DNA from: Bacteroidales bacterium
GTDB taxonomy: Bacteria; Bacteroidota; Bacteroidia; Bacteroidales; VadinHA17
NCBI GenBank assembly: GCA_029932855.1
Contig: JAOZPG010000009.1
Span: 22,864-74,318 of the forward strand
Reading direction: 5' to 3'
Length of the DNA: 51,455 nucleotides
Shown piece after piece: positions 1 to 51,455 of the stretch; position 1 is the first letter of the stretch; each line of letters opens with the position of its first letter. The position numbers were made by a program, and so were the translations under genes. Under the pieces are notes generated by a model that was not told where the DNA came from, did not search any database, and saw only the letters and a list, made by a program, of their open reading frames with translations.

Positions 1-102
1 GTTTGGCTCTGCTCTCACTTCTTTACAAATTTGCTCCACAGGTTTGTTGCGGCGCTCGGCATAGCTCAAACAAGTTTGGCTCTGCTCTCACTTCTTTACA
101 AA
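1..102. repeat. Direct repeat pair at the 3' end of the OmpA-family gene
   Basis: A 29-base sequence at 1-29 is repeated without mismatch at 74-102, a period of 73 bases. The second copy contains the last codons and the TGA stop (88-90) of the OmpA-family gene; the first copy lies wholly downstream of it. The copies diverge abruptly after base 29. The intervening bases 30-73 are noticeably GC-rich for this genome. The left window edge cuts the region, so a longer array may continue. I infer a dispersed extragenic repeat that has entered the gene's 3' end. Confidence 0.7.
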
Positions 103-1275
103 CTCAACCCTACGGTTATTTGCCCTGTCCTCGGGTGAAGCATTATTGGTCACCGGCTTAGTTTCTCCCCAGCCCCTCGCCGATAACCTGTGAGCCTCTA
201 TACCCATATCAACAAGTACATCCATCACTGCCTGAGCCCTTTGCAGGGAAAGCTTCATATTAACATCATCATTCCCCTGGCTGTCGGTATGTCCCTCTAC
301 ACTGAAATTAAGATCGGGATGCTCTTTCATCAGGTCATATATCTCGTTTATTACGCCCATGGATTCAGCTTTCAGGCTGGCCTTTCCCACATCAAACCTT
401 ATGCCGCTTGCAACGATCTTTCCATCCTGAAGCATCCTGTCGTAATATTTAACACCGCCCTTTGCAATCCTTACATTTTTAATATATATCGGGTATTCAT
501 CACTGGCATGATAAGAATAAATTGAAAGTCCACTGGGATTAAACCCCATCCTGGGAATATTTATCAGGCGGGTATCATCCAGGTAGGCCTTGAACTTACC
601 ACTTGTATATGCAATTGATATATGAGCCCAACGTTTCTTTTTTACTTCTGAAGGATATGTGCTTCTGGCATCTCCAATATGCATAGAGTTATAACCAACC
701 TCCAGAATATCTTCCCCGGAGCGATCTCCCCTCTGATTCTTCCAGTCATAGAGATAAACTACAAAGTAGCTAAAGCCAAAATAAACATCAAATTCTACAG
801 TAAATACATCAGGCAGGTAATCCGATGTTGAATTCTCAATATAGGGCACGATAGATGGAGACCCTCCCCGGAGAAAAATAACATTTTCACCATCCACCTT
901 TGCCACCTCTGCACTGCCCTGTGCCAGGTCCCAGCGTGAAGGAAACTCACCGTTTTCCTCCCCAATAAGATCATCCTCGAATATCACCTGGTCACCTGGT
1001 ATAAAATCATATTTGGCCCATTCCAGTACCGGACTTTTTGATTCAAGCTTTGCTTTTTCAGAGCCTGATGAAGCCTCCTCTTTAACAGCAGTTTCTTGTT
1101 TCGCTGGAACCTTTTTTGCTGGCTCAGATTTCTTATTCTTCCTGCCGAACAGGCTGCCTATGCCTTCTTCAATTTTCTTATTGATCTCCATCTCTAATGT
1201 TTCTTTCTGAGCGAAAATATCTGAGGGCATAATAAGGAATACCGCCACTATTAGAAATAAACTTGTTCTTTTCAT
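88..1275 (-). CDS. OmpA-family envelope protein with LamG-like central domain
   Basis: A 395-residue exported protein that probably anchors the outer membrane to peptidoglycan. Residues 1-22 form a signal peptide ending at a FAQ site. A Lys/Glu/Ala-rich low-complexity linker follows (about 35-85). Residues 95-275 look like a LamG/concanavalin-type beta sandwich with many aromatic strands. The C-terminal OmpA domain (about 285-395) carries GIRFDVGKASL, the VEGHTDSQGN motif and the NNRRVEF ending that contact diaminopimelate in this family. The last codons lie inside a direct repeat. The gene is separated by 112 bases from the uracil-DNA glycosylase gene upstream and is probably an independent unit. 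The ligand of the central domain cannot be told from sequence. Confidence 0.85.
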   Translation of the reverse strand: MKRTSLFLIVAVFLIMPSDIFAQKETLEMEINKKIEEGIGSLFGRKNKKSEPAKKVPAKQETAVKEEASSGSEKAKLESKSPVLEWAKYDFIPGDQVIFEDDLIGEENGEFPSRWDLAQGSAEVAKVDGENVIFLRGGSPSIVPYIENSTSDYLPDVFTVEFDVYFGFSYFVVYLYDWKNQRGDRSGEDILEVGYNSMHIGDARSTYPSEVKKKRWAHISIAYTSGKFKAYLDDTRLINIPRMGFNPSGLSIYSYHASDEYPIYIKNVRIAKGGVKYYDRMLQDGKIVASGIRFDVGKASLKAESMGVINEIYDLMKEHPDLNFSVEGHTDSQGNDDVNMKLSLQRAQAVMDVLVDMGIEAHRLSARGWGETKPVTNNASPEDRANNRRVEFVKK

Positions 1276-1387
1276 GACTTGAATTTTTAGATTCTTTTAA
1301 ATTTACTGAAATCACAATAAAAAGTCAAATCATTGTTTAAAAAATATACTATAGATCATGTCTTTATAAACAAATTGAACTTCCGGT

Positions 1388-1972
1388 CTAAAAAGGAATA
1401 TGTGCTGAGTAGTGATCGGGATCAACCAATTCGCGATATTTATACACTACCTGCTTGTAATCCTCCCATGTATCTTTTTTTAATTCCGGATTACGCAATA
1501 AAGCAGAAGGATGATAAACGGGCATCAGTAAATACTTATCAAAATGCATCCATTTACCACGCAGCCTGGTAATTTTCAGGTCGGGATTATCAAACAAACG
1601 TTTTAGAGCCGTAGCTCCAAGAGTGATAATGATTTTAGGATCCACCAACTCAATTTGTTTAAGTAAAAAAGGTAAACAGGCTTTCACCTCCTCTTCTGAA
1701 GGGATCCTGTTTGACGGTGGCCTGCATTTTACAATATTGCTGATAAAGATATGCTGCTCCCTGGTAAAGCCACATGCAGAAAATATTTTGTCAAGCAACT
1801 GACCTGACTTACCCACAAAAGGTCTGCCTATCCTGTCTTCATCAGCACCCGGAGCCTCGCCAATTACCATTATTTCAGCATTGAAGTTACCTTCTCCCCA
1901 AATAGCATGATTTCTTGTTTTATATAAGTCACATGCTGTACAGTTTAATATTTCCTTTTTAAGTGTTTCCAT
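1388..1972 (-). CDS. Family 4 uracil-DNA glycosylase (Fe-S)
   Basis: A 194-residue DNA repair enzyme that removes uracil from DNA. The family 4 signature is visible: CTACDLY near the N-terminus supplies two Fe-S ligands and NIVKCRPPSNR and EVKACLPF supply the other two; GEAPGADEDRIGRPFVG is the catalytic motif; VYHPSALLR is the second active-site loop. The length is normal for the family. It follows tyrA by only 6 bases, so it is probably co-transcribed with the aromatic operon, although it has no metabolic link to it. Annotators sometimes call these proteins DNA polymerase-related, but the Cys pattern favours glycosylase. Confidence 0.92.
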   Translation of the reverse strand: METLKKEILNCTACDLYKTRNHAIWGEGNFNAEIMVIGEAPGADEDRIGRPFVGKSGQLLDKIFSACGFTREQHIFISNIVKCRPPSNRIPSEEEVKACLPFLLKQIELVDPKIIITLGATALKRLFDNPDLKITRLRGKWMHFDKYLLMPVYHPSALLRNPELKKDTWEDYKQVVYKYRELVDPDHYSAHIPF

Positions 1973-1978
1973 ATCAGA

Positions 1979-2773
1979 TCATGAGTCCCTGGGTCCTTTA
2001 ACGCCAATGTTTTGTCTAATTTCCGACACATACTCATGTATCCCTCCGGTATCTCTTTCCTGTACAAGCTTAATAAGCCTGTCGAGCTTTATACAGATAT
2101 TTTTAATCTGTTCAAGGGTAAAGGGATTTAATAATATCTCTGAAAGAAGATATTTATCTTCCGACAGTACTCCCCTGGAGGTTTCAAGATGTTTTTTGAA
2201 TGTGGTACCCGGCACTTCTATCTCTTTCATGCATGAGGCAAAAACTATGGATGAAGAAAAAGGTATGGAAAGTGAGTAGGCAATGGTTTCATCATGAAGC
2301 TTAAAGCTATATGTAAAAACCTTTAATTTTAGTGACTTATAAAACTCTTCGAAAAATTTCTTTCCTTCTTCATTTGATTCTTCAATGATCACTGCATTCT
2401 GTCCCTCCAGGTCATTAATATTTCCAAATGTGGGACCGAACATAGGGTGAGTTGAGACAAAGCTCCTCTCCTGCTCTTTATAAAAACTTTCAAGTCCGTT
2501 TTTCACCGATGCAATGTCAGACAGCATGCAGGATTCAGGAATATAATGCAATACCTCTTTAAAGACCTTAACAGTATGTTGCAGGTTTACAGCATTTATG
2601 AGCAAATCCGGCTCAAAATCAGCAAAATCCTCATATTTCAGGAACCTTTGCGAATTAAAAATATATTTAAGCTTAGTCTTGTCGGGGTCATAAATGCCAA
2701 CTTCATGATCAAGACAAAATGATTCTGCCAGCCATGCTCCCATATTTCCCGCTCCCAGTATCAGTATCTTCAC
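1979..2773 (-). CDS. tyrA: Prephenate dehydrogenase
   Basis: A 264-residue NAD(P)-dependent enzyme converting prephenate to 4-hydroxyphenylpyruvate, the tyrosine branch. The N-terminus has a Rossmann GAGNMG motif (about 7-12). STHPMFGPTFGN contains the catalytic His of the TyrA family. The second half is the helical dimerisation domain. No chorismate mutase or ACT domain is present, so mutase activity must come from the DAHP synthase fusion in the same operon and feedback by tyrosine through an ACT domain is not expected. It lies 39 bases after aroC and 6 bases before the glycosylase gene. Confidence 0.9.
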   Translation of the reverse strand: MKILILGAGNMGAWLAESFCLDHEVGIYDPDKTKLKYIFNSQRFLKYEDFADFEPDLLINAVNLQHTVKVFKEVLHYIPESCMLSDIASVKNGLESFYKEQERSFVSTHPMFGPTFGNINDLEGQNAVIIEESNEEGKKFFEEFYKSLKLKVFTYSFKLHDETIAYSLSIPFSSSIVFASCMKEIEVPGTTFKKHLETSRGVLSEDKYLLSEILLNPFTLEQIKNICIKLDRLIKLVQERDTGGIHEYVSEIRQNIGVKGPRDS

Positions 2774-2812
2774 TTCTTTTCTGTTTTTAAAGGTTTTATA
2801 ATGCCTTTACAA

Positions 2813-3793
2813 CTATCTCAAGGCCTTGCTCATCATTAACATATCAGCCAGGGCAACAGCAGTAACCGATTCAACTATCACCGGTACCCTTAATGCTATA
2901 CACAGGTCATGCCTCCCCTTTATCTCAAGCTCCTCAAGCCGGCCGCTATCCATATTCATGGTTTCCTGCTTTTGGGCTGTGCTGGATGTTGGCTTAACAA
3001 CTAACCTGAATACCAGATCATTACCATTACTTATCCCCCCGTTTATTCCACCTGCAAAATTAGTTGCAGTTTTTCCATCCTTATCAATAATAGCATCATT
3101 ATGCTCACTACCTGTCATCCCTGCTGCCGCGAAGCCCGAACCAAACTCTATCCCCTTTATTGCAGGTATTGAAAATACCAGGTGACTGATCACTGATTCC
3201 AGCGAATTAAAGAAAGGTTCACCAAGTCCCACCGGCATATTATCCACCCTACATTCCACTATACCCCCTATGGAGTCATTATTCTTAATGGCCCGTGATA
3301 TTGCCTTTTCGATATCCTTCTCTCCCCCTGCCTCAACCAGCTCTGCCTTAATATTTATGTCTTTTATTATTTTCTTTGCAATAACACCCGCTGCAACCAG
3401 TCCCAGTGTTATCCTTCCCGAGAAATGACCTCCTCCACGGTAATCGGTATATCCCAGGTATTTTTCTGCGGCTACAAAATCTGCATGTCCCGGCCTGGGT
3501 ATTTTTGTAAACACCGAATAGTCCCCCGATCTGGTATTCTTATTCCTGAACGCCACTGTCAGGGGAGCCCCAGTCGTATATCCATTAAATACACCGCTTA
3601 CAAGTTCAGGTATATCATCTTCTGTCCTGGGGCTGGTTCCCCTGGCCCCGGGCTTCCTGCGATCAAGGTCATCCTGAAAATCTACCGGTTCGAGGGCAAT
3701 CCCAGGGGGACAGGCATCTATCACAACACCTATCATTGCACCATGCGACTCCCCGAATACCGAGATCCTGAATATTTGTCCAAAACTATTCAT
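2813..3793 (-). CDS. aroC: Chorismate synthase, short variant form
   Basis: A 326-residue enzyme making chorismate from EPSP with reduced FMN. GESHG (His17) and RRKPGARG near the N-terminus, RPGHAD (about 100-105), the NFAGGINGGISNG stretch and the KGRHDLC motif are all diagnostic. Two things are unusual. The protein is about 30 residues shorter than E. coli AroC, lacking a central insertion and the C-terminal tail. The usual RGGGRSSARET loop reads RGGGHFSGRIT at 119-129. As I recall, this HFSGR form is typical of clostridial AroC rather than of Bacteroides AroC. It sits between aroA and tyrA in the operon. Confidence 0.93.
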   Translation of the reverse strand: MNSFGQIFRISVFGESHGAMIGVVIDACPPGIALEPVDFQDDLDRRKPGARGTSPRTEDDIPELVSGVFNGYTTGAPLTVAFRNKNTRSGDYSVFTKIPRPGHADFVAAEKYLGYTDYRGGGHFSGRITLGLVAAGVIAKKIIKDINIKAELVEAGGEKDIEKAISRAIKNNDSIGGIVECRVDNMPVGLGEPFFNSLESVISHLVFSIPAIKGIEFGSGFAAAGMTGSEHNDAIIDKDGKTATNFAGGINGGISNGNDLVFRLVVKPTSSTAQKQETMNMDSGRLEELEIKGRHDLCIALRVPVIVESVTAVALADMLMMSKALR

Positions 3794-3827
3794 CTTTTTA
3801 TTTTATATTTTTTATTCTCCGGTCATT

Positions 3828-5117
3828 TCACAATCGCTCTACCCTTCCTCCTAATGATTTAATGTCATCAAAGAAAGCAGGGTATGATTTAGCCACACAT
3901 TCAGAAGCATCTATGCTAATTTCACCACTACTGTTAAGCGCAGCAACAGCTGCAGCCATGGCTATCCTGTGATCATTATGAGAATAAACCCTGGCAGCCC
4001 TGATCTCAGACCCCTTTATCTTCATAACATCCTCCCCAAGCTCAATATCCACTCCCATCCTGGCAAACTCTTCCTTCAGGGCAGCCGATCTGTTACTCTC
4101 TTTCACTGCCAGTCGCGACGTACCACTAAGGATACTTATACCCTTACAGTTTGCCGCCAGACTGACAAGTGGTGGTGCCAGGTCGGGACACTCCGAAATA
4201 TCAAATTCGAATGCATTAAGACCGGCTCTTTCAACTATGCATATTTCATCACTCATTTCAACATTTGCACCGGCAAGCTTAAGTGCTTCAATTATCGCCT
4301 TATCTGCCTGACTTGAATCCTGCCTGAGTCCTGTAAGTTCAACCCGTCCTGCAACAGCAGCTGCAACAAGTAAAAGAGCCGCCCCGCTCCAGTCGCCTTC
4401 AATAAAATATTCCCGCGCCTGGTAATGTTGCCTGCCAGGAATAGTAAAGTGCTTATAGTTATCATTTTCGGCATACACTCCAAAATCTCTCATCAGCTCC
4501 AGGCTCAGGTCTATATAAGGCTTGCTTTTCAGCTTATCTACTTCGACCAGAGAATCATTTCCTGTTAAAGGAAGGCTCATAAGCAGCCCTGTAAGAAACT
4601 GTGAACTTAAAGATCCGTCAAGGCTTATCTCCCCCCCCTGCATGGGCCCCTTTACTTCAACCGGAAGAAATCCTTTATTGGTTTTCACCTCAACACCCAT
4701 CTTCTCCAGGGGGCCGGCCAGGTCTCCAAGGGGCCTTTTCATCAGCGAAGCCTTACCACTCAGCCTTGTGTTCTTATCAAACAAGGAAGCTACAGATGAA
4801 AACATCCTTAATGATAAGCCCGACTCTCCACAGTTGAGAGAAAGGATATCCTCTCCACCCGGCCTGTTATGCCCGCCATGCTCCCCCCTTAGTCCTATTC
4901 CTTTTATAAGTATCCTGTCGGAAAGCTTTTCCACCTCTGCCCCGAGCACCTTAATAATATCCAGGGCGGCCAGTGCATCATCACAATAACTGGGATTCAG
5001 TAACACACTGGTCCCTTCTGCTATGGCCCCTGCAGCAACAGCCCTTATCATTACACTCTTTGAAGCCGGTGCTGTAAGCCTGCCTGATATTAAGGAATAA
5101 GATAGTCTGTGGATCAT
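3828..5117 (-). CDS. aroA: 3-phosphoshikimate 1-carboxyvinyltransferase (EPSP synthase)
   Basis: A 429-residue enzyme joining shikimate 3-phosphate and PEP. SKSVMIRAVAA at the N-terminus binds phosphoshikimate. NCGESGLSLRMF is the equivalent of the NAGTAMR loop. SLSSQFLTGLL and the C-terminal DHRIAMAAAVAAL are active-site segments, and the two-domain alpha/beta repeat is complete. The CGESG form of the loop is found in bacterial and archaeal enzymes outside the E. coli-like group. It begins 3 bases after the aroB stop codon and is followed 34 bases later by aroC, so co-translation with aroB is likely. Confidence 0.94.
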   Translation of the reverse strand: MIHRLSYSLISGRLTAPASKSVMIRAVAAGAIAEGTSVLLNPSYCDDALAALDIIKVLGAEVEKLSDRILIKGIGLRGEHGGHNRPGGEDILSLNCGESGLSLRMFSSVASLFDKNTRLSGKASLMKRPLGDLAGPLEKMGVEVKTNKGFLPVEVKGPMQGGEISLDGSLSSQFLTGLLMSLPLTGNDSLVEVDKLKSKPYIDLSLELMRDFGVYAENDNYKHFTIPGRQHYQAREYFIEGDWSGAALLLVAAAVAGRVELTGLRQDSSQADKAIIEALKLAGANVEMSDEICIVERAGLNAFEFDISECPDLAPPLVSLAANCKGISILSGTSRLAVKESNRSAALKEEFARMGVDIELGEDVMKIKGSEIRAARVYSHNDHRIAMAAAVAALNSSGEISIDASECVAKSYPAFFDDIKSLGGRVERL

Positions 5118-5120
5118 TAA

Positions 5121-6212
5121 CTAATTTTGTTTTAAAGTAATAAGTCCCGAAGCTGAAGATACTTCCTTATTGAGCCAGTCCTCAAAAAGCTCAAAAAGCA
5201 TATCTGCCTCAAGCTTTTCTGTAAATGCTTCACCAATATTTTTAAGCATGACAAAATAAAGATATCTGCCGCTGCGCTTTTTATCAGCAGCAAAATGATA
5301 TCTCAGCATTGCAGGATCCAGGCTCACAGCTTTTAGTACACCCGATCCCTTTATTAAGTGAGTAGCTTTTTTCGCTTCCCCATCACTCATATATCCCTTT
5401 CTTGCCGATATATAGATGGCAGCAAGCATTCCATAACTTATGGCTATGCCATGAGGGATCTTTGCAGTGCTCTCTATTGCATGCCCGAAGCTATGTCCGA
5501 AATTCAACAACCTTCGCAGGCCTGTTTCCAGTTCGTCATTTTCAACTATCTGTTTTTTTATTCTCAGTGATCGCACAACAATATCATGTATCTTTCCGGT
5601 ATCTTCCTGACCGGCATTACTATCATCACCGAAATAAGCCAGGATTTCCGGGTCTCCTATAAACCCGTACTTAAGCACTTCACCAAGTCCAGAAAGAAAT
5701 TCCTCCTTGTCCAGGGTCTTCAGCAAATCATGATCACAAATAACAAATTCCGGCTGGTTAAAAACACCAATAATATTCTTTATCCCATTGAAATTCACCC
5801 CGTTCTTACCACCCACGCTGGCATCTACCTGGGCAAGAAGCGTTGTAGCAACAAAAGCATATCTTAATCCTCTCAGGTATGTGGAAGCTGCAAATCCTGC
5901 TATATCACACAATACGCCCCCTCCTATAGCCAGGATGAAAGTATCCCTGTCAACATCCTGTTCGAGAAACTGTTTATATATATGTTCTATTGTTGAAAGG
6001 CTTTTTGTTTGTTCACTGCTCTCAATAATAATAAGCGGGAAGTCAGGGAATATATCAGAATATAATTCATGTACTTCTTTGTCGGCAATGATAAGCAGGT
6101 TTGAACCGGGGATATAAGTATTTATATCCTTCAATGAGCCTCCCACAATTATCCTTGAGTCACGAGCTGCAGCCTTTAAAATAAATTCTATTATGTTAGT
6201 CCCTGTATTCAT
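5121..6212 (-). CDS. aroB: 3-dehydroquinate synthase
   Basis: A 363-residue NAD- and metal-dependent enzyme cyclising DAHP to 3-dehydroquinate. Recognisable elements are the NAD-binding GGGVLCDIAGFAAS segment (about 98-111), DASVGGKNGVN, and the metal-binding NFGHSFGHAIE with HGIAISYGM. The length is typical. The gene starts 53 bases after the DAHP synthase-chorismate mutase gene and runs directly into aroA, consistent with a single transcript from the attenuated promoter near 9700. Confidence 0.94.
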   Translation of the reverse strand: MNTGTNIIEFILKAAARDSRIIVGGSLKDINTYIPGSNLLIIADKEVHELYSDIFPDFPLIIIESSEQTKSLSTIEHIYKQFLEQDVDRDTFILAIGGGVLCDIAGFAASTYLRGLRYAFVATTLLAQVDASVGGKNGVNFNGIKNIIGVFNQPEFVICDHDLLKTLDKEEFLSGLGEVLKYGFIGDPEILAYFGDDSNAGQEDTGKIHDIVVRSLRIKKQIVENDELETGLRRLLNFGHSFGHAIESTAKIPHGIAISYGMLAAIYISARKGYMSDGEAKKATHLIKGSGVLKAVSLDPAMLRYHFAADKKRSGRYLYFVMLKNIGEAFTEKLEADMLFELFEDWLNKEVSSASGLITLKQN

Positions 6213-6265
6213 AAGTCCCGGTTAAAGTACTAATTGCTTTTACTAAGATACAACAGATAAGTTTA

Positions 6266-7357
6266 TTACTCTCCCCTGTTCATTATCTTTGTCTGCCTGT
6301 TTATCGACTCCTGGTGTATTGCCTTTAACACAACCGACACAAGTTCATCACTTAGTCCCAGTTTCTTACCCAGCCCGGTACGATCCTTTAAAATATCTGC
6401 CCACCTGTCCGACTGGAATATGGTTACCTTATTCTTAAGTTTATACTCACCTATTTTCTCAACCACCCTCATCCTGGCTTCAAGTGTTCTGATTATCTCC
6501 TCATCCATATGGTCTATCTCTGTCCTGTAATCCTCAAGATCTTTCATTATCTCCAGTCCGTTCACCTGGGGCTTTCTCCAGATCAGTCCATCAAGAATCT
6601 TCTTCAGATCAGTGGGTGTAACCTGCTGGTCTTTATCACTTAGAGCCTGGTCAGGGTTAATATGCGATTCTATAAACAAACCGTCAAAGTTCAGGTCAAG
6701 GGCTTTCTGACACACAGCAGGAATAAGATCCCTCCTGCCTGTTATATGACTTGGATCATTAATCAGGGGAAGGTTGGGAAATCTTCTCTTCAACTCAATG
6801 GGAAGCCCCCACTGCGGTTTATTTCGGTATAGCGACTGTCCATATACAGAAAAGCCCCTGTGAATAGCTACCATCATTTTTAAACCTGCTTTATTAAACC
6901 TTTCCAGGGCTCCTGTCCACAGGTCAATATCCGGATTAACAGGATTCTTTACAAAAACCGGGATATTTTTCCCGGCAAGGTAATCTGCAAGTTCCTGTAC
7001 AGCAAAAGGATTTGCAGTTGTCCTTGCTCCAACCCAGAGAATATCCACATCATGATCAAGAGCCTGTTTGATATGATAAGTATTAGCCACCTCAGTCGCA
7101 ATTATCAGACCTGTCTCTTCCTTAAGCTTCTTTAACCACGGCAATGCAACAGCTCCCAGTCCCTCAAAACCTCCCGGCCTTGTTCTTGGCTTCCATATAC
7201 CTGCCCTGAACACAGATATCCCCATTTCAGCCAGCTGCCTACCTGTCTGCATCACCTGCTCTTCGCTTTCCGCACTGCAGGGTCCGGATATTATGATTGG
7301 TAATTCCAGTTCCTTCCCGTTTATTACTACCGGTTCGATATTCAATTTTGCCTCCAT
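6266..7357 (-). CDS. Bifunctional DAHP synthase / chorismate mutase
   Basis: A 363-residue fusion of the first pathway enzyme (PEP plus erythrose 4-phosphate to DAHP) with the branch-point chorismate mutase. Residues 1 to about 265 are a KdsA/AroF-type barrel, with IISGPCSAES, RAGIWKPRTRPGGFEG, and NDPSHITGRR. Residues about 268-363 are an all-helical AroQ-type mutase (EIDHMDEEIIRTLEARM, KIGEYK, and a C-terminal IHQESINRQ). This fusion order is characteristic of Bacteroidota. The reading frame is open upstream to 7648, but that extension overlaps the aminotransferase gene and has no family similarity; ATG 7357 gives the standard N-terminus 10 bases after the preceding stop. The mutase domain may mediate feedback by prephenate, as known for similar fusions. 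Confidence 0.93.
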   Translation of the reverse strand: MEAKLNIEPVVINGKELELPIIISGPCSAESEEQVMQTGRQLAEMGISVFRAGIWKPRTRPGGFEGLGAVALPWLKKLKEETGLIIATEVANTYHIKQALDHDVDILWVGARTTANPFAVQELADYLAGKNIPVFVKNPVNPDIDLWTGALERFNKAGLKMMVAIHRGFSVYGQSLYRNKPQWGLPIELKRRFPNLPLINDPSHITGRRDLIPAVCQKALDLNFDGLFIESHINPDQALSDKDQQVTPTDLKKILDGLIWRKPQVNGLEIMKDLEDYRTEIDHMDEEIIRTLEARMRVVEKIGEYKLKNKVTIFQSDRWADILKDRTGLGKKLGLSDELVSVVLKAIHQESINRQTKIMNRGE

Positions 7358-7367
7358 TTTCTTATTC

Positions 7368-8528
7368 TTATAATATATTAATAATCCTGTTTTTCGCCTC
7401 CATAAGCACATCCTTATCACTGCATATTGATAATCGCAGGTATCTCTGTCCCCTGCTTCCGAATATCCCGCCGGGAGTAATAAACACAGCTGCTTTTTCC
7501 AGTATTCTGTCTGACAGGTCATATGCATTATTCTCACTATCTGGTATCCTGGCCCAGACAAACAATCCTGCCTGTTCACTGCTGTATGTACAGCCAAATA
7601 CATCAAAAATCCCACGGGCAACAATACTCCTGCTCCTGTATTCCTCATTTAATTCCTCATACCATGAATCAGGCAGTGTAAGTGCCTCGGTTGCAGCCTC
7701 CTGCAATACCCGGAACATGCCCGATTGAATATTTGATACTATCTTCATCACCTCGGTAAGGTATTCTTCATTCCCACTCAGCATGCCCAGTCGCCATCCA
7801 GCCATATTATGTGACTTGCTTAAGGAATTAAGCTCCAGTGCCACATCTTTTGCCCCGTCAACAGAGAGAATACTCAGGGGCTCATCATTAAGAATAAAGC
7901 TGTAAGGATTATCCAGGCATAAGAGTATCTCGTTGCGCTTTGCAAAAGCAACAAGATCCTGGTACAATTTTCTTGTTGGAATGGCGCCGCTGGGCATATG
8001 AGGATAGTTTACCCACATTATCTTCACCCCCGACAGGTCGTGCTGCTCAAGTTCCAACAGATTGGGAAACCATTCAGTATCTTCACTGAGCTCGTATGGA
8101 ATAACATCAGCGCCAAGCATCCTTGTTACCGAAGCATAGGCAGGATATCCGGGATTGGGAACAAGCGCCTGGTCGCCCGGGTTTAAAAATGCCATGGAGA
8201 TATGGAATATCCCTTCTTTTGAGCCCATAAGAGGCAATATTTCGGTAGCGGGGTCAAGCTCCACATGATAAAAACGCTTATACCAGCCGGATATTGACTT
8301 CCTGAAGGCCGGCGTACCCCTGTAGCTCTGATAACCATGAAAACCCGGTTCTGCCAGTTTTTCCATGGCAGCATCAAGAACCTGCTGTGAGGGCGGCATA
8401 TCGGGATTGCCTATGCCAAGGTTAATAATATCCCTTCCTGCTGCCCTCATTGCCTCTATCTCCTTCAGCTTCCCTGAGAAGTAATATTCCTTTATATGGC
8501 CGGTACGTTCGGCAGCACTTATTATCAT
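7368..8528 (-). CDS. PLP-dependent class I aminotransferase, probably aromatic
   Basis: A 386-residue fold-type I aminotransferase. The PLP lysine is K238 in LSKSHNMAGWRLG, with NYPHMPSGA and CLDNPYSF as the substrate and cofactor loops and YQSYRGTPAFR near the N-terminus. The family resembles LL-diaminopimelate and aspartate/methionine aminotransferases. Its place between pheA and DAHP synthase, with a 4-base ATGA overlap with pheA, argues that its main role is to aminate phenylpyruvate and hydroxyphenylpyruvate, or prephenate to arogenate. Sequence alone does not fix the substrate. Confidence 0.85.
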   Translation of the reverse strand: MIISAAERTGHIKEYYFSGKLKEIEAMRAAGRDIINLGIGNPDMPPSQQVLDAAMEKLAEPGFHGYQSYRGTPAFRKSISGWYKRFYHVELDPATEILPLMGSKEGIFHISMAFLNPGDQALVPNPGYPAYASVTRMLGADVIPYELSEDTEWFPNLLELEQHDLSGVKIMWVNYPHMPSGAIPTRKLYQDLVAFAKRNEILLCLDNPYSFILNDEPLSILSVDGAKDVALELNSLSKSHNMAGWRLGMLSGNEEYLTEVMKIVSNIQSGMFRVLQEAATEALTLPDSWYEELNEEYRSRSIVARGIFDVFGCTYSSEQAGLFVWARIPDSENNAYDLSDRILEKAAVFITPGGIFGSRGQRYLRLSICSDKDVLMEAKNRIINIL

Positions 8529-9379
8529 AATACCTTCCTCCCTTTCTTATATACACCGAGTATGCTTATTTCCCCCGTAAAAGGCCTGATGGCATCTATT
8601 GCCTGGCCATATAATTCACAATCGTCATATACCATATCGATATAAAAATGATAATCCCATTCCTTACCTATTATAGGCATAGACTGGATCTTAGTAAGGT
8701 TCATATCGTAATATGAAAGTATGGAAAGAATTTTTGACAGGCTGCCTATCTTATGTGAGAGCGAAAAGACCAGTGAGGATTTATTATTCTCACAATCAGG
8801 CTCTATGGTACCATTATCAGATAGTATTAGGAAACGGGTATAATTCACCTTGTTTGTTTCAATTCCTTCTGCAAGGACCTCAAGATCATACTTGGTAGCT
8901 GCCAGATCGCTGGCAATTGCACCTGTCCCTTTCAATTTTTTATCCCTTATTTCTTTGGCACTCAGAGCTGTATCGACACTTTCTATAAGCTTTATTCCCG
9001 GCTGGCTCTCAAAGAACACCTGGCACTGAAGTATGGCCATGGGATGTGAATACACTTCCTTAATATCATTTATCTCCTGTCCGGGCAGGGCAAGGAGATT
9101 TTGCCTGATCCTCAGGAATAACTCTCCAACTATTTTTTTTCCCGATTCCATAATAAGGGTATAGTTAGGAAGAATACTACCTGCCACCGAGTTCTCAATA
9201 GCCATAATCCCATAATCCGACTCCCTCTCCTTCAAGGTCTTAAACACATCCTTGAATGTTTCCCTTGGCACGATCTCTATATTGTCTGTCTCGAAATACT
9301 CACGTGCAGCAATCTCATGAAATGCACCGTAACCACCCTGTATAGCTATTCTTAATTCTCTTTTTGCTTTGTTATTCAT
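8525..9379 (-). CDS. pheA: Prephenate dehydratase
   Basis: A 284-residue enzyme converting prephenate to phenylpyruvate. The catalytic domain (about 9-187) has IQGGYGAFHE, AIENSVAGSI, the YSHPMAILQC segment and the essential VNYTRF motif (Thr181). An ACT domain follows (about 203-280). Its phenylalanine-binding motifs are altered: IQSMP at 231-235 replaces the usual ESRP and GSL replaces GAL, so allosteric control may differ from that of E. coli PheA. It is the first structural gene of the aromatic operon, lies about 180 bases downstream of the attenuator terminator, and overlaps the aminotransferase start by 4 bases. Confidence 0.93.
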   Translation of the reverse strand: MNNKAKRELRIAIQGGYGAFHEIAAREYFETDNIEIVPRETFKDVFKTLKERESDYGIMAIENSVAGSILPNYTLIMESGKKIVGELFLRIRQNLLALPGQEINDIKEVYSHPMAILQCQVFFESQPGIKLIESVDTALSAKEIRDKKLKGTGAIASDLAATKYDLEVLAEGIETNKVNYTRFLILSDNGTIEPDCENNKSSLVFSLSHKIGSLSKILSILSYYDMNLTKIQSMPIIGKEWDYHFYIDMVYDDCELYGQAIDAIRPFTGEISILGVYKKGRKVL

Positions 9380-9424
9380 CTATTTAAAATTGTATAATCA
9401 TCTAATAATATACTAATCTGAAAT

Positions 9425-9508
9425 TTACAACTCTCTGTAAGCGCTCCTTACTCCCACTCTCTCATAAATTTTAATCATTCCCTTATGTAAACCGGGCTTG
9501 CGAGCCAA
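9425..9508 (-). other. Short open frame between attenuator and pheA
   Basis: A 27-codon frame with a TTG start, ending in TAA, lies in otherwise AT-rich leader DNA. Its predicted product is basic and contains KPGLHKGMIKIYERVGVR. It has a more protein-like composition and higher GC than the flanking sequence. It could be a translated small ORF, a remnant of a lost gene, or a copy of a dispersed extragenic repeat. ATG starts exist at 9519 (12 codons, another frame) and within this frame at the internal Met. Support is only compositional. Confidence 0.25.
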
Positions 9509-9561
9509 TTCATTTTGTTATTAAAATACTTTGCTGTCTTTTCAGCTAAATATGTATATAT

Positions 9562-9588
9562 AAAAAAAGCCCCACTGTTAATGGGACT
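9562..9588 (-). terminator. Intrinsic terminator of the Phe/Tyr attenuator
   Basis: On the minus strand AGTCCCA (9588-9582) pairs with TGGGGCT (9574-9568) in a 7-bp stem with one T.G wobble and a 7-base loop, followed at once by seven Ts (9568-9562). It stands about 30 bases after the leader-peptide stop and about 180 bases before pheA, so it would stop transcription before the operon. Its 5' arm overlaps an alternative pairing partner (see antiterminator). Confidence 0.8.
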
Positions 9589-9616
9589 GGCATCTATATA
9601 TTTACAAAGCAATCCC
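9583..9616 (-). promoter_or_regulatory. Antiterminator hairpin of the Phe/Tyr attenuator
   Basis: GGGATTG (9616-9610) can pair over all seven positions, with one T.G wobble, with CAGTCCC (9589-9583). Six of those downstream bases also form the 5' arm of the terminator, so the two hairpins exclude each other. GGGATTG begins 2 bases after the leader-peptide TGA. A ribosome at that stop would cover it and favour termination; a ribosome stalled on the earlier Phe/Tyr codons would leave it free and favour read-through. Confidence 0.7.
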
Positions 9617-9618
9617 TG

Positions 9619-9672
9619 TCAGCTTATAAAACCAAAATAAAAAAAGTTGTAAAAAAAATAGCTGGCAATCAT
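9619..9672 (-). CDS. Phe/Tyr leader peptide of the aromatic operon attenuator
   Basis: A 17-codon ORF reads MIASYFFYNFFYFGFIS and then TGA. It has six Phe and three Tyr codons, nine of seventeen, with YFFY and FFYF runs. It begins 24 bases after the -7 promoter box and ends just before the antiterminator and terminator segments, immediately upstream of the phenylalanine/tyrosine operon. This is the arrangement of a classic amino-acid leader peptide whose translation measures charged tRNA-Phe and tRNA-Tyr. The peptide itself is presumably without function. The inference rests on composition, position and the two exclusive hairpins. Confidence 0.82.
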   Translation of the reverse strand: MIASYFFYNFFYFGFIS

Positions 9673-9695
9673 TGCAATTCCTGTTAATTATTATG

Positions 9696-9725
9696 CAAAC
9701 CTACATATTAAAATATTATAATCAA
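9696..9725 (-). promoter_or_regulatory. Bacteroidota-type promoter of the aromatic operon
   Basis: On the minus strand TTG (9725-9723) is followed after 19 bases by TAGGTTTG (9703-9696). This matches the Bacteroidota -33 TTG and -7 TAnnTTTG consensus with normal spacing. The predicted start of transcription, a few bases downstream, gives a short untranslated segment before the leader ATG at 9672. Confidence 0.65.
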
Positions 9726-9807
9726 TTATTTTCCGGAAAAAATCATAATAATTCAAACATATGATCATTTTACAGGCTCCTGTTAGTATAAGATTGTGCT
9801 TTTCATT

Positions 9808-9815
9808 TAACTTTG
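9808..9815 (+). promoter_or_regulatory. Probable -7 box of nth
   Basis: TAACTTTG fits the Bacteroidota TAnnTTTG -7 consensus exactly, about 20 bases before the chosen nth ATG. No good -33 TTG is visible at the right distance. The box overlaps the alternative TTG codon at 9813, which makes that codon an unlikely translation start. Confidence 0.45.
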
Positions 9816-9836
9816 AAGCCAGATTATTTTTCTAAT

Positions 9837-10484
9837 ATGACACAGAAGGAGCTCTATAAAAATATTATTAACTGGTTTGAGAAAAATGTACCCTTTGCTG
9901 AAACAGAGCTGGATTATAAGGATGCATTCAGCCTGCTTGTGGCTGTTATCCTCTCGGCACAGTGTACTGATAAAAGGGTAAACCTTATAACTCCGTTACT
10001 GCTTGCAGAATATCCCGATGCTGCTTCCATGGCCGGGGCATCCCAGGAGGAGATCTTTGAATTTATTAAAAGCTGTTCTTATCCGAATAACAAGGCAAAG
10101 CATATAAAAAGGATGTCACAAATGCTTATTGAGGAATTTAATGCTATTGTTCCCGATGATATGGATAAATTACAGAGACTTCCGGGTGTAGGTCGTAAGA
10201 CTGCAAATGTAATTGCATCGGTAGTATATAACAAACCGGCTATGGCTGTTGACACTCATGTATTCAGGGTATCGAAACGATTGGGCCTCAGCAGGGGAGC
10301 AAGAACCCCGCTGGAAACAGAGAAACAACTGGTTAAACATATTCCAGAGTCACTTATTCCAAAAGCACATCACTGGCTGATACTGCATGGCAGGTATATA
10401 TGCCAGGCCAGGAAACCCCGTTGCCAGGAATGTGGCTTAAGAGAATATTGCAGCTACTACAAAAAGCAAGAAAAACATCCTTGA
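9837..10484 (+). CDS. nth: Endonuclease III (DNA glycosylase/AP lyase)
   Basis: A 215-residue base-excision repair enzyme acting on oxidised pyrimidines. The helix-hairpin-helix LPGVGRKTAN contains the catalytic Lys, the VDTHVFRVSKR segment the catalytic Asp, and the C-terminal C-x6-C-x2-C-x5-C motif the 4Fe-4S cluster. The frame is open from a TTG at 9813, but that codon lies within a promoter-like -7 box, and ATG 9837 gives the usual family N-terminus (MTQKELYKNIINWF). It is transcribed divergently from the aromatic operon and is followed 65 bases later by the NifS-SelD fusion. Confidence 0.94.
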   Translation: MTQKELYKNIINWFEKNVPFAETELDYKDAFSLLVAVILSAQCTDKRVNLITPLLLAEYPDAASMAGASQEEIFEFIKSCSYPNNKAKHIKRMSQMLIEEFNAIVPDDMDKLQRLPGVGRKTANVIASVVYNKPAMAVDTHVFRVSKRLGLSRGARTPLETEKQLVKHIPESLIPKAHHWLILHGRYICQARKPRCQECGLREYCSYYKKQEKHP

Positions 10485-10549
10485 AGATCCAGTCCATTGA
10501 AAACAAGGATTATTAAAGATAAATTAATACGAATAATGGGAAAATAGAT

Positions 10550-12760
10550 ATGAACAGGATATATCTTGATTTTAATGCAACCACGCCCCTGCACCCTGAA
10601 GTTGCCGGGGCAATGAGACCTTTCCTGGAGGAATATTTCGGAAACCCTTCAAGCACACACTGGTTTGGAACACAAGCCAGGCTCAGGGTAGAAAAGGCAC
10701 GCAGACAGATTGCTTCTTTTCTTAATTGCGCCCCTGATGAACTGGTTTTTACAAGCGGGGGTACAGAATCCAATAATACCGCCCTTAAAGGAATTGCCTA
10801 CGCCCATAAAGACCGGGGTAAACATATTATTACTTCGCAAATAGAACATCCGGCAATACTTGAGGTATGTAAATTTCTTGAAAAGGACGGTTTTGAGATC
10901 AGCTATATAGCTGTTGACGAATCAGGAATGCTCAGGCTTGATGAGCTTAGGGCTGCGGTAAGGGATGATAGCATTTTAATAAGTATTATGCATGCCAATA
11001 ACGAGGTAGGTACAATTCAGCCCATCAAGGAGATATCTGAAATAGCAAGAAAAAATAATATTATCTTTCATAGCGATGCAGCCCAGTCAGCCGGAAAGAT
11101 AGCACTTGACGTAAATGAGCTGGGAGTAGATCTTCTGTCTGTTGCAGGCCACAAATTATACGGGCCCAAAGGCATAGGTGTATTATATATCAGGAGGGGC
11201 ACAAAAATTGAGAAGTTGATGCACGGGGCAGATCATGAAAGGAACATGAGGGCCGGAACGGAAAACGTGATCGAGATAATAGGACTTGGCAAGGCATGTG
11301 AACTTGCAACAAATGAATCAGGCGACAGAGCAACCCATATGAAAGAGATGAGGGACATGCTGCATAAGGAACTCGAAGAAAAGCTTCAAGACATATATCT
11401 GCTCGGACACCCTGAAAAAAGACTCCCTAACACACTTAGTATTGGCTTTGCAGGCATTGAAGCAAATATCATTCTTGAAAAACTACAGAATGATGTTGCT
11501 GTATCTGCAGGAGCTGCATGCCATGCGGATGAAGTTGAAGTCTCCCATGTTCTTGAAGCAATGAATATTCCCGGGAATAAGGCAATGGGTGCTATCAGGT
11601 TCTCAACAGGATTCACAAATACAGCTGAAGAAATATTAACAGCAGCAAATAAAATAATAAAGATCGTTAAAGACATAAAGCCAGAAGGAAGTATGAATAC
11701 AGATGAACCAAGATATAACAAAGAGATCAAACTAACACAATATGCATCGGGTATGGGCTGTGCCTGCAAGATAAAACCACAAACACTTGAAAAGGTTCTT
11801 AAGAACATCCCGGTATTCAATGAACCGGCTGTACTGGTTGACCTGAAAACAAGTGATGATGCAAGCATATACAAACTGGATGATGAAAAGGCAATTGTTG
11901 AAAGCCTTGATTTTTTCGCACCCATAGTGGATGACCCATATCACTTCGGACAGATTGCTGCAGCCAATGCTCTCAGCGATATATATGCTATGGGAGCCCG
12001 TCCTCTGTATGCCCTCAATATTGTAGGTTTCCCGGTAACACGATTGCCTATAGAAGCACTGGAGGACATATTAAAGGGCGCAAATAATAAATGTGCCGAA
12101 GCGGGCATCGGAATTCTTGGGGGGCATAGTATAGATGACCCTGAACCCAAGTTTGGACTCGTGGTGTCGGGTATAGTGCACCCCGATAAGATATTAAAGA
12201 ATGCAGGGGCAAAACCAGGAGATGTATTGATTCTTACCAAGCCCATAGGAACAGGCATTATGGCTACAGCCATGAAAAAAGGTGTATGCAGTGAAAAAGA
12301 AATATTAAAGACCGTTGGCATAATGGCAACATTAAATAAATATGCTGCAGAAATTATGTTAAACTATCCTGTTTCAGCCTGCACAGATGTAACAGGTTTC
12401 GGCTTGCTGGGACATATGGGTGAGATGCTTAAGGCAAGTCAGGTAAATGCAAGAATAAATGTTTGTGACATACCTTTTATTTCTGAAGCCGTCGAGTATG
12501 TGGCAAGCGGACTGGTTCCGGGGGGAACAAAAAATAACCTTGAGTATATTAAAAGCAGGGTAAAGTTTGAAACAAATATTTCAGAGGAGGATAAGTTACT
12601 GCTTGCCGATGCACAAACATCCGGAGGCTTGCTTATCAGCATAAATAAAGAGTACTCAGAAAAGATGCTTTCTGAGCTGAATAAGAACAACTTAACAAAA
12701 GAATCAGCAGTTATAGGAAGTATAGAAAATAAAGGTACAGGAATGATTTATGTGTCATAA
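10550..12760 (+). CDS. Fused cysteine desulfurase (NifS-like) and selenide, water dikinase (SelD)
   Basis: A 736-residue fusion. Residues 1 to about 378 are a NifS/selenocysteine lyase-type PLP enzyme with PLP-Lys202 in SVAGHKLYGPKG, TSGGTESNN, and active-site Cys324 in SAGAACHAD. Residues about 382-736 are SelD: the LTQYASGMGCACKI segment carries Cys404 and Lys407, equivalent to Cys17 and Lys20 of E. coli SelD, and it continues with a complete ATP-binding AIRS-type fold. The desulfurase could pass selenium directly to the kinase, which makes selenophosphate for selenocysteine tRNA, 2-selenouridine or a selenium cofactor. Met382 (11693) follows GAAGGAAGT, so SelD might also be translated separately. 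The active-site residue is Cys, not Sec. No other selenium gene lies in the window. Confidence 0.9.
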   Translation: MNRIYLDFNATTPLHPEVAGAMRPFLEEYFGNPSSTHWFGTQARLRVEKARRQIASFLNCAPDELVFTSGGTESNNTALKGIAYAHKDRGKHIITSQIEHPAILEVCKFLEKDGFEISYIAVDESGMLRLDELRAAVRDDSILISIMHANNEVGTIQPIKEISEIARKNNIIFHSDAAQSAGKIALDVNELGVDLLSVAGHKLYGPKGIGVLYIRRGTKIEKLMHGADHERNMRAGTENVIEIIGLGKACELATNESGDRATHMKEMRDMLHKELEEKLQDIYLLGHPEKRLPNTLSIGFAGIEANIILEKLQNDVAVSAGAACHADEVEVSHVLEAMNIPGNKAMGAIRFSTGFTNTAEEILTAANKIIKIVKDIKPEGSMNTDEPRYNKEIKLTQYASGMGCACKIKPQTLEKVLKNIPVFNEPAVLVDLKTSDDASIYKLDDEKAIVESLDFFAPIVDDPYHFGQIAAANALSDIYAMGARPLYALNIVGFPVTRLPIEALEDILKGANNKCAEAGIGILGGHSIDDPEPKFGLVVSGIVHPDKILKNAGAKPGDVLILTKPIGTGIMATAMKKGVCSEKEILKTVGIMATLNKYAAEIMLNYPVSACTDVTGFGLLGHMGEMLKASQVNARINVCDIPFISEAVEYVASGLVPGGTKNNLEYIKSRVKFETNISEEDKLLLADAQTSGGLLISINKEYSEKMLSELNKNNLTKESAVIGSIENKGTGMIYVS

Positions 12761-12811
12761 ACAGTATTTATTCTTATTTTTAAGCTTAATATAAACTAAT
12801 GCACCCTGACA

Positions 12812-14887
12812 ATGACAACCAAAAGGGATCATAATGTCCTGAGACCCAGACAGATCATTACCGAAGCCGGACAGGAGAAAGCTTATATGGAGCAACTATT
12901 TCATGAGGCTCCTGAAGCCATGGTGCAGATAATTAATGAAAAAATAATAAGGGTAAATCCTGAATTCACACGGCTTTTCGGTTACACTGAAGAAGAGGTT
13001 TTGGGAAAAGAAATCGACAAGCTGCTTCCCAGTAAGGACCAGCTTACGGAAGCCAACAATATTTCGAAAAAGATTAATGAGGGGGAGACTGTTCATGCTG
13101 AGTCGATTAGATTTCATAAAAATGGCCGGCCAATCAATGTATCCATACTGGGAACCCCGGTAAAAATGAATGGGAAAATTATCGGGGTTTTTGGAATATA
13201 CAGAGATATTACAGACAGGAAAAAGGCAGAAAAGATACAACACCTGATAAACAATATTTCCACATCTGTGCTTACATCCAAAAGCCTGGATGAATTTCTT
13301 GTAATAGTAAAACAAGAACTGGATACTATACTGGATACTACCAACCTGTTTATTGCATTTTACAATATTGAGGATCACAGCCTTTCATTCCCGTTTTTTG
13401 CTGATGAGAAAGACAGGTTTGAGAAAATATCTGCCGATAAAACAATAACAGGCTATGTAATAAAAACAGAGCAATCTGTCCTGCTAAAACTTAAGGACAT
13501 TGAAGAACTTGAAAAGCAAGGAGAGATAGAGCTGATTGGCTCAGCCTCAAAAGTATGGCTGGGAGTTCCTTTACAGTCAAAAGGTGAAATATTCGGAGTT
13601 ATAAGCCTGCAGAGTTATGATGATGAAACTGCTTTCACCAAAGAAGATCTTGACATACTTGTATTTGTATCAAATCAGATTAGTCTTGCCATTACAAAAA
13701 TACAGGCTGAAGAAAGTCTTAAAATTGCCAAGTTCAAAGCTGAAGAGGCTGCAATTGCCAAACAGCAGTTCCTTTCATCAATGAGTCACGAAATAAGAAC
13801 ACCTCTTAATGCGGTAATTGGGATGTCTCAACTGCTTCTAGATATTAAACCCAGACCCGACCAGATCGAGTACCTTAGTGCTTTAAAATACTCAGGGGAA
13901 ACCCTTCTGTCACTTATCAATGACATACTTGACTTTAACAAGCTTGAATCGGAAAAGCTGGTGCTGGAAGAACTTGATATTAATCCACTCCTTATTGTTA
14001 AGAAAACCATGAATATCTTTCTGGCCAAAGCAAAGGAAAAAGATAATGTACTGGAACTTGGCCGGGCAGAAAACATTCCTGAATTTGTACTGGGAGATAA
14101 AGTACGATTAAGTCAGATACTTACCAACCTGATAGGCAATGCCATAAAATTCACAGAATTTGGGACTATCACGGTAAATGTGGAACTGGAAAGTGAAAAC
14201 TCAGACCAGCAGGTTCTAAAGTTTGAAATTGAGGATACCGGGATAGGAATATCAAAAGATAATAAAGAAATGATCTTTGAAAGTTTCACCCAGGAGCGAT
14301 CTGACATTACCAGGCTGTTTGGAGGATCAGGACTTGGACTGGCCATTTGTAAAAAACTTGTTGAAGCTCAAAATGGGCGTATATGGGTAGAAAGCAGTCC
14401 CGGATTCGGATCGATCTTTAGCTTTACTATCCCCTTTGGAAAATCTGATCATAAGCCTGAAAAAGCCGAAAAATCCAAGCCCGGTCCTAAAACAAAAACA
14501 TATCTAAAAGGGCTTAAAATACTTGTTGTTGAAGACAATAAACTCAACAGAGTGGTTGCAAAAAAATTCCTTGAAAACTGGGGGGTTTCAGTTGATGAAG
14601 CCGAGAATGGGGTACTCTGTGCTGATATGGTCAGGAAAAACTCTTACGACCTGGTGCTAATGGATCTGCAGATGCCTGTAATGGATGGTTACGAAGCAAC
14701 AAAGAAGATAAAGAATATGGACAATGGAAAATTCAAGGAGCTTCCGGTAATTGCTCTCACTGCATCTATCTTAATTGAAGTTAAAGAAAAAATAGAAAAT
14801 GCCGGTCTTGATGATATTCTTATAAAGCCTTTTGAAGCACTTGACCTCTATGAGATAATATCAAAGCATGTTAAAAAAGATCAATAA
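12812..14887 (+). CDS. Hybrid sensor histidine kinase (PAS-GAF-HisKA-HATPase-REC)
   Basis: A 691-residue cytoplasmic sensor without transmembrane segments. The order is PAS (about 27-145), GAF (about 150-300), a short coiled coil, HisKA with the phospho-acceptor His326 in SMSHEIRTPLNAV, HATPase with LTNLIGNAIKF, DTGIGI and GGSGLGLAI boxes, and a C-terminal receiver with Asp618 in LVLMDLQMP and the usual Lys near the end. No Hpt or DNA-binding output domain is present, so a separate Hpt protein is needed for a phosphorelay; the Hpt protein at 49856 is one candidate. It starts 51 bases after the NifS-SelD gene and its stop overlaps the convergent TPR gene by 7 bases. The signal is unknown. Confidence 0.92.
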   Translation: MTTKRDHNVLRPRQIITEAGQEKAYMEQLFHEAPEAMVQIINEKIIRVNPEFTRLFGYTEEEVLGKEIDKLLPSKDQLTEANNISKKINEGETVHAESIRFHKNGRPINVSILGTPVKMNGKIIGVFGIYRDITDRKKAEKIQHLINNISTSVLTSKSLDEFLVIVKQELDTILDTTNLFIAFYNIEDHSLSFPFFADEKDRFEKISADKTITGYVIKTEQSVLLKLKDIEELEKQGEIELIGSASKVWLGVPLQSKGEIFGVISLQSYDDETAFTKEDLDILVFVSNQISLAITKIQAEESLKIAKFKAEEAAIAKQQFLSSMSHEIRTPLNAVIGMSQLLLDIKPRPDQIEYLSALKYSGETLLSLINDILDFNKLESEKLVLEELDINPLLIVKKTMNIFLAKAKEKDNVLELGRAENIPEFVLGDKVRLSQILTNLIGNAIKFTEFGTITVNVELESENSDQQVLKFEIEDTGIGISKDNKEMIFESFTQERSDITRLFGGSGLGLAICKKLVEAQNGRIWVESSPGFGSIFSFTIPFGKSDHKPEKAEKSKPGPKTKTYLKGLKILVVEDNKLNRVVAKKFLENWGVSVDEAENGVLCADMVRKNSYDLVLMDLQMPVMDGYEATKKIKNMDNGKFKELPVIALTASILIEVKEKIENAGLDDILIKPFEALDLYEIISKHVKKDQ

Positions 14888-16089
14888 TTACAGTAATGCT
14901 GTAAATATTGAAGTGCTTTTTTTTCTCCCATTGAAAAGGCCTTCTTAAAATCATAGCAGGCCGGCTCATTCTTCCCGGCAGACAGTCTTGCAAGTCCCCT
15001 GTTATAATATATCTCAGGATCATTGGGATCCAGGTCAAGGGCCATACAGAAATCATTTTCAGCATAGCTGTATGTATGAAGCTCATTGTAACAAAGCCCC
15101 CTCAAATAAAAATAATCCTTTTTGGGGAAAGGCATCTTAATCAAATGATTCAGGTACTGAAGCGATGTATAATAAGTCCCGGCATCGAAATTTATCCGGC
15201 TTGCAAAGAAAGAGGCATCTCTGTCTTCCGGGAAATACATGATATATTTTTTCATACTCTTTGCTGCTTCTTTAAAATTTCCCATGTCATGCAATATTTC
15301 AGCTTTTGCAATATAAAGCTTAAACATCCCGGGATGCCACCCAAGCAAAAGATCAATATCATCCAGCACATCTTCATTCTTCTTCAGCCGCCTGTTCAGG
15401 CTGAGCCTGCTAAGCCTGAACTTAACTCCGGAAGGATCCAGTTCCAGTGCTTTTGAATAATCTCTAAGAGCAGCCTGGAAGTTATGCCTGGCTTCATATT
15501 GCATTGCTCTCAACTGGTAGAGTTCTGCATCATCATCTTTTTGCTGCAATAAGATGTTAACATTGTTCAATGCCTTATCATATTCCTTTTGCTGTATCCG
15601 GAAACCAATATCTGCCTTTGCCCTCTCGTATGCCGAATACCAATCCTTACGCCACAACATCCTCCACTCTGTTGTCCTTTCAAGTTTAGAAAAGGCAGTA
15701 TCCAGCATTATCTCACTTTCAGCTTTCTTATCATCCGAAGCAAGGTGCTTTTTAAGAAATGAAACAGCTTTTTCATTTTCACCCTTAGCAGCATAACAAC
15801 GGGCCAGCCACAAAAAGCAATTCCCCTGGCCCTCTTCTACCTTGGTAAGATCATTAATTGCAGGCTCATAATCCCCTGCCTGGTAATATGCTTTAGCCCT
15901 TAAAAGCAGAAGCTCATTATTATTACTATCCTTCTCTATCACCTCATTAAGGATATTTATAGCTTCTTTTTCCCTGCCGTCAATAATACAGGCTGCTGCT
16001 ACCAGGTAATTATCTTTCTGGGCAAGTGCAAAACCGGTGCTCAGTAAGATCATGGATACAACTACTGTTATGAGTATGCATTTCTTCAT
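14881..16089 (-). CDS. Exported tetratricopeptide repeat protein
   Basis: A 402-residue protein with a signal peptide (about 1-23, ending at LAQ) and roughly ten TPR units covering the rest, for example LLLRAKAYYQAGDYEPAINDL and IYYNRGLARLSAGKNEPACYDF. TPR proteins serve as scaffolds, so partner and function cannot be deduced. It follows the type IX secretion cargo gene by 12 bases and is probably co-transcribed with it, suggesting a periplasmic or outer-membrane role related to that protein. The stop codon overlaps the convergent kinase gene by 7 bases. Confidence 0.85.
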   Translation of the reverse strand: MKKCILITVVVSMILLSTGFALAQKDNYLVAAACIIDGREKEAINILNEVIEKDSNNNELLLLRAKAYYQAGDYEPAINDLTKVEEGQGNCFLWLARCYAAKGENEKAVSFLKKHLASDDKKAESEIMLDTAFSKLERTTEWRMLWRKDWYSAYERAKADIGFRIQQKEYDKALNNVNILLQQKDDDAELYQLRAMQYEARHNFQAALRDYSKALELDPSGVKFRLSRLSLNRRLKKNEDVLDDIDLLLGWHPGMFKLYIAKAEILHDMGNFKEAAKSMKKYIMYFPEDRDASFFASRINFDAGTYYTSLQYLNHLIKMPFPKKDYFYLRGLCYNELHTYSYAENDFCMALDLDPNDPEIYYNRGLARLSAGKNEPACYDFKKAFSMGEKKALQYLQHYCNY

Positions 16090-16101
16090 AATAAATAATT
16101 A

Positions 16102-18714
16102 CTACTCAATATTTTTCTTTGCATTTTTATCGGTGATAACATGAACAAAACCGGAATAATGTCTTGGTTCAATACCTGTTAGTCTTCTTTCATATACATC
16201 ACACATATAATAATATACTCCGGGACTTACAAGTTTTCTTGTTTTAATATTATAACCATCCCAGTTTATCGCAGGATCCTCTGTCTTAAAAACCAGTACT
16301 CCGCTGCGACTGTATATCTTAATATCTATCTTTTCAACAAAAGGATTTGTACGTGCAATGAGGCGATCGTTTTTATCATCCCCGTTTGGAGTAAAAACAT
16401 TTGGTATCTCGTAATAAGAGCAACTGTCAACACAAACAATATTGGAATAAGAACTCTCATTAGCATTTGAATCTATTGCAGTAACGGCATAACATCCTGC
16501 AAGAGACTCGTTAAGATAATGCCTGAATGTTGTATCCGAAGCAGATATTCCCGATCCAATAAGGATCAGGTCTGCATCCAGCTCATCTATAAAGTAAATC
16601 TTATACGATTCAACATCATCTGCACAGTAATTATTAGGGTTGGTCCATACAAGTGAATTATACAGGCTGTCGCATATTGAAGCAACCTGCAGAACAGGCG
16701 GACAGGGTGGTTCATTGTCCTCAGGTATCCCACAGGCTTCATGGGAATAATTTACCAGGCTGGCAGGAAGGTCGTGCCTGTGATACGAACCCGTGGTTTT
16801 TACTATATAACAGTATGTTTTACCATTTATAAGTCCGCTGTCAACAAAAACAGTATCCACACTTACTCCAACTGAATCAAAGCCGTCCATTTCATTCTTC
16901 CTGTAAAATACATATTCGGTATTTACCCAGGGAACATTCTTCCTGCATCTTATCTCAAGCTTATTATCAGCCGGCACAAAAGTCAGAAAAACAGTTGAAG
17001 CACTGCCGGGAGGAGCAACCAGCTCCCACTGCCCTGAATTATCATTATAAAGTTCAACCTTGTAAGTATATGCCAGGTCAAGAGTATTTATAAGAGTATC
17101 TACAAAACTGGTATCAAGCAAATCCGGACTGTTATAACTATGTATCATGCTAAAAGATGTCCCCCAAACACCTTCAGCCCTGTATATCCTGTATTGATAA
17201 GGACCATTGGCCGGGATTGTATCCAGGTCCCTGGGTTTCATCCAGGCCAGATACACTGATCCGTTTACTGCGTCTGTATTACGAACGCTTACATTTGTTA
17301 TCAGGGGAACTCCCTGTATCAGAGAACTGCATTCTTCATCAGAGGGGATACTCTCACAGTCTCCCTCATATAGTGCAACTACCATATAACAATAATCTAT
17401 ACCCTGTACCAGACCACTTCCTCCCCCATTATCAATGAAAGTGGTATCATTATAATCAGCCGTCTCCCCAATACTCTCATATCCGGTAAATGAAGGCACC
17501 CCGTTCTGGCAGGAATCCGGAACATAAGCTATATAACCGTTCCTGCGATATATCCTGTAAGCCGTAACATTACTGCATTCTCCCGGAGACCAGGAAAGAT
17601 TTATGGAAGTACCGCCGGGTGCAAGTTCCAAATTTTCGGGAGGAGGGCCAAGCACCTTGATATTAAAGTTGCTTATTTCCACGAGTGAAAGATCGGAATT
17701 ATCATCTTCAGCCTTTATTACTACCTGGTATGCCTGCTGTCTTACATGATTACAGTTTGTTTTCCATTTCATTAGCGATACGGTCTTTCCAGGTACAGAA
17801 GATATTGTATTAAATTCCGCGGGACTGTCATCCAGGAAAAATATTCCACCGGTAGGATAATGAAAAATTGAATCTCCTTCTGAATCATAACTTGTTATGG
17901 TCATCTCAATTGAATCACCTGCAACAACACAATAATTACTTAATGAATCTGTTTCAGGAGGATTATTATCGGTATTATAAACATTTATCTGCATGTCCCT
18001 CACCAGGTTACCTATCTTAACCCCCTTGCGCCACTCCTCAATGTTCATGGCAACATTATAAAAGCCACTATCAATAGGAGAGTCCCATACCAGATCGCCT
18101 GTCCTGGCATCAACATATAATGTATCAGTTGCTACAGGATAACTGTAATTCTCTATTGGCAATCCATCCTCCCTGGTACATACAGTAAGGCTGTAGGAGA
18201 GACTGTCTCCGTCTTCATCAAAAGCCGCCGGGTTATGAACAAACTTCCTGCCAATGGCAGCCTTGTCAAAAGGGGGATTCAGTAATAGAGGAGTATTGTT
18301 CTGCCCTATCTCAGGATTTATCATCAGAGTAGTTTGTATTGAAAAAACAACATTTACTGAATTTGGAATATTCACCACTCCGAAATTCCTGTTAGGGTCC
18401 TGAACAACTATTTTGTAAACACCGGGTCCCGGGAAAGTGTGTATTGCCACATACTTATTCTTCCTGTAATAGTTAGGTAATTCAATATGATTCACTCTCG
18501 GGGCAATCGAGCTTGTTCCATCGCCCCAGTCAACAGGCAGTTCATCCCTGTCAGCAATACTTAAAGTATAAGTATATGTCCATATAGTTATTTCAAAACT
18601 AAGAGCATCAATTTGCCGATAGGTTATTTCTCCTGCCCTGTTATGTGTGGCATAGGAAGCCTGAAGAAACAGGAAGGCAAGCAAGACAGCAATTATATTT
18701 TTCTTAACACTCAT
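16102..18714 (-). CDS. Large surface protein with type IX secretion C-terminal domain
   Basis: An 870-residue secreted protein. Residues 1-22 are a signal peptide, and the mature chain begins THNRAGEITY, a start shared by many Bacteroidota surface proteins. The first half contains beta-rich PKD/cadherin-like segments (DEDGDSLSY). Residues about 365-760 are a series of fibronectin type III-like units with recurring YRIYR and YCYMV strands. The C-terminal 80 residues (EIPNVFTPNGDDKNDRL to the end) are the gliding-motility-associated domain that directs export through the type IX system (type B sorting domain). It is likely a surface adhesin. It is first in a two-gene unit with the TPR protein. 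Confidence 0.85.
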   Translation of the reverse strand: MSVKKNIIAVLLAFLFLQASYATHNRAGEITYRQIDALSFEITIWTYTYTLSIADRDELPVDWGDGTSSIAPRVNHIELPNYYRKNKYVAIHTFPGPGVYKIVVQDPNRNFGVVNIPNSVNVVFSIQTTLMINPEIGQNNTPLLLNPPFDKAAIGRKFVHNPAAFDEDGDSLSYSLTVCTREDGLPIENYSYPVATDTLYVDARTGDLVWDSPIDSGFYNVAMNIEEWRKGVKIGNLVRDMQINVYNTDNNPPETDSLSNYCVVAGDSIEMTITSYDSEGDSIFHYPTGGIFFLDDSPAEFNTISSVPGKTVSLMKWKTNCNHVRQQAYQVVIKAEDDNSDLSLVEISNFNIKVLGPPPENLELAPGGTSINLSWSPGECSNVTAYRIYRRNGYIAYVPDSCQNGVPSFTGYESIGETADYNDTTFIDNGGGSGLVQGIDYCYMVVALYEGDCESIPSDEECSSLIQGVPLITNVSVRNTDAVNGSVYLAWMKPRDLDTIPANGPYQYRIYRAEGVWGTSFSMIHSYNSPDLLDTSFVDTLINTLDLAYTYKVELYNDNSGQWELVAPPGSASTVFLTFVPADNKLEIRCRKNVPWVNTEYVFYRKNEMDGFDSVGVSVDTVFVDSGLINGKTYCYIVKTTGSYHRHDLPASLVNYSHEACGIPEDNEPPCPPVLQVASICDSLYNSLVWTNPNNYCADDVESYKIYFIDELDADLILIGSGISASDTTFRHYLNESLAGCYAVTAIDSNANESSYSNIVCVDSCSYYEIPNVFTPNGDDKNDRLIARTNPFVEKIDIKIYSRSGVLVFKTEDPAINWDGYNIKTRKLVSPGVYYYMCDVYERRLTGIEPRHYSGFVHVITDKNAKKNIE

Positions 18715-18739
18715 TATTCATCCGATTACTATTGCAAAG

Positions 18740-19240
18740 CTAATGATTCGCCAAATCAATTTCAATTTTATCCTTTCTTCCTTTTAAGATATAGCCCTTT
18801 TCAAAATCAGTTGATTTTATCATAAGCAGGTTTGACTGATCACTGAACATATCCATCATAAGCCTGTTCGTGAGCGTAATATGTTCAGGCTCTTCCTTTT
18901 GCTCAAAATACAGATACAGCCATACCGAGTCCTCATTTATTTTCCTGAACTTATAAACAGGCTCAAGTTTAGTGCCATTTACTGTCAGGATGAAATTCTC
19001 TTTGATATATTTCATAAAGTAGAATTCTTCATTATCGTTCAGTCCTTCAGCTTTCAGCTTAAGAAATACATTATATTTCCTGGCAATAATTGACTCAAAA
19101 TCATCGTAAAACAACTTTACTGACAGTTCAAACCTGTGTGATGCTTTATTATATTCAAGGTTGCTTACCGAAACATGTACGGGATGATACATGGCGGTTA
19201 ACAATAATAATAATTTAAACCTGGCAAATAATAATATCAT
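18740..19240 (-). CDS. DUF6702 family exported protein
   Basis: A 166-residue protein with a short hydrophobic signal (about 1-17) and the MYHPVHVSVSNLEYN start of the mature chain typical of DUF6702. The body has alternating beta strands and a conserved KLFYDDFE segment. The function is unknown. It is divergent from the HupE/UreJ-like gene, 43 bases away; as I recall, these two families are often neighbours in Bacteroidota. This suggests a shared role, perhaps metal handling, but the sequence does not prove it. Confidence 0.7.
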   Translation of the reverse strand: MILLFARFKLLLLLTAMYHPVHVSVSNLEYNKASHRFELSVKLFYDDFESIIARKYNVFLKLKAEGLNDNEEFYFMKYIKENFILTVNGTKLEPVYKFRKINEDSVWLYLYFEQKEEPEHITLTNRLMMDMFSDQSNLLMIKSTDFEKGYILKGRKDKIEIDLANH

Positions 19241-19283
19241 TTAAGTCCAGTTTTATATTTTTGCATGAACAAAAGATTAAAGC

Positions 19284-19862
19284 ATGTCTGTATTTCAAAT
19301 GTATCTTACACTGGGCATTCAGCATATTACCGATATTAATGCCTATGATCATATACTCTTTATTCTTACACTTTGTGCAATATATCAAATAAAACAATGG
19401 AAGAAGCTGCTTATTCTTATTACCGCATTCACCATCGGTCACACTCTCACTCTTGCCCTGGCAACACTAAACCTGATTAATGTTTCTGCAAAGCTTATTG
19501 AACTTCTTATAGCTATCACAATTTTTGTTACCGCCCTGGCTAATACCATGCAAAAATCGGGCAAAATATCACAAACAGTACATTTAATTAAATATTTTCT
19601 GGCTTTATTCTTCGGATTGATACACGGACTGGGCTTTTCGAGCTACCTGAAAAGCCTGCTTGGCAAAGAGAGCAATATTGTACTGCCACTGTTCTCATTT
19701 AATCTGGGCATTGAAATCGGCCAGCTTATGATTGTATTTATTTTTATATCCTTAAGCTGGATCATGCTGAACCTGTTCCGTGTAAAAAGAGGAGACTGGA
19801 ACCTTATCATATCGGGGGCAGGACTGGGAATATCGCTTATTATGATACTTGAAAGATTATAA
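19284..19862 (+). CDS. HupE/UreJ-like membrane protein
   Basis: A 192-residue integral membrane protein with about six transmembrane helices. The N-terminal GIQHITDINAYDHILFIL motif contains the His/Asp residues characteristic of HupE/UreJ proteins, and GHTLTLALA and a central GLIHGLGF are also recognisable. Known relatives carry nickel or other metals for hydrogenase or urease, but no such enzyme is encoded nearby, so the substrate is uncertain. It is divergently arranged with DUF6702 and followed by a repeat-rich gap. Confidence 0.8.
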   Translation: MSVFQMYLTLGIQHITDINAYDHILFILTLCAIYQIKQWKKLLILITAFTIGHTLTLALATLNLINVSAKLIELLIAITIFVTALANTMQKSGKISQTVHLIKYFLALFFGLIHGLGFSSYLKSLLGKESNIVLPLFSFNLGIEIGQLMIVFIFISLSWIMLNLFRVKRGDWNLIISGAGLGISLIMILERL

Positions 19863-19880
19863 GCCTGTTCACTTTGTTCA

Positions 19881-20004
19881 TTTCAGCCTTGAGTCCTCTT
19901 TATTCAATCTGTTCGGTTCGTTCATCCCCGGTTTTTCCTTTCAGCCTTAAGTTCAATTCGTTCAGTTTGTTCAATTCGTTAGATTCGTTCATCCCCGGTT
20001 TTTC
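19881..20004. repeat. Degenerate repeat tract with a 21-base direct repeat, overlapping the aroQ 3' end
   Basis: Twenty-one identical bases at 19917-19937 and 19984-20004 begin TTCGTTCATCCCCGG and lie 67 bases apart. The second copy contains the last codons and stop of aroQ. A second motif, TTTCAGCCTTRAG, occurs at 19881 and 19939. The rest consists of TTCA/TTCG-type hexamer repeats such as TTCAATTCGTTCAGTTTG. The tract occupies the gap between two convergent genes. Confidence 0.65.
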
Positions 20005-20435
20005 TCATCATCTTTAATAATCACCCTCAGTGCCTCAATGGCAAGCCTGTAAGAATCCAGACCAAGACCCATAATGCTTCCCCGGCATGCCTGTGCAATA
20101 AAAGAAATATGACGGTATTCTTCCCTTGCAAGAATATTTGATATATGTACCTCCACGGCAGGGGTTTTAATAGCCGAAAGTGCATCTGCTATTGAAACAG
20201 ATGTATGAGTGTATCCACCGGCATTTATAACAATACCGTCATAATCAAAACCTGTCTCCTGTATCTTGTCAATTATAAGGCCTTCAACATTAGTCTGAAA
20301 GTAATCTATCTGAATATCCTTAAAATGCTCTTTTAAAACAGGAAGGTAATCATCGAATGATGCTTCTCCGTAATGACCCGGTTCTCTTTTTCCTGTAAGA
20401 TTAAGGTTTGGTCCGTTTATTATCTGAATTCTCAT
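19989..20435 (-). CDS. aroQ: Type II 3-dehydroquinate dehydratase
   Basis: A 148-residue enzyme dehydrating 3-dehydroquinate to 3-dehydroshikimate, step three of the shikimate pathway. INGPNLNLTGKREPGHYG has the catalytic Arg and Tyr, NAGGYTHTSVSI and EVHISN the substrate site with the catalytic His. The frame extends upstream to 20495, but ATG 20435 gives the family N-terminus. The last residues (EKNRG) are encoded within a direct repeat. The gene lies outside the aromatic operon and so is not under its attenuator. It is divergent from xerD. Confidence 0.94.
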   Translation of the reverse strand: MRIQIINGPNLNLTGKREPGHYGEASFDDYLPVLKEHFKDIQIDYFQTNVEGLIIDKIQETGFDYDGIVINAGGYTHTSVSIADALSAIKTPAVEVHISNILAREEYRHISFIAQACRGSIMGLGLDSYRLAIEALRVIIKDDEKNRG

Positions 20436-20546
20436 ATACTGTATTTTTAATATTATTATTTCCTGTCTCAGGACATTATTAAACAACAATAACAAAATTA
20501 AATGATAATTTTATGATTCATAGTATATTATTACTTGTTTTAAAAC

Positions 20547-21452
20547 ATGCCCGATCTCTGGCCAAAATATATTAATGCTTTTAAAGCTTATCTTAAGCTG
20601 GAGAGATCTCTCTCCGAAAACTCGGTTGATGCCTATATTCATGATATTGATAAACTGCATCAGTATCTCAATATTCATAAAATACAAATAAGTCCCCTGA
20701 ATATTGATTCATCTCAGCTAAGATCATTTATTCAATGGATAGCTGAGATGGGGGTGGCTCCGAGCTCTCAGTCAAGGATAATATCAGGATTAAAGTCATT
20801 CTTCCGCTACCTGATAATGGAAGACCTGGCAGAGACCGATCCTTCCGGCATGCTTGAATCTCCAAGGGCAGGCAGGAAATTGCCTGATGTTCTTTCGGTT
20901 AAAGAGATTGAAAAAATGATAAAAGCAATTGACCTTAGCAAACCCGAAGGACACAGAAATAAGGCAATCATTGAAAGCCTTTACGGATGCGGATTAAGGG
21001 TAAGCGAACTCACGGAACTAAAAATAACAAATCTTTATCTCGATCATGGCTATATTAAGGTAACGGGAAAAGGAAAAAAAGAACGTCTTATACCTATAGG
21101 ATCCCAATCGGTCAGTGCCATAAAGCTCTATCTGGACGACAGGAATAAGTTAAGGAAAATAAATAAGCCCGATGTGAATATCCTTTTTCTTAGCCGTAAC
21201 GGCAAAAAGCTTTCACGTATTATGATTTATACAATTGTAAAAGAGCTGGCATCTGCAACCGGGATAAGGAAAAATGTAAGTCCCCATACCTTCAGGCACT
21301 CATTTGCAACACACCTGATCGATGGGGGGGCTGACCTGAGGGCGGTCCAGGAAATGCTGGGACATGAATCAATAACTACAACAGAGATATATACACATCT
21401 CGATCGTGATTACCTGAGGGATACAATAATTGAATTCCATCCCCGCTCATAA
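20547..21452 (+). CDS. xerD: Tyrosine recombinase XerD
   Basis: A 301-residue site-specific recombinase that resolves chromosome dimers at dif. An N-terminal SAM-like core-binding domain (about 1-95) is followed by the catalytic domain with the full set of active-site residues: Arg151, Lys175 in GKGKKER, His247 and Arg250 in HTFRHSFATHL, His273 in LGHESITTTE and the nucleophile Tyr282. The length and the aroQ neighbour fit a housekeeping XerD rather than a mobile-element integrase; no att site or phage genes are seen. Confidence 0.92.
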   Translation: MPDLWPKYINAFKAYLKLERSLSENSVDAYIHDIDKLHQYLNIHKIQISPLNIDSSQLRSFIQWIAEMGVAPSSQSRIISGLKSFFRYLIMEDLAETDPSGMLESPRAGRKLPDVLSVKEIEKMIKAIDLSKPEGHRNKAIIESLYGCGLRVSELTELKITNLYLDHGYIKVTGKGKKERLIPIGSQSVSAIKLYLDDRNKLRKINKPDVNILFLSRNGKKLSRIMIYTIVKELASATGIRKNVSPHTFRHSFATHLIDGGADLRAVQEMLGHESITTTEIYTHLDRDYLRDTIIEFHPRS

Positions 21453-21468
21453 AGAAAATCCTTCCCGG

Positions 21469-21515
21469 TTGTGAAAATTATTATTATTTTTGTGGTCATT
21501 TTGGAATTTTCACAA
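21469..21515. promoter_or_regulatory. 11-bp inverted repeat upstream of ppdK
   Basis: TTGTGAAAATT (21469-21479) and AATTTTCACAA (21505-21515) are perfect inverted copies separated by 25 bases, ending 29 bases before the ppdK ATG. A TATTTTTG sequence matching the -7 consensus (21485-21492) lies between the arms, without a well-placed -33 box. It may be a paired operator around the promoter or a 5' UTR stem. There is no T-run, so it is not a usual terminator. Confidence 0.45.
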
Positions 21516-21544
21516 CAAAACTATATTCATTAAAAAACTATTAG

Positions 21545-24271
21545 ATGTCACAAATAAAAAGAGTATACACTTTTGGAAACAAGAAGGCCGAAGGAAAGGC
21601 TGATATGAAAAACCTCCTGGGAGGGAAAGGGGCCAACCTGGCCGAAATGAATCTTATCGGGGTTCCGGTACCTCCAGGATTTACCATTACTACCGATGTA
21701 TGTACAGAATACAATGAACTGGGTAAAGACAAAGTGGTAGAACTGTTAAAAGAAGATGTTGAAAAAGCCGTTAAGTATGTTGAAGGTATTATGGGCATGG
21801 AATTCGGAAGTGATAAAAATCCTTTATTAATGTCTGTCCGCTCGGGAGCCAGAGCTTCAATGCCGGGCATGATGGATACAGTCTTAAACCTGGGCATGAA
21901 TGATGAGGCAATTAAAGGACTTATTGAAAAAACCGGGAATGAGCGTTTTGCATGGGATTCATATCGTCGCTTTGTTCAGATGTATGGAGATGTTGTTTTG
22001 GGAATGAAACCTGTCTCTAAAGAAGATATTGATCCTTTTGAAGCTATTATAGAAGACCTGAAAAAAGAGAAAAAAATTGAACTTGACACCGAACTGTCTG
22101 TTGAAGACCTTAAGGAAATGGTAGTACGGTTCAAAGAAGCTGTTAAAAAAGGAACAGGTAATGATTTCCCATCAGATCCATGGGAACAATTATGGGGAGC
22201 AGTAATGGCAGTATTTGACAGCTGGAATACCGAAAGAGCCATACTGTACAGAAAACTTAATAAGATCCCCGGAGAATGGGGCACAGCCGTTAATGTTCAG
22301 GCAATGGTATTTGGCAATATGGGCGAAACTTCTGCAACAGGTGTTGCATTTACCAGGGATGCCGGAACAGGCGAAAATATATTCAATGGCGAATACCTTA
22401 TTAATGCACAGGGAGAAGATGTTGTTGCAGGAATACGGACTCCACAACAAATCACAAAAGAAGGCTCACTAAGATGGGCAAAGCTGGCCAATATAACTGA
22501 GGAAGTCAGAGCATCTGATTACCCCTCACTTGAAGAAACAATGCCTGAATTGTACAGGGAGCTTAATGATACACAAAATAAGCTTGAAAATCATTACAGT
22601 GATATGCAGGACCTGGAATTCACAATACAGGATGGCAAGCTCTGGCTGCTTCAGACAAGGAACGGTAAGCGTACCGGTGCTGCCATGATAAAAATATCCT
22701 TGGATCTTATGAGTGAAGGTAAAATAGATGAAAAGACTGCCTTGTTAAGAAATGAACCCGAAAAGCTTGATGAGTTGCTTCACCCTGTCTTTGATAAGCA
22801 GGCAATAGCAGATGCACATGTCCTGGCAAAAGGGCTTCCCGCATCACCGGGTGCTGCAACAGGGCAGCTGGTATTTTTCGCCGATGAAGCAGAAGAATGG
22901 ACTGAGCAAGGTAAAGAAGTGATTCTTGTACGTATTGAGACCTCTCCCGAGGACCTGAAAGGTATGCACGTGGCCAATGGTATACTTACAGCACGCGGAG
23001 GAATGACATCTCATGCTGCAGTTGTTGCCAGGGGAATGGGTAAATGCTGTGTGTCGGGTGCAGGATCTGTTTTAATTGATTATAAGAACCGCACTTTATC
23101 TGCAGATGGGAAAAGCTTTAAGGAAGGTGACTGGATATCCCTTAACGGATCAACCGGGGAAGTTTATAACGGTAAGATAGCAACTATAAATCCTGAAGTA
23201 AGTGGCTACTTTGAAAAACTTATGACACTAGCTGATAAGTATTCAAAGATGCATGTAAGGACAAATGCTGATACTCCACACGATTCAATAGTTGCCCGTT
23301 CATTCGGAGCCCAGGGTATTGGTCTCTGCCGTACAGAGCATATGTTCTTTGAAGGAGACAGGATAAAGGCTATGCGTGAAATGATACTTGCAGACGATGA
23401 GGCAGGAAGAAGACTGGCACTGGATAAACTGCTTCCTATTCAAAGAGCTGACTTTGAAGGCATCTTCGAAGCTATGAAAGACCTGCCTGTTACTGTAAGG
23501 CTGCTCGATCCACCCCTTCATGAGTTTGTACCTCATGAAGAAGCAAACCAGAAAGAGATGGCTGAAGAAATGAACATAAGCCTTGAATCAATAAAAGCAA
23601 AAGTTGAATCTCTGCATGAATTCAACCCCATGCTGGGACATCGCGGCTGCCGTCTGGGTAATACATATCCCGAAATTACGGAAATGCAGGCAAGAGCTAT
23701 TATAGAAGCAGCCCTTAACCTTAAGAAAAAAGGTATTAAGACTTATCCCGAGATAATGATACCCCTGATAGGTACTGTGGAAGAATTTAAGATGCAGGAA
23801 AATATTGTAAGAAGTACGGCCGATAAGGTTTTTGAAGAAAGAGGTGAAAAGATAGACTATATGGTAGGTACCATGATAGAGATTCCCCGTGCCGCACTAA
23901 CTGCCGACAAGATTGCAGAACATGCTGAATTCTTCTCATTCGGGACAAATGACCTTACACAGATGGGATTTGGATACTCAAGGGATGATGCAGGTAAATT
24001 CCTGCCCATTTATATTGAGAAGGGAATCCTTAAAAATGACCCATTTCAGGTACTCGACCGCGAAGGTATTGGTCTGCTGGTTGAAATGGGTACCACTAAA
24101 GGAAGACAAAGCAATCCTGATCTGAAGGTTGGTATCTGTGGTGAACATGGAGGAGAACCAAGCTCAGTAGAATTCTGCCACAATGTTGAAATGAACTATG
24201 TAAGCTGCTCACCTTTCAGAGTGCCTATTGCAAGACTTGCAGCTGCACAAGCAAATATAATTAACAGTTAG
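21545..24271 (+). CDS. ppdK: Pyruvate, phosphate dikinase
   Basis: A 908-residue enzyme interconverting pyruvate, ATP and phosphate with PEP, AMP and pyrophosphate. The N-terminal ATP-grasp domain (about 1-340) has GGKGANLAEM and SVRSGARASMPGMMDT. The central phosphohistidine domain carries GGMTSHAAVVARGMG, with the swivelling His. The C-terminal TIM barrel binds PEP/pyruvate (GLCRTEHMF, FSFGTNDLTQM) and has the catalytic Cys in GICGEHGGEP. Full length. It stands alone between xerD and plsY, preceded by an inverted repeat and followed by a strong hairpin. It supplies PEP, one substrate of the aromatic pathway. Confidence 0.96.
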   Translation: MSQIKRVYTFGNKKAEGKADMKNLLGGKGANLAEMNLIGVPVPPGFTITTDVCTEYNELGKDKVVELLKEDVEKAVKYVEGIMGMEFGSDKNPLLMSVRSGARASMPGMMDTVLNLGMNDEAIKGLIEKTGNERFAWDSYRRFVQMYGDVVLGMKPVSKEDIDPFEAIIEDLKKEKKIELDTELSVEDLKEMVVRFKEAVKKGTGNDFPSDPWEQLWGAVMAVFDSWNTERAILYRKLNKIPGEWGTAVNVQAMVFGNMGETSATGVAFTRDAGTGENIFNGEYLINAQGEDVVAGIRTPQQITKEGSLRWAKLANITEEVRASDYPSLEETMPELYRELNDTQNKLENHYSDMQDLEFTIQDGKLWLLQTRNGKRTGAAMIKISLDLMSEGKIDEKTALLRNEPEKLDELLHPVFDKQAIADAHVLAKGLPASPGAATGQLVFFADEAEEWTEQGKEVILVRIETSPEDLKGMHVANGILTARGGMTSHAAVVARGMGKCCVSGAGSVLIDYKNRTLSADGKSFKEGDWISLNGSTGEVYNGKIATINPEVSGYFEKLMTLADKYSKMHVRTNADTPHDSIVARSFGAQGIGLCRTEHMFFEGDRIKAMREMILADDEAGRRLALDKLLPIQRADFEGIFEAMKDLPVTVRLLDPPLHEFVPHEEANQKEMAEEMNISLESIKAKVESLHEFNPMLGHRGCRLGNTYPEITEMQARAIIEAALNLKKKGIKTYPEIMIPLIGTVEEFKMQENIVRSTADKVFEERGEKIDYMVGTMIEIPRAALTADKIAEHAEFFSFGTNDLTQMGFGYSRDDAGKFLPIYIEKGILKNDPFQVLDREGIGLLVEMGTTKGRQSNPDLKVGICGEHGGEPSSVEFCHNVEMNYVSCSPFRVPIARLAAAQANIINS

Positions 24272-24309
24272 GAAAACGGTCGCTTAGTTGTAATTATAAC
24301 AGACTGTAT

Positions 24310-24347
24310 AACAAAGTCTTTCCCCGATTCAGAGGAAAGACTTTGTT
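24310..24347 (+). terminator. Hairpin terminator after ppdK
   Basis: AACAAAGTCTTTCC (24310-24323) and GGAAAGACTTTGTT (24334-24347) make a perfect 14-bp stem with a 10-base loop, 39 bases after the ppdK stop. Only a short mixed T stretch follows, so efficiency is uncertain, but position and stem strength favour a transcription terminator. Confidence 0.7.
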
Positions 24348-24407
24348 GTTAAAAGCTGCTTTAAAAAATATTTTGTAAATTTGCAGCGGTAAAACTAAAA
24401 AGCGGGT

Positions 24408-25049
24408 ATGCAAATAATCTTCAGGATTGCACTAATTATTCTGGCCTATTTAATAGGATCAGTTGCCACCTCAGTATGGATGGGGAAACGTTATTTTAAC
24501 AAGGATATAAGAGACTATGGCAGTGGAAATGCCGGGGCAACCAACACTATTCGTGTTTTTGGATGGAAAACAGGTATAGTCGTAATGCTTGTTGACCTGT
24601 TTAAGGGCTGGCTGGCCGTTCAGCTTGCTTTCCTGTCGAGTTTTTATATTCCAAAATCTGATGATTTTATTACTTATCAGATGATACTGGGAGCAGCAGC
24701 TATACTGGGTCATATATTCCCGGTTTATGCACAATTCAGAGGGGGAAAAGGTGTAGCAACCATGTTTGGGGTTGTGTTTGCCATCAGTCCCGTTGCCACA
24801 GCAGTTACTCTTGGGGTATTCTTAATTACTATATTTATTACCAGGTATGTTTCTCTCAGTTCAGTACTGGCAGGTTTCTCATTTCCATTTGTGATAGTAC
24901 TGATATTTCATACAACAAGTTCTTCAGTAATAGTCTTTTCCCTTATTGTTGCAATTGGACTGCTTTTTACACACCAGAAAAATATTGAAAGATTATTACG
25001 GAAGGAGGAGGCTAAAGCATCATTCCTTAGATTAAGAAAAACTACTTAA
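24408..25049 (+). CDS. plsY: Glycerol-3-phosphate acyltransferase PlsY
   Basis: A 213-residue inner-membrane enzyme transferring acyl groups from acyl-phosphate to glycerol 3-phosphate, the first step of phospholipid synthesis. About five transmembrane segments are visible, with the cytoplasmic motifs GSGNAGATNTIRVFG (about 38-52) and GGKGVAT, as in PlsY. A TAAATTTG -7-like box stands at 24376-24383. It is convergent with cdaA and overlaps its 3' end by 8 bases. Confidence 0.93.
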   Translation: MQIIFRIALIILAYLIGSVATSVWMGKRYFNKDIRDYGSGNAGATNTIRVFGWKTGIVVMLVDLFKGWLAVQLAFLSSFYIPKSDDFITYQMILGAAAILGHIFPVYAQFRGGKGVATMFGVVFAISPVATAVTLGVFLITIFITRYVSLSSVLAGFSFPFVIVLIFHTTSSSVIVFSLIVAIGLLFTHQKNIERLLRKEEAKASFLRLRKTT

Positions 25050-25821
25050 GCTCTTCCACCAATTTTGATTGCAGTTCTCCGGCACTCAGTCTTTTTGACA
25101 GTTGCCCATCAACAGATAGCGATATTTCCCCGGTCTCCTCAGATACTATTACTACCACTGCATCAGCCTTTTCAGTTATCCCCACTGCTGCCCTGTGCCT
25201 CATACCATATTTTGCAGAAAGGTAAATATTCTCTGCTGTCGGCAACTGACAACGCGCAGCCTTTATCCTCTTATGCACAATTATCATGGCCCCGTCATGC
25301 AGCGGACTGTTCTTGAAAAATATAGCTTCAATAAGACGTGATGATATATCTGCATTAATTTCATCTCCCGTTTCCAGTACCTGGTCCAGTTCAGACTTCC
25401 TGGCAATAACTATAAGAGCCCCTGTCCTGCTTGCTGACATGCTCTCACAGGCCTTGACAATACTGATAATCTCACTGCTGGCAGTCTCGGGTAAATCAGT
25501 TGAGAACCTTGTTGAAAGAGAAAGCCAGTGTGGCAACCTGTATTTTCCTCCCAGTATAAGCAAAAATCTCCTGATCTCCTGTTGAAAAACAATAATAAGC
25601 GCAATTACACCAACACCAATGAACTGCCCCAGGATGGAACTAAGTAGCTCCATATGCATTGCTTTTACAAGCAACCAGAAAAGGTAAACTGCAAATATTC
25701 CTACGAAAATATTTATTGCAATGGTCCCCTTTATCAACCTGTACAGCTGAAATAACAAGAGGGCCACAAGAAAAATATCCAACAGATCAAGTAAACTGAT
25801 ATGTATAAATGATAATAGCAT
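25042..25821 (-). CDS. cdaA: Diadenylate cyclase CdaA (c-di-AMP synthase)
   Basis: A 259-residue membrane enzyme making c-di-AMP from two ATP. Three transmembrane helices occupy about 10-80. The DAC domain follows, with catalytic LHDGAMI (DGA at 176-178) and GMRHRAA (RHR at 208-210) motifs. In Bacteroidota c-di-AMP is linked to osmotic and cell-envelope control. The gene follows folP by 49 bases on the same strand, a neighbour pair I recall as common in this phylum, and its end overlaps plsY. Confidence 0.93.
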   Translation of the reverse strand: MLLSFIHISLLDLLDIFLVALLLFQLYRLIKGTIAINIFVGIFAVYLFWLLVKAMHMELLSSILGQFIGVGVIALIIVFQQEIRRFLLILGGKYRLPHWLSLSTRFSTDLPETASSEIISIVKACESMSASRTGALIVIARKSELDQVLETGDEINADISSRLIEAIFFKNSPLHDGAMIIVHKRIKAARCQLPTAENIYLSAKYGMRHRAAVGITEKADAVVVIVSEETGEISLSVDGQLSKRLSAGELQSKLVEELK

Positions 25822-25870
25822 GTATCCGTATTAATAACAAACCTACATTTTTTTTATAAAATTAAAACTA

Positions 25871-26761
25871 TTACTGAGTAAAGCTAAAAGAATTTAGTTT
25901 AGATATTAGTTCAATCGCCTCCCTGGCAGCCTTAACATCATGAACCCTTAAAATATCTGCCCCATTCATCAGTGCCCAGCTATGTGCTACAGTGCTTGCA
26001 TTTAATGATTCTTCCGTCTTAATATTAAGCAGGCGGCTTATCATTGATTTCCGTGATATCCCTACAATCAGTGGTGAATCGAGGATTGCAAATTCTTTAA
26101 GTTCAGCCAGCAGCCTGTAATTATGATCAAGAGCCTTTCCAAAACCAAATCCTGGATCTACAAGAATATCTTTTACTCCCATAAGGTTCAGTTCGAATTT
26201 CTTCTCAGCCAGGAACTTAATAACGTCCTGAACCACATCGTTATACCGGGGATCATCCTGCATGTTCTCAGGCACACCCTGCATATGCATAAGGATATAG
26301 GGCACCTGGAGCCTTGCAATAGTTTCAAACATTGTCCTGTCAATTGATCCTGCAGAGATATCATTTATAATGTCTACCCCAAAATCCTCAACCACCCGCT
26401 TTGCTATCCCGGCCCTGAAGGTATCAACTGAAACATAAAGCTCCGGAAAATCTTTTCTGGCAACTGAAAGTACCGGTACCAGCCTGGACATCTCTTCATC
26501 CTCACTTATAATCTTTGCACCCGGCCTTGAGGAAAAAGCTCCTATATCAATGATATCCACCCCCTGCCCTGCCATCATCTCCAGGTTTTCTTTTATTGAA
26601 GCTTTAGTATTATTCCTCCCTGCATCATAAAAAGAATCGGGTGTTGCATTAATTATACCCATAAGCTTCGGTGTATTAAAGCTATACATCTCCCCCCTCA
26701 GATTGATACTCATTGCTGTCTTCCCAAATGCAGTCCCTGCTTTTTGAAATCCTTTTTCCAT
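25871..26761 (-). CDS. folP: Dihydropteroate synthase
   Basis: A 296-residue folate enzyme joining p-aminobenzoate and dihydropterin pyrophosphate; its substrate pABA derives from chorismate. MGIINATPDSFYDAGR, IDIGAFSSRPGA, INDISAG, and the C-terminal RVHDVKAAREA loop are diagnostic. About 25 residues precede the usual FNTPKLMGI start; Met at about residue 19 is another possible start. Probably transcribed with cdaA. Confidence 0.93.
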   Translation of the reverse strand: MEKGFQKAGTAFGKTAMSINLRGEMYSFNTPKLMGIINATPDSFYDAGRNNTKASIKENLEMMAGQGVDIIDIGAFSSRPGAKIISEDEEMSRLVPVLSVARKDFPELYVSVDTFRAGIAKRVVEDFGVDIINDISAGSIDRTMFETIARLQVPYILMHMQGVPENMQDDPRYNDVVQDVIKFLAEKKFELNLMGVKDILVDPGFGFGKALDHNYRLLAELKEFAILDSPLIVGISRKSMISRLLNIKTEESLNASTVAHSWALMNGADILRVHDVKAAREAIELISKLNSFSFTQ

Positions 26762-26878
26762 ATGTCAATAAATTACAGAATTTGTTGAAAAAACCTAAAT
26801 AAATAATTCACTGCATTTTCTTTCGTGATGAATTTTTCGGTTTAACTTTATGCAAAAATAAAAAAAGACTGATTAGAA

Positions 26879-27565
26879 GTGAAATTTATTGTTATAGAAG
26901 GTCTTGACGGGGCAGGAAAATCAACCCAGATAAAACTTTTGAGTAAGGAATTTGCTGCACATAACCTGAACTTTTTTTATCTTCATTTTCCAAGAACGGA
27001 CTCACCGGTCTTTGGAGAACTGGTAGCACGCTTCCTCAGGGGAGAATTCGGAAAAAACGAAGATGTTAACCCCTACCTGGTGGCCCTGATATATGCAGGA
27101 GACAGGAATGATGCGGCAGCACTTATCAATAAACATCTAAATTCAGGTGACTATGTTATTGTGGACCGTTATGTTTACTCAAATATTGCTTACCAGTGTG
27201 CCAAGTTAAGCAATTATGATTCCAGGAAAAAGCTAATGGAATGGATACTTAACCTGGAATACAACTACTATAATATCCCTCAGCCCGACATAAGCCTTTT
27301 CCTGGATGTTCCCAATAAATTCACAAAAGAGAATTTAACAAGCTCCAGAAAAGGTGATGACAGGAACTACCTGAACGGAAATATTGATATCCATGAAAAT
27401 GACCTTGATTTTCAGGACAGGGTAAGAAATATATACCTGGAACAGGCCCAAACAGATGAAAAGTTCGAGATAATAAATTGTAATTCAGATAAGAACAGAA
27501 TTTATCCTCCTGAAAAGATCTTCGAAATAATACTCGATAGACTGAAGCAAAAAATGATTTTATGA
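26879..27565 (+). CDS. tmk: Thymidylate kinase
   Basis: A 228-residue kinase phosphorylating dTMP to dTDP. The P-loop EGLDGAGKST is at about 7-16, DRYVYSNIAYQ is the DRY/H nucleotide-binding motif, and SLFLDVP precedes the lid region. The start codon is GTG; there is no ATG in a better position because the P-loop begins within seven residues. The stop overlaps the next gene's ATG (ATGA, 27562-27565), implying translational coupling. The sequence is longer than E. coli Tmk and has an unusual lid segment (KENLTSSRKGDDRNYL). Confidence 0.88.
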   Translation: MKFIVIEGLDGAGKSTQIKLLSKEFAAHNLNFFYLHFPRTDSPVFGELVARFLRGEFGKNEDVNPYLVALIYAGDRNDAAALINKHLNSGDYVIVDRYVYSNIAYQCAKLSNYDSRKKLMEWILNLEYNYYNIPQPDISLFLDVPNKFTKENLTSSRKGDDRNYLNGNIDIHENDLDFQDRVRNIYLEQAQTDEKFEIINCNSDKNRIYPPEKIFEIILDRLKQKMIL

Positions 27566-28818
27566 CCCCCATCGGCAAACATATGAAAATGCTGCTGATC
27601 ATTATTCGCATGGCAGCAGGATTCATTTTTATATTTTCCGGATTTGTAAAAGCTGTCGATCCTTTGGGATCGGCTTTTAAATTCCAGGATTACTTTACTG
27701 CCTTTAATCTGGATTTCTTATTTGACTTTTCCCTGTTTTTTTCTATTTTCCTTTCGGCGCTGGAATTCATAGTAGGTATATCACTGTTTTTTGATCTTAG
27801 ACATAAATATGGCGCCTGGGGAGCTTTATTATTTATGTCCTTATTCACTCCTCTTACATTTGTCCTGGCCATCACAAATCCTGTAAGCGATTGTGGTTGT
27901 TTTGGCGATGCCCTGATACTTACAAACTGGCAAACATTTTACAAAAACCTTATTATACTCTCACTTGTATTAATAACTTTCTATTACAGGAAGCAGTTTC
28001 TCCCCTTATATAAAGCCGGCACTGAATGGCTTGTTCTTGCATGCTTTATAGTTATCATTACAGGATTTTCTGCATACGGACTGAGACACCTGCCTCTTAT
28101 AGACTTCAGGCCATACAACGTGGGAGCATCTGTCATTGAAGGACTGGCAATACCTGACAATGCTGAACCTGACCTGTACAGCACCACACTTACATATGAA
28201 AAAAACGGGATCTTAAAAGATTTTTCCGAAGACAACTTTCCATGGCAAGACAGCAGCTGGCACTTTGTTGACCAGGAATCTGTACTGCTAAAAGAAGGTT
28301 ACCGTGCACCCATGCACGATTTCACAATCACATCATTCTCAGGGGAAGATATCAGCTATGATGTACTTGAAAACCCAGGCTACTCATTCCTTGTTGTAAG
28401 CAGGGAATTATCCGGTACAGCTAAGGGTTCTTTGAAAAAGATAAATGAACTGGCCCTTCCTTATGTCCTGGAAAAAAACATAGGCTTTTACGGTATCACT
28501 GCTTCGGGGGTTGATGAAACTGAAAAGTACTGGGATTCTCTGTATCCTGTTTTTAAGTTCTATTCCTGCGACGAAACCTGTCTTAAAACGATTATTCGTG
28601 CTAATCCGGGTGTATTGCTGCTTAAAGAAGGAGTCATAATTGGCAAATGGACATGGAAAGATATGCCTGAGGCAGCAGAATTTACAGAATACATGCTGGC
28701 CCATCAAATTACTGCAATAAGGAAAAACAGGGACAGATGGAAGATAATAACATTAAGCAGCCTGATATTGTTAATATGGATATTTGCCAAAGCCAGGACC
28801 AGCTATGCCAGGACCTGA
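27562..28818 (+). CDS. BT_3928/DoxX-family membrane protein
   Basis: A 418-residue membrane protein. The N-terminal part has a DoxX/MauE-like four-helix bundle (about 8-150) with FIFSGFVKAVDPLGSAFKFQDYF and the SDCGCFGD motif, both characteristic of the family named after Bacteroides BT_3928. A fifth helix follows (about 155-180), then a soluble domain (about 190-390) with a possible thioredoxin-like fold, and a last helix near the C-terminus. The role is unknown; the Cys-x-Cys motif suggests redox work, as with MauE. It overlaps tmk by 4 bases and is 66 bases from tpiA. Met8 is an alternative start. Confidence 0.82.
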   Translation: MTPIGKHMKMLLIIIRMAAGFIFIFSGFVKAVDPLGSAFKFQDYFTAFNLDFLFDFSLFFSIFLSALEFIVGISLFFDLRHKYGAWGALLFMSLFTPLTFVLAITNPVSDCGCFGDALILTNWQTFYKNLIILSLVLITFYYRKQFLPLYKAGTEWLVLACFIVIITGFSAYGLRHLPLIDFRPYNVGASVIEGLAIPDNAEPDLYSTTLTYEKNGILKDFSEDNFPWQDSSWHFVDQESVLLKEGYRAPMHDFTITSFSGEDISYDVLENPGYSFLVVSRELSGTAKGSLKKINELALPYVLEKNIGFYGITASGVDETEKYWDSLYPVFKFYSCDETCLKTIIRANPGVLLLKEGVIIGKWTWKDMPEAAEFTEYMLAHQITAIRKNRDRWKIITLSSLILLIWIFAKARTSYART

Positions 28819-28884
28819 AAATAATTGTTCTGCCATGCATTGATCAATAATAAAATTTATATATGTAATAATAAAACCTACAAA

Positions 28885-29643
28885 ATGAGAAAAAAAATCG
28901 TAGCAGGTAACTGGAAAATGAATACTAATTATGATAGCGGCCTGGAACTGGCACGCGAGATAAATGAAAAAGTTGCAAAAGCAAATCTTAAGGGAACCGG
29001 AATAATACTGGGAGTGCCCTTTATTTTAGTAGCTGATGTGGTAAAAAATGTTGATAAGGATAATATTGGAGTTGCAGCACAAAACAGCGCAGCATGGGAA
29101 AAAGGTGCTTATACCGGGGAAATATCTGCAGATATGGTAAAATCAACCGGGGCCGGATATGTAATACTGGGTCATTCTGAAAGGAGAAAATATTTTAAGG
29201 AGACAGAATCCATTCTTAAAGAAAAGACAGAGCTTGCACTGGCCAGTAATCTAGAAGTCATCTTCTGCTGTGGGGAAGTACTTGAGGAAAGGAATGATAA
29301 CAAGCATTTTGAGATAATAAAAAGACAGATAAGCGATTCTCTTTTTCATCTCAGCGCGGGGGAATTCAGTAATATAATAATTGCTTACGAACCAGTATGG
29401 GCAATAGGTACAGGAGTCACTGCAAGTTCGGACCAGGCCCAGGAGATGCACTCTTTTATAAGAAAACTTATAGCAGAAAAATTTGGTGATGAACTGGCCG
29501 GCAATACAACTATCCTGTATGGCGGAAGCTGTAACCCGGGCAATGCCAGAGAATTGTTCAGCAATCCTGATGTTGACGGGGGACTTATAGGTGGTGCTTC
29601 CCTTAAAGCAGACGACTTTATTAAGATAATAGAATCCTTTTAG
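28885..29643 (+). CDS. tpiA: Triosephosphate isomerase
   Basis: A 252-residue glycolytic enzyme interconverting DHAP and glyceraldehyde 3-phosphate. The start [13 protein letters not shown] contains the active-site Asn and Lys, LGHSERR the catalytic His, [11 protein letters not shown] the catalytic Glu, and [11 protein letters not shown] and GGLIGGASL the phosphate site. The frame is open from 28825, but the chosen ATG gives the standard N-terminus. It is third in the tmk-BT_3928-tpiA unit. Confidence 0.95.
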
Positions 29644-29829
29644 TTCAGATGATCAAACAAAACAAGTACTATGGAGCCTGGCAGGTCCCGGACTAAATTA
29701 ATGCGAAAGCTGAGCTGAAGATATCTCACTCAGATATTCACAGGCAAGTCCGTATTTATGAATGAGAAAAAAAAATTACTTATATTCAGAATAATTTAAT
29801 CAGGAATTCATAATAAATAAATATCACCT

Positions 29830-32800
29830 GTGTACAGCTTAAGATACTATACTGCATTCCTTATCTCATTAATGTTTTTCCCGCAGCTAAATGCCCAGCA
29901 AATTAAAAGCCTGCCTGATGATCATGAAACATTTATTGAGGAATTCATTAATATGATGTCAGTAAGGATAAGTGATAAAAACCAGGCTCCCCTGGATGAG
30001 TTCACTGCTTATTACCGTTCCGGGGCTTTCAGTGATGAGGAAAAGGATAATATCATAGCACTGTCAAATATGATGCTTGAAAGGAGAGCCCGGCCCTACC
30101 CTCATTTCATGGAATTTATTATCAGCCTCTCAACATTTAAGAAAACCGCACTTTCTGCAGATGAATTTAATGCATGGAAAAACGGACTCTTTGATTTGCT
30201 TGAGGACAGTAAATATTCCCTGAACAGGATTAATACATTCCTCGAGATGTCTCACCTGGCAAAGGCTGATGGTGTTCTATACAGATCGAGGACATTAAGC
30301 TGGCAAACAGAAGCTCAACAAATTAAAATGGTTTATGACAGCAGCCTGTCTTTCATCTGTAAAGATGTAATTCTTAAATGTTATTCACAAAGAGATAGCC
30401 TGGTCATTTACCAGACCTCGGGCATTTATGATCCCTCTTCCCAGATGTGGAAAGGTAAACAGGGAAAAGTTGACTGGAAAAGGGCTGGTTTTAATGAGAA
30501 TGAGATATATGCCCTTTTAAGTAATTACAGTATAGACATGACTAAATCACACTACAGTGCCGATTCTGTTGTTTTTACACATCCCTCATATTTTCCTGAT
30601 GGCGAAAAAGGGGTACTGATGGACAGGGCTAAAGTTACAAGTAGTCCTGACAGAGCCAGTTTCCCGGTTTTTGAATCATATGAAAACAGGCTTTATATTA
30701 AGAATATCTTTCCCGATATCGACTATGAAGGTGGCTTACAGGTATTCGGTGCAAGTGTTAAGGGTACCGGAGATGAATATGAACCGGCAAAGATAAGGAT
30801 ATATAAAAATGACAGCCTTAAAATGCTTGTTAATACTTCATCTATACTGATAAAAGGCAAAAGCTTAATAAGTAAACAGGCTTCTATTTCCTTGTATATA
30901 GAAAATGACTCAATATTTCATCCTAACATAGGATTTAACTACAAGCTTGACAAACGTGAAGTATCACTGTTTCAGACCGATAACATACTTACCTCTGCTC
31001 CCTATTTCAATTCATATCATATGATAGATATGAAATTCGATCAGCTTGTATGGAAGCTGGATGATCCTGTTATTAGGCTCAGTTATTCAAGGGGATCTTC
31101 ACAGGGACAAGCCTGGTTTACATCGTCTTCATATTATAATGAAAACTATTATTTTAAGATGCAGGCCCTCGATGAAATACATCCCTTGTTTTTGTTGAAA
31201 AAATTCTCTGAATGGTATTATTCTGATGAATTTCCTATCTCTGAACTTGCTGACTGGATGGGGAAACCTCAATACCAGATCGAGCACCTGGTAACAAGGA
31301 TGGCTCTGGATGGTTTTGTTTTTTATACTCCTGAAACAGGAATGGTTACAATAAAACAAACACTCATTAATTACCTGGCAGCAAATGGCGGTAATATTGA
31401 TTATGATGTTATAAATTTTTTCTCTTCTGTAAGGGCCCCCATGGATAATGCCAGGCTGAACCTGGAAACTAATGACTTAACAATTTATGGAATACCGGGT
31501 GTGTCTATAAGTGACTCTCAGAATGTTGATATAATACCTTCAAATAACAGGATAATCCTAAAGAAGAACAGGGATTTTGATTTCTCAGGAAAGGTGCAGG
31601 CGGGCATGCTTAGTTTTTATGGCGATGGTTTTACTTTTCGCTATGACTCATTTAAAATAAATCTCCATAACATTGACTCTCTCAATATGCTTATACTGGG
31701 AGAAGAAACTGATGACTATGGGAACCTGCTCGCAGTGAAGGTTCACAACAATATTGAAAATATTACAGGCGAACTGTTGATAGATCATCCTTTAAACAAA
31801 TCCGGGCTTGAAAATTTTGAAGATTTTCCATCTTTTGAGAGTACGGCAAAATCATTCGTCTTTTATGATATTACAGTAGGGATGGATTCCACCGTCTATG
31901 ACAAGGATGTTTTTTATTACCAGTTAAATCCTTTCATACTGCATGATCTTACAAAACTGGAACGAGAAGACCTTAGATTTGACGGAGAGTTTCATGCAGG
32001 CAGTGTTTTTCCTGTTCTCCATGACGACCTTGCAGTGCAGGAAGACCTGTCTCTGGGATTCAGGCACAGCACAAATACCGAAGGGATAGAGGTTTATAAC
32101 GGACTGGCTACATATTATGACGAAATTATTTTAAGCAATAATGGAATTGAAGGAAAAGGGAAACTGGTCTTTATGAACTCCACGACATATTCAGATAATT
32201 TCCGTTTTCATCCCGACTCAATGATGGCAGATGCAAATAACTTCATGATTGAAAAAGACTCCCTCGATCCGAAATTTCCTTATGTCTCGGGGCATGATAA
32301 CAGGATAAAATGGTATCCTTCCAAAGATGAATGGTATTGCTATAAAAAAGATGAGAACCTGAATATATTTAACGATGATATAGAATTTTCAGGCAATCTG
32401 ATAATGAGTTCAAAAGGCATAAACGGCACAGGAACAATTTATATTGAAGATGCAGAAATACAATCAACTGATATTCAATATTCTGATATATCGTTTCAGG
32501 CAGATTCCTCAAATCTTAAAATAAGAACTGAAGACCGGAAAGGATACTCAATTGTTGCAGACCAGGTTTCTGCAAATGTAAATATTAAAGAACAGAGCGG
32601 AATTTTCCAAAGTTATAATGACACGGTACCTCTTTTGTTCCCTGAAAAAAATTACATAAGTGCAGTTGACCTGCTGATGTGGGATATGGCATCAAACAAG
32701 ATAAACATGATAAACCAGGATCCAAGGAATGATGCCTATAAGCTGGGATCATATTATAATGAGGATAGCTGGACAAAGAGCCCCACATTTGTTTCCATGA

Positions 32801-34344
32801 ACCCTAGGACAGATACAATTGGTTTTGCTTCCGATTCAGCCGTATATAAGCTCGACGACCATGTGCTAACTGCATACTATGTAGATTTCCTTGAAATTGC
32901 AGATGCTCATATCTTCCCGGGGGATAAATCACTTAGCCTTGAAAGAACAGGTTTTATGAAAGGATTTTCAAATGCAAGGATAATTGCAAACGGTAAACAC
33001 AAGATAATTGCCGATGAGATACATGTGCTCAGCAAATCAAATTATTACGGCTCAGGCTTCTACGATTACATTGACAAAAACAAGAACTCACAAAGAATTA
33101 AGCTTGGGGATATAAAAATTAATAAAGCCGGTTTCACTTATGCACAGGGAGAAATAAGTATCCCTGACAGTTTTATGCTCAGTCCTCATTTCTGGTTCGA
33201 CGGAAGAGTCATCCTGGATGCTGAAAATGAATTACTACACTTTTCAGGGGGTGTTAAACTAAATCATGTTTGTGATTCCATATCAAGAAACAGGATAAGA
33301 TTTTCAGCTGATATAGACCCTGATAATGTTATGATCCCTATTAGTGAGAAAACAAAAACGCCTGATGCAAAATCATTATATAAAGGAATATATATAACCA
33401 GCATGTTCCCTGAATTCTATACTGCATTCTTTTCCCCAAGAAGATCATATAGCGACCAGGCTGTAAGCACCGCCCATGGCTATCTGATCTTCGACGAGAA
33501 AACAGGCAGTTACAAACTTGGAAGCAGGGAAAAACTGATGGATCATTCCCTGCCGGGAAGCCTTCTGACACTGAAAAAAAGCAACTGCAAATCATATGGC
33601 GAGGGTAAACTTGACCTGGCAATTGAATTACACCAGGTTAAACTCACCTGTGTTGGTAATATCGTAAATGACACTGAAAAAAATGAAACAAGACTTGATG
33701 TCTTACTGGGCCTGGATTTCTTCTTCTCTGAAGAGGCTCTGCAAATAATGGCAGAAGAGATAAATTCTAAACCTACTTTAAAAGCAGTAAACATGTCTGC
33801 AAGAGTTTATAATCATGGTATTAACGAGCTTCTGGGAATGAGCCAGGCACAAAAGCATAAGAATGAATCTATGCTTATCGGTTCAATTGGTGAAATTCCA
33901 TCCAGCCTTTCACATAGCCTGATGTTAAGCAAACTGGAGCTTAAATGGAACAAAGACCTTCAATCATATGTATCTGAGGGACAAATAGGTATTGGTAATA
34001 TCAATGGCAAGCCGGTAAACAGGCTGCTTGATGCCTATGTTGAGATTCAGAAAAAAAGAAGTGGTGATATACTGGATATTTATCTTAAGCTGGATAATAA
34101 TAGCTGGTATTATTTTGGCTATACCAGGGGAGTTATGCAGGCTTATTCAAGCAACCCTGACTTCCTGGATCTGCTGGTATCCACGAGCAATAAACAACGC
34201 ACAATGAATGTGAAAAGCGGGGAAGTAAGCTATATATACATGGTTGCCTCTGACAGGAAATTATCAAACTTCAGGAAAAGAATGAGAATGGTACAGAATG
34301 GCGAACAAGCTGTTGAAGACACCGGGGATGAAGCAGGGCAATAA
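29830..34344 (+). CDS. Very large exported protein of unknown function
   Basis: A 1504-residue protein that I do not assign to a named family. A GTG start gives a convincing signal peptide (about 1-22, ending LNAQ); the next ATG would remove most of it. The N-terminal third is mixed helical, with a winged-helix-like stretch near 470-520 (ISELADWMGKPQYQIEHLVTRM). From about 540 to 1170 it becomes strand-rich, with recurring short units such as GKVQAGMLSFYGDGFTF and GIEGKGKLVFMNS. These suggest a long beta solenoid or jellyroll stack, as in the LptA/OstA type, but this is inference from pattern only. It is followed 17 bases later by rsmE. A large periplasmic or outer-membrane structural role is plausible. 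Confidence 0.8.
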   Translation: MYSLRYYTAFLISLMFFPQLNAQQIKSLPDDHETFIEEFINMMSVRISDKNQAPLDEFTAYYRSGAFSDEEKDNIIALSNMMLERRARPYPHFMEFIISLSTFKKTALSADEFNAWKNGLFDLLEDSKYSLNRINTFLEMSHLAKADGVLYRSRTLSWQTEAQQIKMVYDSSLSFICKDVILKCYSQRDSLVIYQTSGIYDPSSQMWKGKQGKVDWKRAGFNENEIYALLSNYSIDMTKSHYSADSVVFTHPSYFPDGEKGVLMDRAKVTSSPDRASFPVFESYENRLYIKNIFPDIDYEGGLQVFGASVKGTGDEYEPAKIRIYKNDSLKMLVNTSSILIKGKSLISKQASISLYIENDSIFHPNIGFNYKLDKREVSLFQTDNILTSAPYFNSYHMIDMKFDQLVWKLDDPVIRLSYSRGSSQGQAWFTSSSYYNENYYFKMQALDEIHPLFLLKKFSEWYYSDEFPISELADWMGKPQYQIEHLVTRMALDGFVFYTPETGMVTIKQTLINYLAANGGNIDYDVINFFSSVRAPMDNARLNLETNDLTIYGIPGVSISDSQNVDIIPSNNRIILKKNRDFDFSGKVQAGMLSFYGDGFTFRYDSFKINLHNIDSLNMLILGEETDDYGNLLAVKVHNNIENITGELLIDHPLNKSGLENFEDFPSFESTAKSFVFYDITVGMDSTVYDKDVFYYQLNPFILHDLTKLEREDLRFDGEFHAGSVFPVLHDDLAVQEDLSLGFRHSTNTEGIEVYNGLATYYDEIILSNNGIEGKGKLVFMNSTTYSDNFRFHPDSMMADANNFMIEKDSLDPKFPYVSGHDNRIKWYPSKDEWYCYKKDENLNIFNDDIEFSGNLIMSSKGINGTGTIYIEDAEIQSTDIQYSDISFQADSSNLKIRTEDRKGYSIVADQVSANVNIKEQSGIFQSYNDTVPLLFPEKNYISAVDLLMWDMASNKINMINQDPRNDAYKLGSYYNEDSWTKSPTFVSMNPRTDTIGFASDSAVYKLDDHVLTAYYVDFLEIADAHIFPGDKSLSLERTGFMKGFSNARIIANGKHKIIADEIHVLSKSNYYGSGFYDYIDKNKNSQRIKLGDIKINKAGFTYAQGEISIPDSFMLSPHFWFDGRVILDAENELLHFSGGVKLNHVCDSISRNRIRFSADIDPDNVMIPISEKTKTPDAKSLYKGIYITSMFPEFYTAFFSPRRSYSDQAVSTAHGYLIFDEKTGSYKLGSREKLMDHSLPGSLLTLKKSNCKSYGEGKLDLAIELHQVKLTCVGNIVNDTEKNETRLDVLLGLDFFFSEEALQIMAEEINSKPTLKAVNMSARVYNHGINELLGMSQAQKHKNESMLIGSIGEIPSSLSHSLMLSKLELKWNKDLQSYVSEGQIGIGNINGKPVNRLLDAYVEIQKKRSGDILDIYLKLDNNSWYYFGYTRGVMQAYSSNPDFLDLLVSTSNKQRTMNVKSGEVSYIYMVASDRKLSNFRKRMRMVQNGEQAVEDTGDEAGQ

Positions 34345-34361
34345 ACCACAAATATCTGGAA

Positions 34362-35063
34362 ATGCAGGTTTTTTACATAAGCAGGATTGAACCGGGATTA
34401 AATGTACTTAATGCCGAAGAATCACATCATTGTGCAAGGGTGTTAAAAATGCATAAGGGCGAAAAAGCCGGTTTCCTTGATGGTAAAGGCACTTTTGCCA
34501 CCGGTAATATTGCAGAACCACACCAAAAGCATAGCATGGTGGAAATACTTGAAATACACAAAGATCACAGAAAACGGCCATACTCTTTGCATATTGCCAT
34601 TGCTCCTACCAGGAATATTGACAGGTTTGAATGGTTTATTGAGAAATGTGTTGAGATAGGTATAGATGAGATAAGTCCTCTTTTATGTGAAAGATCTGAA
34701 AGAAGAATACTGAAAAACCAAAGGCTTAACAAACGTATTTTGTCGGCTATGAAACAGTCAATGAATGCCTTATGGCCAAAACTTAATGAACTGATGACAT
34801 TTGATGATTTTGTGACAGGTATCACCGGCACAAACAACTTTATTGCACATCTCGATGAAAGTAACCCCTCTCTGCTTAAGGACCAGGAACTTTATCATAC
34901 ATCAACATTAATAATGGTGGGACCCGAAGGAGACTTCTCTCCCCGTGAACTTAAACTGGCAAAAGAAAAAAATATCACCGCCGTAAGCCTTGGCCCCAAC
35001 AGGCTACGCACAGAAACTGCAGGCATTGTATGTTGCCATACTGTTAGTATTGTCAACCTGTAA
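34362..35063 (+). CDS. rsmE: 16S rRNA m3U1498 methyltransferase
   Basis: A 233-residue SPOUT methyltransferase modifying U1498 of 16S rRNA. The N-terminal PUA-like domain has the HHCARVLKMHKGEK segment. The C-terminal knot binds SAM, with MVGPEGDFSPREL and SLGPNRLRTETAGIV. The length is normal. It lies 17 bases after the 1504-residue gene and probably shares its transcript. Confidence 0.94.
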   Translation: MQVFYISRIEPGLNVLNAEESHHCARVLKMHKGEKAGFLDGKGTFATGNIAEPHQKHSMVEILEIHKDHRKRPYSLHIAIAPTRNIDRFEWFIEKCVEIGIDEISPLLCERSERRILKNQRLNKRILSAMKQSMNALWPKLNELMTFDDFVTGITGTNNFIAHLDESNPSLLKDQELYHTSTLIMVGPEGDFSPRELKLAKEKNITAVSLGPNRLRTETAGIVCCHTVSIVNL

Positions 35064-35237
35064 TCAGTTCATTCTCTCCAGTCTCAAAATCTCAAGTTTA
35101 GACATAAGCATTTTTAGCACTTCCTTAGGTACTTCAATCTCAATACCCGGTACTGACTCAACAACAGGGCGCAGGTGTGGACTCCCGGCTTTAATAATAT
35201 GACTATTACTGTTAAAAGGTGTAGATGTTTTATTCAT
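35064..35237 (-). CDS. Small basic protein downstream of the ECF sigma factor
   Basis: A 57-codon ORF starting at ATG 35237 and ending at TGA 35064-35066, directly against the rsmE stop. The product begins MNKTSTPFNSNSHIIKAG and ends with an amphipathic Leu/Met/Lys helix (EVLKMLMSKLEILRLERMN). The pattern of a flexible N-terminus and helical tail looks like a real small protein, not noise. It lies 140 bases downstream of the sigma gene on the same strand, so it may be a small regulator of that factor. It is too short for a typical anti-sigma domain, has no transmembrane segment, and I recognise no family. Confidence 0.5.
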   Translation of the reverse strand: MNKTSTPFNSNSHIIKAGSPHLRPVVESVPGIEIEVPKEVLKMLMSKLEILRLERMN

Positions 35238-35377
35238 AGGCAAATTTCAGGCTTTGTTCTATGAATATAACGACAGACTTATTTCTATATTATTTAATAC
35301 GGAAAAAATAATTCAAAAAAATGTTCTCTCCTCTATGAATGTCATATAAGAAGGCATGAAGGAAGCCTAATATATCC

Positions 35378-35968
35378 TTACTGAGTCGTGAGACTAAGAT
35401 TTTTCTCCTCTATGAGTTTTCGTATATTTATCAAAGCATATCTCATCCTTCCCAGTGCAGTATTTATGCTAACATCTGTCTGCTCAGCAATATCCTTGAA
35501 ACTCAGTCCGCTATAATGTCTTAGAAGGATTACTTCCCTCTGTTCGGTGGGCAGTTGATCAACCAGGGTCCTTACCTCATTTCTAATCTGCTCATTTATT
35601 AAAACATCTTCTATATTCCCTGAGGCATACTTTTTTGAATTAAGTATATAAGACTCGTAACCATCTCCTGCCACTTCATTCTTTTGATTTTCTTTCCTGA
35701 AATGATCTATTACAAGATTGTGGGCTATCCTCAGTGTCCAGGACAGAAACTTACCTGAATCATGGTATCGACCACTATTCAGCGATTTTATAACTTTAAT
35801 AAATGTATCCTGAAAAATATCTTCAGCCAGTACCTGGTCTTTAACAATAAGGAGAATATATGTATAAACCCTGTTCTTGTGCCTGCTTATCAATACCTCT
35901 ATCCCCTGTTGTTTCCCTTCCAGAAACTGCCTGATCAATTCCTGATCTGACAATTTGTTGAGTTCCAC
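35378..35968 (-). CDS. ECF-type RNA polymerase sigma factor
   Basis: A 196-residue sigma-70 family factor. Region 2 covers about 10-85 (VLAEDIFQDTFIKVIKSLNSG, then WTLRIAHNLVIDHFRK), and region 4 about 125-185 (LPTEQREVILLRHYSGLSFKDIAEQTDVSINTALGRMRYA split by the usual helix-turn-helix). The start is GTG 35968, supported by a strong GGAGGT four bases upstream. It is divergent from uvrA across 188 bases. No classical anti-sigma gene is adjacent; only the 57-codon ORF follows. The target promoters are unknown. Confidence 0.9.
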   Translation of the reverse strand: MELNKLSDQELIRQFLEGKQQGIEVLISRHKNRVYTYILLIVKDQVLAEDIFQDTFIKVIKSLNSGRYHDSGKFLSWTLRIAHNLVIDHFRKENQKNEVAGDGYESYILNSKKYASGNIEDVLINEQIRNEVRTLVDQLPTEQREVILLRHYSGLSFKDIAEQTDVSINTALGRMRYALINIRKLIEEKNLSLTTQ

Positions 35969-35972
35969 AGTG

Positions 35973-35978
35973 ACCTCC
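35973..35978 (-). promoter_or_regulatory. Strong Shine-Dalgarno of the sigma factor gene
   Basis: GGAGGT on the minus strand, 4 bases before the GTG start at 35968. Bacteroidota genes generally lack good Shine-Dalgarno sequences, so this one stands out and supports the GTG as the start. Confidence 0.6.
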
Positions 35979-36156
35979 GCTTTTAGTTAACAGTAATAAA
36001 AGTATAGATGTTTCTTAAGGCATTCCTCCCTGTTTAATTTGTACTGGCATTGCTTCTGCATGCAAAATAAACTAAAAAATCTCTTTAAGCAAAATATATT
36101 AATTTTAGACTTGTTATTTTTTGTTAAAGAGTTCACCGAAAACAACATCAATTTCT

Positions 36157-38970
36157 ATGCCAAAAAAAACAGGTAAAGATCAGCATGATATACATATTAA
36201 AGGAGCCAGGGTACACAATCTTAAGAATTTTGAACTCAGAATACCCCGGGATAAGCTGGTAGTAATCACAGGCCTGTCAGGATCAGGAAAATCATCACTT
36301 GCTTTTGACACTGTATATGCAGAGGGACAAAGACGCTATGTAGAAAGCCTCAGTTCATATGCACGGCAATTCCTGGGAAGGATCCAGAAACCAGATGTTG
36401 ACTTTATTAAAGGCATTCCTCCTGCCATAGCTATTGAACAAAAGGTTAACTCCAGGAACCCCAGGTCAACAGTAGGCACATCTACAGAAATATATGATTA
36501 CCTTAAACTGCTTTTTTCAAGAATAGGCATAACTTATTCACCACTTTCAGGCAAGATGGTAAAGAGCCATACTGTCAGCGATGTAGTGAATTTTATTCTT
36601 TCCTGTAAGGAAGAAGTCAATGTGATGATAATGGCTCCCTTAAATATTTCCAGCAAGCTTGGAATTAAAGCCTACCTTGAGATCATCCTTAAACAGGGCC
36701 TTACAAGAATTGAATATAAGGGTGAAATATTAAAGATCGCTGATCTTATCGATGATGCAGGTAAAATAGAACAGGCAAAAAGCATTAATATAGTTATTGA
36801 CCGCCTGTCTGGTGAAATAGATGATGATACAAAAAGCCGGATTGCCGATTCTGCACAAACAGCTTTCAGCATAGGAAAAGGGAAATGTAAAGTTATTGCA
36901 CTTATTGATGGCCAAAGAGTGGAAGAGATATTCTCAAACAGGTTTGAGGCAGACGGAATAAGCTTTGAGCAGCCTTCTGTTCATATGTTTAGTTTTAATA
37001 ACCCCCTTGGTGCATGTCCGGTATGTGAAGGCTATGGAAAAATCATAGGCATAGATGAAAACCTGGTGGTTCCGAATAAGAACCTTTCGGTTTATGAAGA
37101 AGCCATTGTTTGCTGGAAGGGCGAAAAAATGAAAAAATGGAAAGAAAGGCTAATTAATAATGCAGCCAGTTTCGATTTCCCTATTCATAAGCCTTATTAT
37201 CAACTTTCCGAGAAGCAGAGAAAGCTCTTATGGACAGGTAATGAATATTTCAAAGGCCTTAACAGTTTTTTTGATTACCTGGAGCAAAAAAAATATAAGA
37301 TACAGTACAGAGTAATGCTCTCGAGATACAGGGGAAAAACTACCTGCCATGAATGTAATGGGACACGCCTGAAAAAAGAAGCTAATTATGTAAAAGTTGG
37401 AGGACGCTCTGTCAGTGAGCTCGTATTAATGTCTGTAAAAGATTTACACGAATTCTTCTCCCGGCTTAAATTAAAAAGATACGAACTGGAAGTTGCAGAC
37501 AGGATACTGTATGAGATCAAATCCCGTTTAAGCTTCCTTATGAATGTAGGGCTGTCTTATCTAAGTCTTAACAGGCTGTCTTCCAGCCTCTCGGGTGGAG
37601 AATCTCAAAGGATTAACCTGGCAACATCCCTGGGCAGTAGCCTGGTTGGCTCATTATATATTTTAGATGAACCCAGCATTGGCTTACATCCCAAAGACAC
37701 GGCCCTCCTGATCAGGGTACTGAAAGAACTCAACAATCTTGGGAATACTGTATTGATAGTTGAACATGATGAAGATATAATCCGGTCGGCCGATCATATA
37801 ATAGATATTGGTCCCCTGGCAGGAAGGCTGGGTGGGGAAATAATTTTTCAGGGAAATATAGACTCCCTTTTAAAAGACAGAAAAAGCATGACCTCCGGAT
37901 ATTTAAACGGGAGCAACAGCATTGAATACAGCAGTGTAAGAAGAAAATGGAATAATTACTTAGAAATAATAGGTGCAAGAGAACATAATCTTAAGAACCT
38001 GAACATCAAAATCCCATTGAATGTAATGACGGTAGTCACAGGTGTCAGCGGTTCGGGCAAATCCACTCTTGTAGGTAATATCTTGTATCCTGCACTGAAC
38101 AAACTACTTAATAACTATGGCGAGCGTACAGGGGATTTCGACACACTGGCCGGGGATCTGGATTATATCGACCAGGTAGAATACATAAACCAGAATCCCA
38201 TTGGGAAGTCCAGCAGATCCAATCCGGTCACTTACCTTAAAGTATGGGATGAAATCCGTAAGCTGTTTGCCGGGCAACAGGCTTCAATAATCAATAATTT
38301 CAGAGCATCCCATTTTTCTTTCAATATTGACGGCGGCAGATGTGATACATGTCAGGGAGAGGGAGTGATAAAGGTAGAGATGCAATTTATGGCTGATGTG
38401 GAACTGATCTGTGAGGACTGCAAAGGCAAACGCTTTAAAGATGAAGTTCTTGAAGTAAAATACAGGGGGAAAAGCGTTTTCGACATACTTGAAATGACAG
38501 TTAACCAGGCTATTGAGTTTTTCAATGGTGATAAGAGATCATCACTTGCAGCAAAGATTTCAAAAAAGTTATCTCCTCTGGCCAATGTGGGCCTGGGATA
38601 TATTAAAATGGGGCAGCCATCTTCAACATTAAGCGGAGGAGAAAGCCAGAGGGTTAAGCTAGCCTCATTCCTTGCCCGTGAAGATAACAGGCAAAACATA
38701 TTATTTATCTTTGATGAACCTACAACGGGACTTCATTTCCATGATATAAAAACACTGCTGGACGCCTTACAGGCCCTTATAGAAAGAGGGCATTCTGTGC
38801 TTATAATAGAACATAACCTGGAGGTAATTAAATCTGCCGACTGGATTATTGACCTTGGTCCCTATGGCGGAAAAAATGGAGGAGAGCTGGTTACCAGCGG
38901 TACACCCGAAGAAGTTGCCAGCTGTAAAAAATCAAGTACAGGTCTTTTCCTTAAGCCAAAGCTTAAATAA
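36157..38970 (+). CDS. uvrA: Excinuclease ABC subunit UvrA
   Basis: A 937-residue damage-recognition ATPase of nucleotide excision repair. Two ABC modules are complete: Walker [10 protein letters not shown] and GVSGSGKST, two LSGGESQR signatures and two Walker B DEP motifs. The zinc modules are present: CPVCEGYG with CHECNGTRL in the first half, and CDTCQGEG with CEDCKGKRF about 20 residues later in the second. The frame is open from TTG 36121, but ATG 36157 is preferred since family similarity starts at about [12 protein letters not shown]. It is followed by a terminator hairpin. Confidence 0.95.
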
Positions 38971-38999
38971 AAAACACCGGTAATTATTACCGGTGTTTT
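38971..38999. terminator. Bidirectional terminator between uvrA and the convergent gene
   Basis: AAAACACCGGTAAT (38971-38984) and ATTACCGGTGTTTT (38986-38999) form a perfect inverted repeat with A-rich and T-rich ends, directly after the uvrA stop and about 40 bases from the end of the convergent gene at 39041. It can serve as a terminator in both directions. Confidence 0.85.
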
Positions 39000-39040
39000 C
39001 TTGATTAGGGTTCATTAGGGAAAAAAGGCGCCTATCCGTT

Positions 39041-39481
39041 TTATTTCACCTTAAGGCCGAACATTATAGCCACACAACCACTTTCAGGCTCTTCAGCCTC
39101 ATTACCTCCGGGCGGAACAGTTACTGCTATCTTTAATTGCTGACTCGACTCAAGGTTAAAGTCCCAGACACGCGCGTAATCATTATCCTTGTTACTATAA
39201 AGAACATTCTTATTGGCATCCATTATCGTGAACTCAATCTCAGGCAGATTATCAGAACCACAAATAGCTATCCTGTATTCCTGGCCGGAATAAAATGTCT
39301 TATACAATTCTGCTTCTTCACCCTCCAGCAGAATGGCTGCATGATAATTACCATCATGTATATACGGAACCAGTTCCATTCTACATATCTTCTTTGCAAA
39401 TCCCTTACACTGGGCATTTGCGTTCAGGGGAACGAGAACCAATACTAAACTTATTATGAATAGGTATATTATTCTTTTCAT
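39041..39481 (-). CDS. Small exported protein of unknown function
   Basis: A 146-residue protein with a signal peptide (about 1-23, ending NAQ) and a mature chain starting CKGFAKKICRMEL. Four Cys are present in the mature part, which could form disulfides. The remainder is a beta sandwich-like pattern (YRIAICGSDNLPEIEFTIMD), reminiscent of small periplasmic C2-like domains. No family recognised. It follows the lipoprotein gene by 10 bases, so the two probably act together. Confidence 0.7.
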   Translation of the reverse strand: MKRIIYLFIISLVLVLVPLNANAQCKGFAKKICRMELVPYIHDGNYHAAILLEGEEAELYKTFYSGQEYRIAICGSDNLPEIEFTIMDANKNVLYSNKDNDYARVWDFNLESSQQLKIAVTVPPGGNEAEEPESGCVAIMFGLKVK

Positions 39482-39491
39482 AACTATATAT

Positions 39492-40418
39492 TTATGAGAT
39501 GTACTTATTTCTGATTACTACTACTTTATCCCTTATTTCTTTAAAAAGCGCGGGAGTTAAAGATGACTGGGTCTGAGATTTAAGAACTGTTACATTGGTC
39601 TCCTCGTCAAGCTCAGCTTCTATGGGAGTTGTTGTAATTGTAACCTTATCAAAGCTTGCTTTCAGGTTCTGCACATCTTCCATAACTGATATAACATCCG
39701 GACTATCCTTGCTTTCTTCAAGAAGCTTTACAACGATCTCAAGCGACATTTTCTGGTCCATTATCCTGTTCACCAGCTTAGAGCTGTCCAGGGAATCCTC
39801 ATCAACCATCTGTGTTGCCAGGAACAAACCTTCTATCCAGCCGCCAACAAGAACGATGGCAGCTACATTGGCCCTGTTATTCTCCTGGAGATAGGAACTT
39901 GAGTTCATAAAAGTATCTGAAATAATCTCCATTATGATGTCCCTGTTATTAATGTTCTCCTCCAGCCTCTGAATGGTCTCATCATTAATTGCATCAAGGA
40001 TGCCCAGCCCGTCAGCCATCTTCTTAGCTGCATTCATGTAATTTATAGATGCCTCTGTCTGATCGTATAAGCTGGCAAAACTCAGATCACAGGTATAAGA
40101 ACCAAGGTTCAATGCCATACTCTTTGTTGTGGTATAATTGGAGGCATTATCAATGGAATTTAAAAGATCTTCGTTATACACAGCTCCTGCAGACCGTATC
40201 ATCATAGCGGTCTCCAGTGGTGATGGCAGGGAATAAAAAATCTTTTTTACTTCTCCTATGTCATCCAGGAAATCTGAATCTATTTGACTGATGTCAACTA
40301 CAACCTCTTCGGGTTCTCCGGTTTTTCCTTTTCCACCGGAACTGCAACTCGCCATGAACATGATAGCAGCAAGAAGCAGTAAGCCATATCGAAACATGGG
40401 AAATGAATTAATTTTCAT
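39492..40418 (-). CDS. Lipoprotein of unknown function
   Basis: A 308-residue lipoprotein. The signal MKINSFPMFRYGLLLLAAIMF ends in a lipobox with MASC, followed by a Ser/Gly linker and acidic EPEEVVVD, a pattern compatible with outer-membrane export of lipoproteins in Bacteroidota. The body is almost wholly alpha-helical and acidic, without recognised motifs. The frame is open from 40448, but ATG 40418 gives a normal signal length. It forms a probable two-gene unit with the small exported protein downstream. Confidence 0.7.
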   Translation of the reverse strand: MKINSFPMFRYGLLLLAAIMFMASCSSGGKGKTGEPEEVVVDISQIDSDFLDDIGEVKKIFYSLPSPLETAMMIRSAGAVYNEDLLNSIDNASNYTTTKSMALNLGSYTCDLSFASLYDQTEASINYMNAAKKMADGLGILDAINDETIQRLEENINNRDIIMEIISDTFMNSSSYLQENNRANVAAIVLVGGWIEGLFLATQMVDEDSLDSSKLVNRIMDQKMSLEIVVKLLEESKDSPDVISVMEDVQNLKASFDKVTITTTPIEAELDEETNVTVLKSQTQSSLTPALFKEIRDKVVVIRNKYIS

Positions 40419-40565
40419 GAGTAAATGATTTTTGAAGATGTTTCTCATTAAATCTTAGATTATAAGAGTAAAATTAACACAATAATTTAAATATACAATA
40501 AAGGCTTATCCTAAATAATCAGGGCTGTGATAATATAATAACCCACCCACTGCTTAATATATAAT

Positions 40566-41543
40566 TTAATGATGACCCGAGAAATACTTCATGAATTGTG
40601 ATCTTTCATAAAGTGAGGGATCAGGAATATTACCGTAATTAAGCTTAGCCCGGAAATCGGCAATATTCTTAAAGCCCTTATCATCCATCCAGCCTTCAAG
40701 GCTACTCAGCATGTCCGGTATATATCCGAAACCCTTCTTATACAATACCGAACAAACCTGTACAGCCGATGCTCCTGCAAGCAACATCTTAATAATAGAT
40801 TCACCATCATGAACACCTGTTGAGGCAGCTATATCAACATGCTTAACCGAATTTGACAGTATTCCCACCCATCTCAGTGTTTGCCTGATCTCTGAGGGAG
40901 AACTGAATACCTCAGCATGCCTGATCTTAAGATTATCAATATCAATATCAGGCTCATAGAATCTATTAAAGAGCACAACTCCCTCCACCTTCCTGTGATA
41001 TAGCCTGTTAACCAGGTTAAGTATATTTGAGAACTGCCTTCCAAGCTTAAAGGAAACAGGTATACTGATTGTTTGCTTAAGTTTCTCCGCAAGCTCACAA
41101 TATAATTTTTCCTGTTCAAAAGAAGATTTCTCCTTATCCGAGGGAATAAAATACACGTTTATTTCCAGGGCATCAGCTCCCGCAGCCTCTATCTTCTCAG
41201 AAAAGCCTATCCAGTCATTTGCAGATATACAATTAACACTGGCTATAACCGGTATGTTTAATGCTGCTTTTGCATCCTCAATAAGACTCAGATATTGATC
41301 AACAGAATTATTTTTGGTATAGTTAATAACATAATCATTAGCCTCCGGATATCCGCTGTCCCCGGCATATAGCCCTGCTTCATAACTCAGCTGCTCCTCA
41401 AAAAGAGATTTAAGCACTACAGCTCCGGCTCCGGCTTCCTCTGCCTCCTTAACTTTCTTAACGGAATCTGTCAGGCCGGAACTGCTTACTATAAGCGGAT
41501 TCCTCAAAGACAGACCAAGATATTTTACATTAAGATCAGCCAT
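40566..41543 (-). CDS. Dihydroorotate dehydrogenase-like flavoprotein
   Basis: A 325-residue FMN-binding TIM-barrel protein. LSLRNPLIVSSSGLTDSVKKVKEAEEAGAGAVVLKSLFEEQ at the start, ASVNCISANDW and INVYFIPSDKE are recognisable segments; the last part GVHDGESIIKMLLAGASAVQVCSVLYKKGFGYI binds the FMN phosphate. It resembles a DHOD-like group common in Bacteroidota rather than PyrD itself, and no pyrimidine genes adjoin. It could be a genuine dihydroorotate or dihydropyrimidine oxidoreductase; the substrate is not determined. Confidence 0.8.
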   Translation of the reverse strand: MADLNVKYLGLSLRNPLIVSSSGLTDSVKKVKEAEEAGAGAVVLKSLFEEQLSYEAGLYAGDSGYPEANDYVINYTKNNSVDQYLSLIEDAKAALNIPVIASVNCISANDWIGFSEKIEAAGADALEINVYFIPSDKEKSSFEQEKLYCELAEKLKQTISIPVSFKLGRQFSNILNLVNRLYHRKVEGVVLFNRFYEPDIDIDNLKIRHAEVFSSPSEIRQTLRWVGILSNSVKHVDIAASTGVHDGESIIKMLLAGASAVQVCSVLYKKGFGYIPDMLSSLEGWMDDKGFKNIADFRAKLNYGNIPDPSLYERSQFMKYFSGHH

Positions 41544-41606
41544 AATTTTATTGTATTTAATTTGTTTGTTCTCTGTCTTTATAAGTTTAATCTTATATTC
41601 CTGCTC

Positions 41607-42275
41607 CTAATTACGGTATCCAAAAATTGCGCTTCCTATCCTTATCATTGTGCTTCCCTCCCGGATCGCGATTTTATAATCGGAAGACATTCCCATGGAA
41701 ACTTCACTAAAATAATCCATATCTCTGAAATATCTGTCTTTTATTTCAGAATATATTTTATAAAGCCTGCCAAACTCTTTCCCTACCACAAGCTCATCTG
41801 AAGTTAAAGTAGCCATACCCATCACTCCCTTTATTCTAACATTTTTAATATCCTGAAATTCATTTGTGTCAAACAGGCTGTATAATTCATCTGCACTAAG
41901 TCCGAACTTAGTCTCCTCACTGGCAATATGAAGCTGAAAAAGCACATCAATTGTCCTGCCGGCCTTTATTGCTTCCCTGTTTATGATCTTCAACAGCTTA
42001 TAACTGTCAACTGCATGAATAAGGTGAACAAAAGGAGCAATATATTTCACCTTATTCGACTGGAGATGTCCAACCATGTGCCAGTTTATATCCTTAGGCA
42101 GCTCTTCGTATTTTCTGCACAACTCCTGGACCTTATTCTCGCCAAATATTTTATACCCGCTATTCCAGGCATCCATTATCATCTCATCCGGTTTGGTCTT
42201 TGAGATGGGAATAAGCTGAACATTGTCAGGTATCTCTTCAAGAAAACGCTTAATGTTATTTGCAACTGAACTCAT
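41607..42275 (-). CDS. YggS-family PLP-binding protein
   Basis: A 222-residue single-domain PLP protein of the YggS/PLPBP family, involved in vitamin B6 and amino-acid homeostasis without a known catalytic turnover. ISKTKPDEMI contains the PLP Lys. GENKVQELCRKYE, WHMVGHLQSNKVKYI, and the C-terminal SMGMSSDYKIAIREGSTMIRIGSAIFG are the family motifs. It lies 111 bases after DUF1015, near PLP enzyme serC, compatible with a role in supplying PLP. Confidence 0.93.
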   Translation of the reverse strand: MSSVANNIKRFLEEIPDNVQLIPISKTKPDEMIMDAWNSGYKIFGENKVQELCRKYEELPKDINWHMVGHLQSNKVKYIAPFVHLIHAVDSYKLLKIINREAIKAGRTIDVLFQLHIASEETKFGLSADELYSLFDTNEFQDIKNVRIKGVMGMATLTSDELVVGKEFGRLYKIYSEIKDRYFRDMDYFSEVSMGMSSDYKIAIREGSTMIRIGSAIFGYRN

Positions 42276-42386
42276 ATTATTGTTTTGTAATATTCCCTGT
42301 ATCTCTTAAAATAAAAATAAAAGTTTTATCGGGAAAAAAGAAAAGTTTCCATAAAAACTGTTAGACCCATGACTCCGGGAATATCT

Positions 42387-43634
42387 TCAATCCAATGAAT
42401 GTATAACCAGTCCACTCCTGAGTTTTGGTTCAAACCATGTCGTTTTAGGAGGCATTATATTTCCACTGTCAGCAATATCCATCAACTGCTTCATACTAAC
42501 CGGGAATAGTGCAAATGCCACAGTCATCTCCCCCGAATCAACCCTGCGCTCAAGTTCATCCAGCCCTCTTATCCCCCCTACAAAATCTATCCTTTTTGAA
42601 GTTCTGAGATCCTTAATATCAAGCAATGGCTCAAGAACCCGGGAGGTAAGTATGGTGACATCCAGGACTCCTATAGGATCATTATTATCGTATGTATTTT
42701 CATTAGCCTGGAGTGAATACCATTCCCCGGCAAGATACATTGAGAAATTATGCAAGCTGTTGGCTTTATATATATCCTTTCCCTTTTTCTCAATAGTAAA
42801 AGATTCCTCCAGTCTTTTGAGAAATTCCTCCGGACTGAGTCCGTTCAAATCCTTTATGAGCCTGTTATAATCTATGATAGTCAACTGATTATCAGGGAAT
42901 AGCACAGTTAGAAAAAAATTATATTCTTCATTGCCTGTATGAGCCGGATTATTCTTTCTTTTCTCATTTCCAACTAATGCAGCAGCGGCAGTCCTGTGAT
43001 GACCGTCAGCAACATAGCTTGAAGGAACTTTCTTAAAAAGATCTTCAATTCTCTTTTCAATTCCTGTATCTTCTATAAGCCAGAAATGATGCCCCACCCC
43101 GTCAATGGCTGTGAAATCATAAACCGGCTTATTAGTCTTAACATATTCCTCAACAATATTGTCTATCTCAGGATGTGCAGGATAAGTAAAAAATACAGGC
43201 TCAATATTTGCATTATTGATCCTTATATGTATCATCCTGTCTTCCTCCTTATCGGGCCTGGTCAATTCATGTTTCTTAATAACATTATTCATATAATCAT
43301 CAATTGACGAAGATCCGACCAGGCCGTATTGTGTTTTACCATTCATGGTCTGGGCATAGATATAGAAGTGAGGATCATCATCCTGCACCAGCCAGCCTTT
43401 GCTCTTGAAAGACTCATAGTTCTCCACAGCCTTATCATAAACTTCCTGGCTATGAACATCAATACCTGCTTTAATATCTATCTCTGGTTTTATAATATGC
43501 AGCATGGAATATTCATTTCCGGCTGCCTCCTGTCTTGCCTCTTCAGAGTTAAGTACATCATATGGCCTGGAAGCCAGTCTGGATGCAATATTTGCCGGAG
43601 GCCTTATGCCTCTGAATGGTTTAAATACTACCAT
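42387..43634 (-). CDS. DUF1015 family protein, possible serine-metabolism enzyme
   Basis: A 415-residue cytoplasmic protein of the DUF1015 family. It starts VVFKPFRGIRP and has KHELTRPDKEEDR at 121-133 and VADGHHRTAAAA with DGHHR at 210-214. The DGHHR motif resembles the nucleotide site of ParB-like enzymes, including the free serine kinases SerK and SbnI. It lies three genes downstream of serC (serC, serA, a lipoprotein, then this gene), so a serine-linked reaction is likely. That is inference; no enzyme activity can be proven from sequence. Confidence 0.82.
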   Translation of the reverse strand: MVVFKPFRGIRPPANIASRLASRPYDVLNSEEARQEAAGNEYSMLHIIKPEIDIKAGIDVHSQEVYDKAVENYESFKSKGWLVQDDDPHFYIYAQTMNGKTQYGLVGSSSIDDYMNNVIKKHELTRPDKEEDRMIHIRINNANIEPVFFTYPAHPEIDNIVEEYVKTNKPVYDFTAIDGVGHHFWLIEDTGIEKRIEDLFKKVPSSYVADGHHRTAAAALVGNEKRKNNPAHTGNEEYNFFLTVLFPDNQLTIIDYNRLIKDLNGLSPEEFLKRLEESFTIEKKGKDIYKANSLHNFSMYLAGEWYSLQANENTYDNNDPIGVLDVTILTSRVLEPLLDIKDLRTSKRIDFVGGIRGLDELERRVDSGEMTVAFALFPVSMKQLMDIADSGNIMPPKTTWFEPKLRSGLVIHSLD

Positions 43635-43681
43635 AATGTTTAATAATTATTATCAATTAGTAATTCTGCTGTTCATTTCTG

Positions 43682-44182
43682 TTAATGATAGATATTAACC
43701 CTCCAGCTGCCCGGCTGGTTTATCTCTATCTCCAGTTCTATAAATGACCTTTGCAAAAACATTCCGTTATATATTTCAACTTCATACCTGAGATTAGCAT
43801 TAAAAGGAAATTTCGCATCGTAAAAAGACAAGTGATCAGGCTGCTGATAAGTCTCCAGTGACTCAGACCTTACTATAAGTCCCGGAAGCATTCTAATCTT
43901 TCCTGCTGCCCCGCTACTCCTGAAATTAATAAATATATCTTCCCCTTCCCCTGTTTTCCTGAAACTCACATTCCCCATAAACTGAGCATTAAGTGACTTA
44001 TAAGAATAGGGCTCTGCCTTTTCTTTTAAGTCAGACTCATATGTCTCTTCACGTGGAAGGACGCTATCGGGCAATGCCATGAAACGGTAATCGGACTGCT
44101 CATCTGAACTCTGTATCTTTTTCCGGGAACAGGAAAAAGACAAGAGAAGTACCAAAAACAGCAAGACCGAGAATCTATACAT
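43682..44182 (-). CDS. Small lipoprotein in the serine gene cluster
   Basis: A 166-residue lipoprotein with signal MYRFSVLLFLVLLLSF and lipobox SFSC, followed by SRKKIQSSDEQ. The rest is strand-rich without recognised motifs. It sits between serA (11 bases upstream) and DUF1015 (47 bases downstream) and so is probably co-transcribed with the serine genes, though an envelope protein has no obvious part in serine synthesis. Confidence 0.65.
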   Translation of the reverse strand: MYRFSVLLFLVLLLSFSCSRKKIQSSDEQSDYRFMALPDSVLPREETYESDLKEKAEPYSYKSLNAQFMGNVSFRKTGEGEDIFINFRSSGAAGKIRMLPGLIVRSESLETYQQPDHLSFYDAKFPFNANLRYEVEIYNGMFLQRSFIELEIEINQPGSWRVNIYH

Positions 44183-44193
44183 ATATCTATCTC

Positions 44194-45114
44194 TTAGTTC
44201 ACTTTGAAAGTCTTATCACCCTCTTCAAAATATGCCACTATCTGCATGGCAGCTGCCCTGCCCGCATTTATATTTGCCTCAGCAGTCTGTGCACCCATTT
44301 TCTTTGGAGTAAAGAAGTAGCTTCCCGGGAAATCCCTGGCTACATCTTCCTTACAATCAGGAGCAATATCTGAAAGATAACTAAAATCGGGTCTTGACTC
44401 AAATGTTTTCAAGAGACCCTGCTCATCTATTACTTCCTTACGTGCAGTATTTACCAGTGTAGCTCCTTCAGGCATTTTAGAAAGCAGTTCATATCCTATG
44501 GAATACCTTGTTTTATCGTTTACAGGTATATGCAAAGACAGATACTGCGATTTGCTATACAGTTCCTCAACAGAGTTAAGCGGCTCTACACCTTCCTTTT
44601 TAATTGCATCTGCAGAAACAAAAGGATCAAAAGCATATAACTTCATTCCAAAGCCCCGGGCTATTTTTGCAACCAGCCTGCCAACATTTCCAAAGGCATG
44701 TATCCCAAGACTTTTTCCTTTAAGTTCACTACCGGCAGTCCCGTTAAAAGCATTACGGGCATTATAAATCATCATCCCCAGAGCCAACTCTGCAACAGCA
44801 TTTGAATTCTGGCCGGGAGTATTCATTGCCACAATGCCCTTTCCGGCAGCTGCTTTAAGATCAATATTATCATAGCCTGCTCCTGCTCTTACAACTATCT
44901 TCAGGTTCTTTGCAGCATCAAGGACTTCTGCTGTAAACTTATCACTCCTGATAATCACAGCATCAACATCAGAGACAGCTTTTAACAGATCGGAAAGCTC
45001 TGAGTATTTTTCAAGCATTACCAGCTCATAACCGGCATGATCCAACACATCTTTTATTTCGCTCACTGCCTGGGGAGCAAATGGTTTTTCAGTAGCAACC
45101 AATACTTTTTTCAT
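44194..45114 (-). CDS. serA: D-3-phosphoglycerate dehydrogenase (short form)
   Basis: A 306-residue NAD-dependent enzyme oxidising 3-phosphoglycerate in the first step of serine synthesis. KIVVRAGAGYDNIDLKAA contains the catalytic Arg, GIHAFGNVGRLVAKIA the NAD fold, and STTP-like FTPKKMGAQTAEAN replaces the usual His loop at the C-terminus. No ACT or ASB regulatory domain follows, so serine feedback through ACT is not expected. A nearby EELYSKSQYLSLHIP segment is the hinge. It follows serC by 70 bases. Confidence 0.9.
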   Translation of the reverse strand: MKKVLVATEKPFAPQAVSEIKDVLDHAGYELVMLEKYSELSDLLKAVSDVDAVIIRSDKFTAEVLDAAKNLKIVVRAGAGYDNIDLKAAAGKGIVAMNTPGQNSNAVAELALGMMIYNARNAFNGTAGSELKGKSLGIHAFGNVGRLVAKIARGFGMKLYAFDPFVSADAIKKEGVEPLNSVEELYSKSQYLSLHIPVNDKTRYSIGYELLSKMPEGATLVNTARKEVIDEQGLLKTFESRPDFSYLSDIAPDCKEDVARDFPGSYFFTPKKMGAQTAEANINAGRAAAMQIVAYFEEGDKTFKVN

Positions 45115-45184
45115 TTATTATAATTTTTATAATTATCAATACCAAATTACAAATCCTTACCAGTCCTGTTAAAGGGATTTATAC

Positions 45185-46255
45185 TTAATTATTTTTTTCA
45201 AAATCTTTCATTGCAGCAATAAGAGCTTCAATACTTTCCACAGGAAGTGCATTATATATGGATGCCCTGAAGCCACCAACAGACCTGTGCCCTTTAATAC
45301 CTACCATGCCCTTTCCCGTGGCATAGTCCAGGAATGCAGATTCCATGTCTTTAAACTCATCGTTCATAACCCAGCACGCATTCATGATTGATCTGTCGCC
45401 AGGATCACCAACCGTGGGCTTAAACAATTTATTCCTGTCAATCTCATCATATAACAATGCAGCCTTTGCAAGGTTCCTTTCATACATTTTTTCAATGCCT
45501 CCCTGGCTAACAAGCCACTTAAGAGTCTGAAGTGCTGCAAACACAGGCAATACAGGCGGTGTATTAAACATCGAACCTTTCTCGATATGAGTACGATAAT
45601 TCAGCATTGTTGGGATTGCCCTGTCGACTTTTCCAAGAGCATCTTCTTTAACAATAACAAAAGTAACGCCAGCCGGGGCCAGGTTTTTTTGTGCCCCGCC
45701 ATAAATAAGCGCATACTTGGAAATATCCACCGGACGACAAAAAATATCTGATGACATATCGGCTATAAGCGGAATCTTACAATCAATATCTTCTCTTATC
45801 TGTGTACCATAAATAGTGTTATTGGTGGTTATATGAAAATAGTCGGCATCAGCAGGAACATCATATCCCTTGGGTATATAACTGAATGTTTTATCTTTTG
45901 AAGAAGCAACTTCAACAACTTCGCCGTACAGGCCGGCTTCTTTAACAGCTTTTGATGCCCATGATCCTGTATTAAGGTAAGCAGATTTAGATTTCATAAA
46001 GTTCATTGGGATCATGGTAAATTGTGTACTTGCTCCACCGCCAAGAAACAATACATGATAAGTTTCAGGAATATTCAGCAGCTCTTTAAATAATTGCTGA
46101 GCTTCATCCATAACTGCAATGAACTCTTTACTCCTGTGGGAAATCTCCATTACAGATAAACCGGTACCGGCAAAATCCTTAACTGCTTCCGCAACATTAT
46201 CAATTGTAATTTGCGGTAAGATCGAGGGTCCTGCATAAAAATTGTGCTTCTTCAT
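45185..46255 (-). CDS. serC: Phosphoserine aminotransferase
   Basis: A 356-residue PLP enzyme of step two in serine synthesis. FYAGPSILP at the N-terminus, [18 protein letters not shown], the PLP lysine in [13 protein letters not shown] and the C-terminal [17 protein letters not shown] are diagnostic. It is the first gene of the serC-serA-lipoprotein-DUF1015 group and has its own promoter-like sequence 31 bases upstream. Confidence 0.95.
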
Positions 46256-46285
46256 TTCGTAAAAAGTTTATTAAATTACTAAATC

Positions 46286-46293
46286 CAAACTTA
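46286..46293 (-). promoter_or_regulatory. Probable -7 box of serC
   Basis: TAAGTTTG on the minus strand matches TAnnTTTG, 31 bases before the serC ATG. At the expected 19-base distance upstream the sequence is TTT instead of TTG. It lies in the 106-base gap after gcvT, which suggests that serC is not dependent on gcvT transcription. Confidence 0.45.
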
Positions 46294-46361
46294 TTTAATT
46301 CCTTGTAAAGATAAATGTTTTATAAAGGATATTTATCTAGTTTATATTATTTTATTAATAG

Positions 46362-47471
46362 CTATAATGATTTATAAATAGGCATTCCAACCACCTCAGC
46401 CTTAAGTGTTTTATTCCTTATTCTTATCATTATTTCTGTCCCGGTTTCCCAGTATCCCTTGTTAAGATAAGCCATGCCTATCCCCTGCTTCATCATTGGC
46501 GACATTGTACCTGAAGTAACCTCTCCTATCCTTTCACCATCCTTATTAATTACCTCATAATGCTGCCTGGGGATTCCTCTTTCCTTCATCACAAAGGCTT
46601 TTAATCTTTTGCTTACACCTTCTTCTTTATGTTTCAGCAATAATTCCCTGTCAATAAAGTCTTTATCCTTAGTGAATTTTGTTATCCAGCCCAGGCCTGC
46701 TTCTATAGGGGATGTTTCATCATTTATATCATTCCCGTAAAGACAATAAGCCATCTCCAGTCTCAATGTATCCCTTGCTCCCAGTCCCACAGGAATTATT
46801 CCGAACTCAGCACCTGCACTCATTACTGCATCCCAAAGCTTCCGGCCTTCCTCATTCCTGACATATATTTCACAACCCCCGGCACCTGTATAACCTGTTG
46901 TTGAAAACAAAACATCTTTGATCCCTGCAAATTCAATTGTCTTGTGAGTATAAAACTTCATATCCTTCACATTTTCGTCTGTAAGCTTCTGCATAGCATC
47001 CAGGGCTTTAGGCCCCTGTACCGCAAGCTGTGCTGTTTCATCCGACCTGTTAATCAGCTCCTTGCCTTCTTTCAGGCCAAATTTATTCCCCTGACTTAGA
47101 AGCCAGTTCCAGTCTTTCTCAAGATTGGATGCATTAAGCACAAGCAAATATTTATCCTTATCCATATAGTAAACCAGTAAATCATCAACTATCCCGCCTT
47201 TACCATTCGGAAAACATGAATATTGTATCTTCCCTTCTGTGAGCACAGATACATCATTACTTGTAACATATTGCAAAAATCCAAGGGCTTTGGCACCATT
47301 GACTTCTATTTCTCCCATATGTGAGACATCAAATACTCCAAGTTTTTCCCTTACATTCCTGTGCTCATTATTAATCCCTGAATATTCAACAGGCATCAGG
47401 TATCCTGCAAACTCAACCATTTTTGCCCCCAGCTCTTTATGAATTTCTGTAAATGCTGTATTTTTCATCAT
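46362..47471 (-). CDS. gcvT: Aminomethyltransferase (glycine cleavage T protein)
   Basis: A 369-residue folate-dependent enzyme that releases ammonia and transfers the one-carbon unit from the lipoyl-bound glycine intermediate. Motifs include VEYSGINNEHRNVREKLGVFDVSHMGE (the family N-terminal block), TGYTGAGGCEIYV, IPVGLGARDTLRLE and GEVTSGTMSPMMKQGIGMAYL. Start MMKNTAF, with Met2 as an alternative. Its placement beside serine synthesis is logical, as serine and glycine supply one-carbon units. A palindromic sequence lies upstream. Confidence 0.94.
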   Translation of the reverse strand: MMKNTAFTEIHKELGAKMVEFAGYLMPVEYSGINNEHRNVREKLGVFDVSHMGEIEVNGAKALGFLQYVTSNDVSVLTEGKIQYSCFPNGKGGIVDDLLVYYMDKDKYLLVLNASNLEKDWNWLLSQGNKFGLKEGKELINRSDETAQLAVQGPKALDAMQKLTDENVKDMKFYTHKTIEFAGIKDVLFSTTGYTGAGGCEIYVRNEEGRKLWDAVMSAGAEFGIIPVGLGARDTLRLEMAYCLYGNDINDETSPIEAGLGWITKFTKDKDFIDRELLLKHKEEGVSKRLKAFVMKERGIPRQHYEVINKDGERIGEVTSGTMSPMMKQGIGMAYLNKGYWETGTEIMIRIRNKTLKAEVVGMPIYKSL

Positions 47472-47536
47472 AATTATTATGAATTAAATCAATTATAAAT
47501 TTTTTATAAAAATAGGATTTAAGAGAATCTGCTTTA

Positions 47537-47550
47537 GTGATAATTATCAC
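47537..47550. promoter_or_regulatory. 14-bp palindrome upstream of gcvT
   Basis: GTGATAATTATCAC is a perfect palindrome 66 bases before the gcvT start. It has the GTGA-N6-TCAC half-site spacing of CRP/FNR-family operators. No regulator gene is near, so its use as a binding site is inference. Confidence 0.4.
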
Positions 47551-47594
47551 CAATCGGCAGGCTGCACCAATAAAATAGCAATTCCCTTTCCTGG

Positions 47595-49658
47595 CTATTC
47601 GATTACCTTAAATTCAACCCTGCGGTTGGTAGCCCTGCCTTCTTCAGTATCATTTGTTGTTATCGGCTGCTCAAAACCATATCCGGCATATTCCATCCTG
47701 CTGTTATCTATGCCTTTTGAAACCATGTATTCAACCACTGCTTTTGCCCTGCTTTCTGACAAGCGCTGGTTATAATCTGCCGAACCTACATTATCGGTAT
47801 GACCGGATATCTCAATCCTTAGCTCAGGATTATTATCCATAAAATCAGCTGCCCTGTCGAGCTCGGTAAATGATTCAGGGCTAAGGGTAGATTTATTAAA
47901 CTCAAAAAAGATATTTTCAAGTACTATTTTTTCACCTACTTTTATCTTATTAAGGGTAAAATCCCTCTGAATCTCCCTGACAGAAGTATCAGCCGTAATT
48001 TGCATTATATCAAGGTAAAACATATATCCCGAAGAATTCACTTCCACTCCATAAGAATCTTTTCGTTTCAGCTTTAGTGAATATGAACCATCCTCCCTGC
48101 TTGATATGGTTGTTGCAACGATCTTGTTTTCTTCCATGTCAATTATTTCCACCATTCCCTGCAAAGCTGTTGAATCAGAAGCATCCTGCACTCTTCCATA
48201 TATTTTCACAGTCGGATCGGGCTTGGGAATCACAACAAGGGGCACTATCACCTCTACCGGTGGTTCAATTATTTCAGGAGTTGTATCTACAGGCTCAGGA
48301 AGCGGTTCAGGCAAATATTGCAGCCTGTAAATGTCCATTAAGCCTACATTATCTTCTTCGCGGATTGATGAAATAAAAGCTGTAAGACTGTCAAGCACCA
48401 CATAAAAAAGATCATCATCGCTTGAATTAATTGGATAACCCAGATTAACCGGCTCCGACCAGTTGCCATCTTCACCAAGGCTGGTTTTAAACACATCATA
48501 GCCCCCCATAGATGATGGCCTGTCGGAACTGAAAAACATGGTTTTCTCATCATCAGCCAGGAATATTGCCTCTTCATTATAGGGACTGTTAACCGGGGGA
48601 CCAAGATTCACCGGGTCCTGCCATTTGCCTTTTTCATCTTTTTTACTTAACCACACATCCAGTCCCCCCTGGCTTCCCTTAAGCCTGCTGCTTATAAAAT
48701 AAAGATTCTGACGGTCTGCAGTAACACTTACAGAAGACTCATGATAACCCGAATTAAGCTTTGATTTAAATTTCTTGGGTTTTATCCATGAACCATCTAT
48801 ATAGTAGGAGTAAAAAACCACACCTCCGTCCTCATCTCCATGGTATATATATAATGTTTCATCATCATCAGTCAGGAGCAATGCAGCAGAATTTTTTTTA
48901 GTATTAACAGGTTCACCGATGTTTTGTGCAAGGCCCCACAGGCTGTCATTGGTAGAATATGATATATAGATTTTCTCATTAAACTTATTGTCTCTCTCAT
49001 TTCTCTTATCTGTTCCATCCCTGCCACGCCTGGTGGTAAAATACATCCTGTCGTATGAACTGGAAAAAACCGGTTTATAATCATCGTCCGCAGAGTTTAT
49101 GCCTGTCCCTAAATTAATTACCTCTACCCTCAGGGTATCTTTCATTATCTCAAGCCCTGTCCTGCACTGGTCAATATAATTGGAGACTTTTACTGTATCT
49201 ATGAGCCTTGCACCTTGTTTATTCAGGGAATTTAAAAAAGTCCTGTACTCACTTATTGCATTATCAAAACGGTAATTTATATGATAAGCCCTTGCAAGCA
49301 TATAATGAATATCCGGTGCGACATGTTTATTGAATTCGTATGAAGCCTTCAGGAAATCGAGTGACCTGGATTTATTATCACTAAAAAGATAACATACCCC
49401 TATCCTGTAATTTAATTGCGGATTAAGTGCATTATACTCATGGGCTGACAGGTAATATTTCAAAGCATCCTTATATGTTCCCCGGCCTGCAGAAAAAAGC
49501 TCATCACCAATCTGCAAATCATCCCATGCTTTGTCAAATCCGCTATCGCTTGTCTTAAATTCCTTCTTCTTAATTTCAACCAGGAACTGACTATAAGATG
49601 ACTGGCTTATAAAAACAAACAGACCCAGGCTTAAAACGAATATAAGTATATTTTTCAT
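47595..49658 (-). CDS. PorE-like OmpA protein (TPR-PD40-CRD-OmpA)
   Basis: A 687-residue outer-membrane-associated protein. A signal peptide (1-23) is followed by TPR repeats (about 40-170), a PD40/WD40-like propeller (about 190-430, with repeated YFTTRRGRDG, LYFISSRLKGSQGGLDVW and MFFSSDRPSSMGGYDV blades), a Pro-rich linker, a carboxypeptidase-regulatory-like domain (about 478-560) and an OmpA domain (about 572-687, with EISGHTDNVGSADYN and NRRVEFKV). This is the architecture and approximate length of PorE, the peptidoglycan-anchored type IX secretion component. Bacteroidota carry several paralogues with the same layout, so the assignment to PorE itself is tentative. A secretion-domain cargo protein occurs at 16102-18714. 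Confidence 0.85.
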   Translation of the reverse strand: MKNILIFVLSLGLFVFISQSSYSQFLVEIKKKEFKTSDSGFDKAWDDLQIGDELFSAGRGTYKDALKYYLSAHEYNALNPQLNYRIGVCYLFSDNKSRSLDFLKASYEFNKHVAPDIHYMLARAYHINYRFDNAISEYRTFLNSLNKQGARLIDTVKVSNYIDQCRTGLEIMKDTLRVEVINLGTGINSADDDYKPVFSSSYDRMYFTTRRGRDGTDKRNERDNKFNEKIYISYSTNDSLWGLAQNIGEPVNTKKNSAALLLTDDDETLYIYHGDEDGGVVFYSYYIDGSWIKPKKFKSKLNSGYHESSVSVTADRQNLYFISSRLKGSQGGLDVWLSKKDEKGKWQDPVNLGPPVNSPYNEEAIFLADDEKTMFFSSDRPSSMGGYDVFKTSLGEDGNWSEPVNLGYPINSSDDDLFYVVLDSLTAFISSIREEDNVGLMDIYRLQYLPEPLPEPVDTTPEIIEPPVEVIVPLVVIPKPDPTVKIYGRVQDASDSTALQGMVEIIDMEENKIVATTISSREDGSYSLKLKRKDSYGVEVNSSGYMFYLDIMQITADTSVREIQRDFTLNKIKVGEKIVLENIFFEFNKSTLSPESFTELDRAADFMDNNPELRIEISGHTDNVGSADYNQRLSESRAKAVVEYMVSKGIDNSRMEYAGYGFEQPITTNDTEEGRATNRRVEFKVIE

Positions 49659-49855
49659 TCCTTCAGAATTTTGTATTTACTTAAAAAGACTATACCACCA
49701 TGTATATAATCTTAAGAATCCTCTCTAAATTAACACTGATGTAAATATATAAAATCATGCACAAAATACTGCCGGTTTTAGCAAAATCATATTTGTTTTA
49801 GGAAAGGCAGCTATTTTTTGTTATTTTTATTTTGCAAAAAATTAAACTTATATAA

Positions 49856-50215
49856 ATGAATATTAAAAGGAAGCTTATTGATCTGTCATATCTTAAATCA
49901 ATGGCTGGTGATAGTAAAGAACTCATTAATGAGATGATAGGAATATTTATATCCCAAATCCCGGAATTTATTTCTCAGATGAAATCTTATTACGAGGATA
50001 AAGACTGGAAAAACCTGGGATTGATTGCTCATAAAGCTAAATCATCTGTTGCTATTATGGGTATGGAAGACCAGTCAGTACTTTTAAAAGAACTTGAATT
50101 AGAATGTAAAAATGAAAATACTGATAATTCTAATTATAAAGAATATATTGATAAATTCGAAAGAGATTGCGATATTGCCCTACAGGAATTAGAGAAAGTA
50201 ATTAAATCTAAATGA
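49856..50215 (+). CDS. Histidine phosphotransfer (Hpt) domain protein
   Basis: A 119-residue single-domain Hpt protein. The four-helix bundle has LIAHKAKSSVAIMG with phospho-His59 and the conserved small residues after it. It moves phosphate between a hybrid kinase receiver and a final response regulator. It is followed 13 bases later by a STAS protein, so the two are co-transcribed. The hybrid kinase at 12812-14887 lacks its own Hpt, but many kinases elsewhere could be the partner. Confidence 0.85.
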   Translation: MNIKRKLIDLSYLKSMAGDSKELINEMIGIFISQIPEFISQMKSYYEDKDWKNLGLIAHKAKSSVAIMGMEDQSVLLKELELECKNENTDNSNYKEYIDKFERDCDIALQELEKVIKSK

Positions 50216-50228
50216 AACAACAATAACT

Positions 50229-50576
50229 ATGGCTATTATTCATTTAAATAAGGAAAACGACATCGTGCTGGCTTCATTTGATAAGGATGTGAAAAAATTC
50301 AATGCCCTTATAACTGAAGAAGTTAAACAGGAATTATCAGCACTTTATGAAAGACCAAATCTAAAACTGATACTTGACCTGACTGGTATTAGCTATATCG
50401 ACAGTACAGGTTTCGGGGTATTTCTTTCACTTATGAAAAAAGCCAATAATAATTATGGCAGCTTTAAAATTTGCGGACTAAGCCCCGATGTTCAGGAATT
50501 ATTTGAATTACTTCAGCTGCACCAGATTTTTGACATATGTAAATCATCCCGGGAATGTCTGGAAAGCTTTGATTAA
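50229..50576 (+). CDS. STAS-domain anti-sigma factor antagonist
   Basis: A 115-residue STAS protein like SpoIIAA/RsbV. ILDLTGISYIDSTGFGVFLSL holds the Ser59 phosphorylation site in the DSTG motif. Such proteins bind an anti-sigma kinase when dephosphorylated. No cognate kinase or sigma gene follows. Pairing with Hpt suggests a link between phosphorelay and partner switching, but this is inference. Confidence 0.88.
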   Translation: MAIIHLNKENDIVLASFDKDVKKFNALITEEVKQELSALYERPNLKLILDLTGISYIDSTGFGVFLSLMKKANNNYGSFKICGLSPDVQELFELLQLHQIFDICKSSRECLESFD

Positions 50577-50579
50577 AAT

Positions 50580-50612
50580 TGCCGGGGGAAATCAGATCAT
50601 CATTCCCGGGCA
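50580..50612 (+). terminator. Hairpin after the STAS gene
   Basis: TGCCGGGGGAA (50580-50590) pairs with TTCCCGGGCA (50603-50612) in 4 plus 5 base pairs with a small internal loop, immediately after the STAS stop codon. No T-run follows, so it is at best a weak terminator or an mRNA 3' end stabiliser. The remainder of 50577-50819 shows no convincing gene. Confidence 0.35.
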
Positions 50613-50819
50613 CAGGTTTAAATGGACAAATCAGCTTAAAACCAAATATATTTTTTAAAGATTTTTTTTTCAAGCCTTCCGGAATTGAGGTCATTATTCC
50701 AAATACCCGGAATTTCATATCATACAATTTCAAGCCATAGAAAAAACACATACGGAGAAGGTCAGGGTTTAAGAGTTTGTTCCCTGTATTTTCCTTGAAA
50801 AATTCATATAGCAGCAATT

Positions 50820-51401
50820 ATGGGAAAAAGCCTTTGGAAAGCAGGAACAATGATCTATCCTTTACCTGCAGTAATGATTAGCTGTGGCTCCCGGCCCGAG
50901 GATTATAATATTATTACTATTGCATGGACAGGTACCATATGTACCGACCCTCCTATGTGTTATATTTCAATCCGGCCACACAGGCATTCTTACGATATTA
51001 TCAAGTCGAGTGGTGAGTTTGTAATAAACCTGACGACAAAAAAACTTGCCAGGGCAACAGACTGGTGCGGAATAAAATCGGGGTCAAAATATAACAAGTT
51101 TAAAGAAATGGGTCTTAGTCCTGAAAAAGCCAGCTTTGTAAAGGCTCCTATGATAGCAGAATCTCCGGTAAACATAGAATGTAAGCTTACAGAAATAATT
51201 GAACTGGGCGTACATCATATGTTTCTTGCCAAAGTGCTGGGGATACATGCCGACGAGCAATATATCGATAAAGAAAGTCAGGAATTCCAGCTTGAAAAAG
51301 CAAAACTTATAGCCTATTCACATGGCAAGTATTATGAGCTTGGTAAGTTTATTGGGAAATTTGGATTTTCAGTAAGAAAAAAAAAGAAGCATAAACATTA
51401 A
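50820..51401 (+). CDS. Flavin reductase-like FMN-binding protein
   Basis: A 193-residue protein of the flavin reductase/FMN-binding split-barrel family. It has YPLPAVMISCGSRPEDYNIITIAWTGTICTDPP and a PHRHSYDIIKSSGEFVINL segment, typical for FMN binding, followed by a loop with DWCGIKSGSKYNKF. The C-terminus is strongly basic (KKKKHKH). Partners of such proteins use reduced flavin or the protein itself acts as a redox enzyme; no clear partner is adjacent. A short tandem repeat begins 9 bases after its stop. Confidence 0.88.
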   Translation: MGKSLWKAGTMIYPLPAVMISCGSRPEDYNIITIAWTGTICTDPPMCYISIRPHRHSYDIIKSSGEFVINLTTKKLARATDWCGIKSGSKYNKFKEMGLSPEKASFVKAPMIAESPVNIECKLTEIIELGVHHMFLAKVLGIHADEQYIDKESQEFQLEKAKLIAYSHGKYYELGKFIGKFGFSVRKKKKHKH

Positions 51402-51410
51402 TATTCTGCG

Positions 51411-51455
51411 CAACTGCAAACACACTGACTGTATGCTCAACTGCAAACACACTGA
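51411..51455. repeat. Tandem repeat at the right window edge
   Basis: CAACTGCAAACACACTGA occurs at 51411-51428 and at 51438-51455, a period of 27 bases, starting 9 bases after the flavin reductase stop. The window ends inside the second copy, so the number of units is unknown. A minisatellite or dispersed extragenic repeat is more likely than a CRISPR array, because the spacer is only 9 bases. Confidence 0.6.

Follow-up and report, generated by a model that had tools for sequence, protein, structure and literature searches.

We identified upstream of pheA, in the genome of a member of Bacteroidales, a leader that is very probably a classical ribosome-mediated transcription attenuator, of the kind known from the pheA, trp and his operons of E. 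coli. Among 144 non-redundant loci, mostly from the class Bacteroidia, 119 carry a unit of the same composition before pheA. Judged from their sequences, these Phe/Tyr leaders are in all likelihood real and functional. The window, as used below, is the whole stretch of 51,455 nucleotides that was analysed, taken from an assembly of 44 contigs. A sequence-only reading of this DNA had proposed a leader-peptide attenuator of the Phe/Tyr operon, and the proposal is sustained by what we observed in the anatomy of the leader, its conservation, the match of its codons to the pathway, the covariation of its pairing arms and the spacing between arm and codons.

All the parts named in that reading, the promoter, the 17-codon ORF, GGGATTG, CAGTCCC and the T run, are present in the window (Table 1). 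The short ORF is rich in codons for the products of the operon that it precedes and runs on the minus strand from ATG (9672-9670) to TGA (9621-9619), with AGGA at a Shine-Dalgarno-like position (9682-9679) ahead of it. The GGGATTG arm is located 2 nt past the leader TGA and 11 nt past the last Phe codon, and pairs fully with CAGTCCC; since AGTCCC doubles as the 5' arm of the terminator, antiterminator and terminator are mutually exclusive, six bases being common to both as had been pointed out. The intrinsic terminator predicted between the ORF and the first gene was rightly described as a hairpin plus seven Ts, only that the hairpin scan counts 9 pairs around a 3-nt loop instead of 7 bp. Terminator matches alone are not above chance (7 in the stretch against 7.4 expected), the sigma-70 promoter scan of the stretch, which does not cover the TAnnTTTG type, gave 26 against 24.3 expected, and the whole-leader fold is mildly special against shuffles (z -2.1); it is the combination of features and its conservation, not any feature alone, that sets the leader beyond chance. 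When the window is aligned with six relatives, no change is seen in the promoter TTTG, ATG, GGGAT, GTCCC, GGG or the T run. No second aromatic unit was seen in 9380-9561 of the window. The gap between terminator end and PheA match is 189 nt in the window against a median of 29 nt, the third largest among 119.

Table 1. Features of the window referred to in the text.
Feature	Position	Strand	Remarks
Promoter	9696..9725	minus	TTG 9725-9723, N19, TAGGTTTG 9703-9696; matches the TAnnTTTG -7 box
Leader peptide ORF MIASYFFYNFFYFGFIS (putative)	9619..9672	minus	17 codons: 6 Phe, 3 Tyr
Antiterminator 5' arm GGGATTG (segment 2)	9610..9616	minus	from sequence
CAGTCCC (segment 3)	9583..9589	minus	pairs with GGGATTG
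Intrinsic terminator (segments 3:4)	9562..9588	minus	predicted; hairpin 9588-9568 plus T7 9568-9562
pheA, prephenate dehydratase	8525..9379	minus	first structural gene; Pfam PF00800
Class I/II aminotransferase	7368..8528	minus	Pfam PF00155
DAHP synthase fused to chorismate mutase	6266..7354	minus	Pfam PF00793 and PF01817
aroB, 3-dehydroquinate synthase	5121..6212	minus	Pfam PF01761
aroA, EPSP synthase	3828..5117	minus	Pfam PF00275
aroC, chorismate synthase	2813..3793	minus	Pfam PF01264
tyrA, prephenate dehydrogenase	1979..2773	minus	Pfam PF02153, 35.2 bits against a cut-off of 26.5
Uracil-DNA-glycosylase family gene	1388..1972	minus	Pfam PF03167
aroQ, type II dehydroquinase	19989..20495	minus	in the window, outside the operon
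nth-like gene	9813..10484	plus	neighbour on the far side of the leader

The operon had been called complete, and its seven Phe/Tyr genes are indeed in place, except that aroQ is absent from it and lies elsewhere in the window. The start of the DAHP synthase/chorismate mutase gene at 7354 was chosen by us, a longer ORF being open in frame from 7648, and the uracil-DNA-glycosylase family gene, 6 nt past tyrA, is possibly the last gene of the transcript. Because the nth-like gene sits on the opposite strand, the terminator serves no upstream gene of its own strand. No match to HisG or TrpE was found in the genome of this organism (96% complete), which points to possible auxotrophy for His and Trp or to sequence missing from the assembly; on the same ground, Phe and Tyr may be the main products for which the operon's shikimate genes are used. 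Elsewhere in the window, a 736-residue fusion (10550-12760, plus strand) comprises, by Pfam, a class V aminotransferase and an AIR-synthase-type domain pair, presumably resembling the cysteine desulfurase-SelD fusion, and 16102-18714 of the minus strand encodes a protein of 870 residues that carries a CHU_C type IX secretion signal domain.

For the survey of conservation, PheA loci came from three sources: 60 related genomes, 41 of which gave a match; 392 genomes of the phylum, with matches in 339, of which the better-scoring part was taken; and contigs of named genomes, which added 65 loci. Of the 204 PheA loci in total, with the strand taken from the search rows and in agreement with tblastn for 125/204, three with less than 200 nt upstream (L019, L077 and L078) were left out, and after removal of 12 near-duplicates from the remaining 201, the family, order, class and named groups made up the 144 non-redundant loci, including L066 (titled Caldithrix) and L095, both negative. 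To count as a Phe/Tyr unit, an ORF of 8-45 codons had to contain five or more Phe/Tyr in 8 codons and to be followed by a terminator within 110 nt, so that the terminator is demanded by the definition. Against the 119 positive loci, dinucleotide shuffles of the 144 upstream regions yielded 0.1 on average and never more than 1 in 20 rounds, the reverse strand of the same regions gave 0/144, and the runner-up amino-acid pair, Phe/Ser, which has Phe in common with Phe/Tyr, scored 66. By group, among all 201 loci, units were found in 25/29 of the family, 14/16 of the order, 40/48 of the class, 5/45 of other classes and 51/63 of the named loci, and by genus in 13/14 of the family, 14/15 of the order, 34/37 of the class and 5/41 of other classes of the phylum; the 5/45 for the outer classes is if anything high because these loci are the better-scoring rows. 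Both Phe and Tyr codons are present in 128/132 leaders.

Nine loci (L004, L100, L103, L129, L137, L153, L162, L163 and L164) carry by eye an aromatic leader with a nearby hairpin below the unit thresholds and were kept in the counts as negatives, and seven MAGs titled Prevotellaceae (L072, L074, L076, L079, L081, L084 and L085) are also unit-negative. The units outside the class Bacteroidia (L099, L116, L119, L123 and L167) precede PheA proteins 44-49% identical to that of the window, yet L114, L165 and L166, also outside the class and with similarly close PheA (46-50%), are without a unit. A joint transfer of operon and leader to the outer classes is possible.

The codon content of the leaders follows the pathway of the downstream genes. 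Among relatives of the same family and order, His units precede hisG in 16/17 loci, against Phe/Tyr units in 1/17, and leaders with at least two Trp in 8 codons precede trpE in 14/17 loci (at least three Trp in 12/17), against Phe/Tyr units in 2/17, one weak second match (L238) among the 17 trpE loci being scored as a miss. His units are found before pheA in 0/144 and before trpE in 0/17 loci, and Trp units (at least two) before pheA in 0/144 and before hisG in 0/17. The class-wide scan covered 19/21 hisG loci, 14/16 newly fetched ilvD loci and 16/30 trpE-family loci, the rest of the last being weak or partial matches, and revealed His units in 15/19 hisG and Trp units in 13/16 trpE loci. Ile/Leu/Val units precede ilvD in 18 of the 21 loci scanned (of 22, own genome included) among the relatives, against a background at the same threshold of 12/144 before pheA, 2/17 before hisG and 0/17 before trpE; the class-wide number is only 2/14, and therefore an Ile/Leu/Val leader at ilvD is not class-wide. 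In the genome of the window, an Ile/Leu-rich leader MFRNYILLISVLALILNIKIKSRR and a terminator precede ilvD (locus L245). This leader is likely a second attenuator of the genome, its own 2:3 pairing being weak (p 0.30).

As far as sequences can tell, no other single argument speaks as strongly as this match of codons to pathway for the importance of the codons and not of the peptide. A functional small aromatic-rich (membrane) peptide encoded by the mini-ORF would agree with the presence of such a peptide in many genomes, but the peptide differs among loci in residue order and in length, and what stays constant is its Phe/Tyr content together with the spacing and pairing of the arms. The counterparts before hisG and trpE are His- and Trp-rich instead, so that we hold this explanation to be very improbable. 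A role in trans has been claimed for the leader peptide peTrpL of Sinorhizobium (PMC7298713, in the passages available), and by analogy an added trans role of the Phe/Tyr leader peptide is conceivable.

The antiterminator arm (arm 2) was searched for between the end of the aromatic run and the terminator in the 132 Phe/Tyr units of the 119 loci. The complement of the terminator 5' arm beats shuffled spacers at p<0.05 in 87/132 units (median p 0.02), with p>=0.05 individually in 45/132; an earlier search, which extended only 9 nt into the ORF so that arms within it escaped, had given 55/132 at p<0.05. Because the choice of the best helix favours complementarity, a bias that also affects the z of 2:3 pairing in the shuffle test (100/115 below -2), the main evidence for pairing is the swap test, in which matched arms 2 and 3 scored 18.37 against 13.81 for swapped arms (sd 0.23; 2000 permutations), as expected for an antiterminator that excludes the terminator and is kept by compensatory change. 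In the same test, his leaders scored 15.7 against 13.2 and ilv leaders 18.9 against 14.1, with 0/1000 permutations reaching the observed value in each case, single units being at p<0.05 in 13/18 ilv but only 4/16 his leaders. The trp leaders gave no 2:3 covariation (13.1 against 12.9; single p<0.05 in 2/15).

Of the 132 Phe/Tyr units, 115 have a strong helix. Their arm 2 begins at a distance of 11.6 +/- 3.6 nt from the last aromatic codon and of -9.7 +/- 11.0 nt from the stop, and in 103/115 it is located 7-15 nt past that last codon. With the end of the dense run as reference, the distance is 13.5 +/- 4.5 nt against 19.8 +/- 12.8 nt in shuffled spacers, 24% of which fall at 7-15 nt. The corresponding arm-2 distance is 18.1 +/- 2.3 nt for strong ilv units (15 units) and 13.9 +/- 5.4 nt for strong his units (11 units). 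These sequences indicate that what is conserved is the distance between the last control codon and arm 2, and not that between the stop codon and arm 2. Such a ruler is to be expected where a waiting ribosome has to keep just clear of the arm, an argument that builds on the footprint of the ribosome on mRNA. By spacing alone, arm 2 is placed so as to be free under a stalled ribosome and covered by an advancing one. The conserved distance is not set from the terminating ribosome, which had been suggested as the blocker.

From these features we infer the following course, from transcript start and translation of the ORF to stalling, termination and the response to Phe and to Tyr. As judged from the promoter box, RNA polymerase would start about 18-20 nt before the 17-codon ORF. 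When charged tRNA-Phe, and probably also tRNA-Tyr, is plentiful, the ribosome would pass the aromatic codons and cover GGGATTG, leaving AGTCCC free for formation of the terminator, and transcription would end before pheA. At low charging of the aromatic tRNAs, the ribosome would wait at a Phe or Tyr codon with GGGATTG exposed, which could then pair with the emerging CAGTCCC and block the terminator, so that read-through would allow transcription of pheA-aminotransferase-DAHPS/CM-aroB-aroA-aroC-tyrA. The response to Tyr is uncertain because, in the passages available, the AroR leader of Corynebacterium glutamicum responded to Phe and not to Tyr (PMC11802643).

A riboswitch, a T-box or a protein-binding leader could drive the terminator with the ORF being incidental, and a terminator with an alternative fold would suit such ligand-binding switches as well; it is nevertheless hardly to be expected here, as Rfam at gathering score gave no match in the window or in 20 phe, his, trp and ilv loci, no ligand model predicts codon content that tracks the pathway, and the leader transcript as inferred is only about 130 nt long, of which 54 are ORF. 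Translational attenuation, with the hairpins upstream of the gene masking the ribosome-binding site of pheA and no transcription termination, deserves little credence in view of the T run directly behind the hairpin, and occlusion of one site misfits a hairpin-to-PheA gap of 189 nt in the window and varying distances in relatives (IQR 19-53 nt).

For the ribosome-mediated attenuator, folding gives predicted energies of -6.6 kcal/mol for the 7-bp antiterminator helix of the window alone, -11.3 with its inner stem, and -10.4 for the terminator, which is similar in strength to the antiterminator with inner stem. Antitermination must be kinetic because the terminator is the predicted minimum (-13.8) of the fully transcribed stalled state. 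The earlier claim that the leader has no 1:2 hairpin and is thus of simpler design than E. coli pheA finds no support, as pheL has the same geometry and a 1:2-type fold is predicted in the window (-6.9 to -11.3 kcal/mol), pairing 5/7 bases of the antiterminator arm with a probability above 0.8. This fold is no better than shuffles (z +0.9); the 1:2 folds of 115 relatives have a mean z of -0.53, with z below -2 in 8/115, by a test that misses most E. coli leaders as well, and of the single pairing tests for 1:2, 10/87 had p<0.05, with swapping showing a slight advantage of matched arms (14.18 against 12.95, sd 0.25). The E. coli controls in the same 1:2 test scored -0.7 (pheL), +1.4 (trpL), -0.4 (hisL), -0.3 (leuL), -1.4 (thrL) and -2.0 (ilvL), the last two reaching -3.0 and -2.5 with 12 nt more. 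Since pheL, trpL, hisL and leuL are also near zero, the test cannot separate the designs, and the simpler design was dropped. The arm-2 distance by the same measure is 8 nt in pheL, 14 in trpL and 7 in thrL of E. coli, and in 3/6 E. coli leaders (hisL, leuL and ilvL) no sensible arm emerged from the simple arm search.

The sequence TAnnTTTG, a -7 box according to the passages available of PMC9723704, is located within 70 nt upstream of 75/132 leader units, against a null mean of 7.8 and a maximum of 13. AGG or GGA occupies the Shine-Dalgarno position in only 15/132 leaders. In 13/119 loci (L015, L016, L037, L041-L044, L058, L062, L065, L102, L125 and L126), two units follow one another, each ending in a terminator of its own. 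The strict TAnnTTTG lies no more than 60 nt from the first unit in 6/13 and from the second in 0/13, an arrangement that suggests two attenuators for the same signal on one transcript. Several of these loci are close relatives by peptide (L015/L058; L016/L037/L041/L044; L042/L043), and the 13 tandem loci are therefore not 13 independent events. The mgtCBR leader of Salmonella also carries two leader ORFs in series (PMC3641672, as far as available), yet these sense different signals, unlike the two Phe/Tyr units of the tandem loci.

The closest known system, pheL-pheA of E. coli, has likewise a Phe-rich leader ORF, a terminator and an antiterminator, and its arm GGGAGGC, which pairs with GCCTCCC, starts 2 nt past the stop and 8 past the last Phe codon, against 2 and 11 for GGGATTG, the partner of CAGTCCC, in the window. 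Unlike pheL, the window leader mixes in Tyr codons, and unlike that of E. coli the operon also spans DAHP synthase, aroB, aroA, aroC and tyrA; in E. coli K-12, the genes that come after pheA, tyrA and aroF, are encoded on the opposite strand. A Phe-Tyr-Phe leader, aroR, precedes the aroF DAHP synthase operon of C. glutamicum (PMC11802643, passages available), alike in placing a Phe/Tyr leader peptide ahead of DAHP synthase but in another phylum. Within the phylum of the window leader, the transcriptome of Flavobacterium psychrophilum gave clues of leader-peptide attenuation before amino-acid operons, with 5' elements at pheA and hisG, that of pheA being structured and conserved in Flavobacteriaceae (PMC9723704); section 19 and the other passages available of that paper give neither sequence nor codon content nor mechanism of the pheA element, but this is an earlier mention in Bacteroidota, where the sequence-only reading had known of no description. 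The map of Bacteroides thetaiotaomicron includes short, leader-peptide-like ORFs in long 5' UTRs (PMC7366714, in part), and the passages available of PMC4833913, PMC1262725 and PMC8305728 hold no description of a Bacteroidota attenuator. Among the matches listed in a search that took in mostly papers outside subscription, there was no other detailed account of a Bacteroidota Phe/Tyr leader. The abstract of Vitreschak 2004 reportedly mentions Bacteroidetes/Chlorobi.

The mechanism as such is known, and the main news is its class-wide extent, the mixed Phe/Tyr codons and the tandem units being also of interest. With pheA leaders in 34/37 of the class-level genera sampled and the counts given above for hisG and trpE, attenuators look like a standard layer of control in Bacteroidia. 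On balance, we consider it probable that leader-peptide attenuation is the ancestral default for aromatic and His biosynthesis in this class, with mixed Phe/Tyr leaders over the shikimate, Phe and Tyr steps, some lineages stacking two attenuators for the same signal, and the tested leaders being absent from Rfam. If true, this would mean tight coupling of ribosome and polymerase in bacteria whose leaders are mostly without a Shine-Dalgarno-like site. The leader ORFs would represent an unannotated class of small ORFs, and the leaders would offer a form of gene regulation that can be tested in bacteria common in soil, sea and gut, as well as natural reporters of tRNA charging and of translation-transcription coupling.
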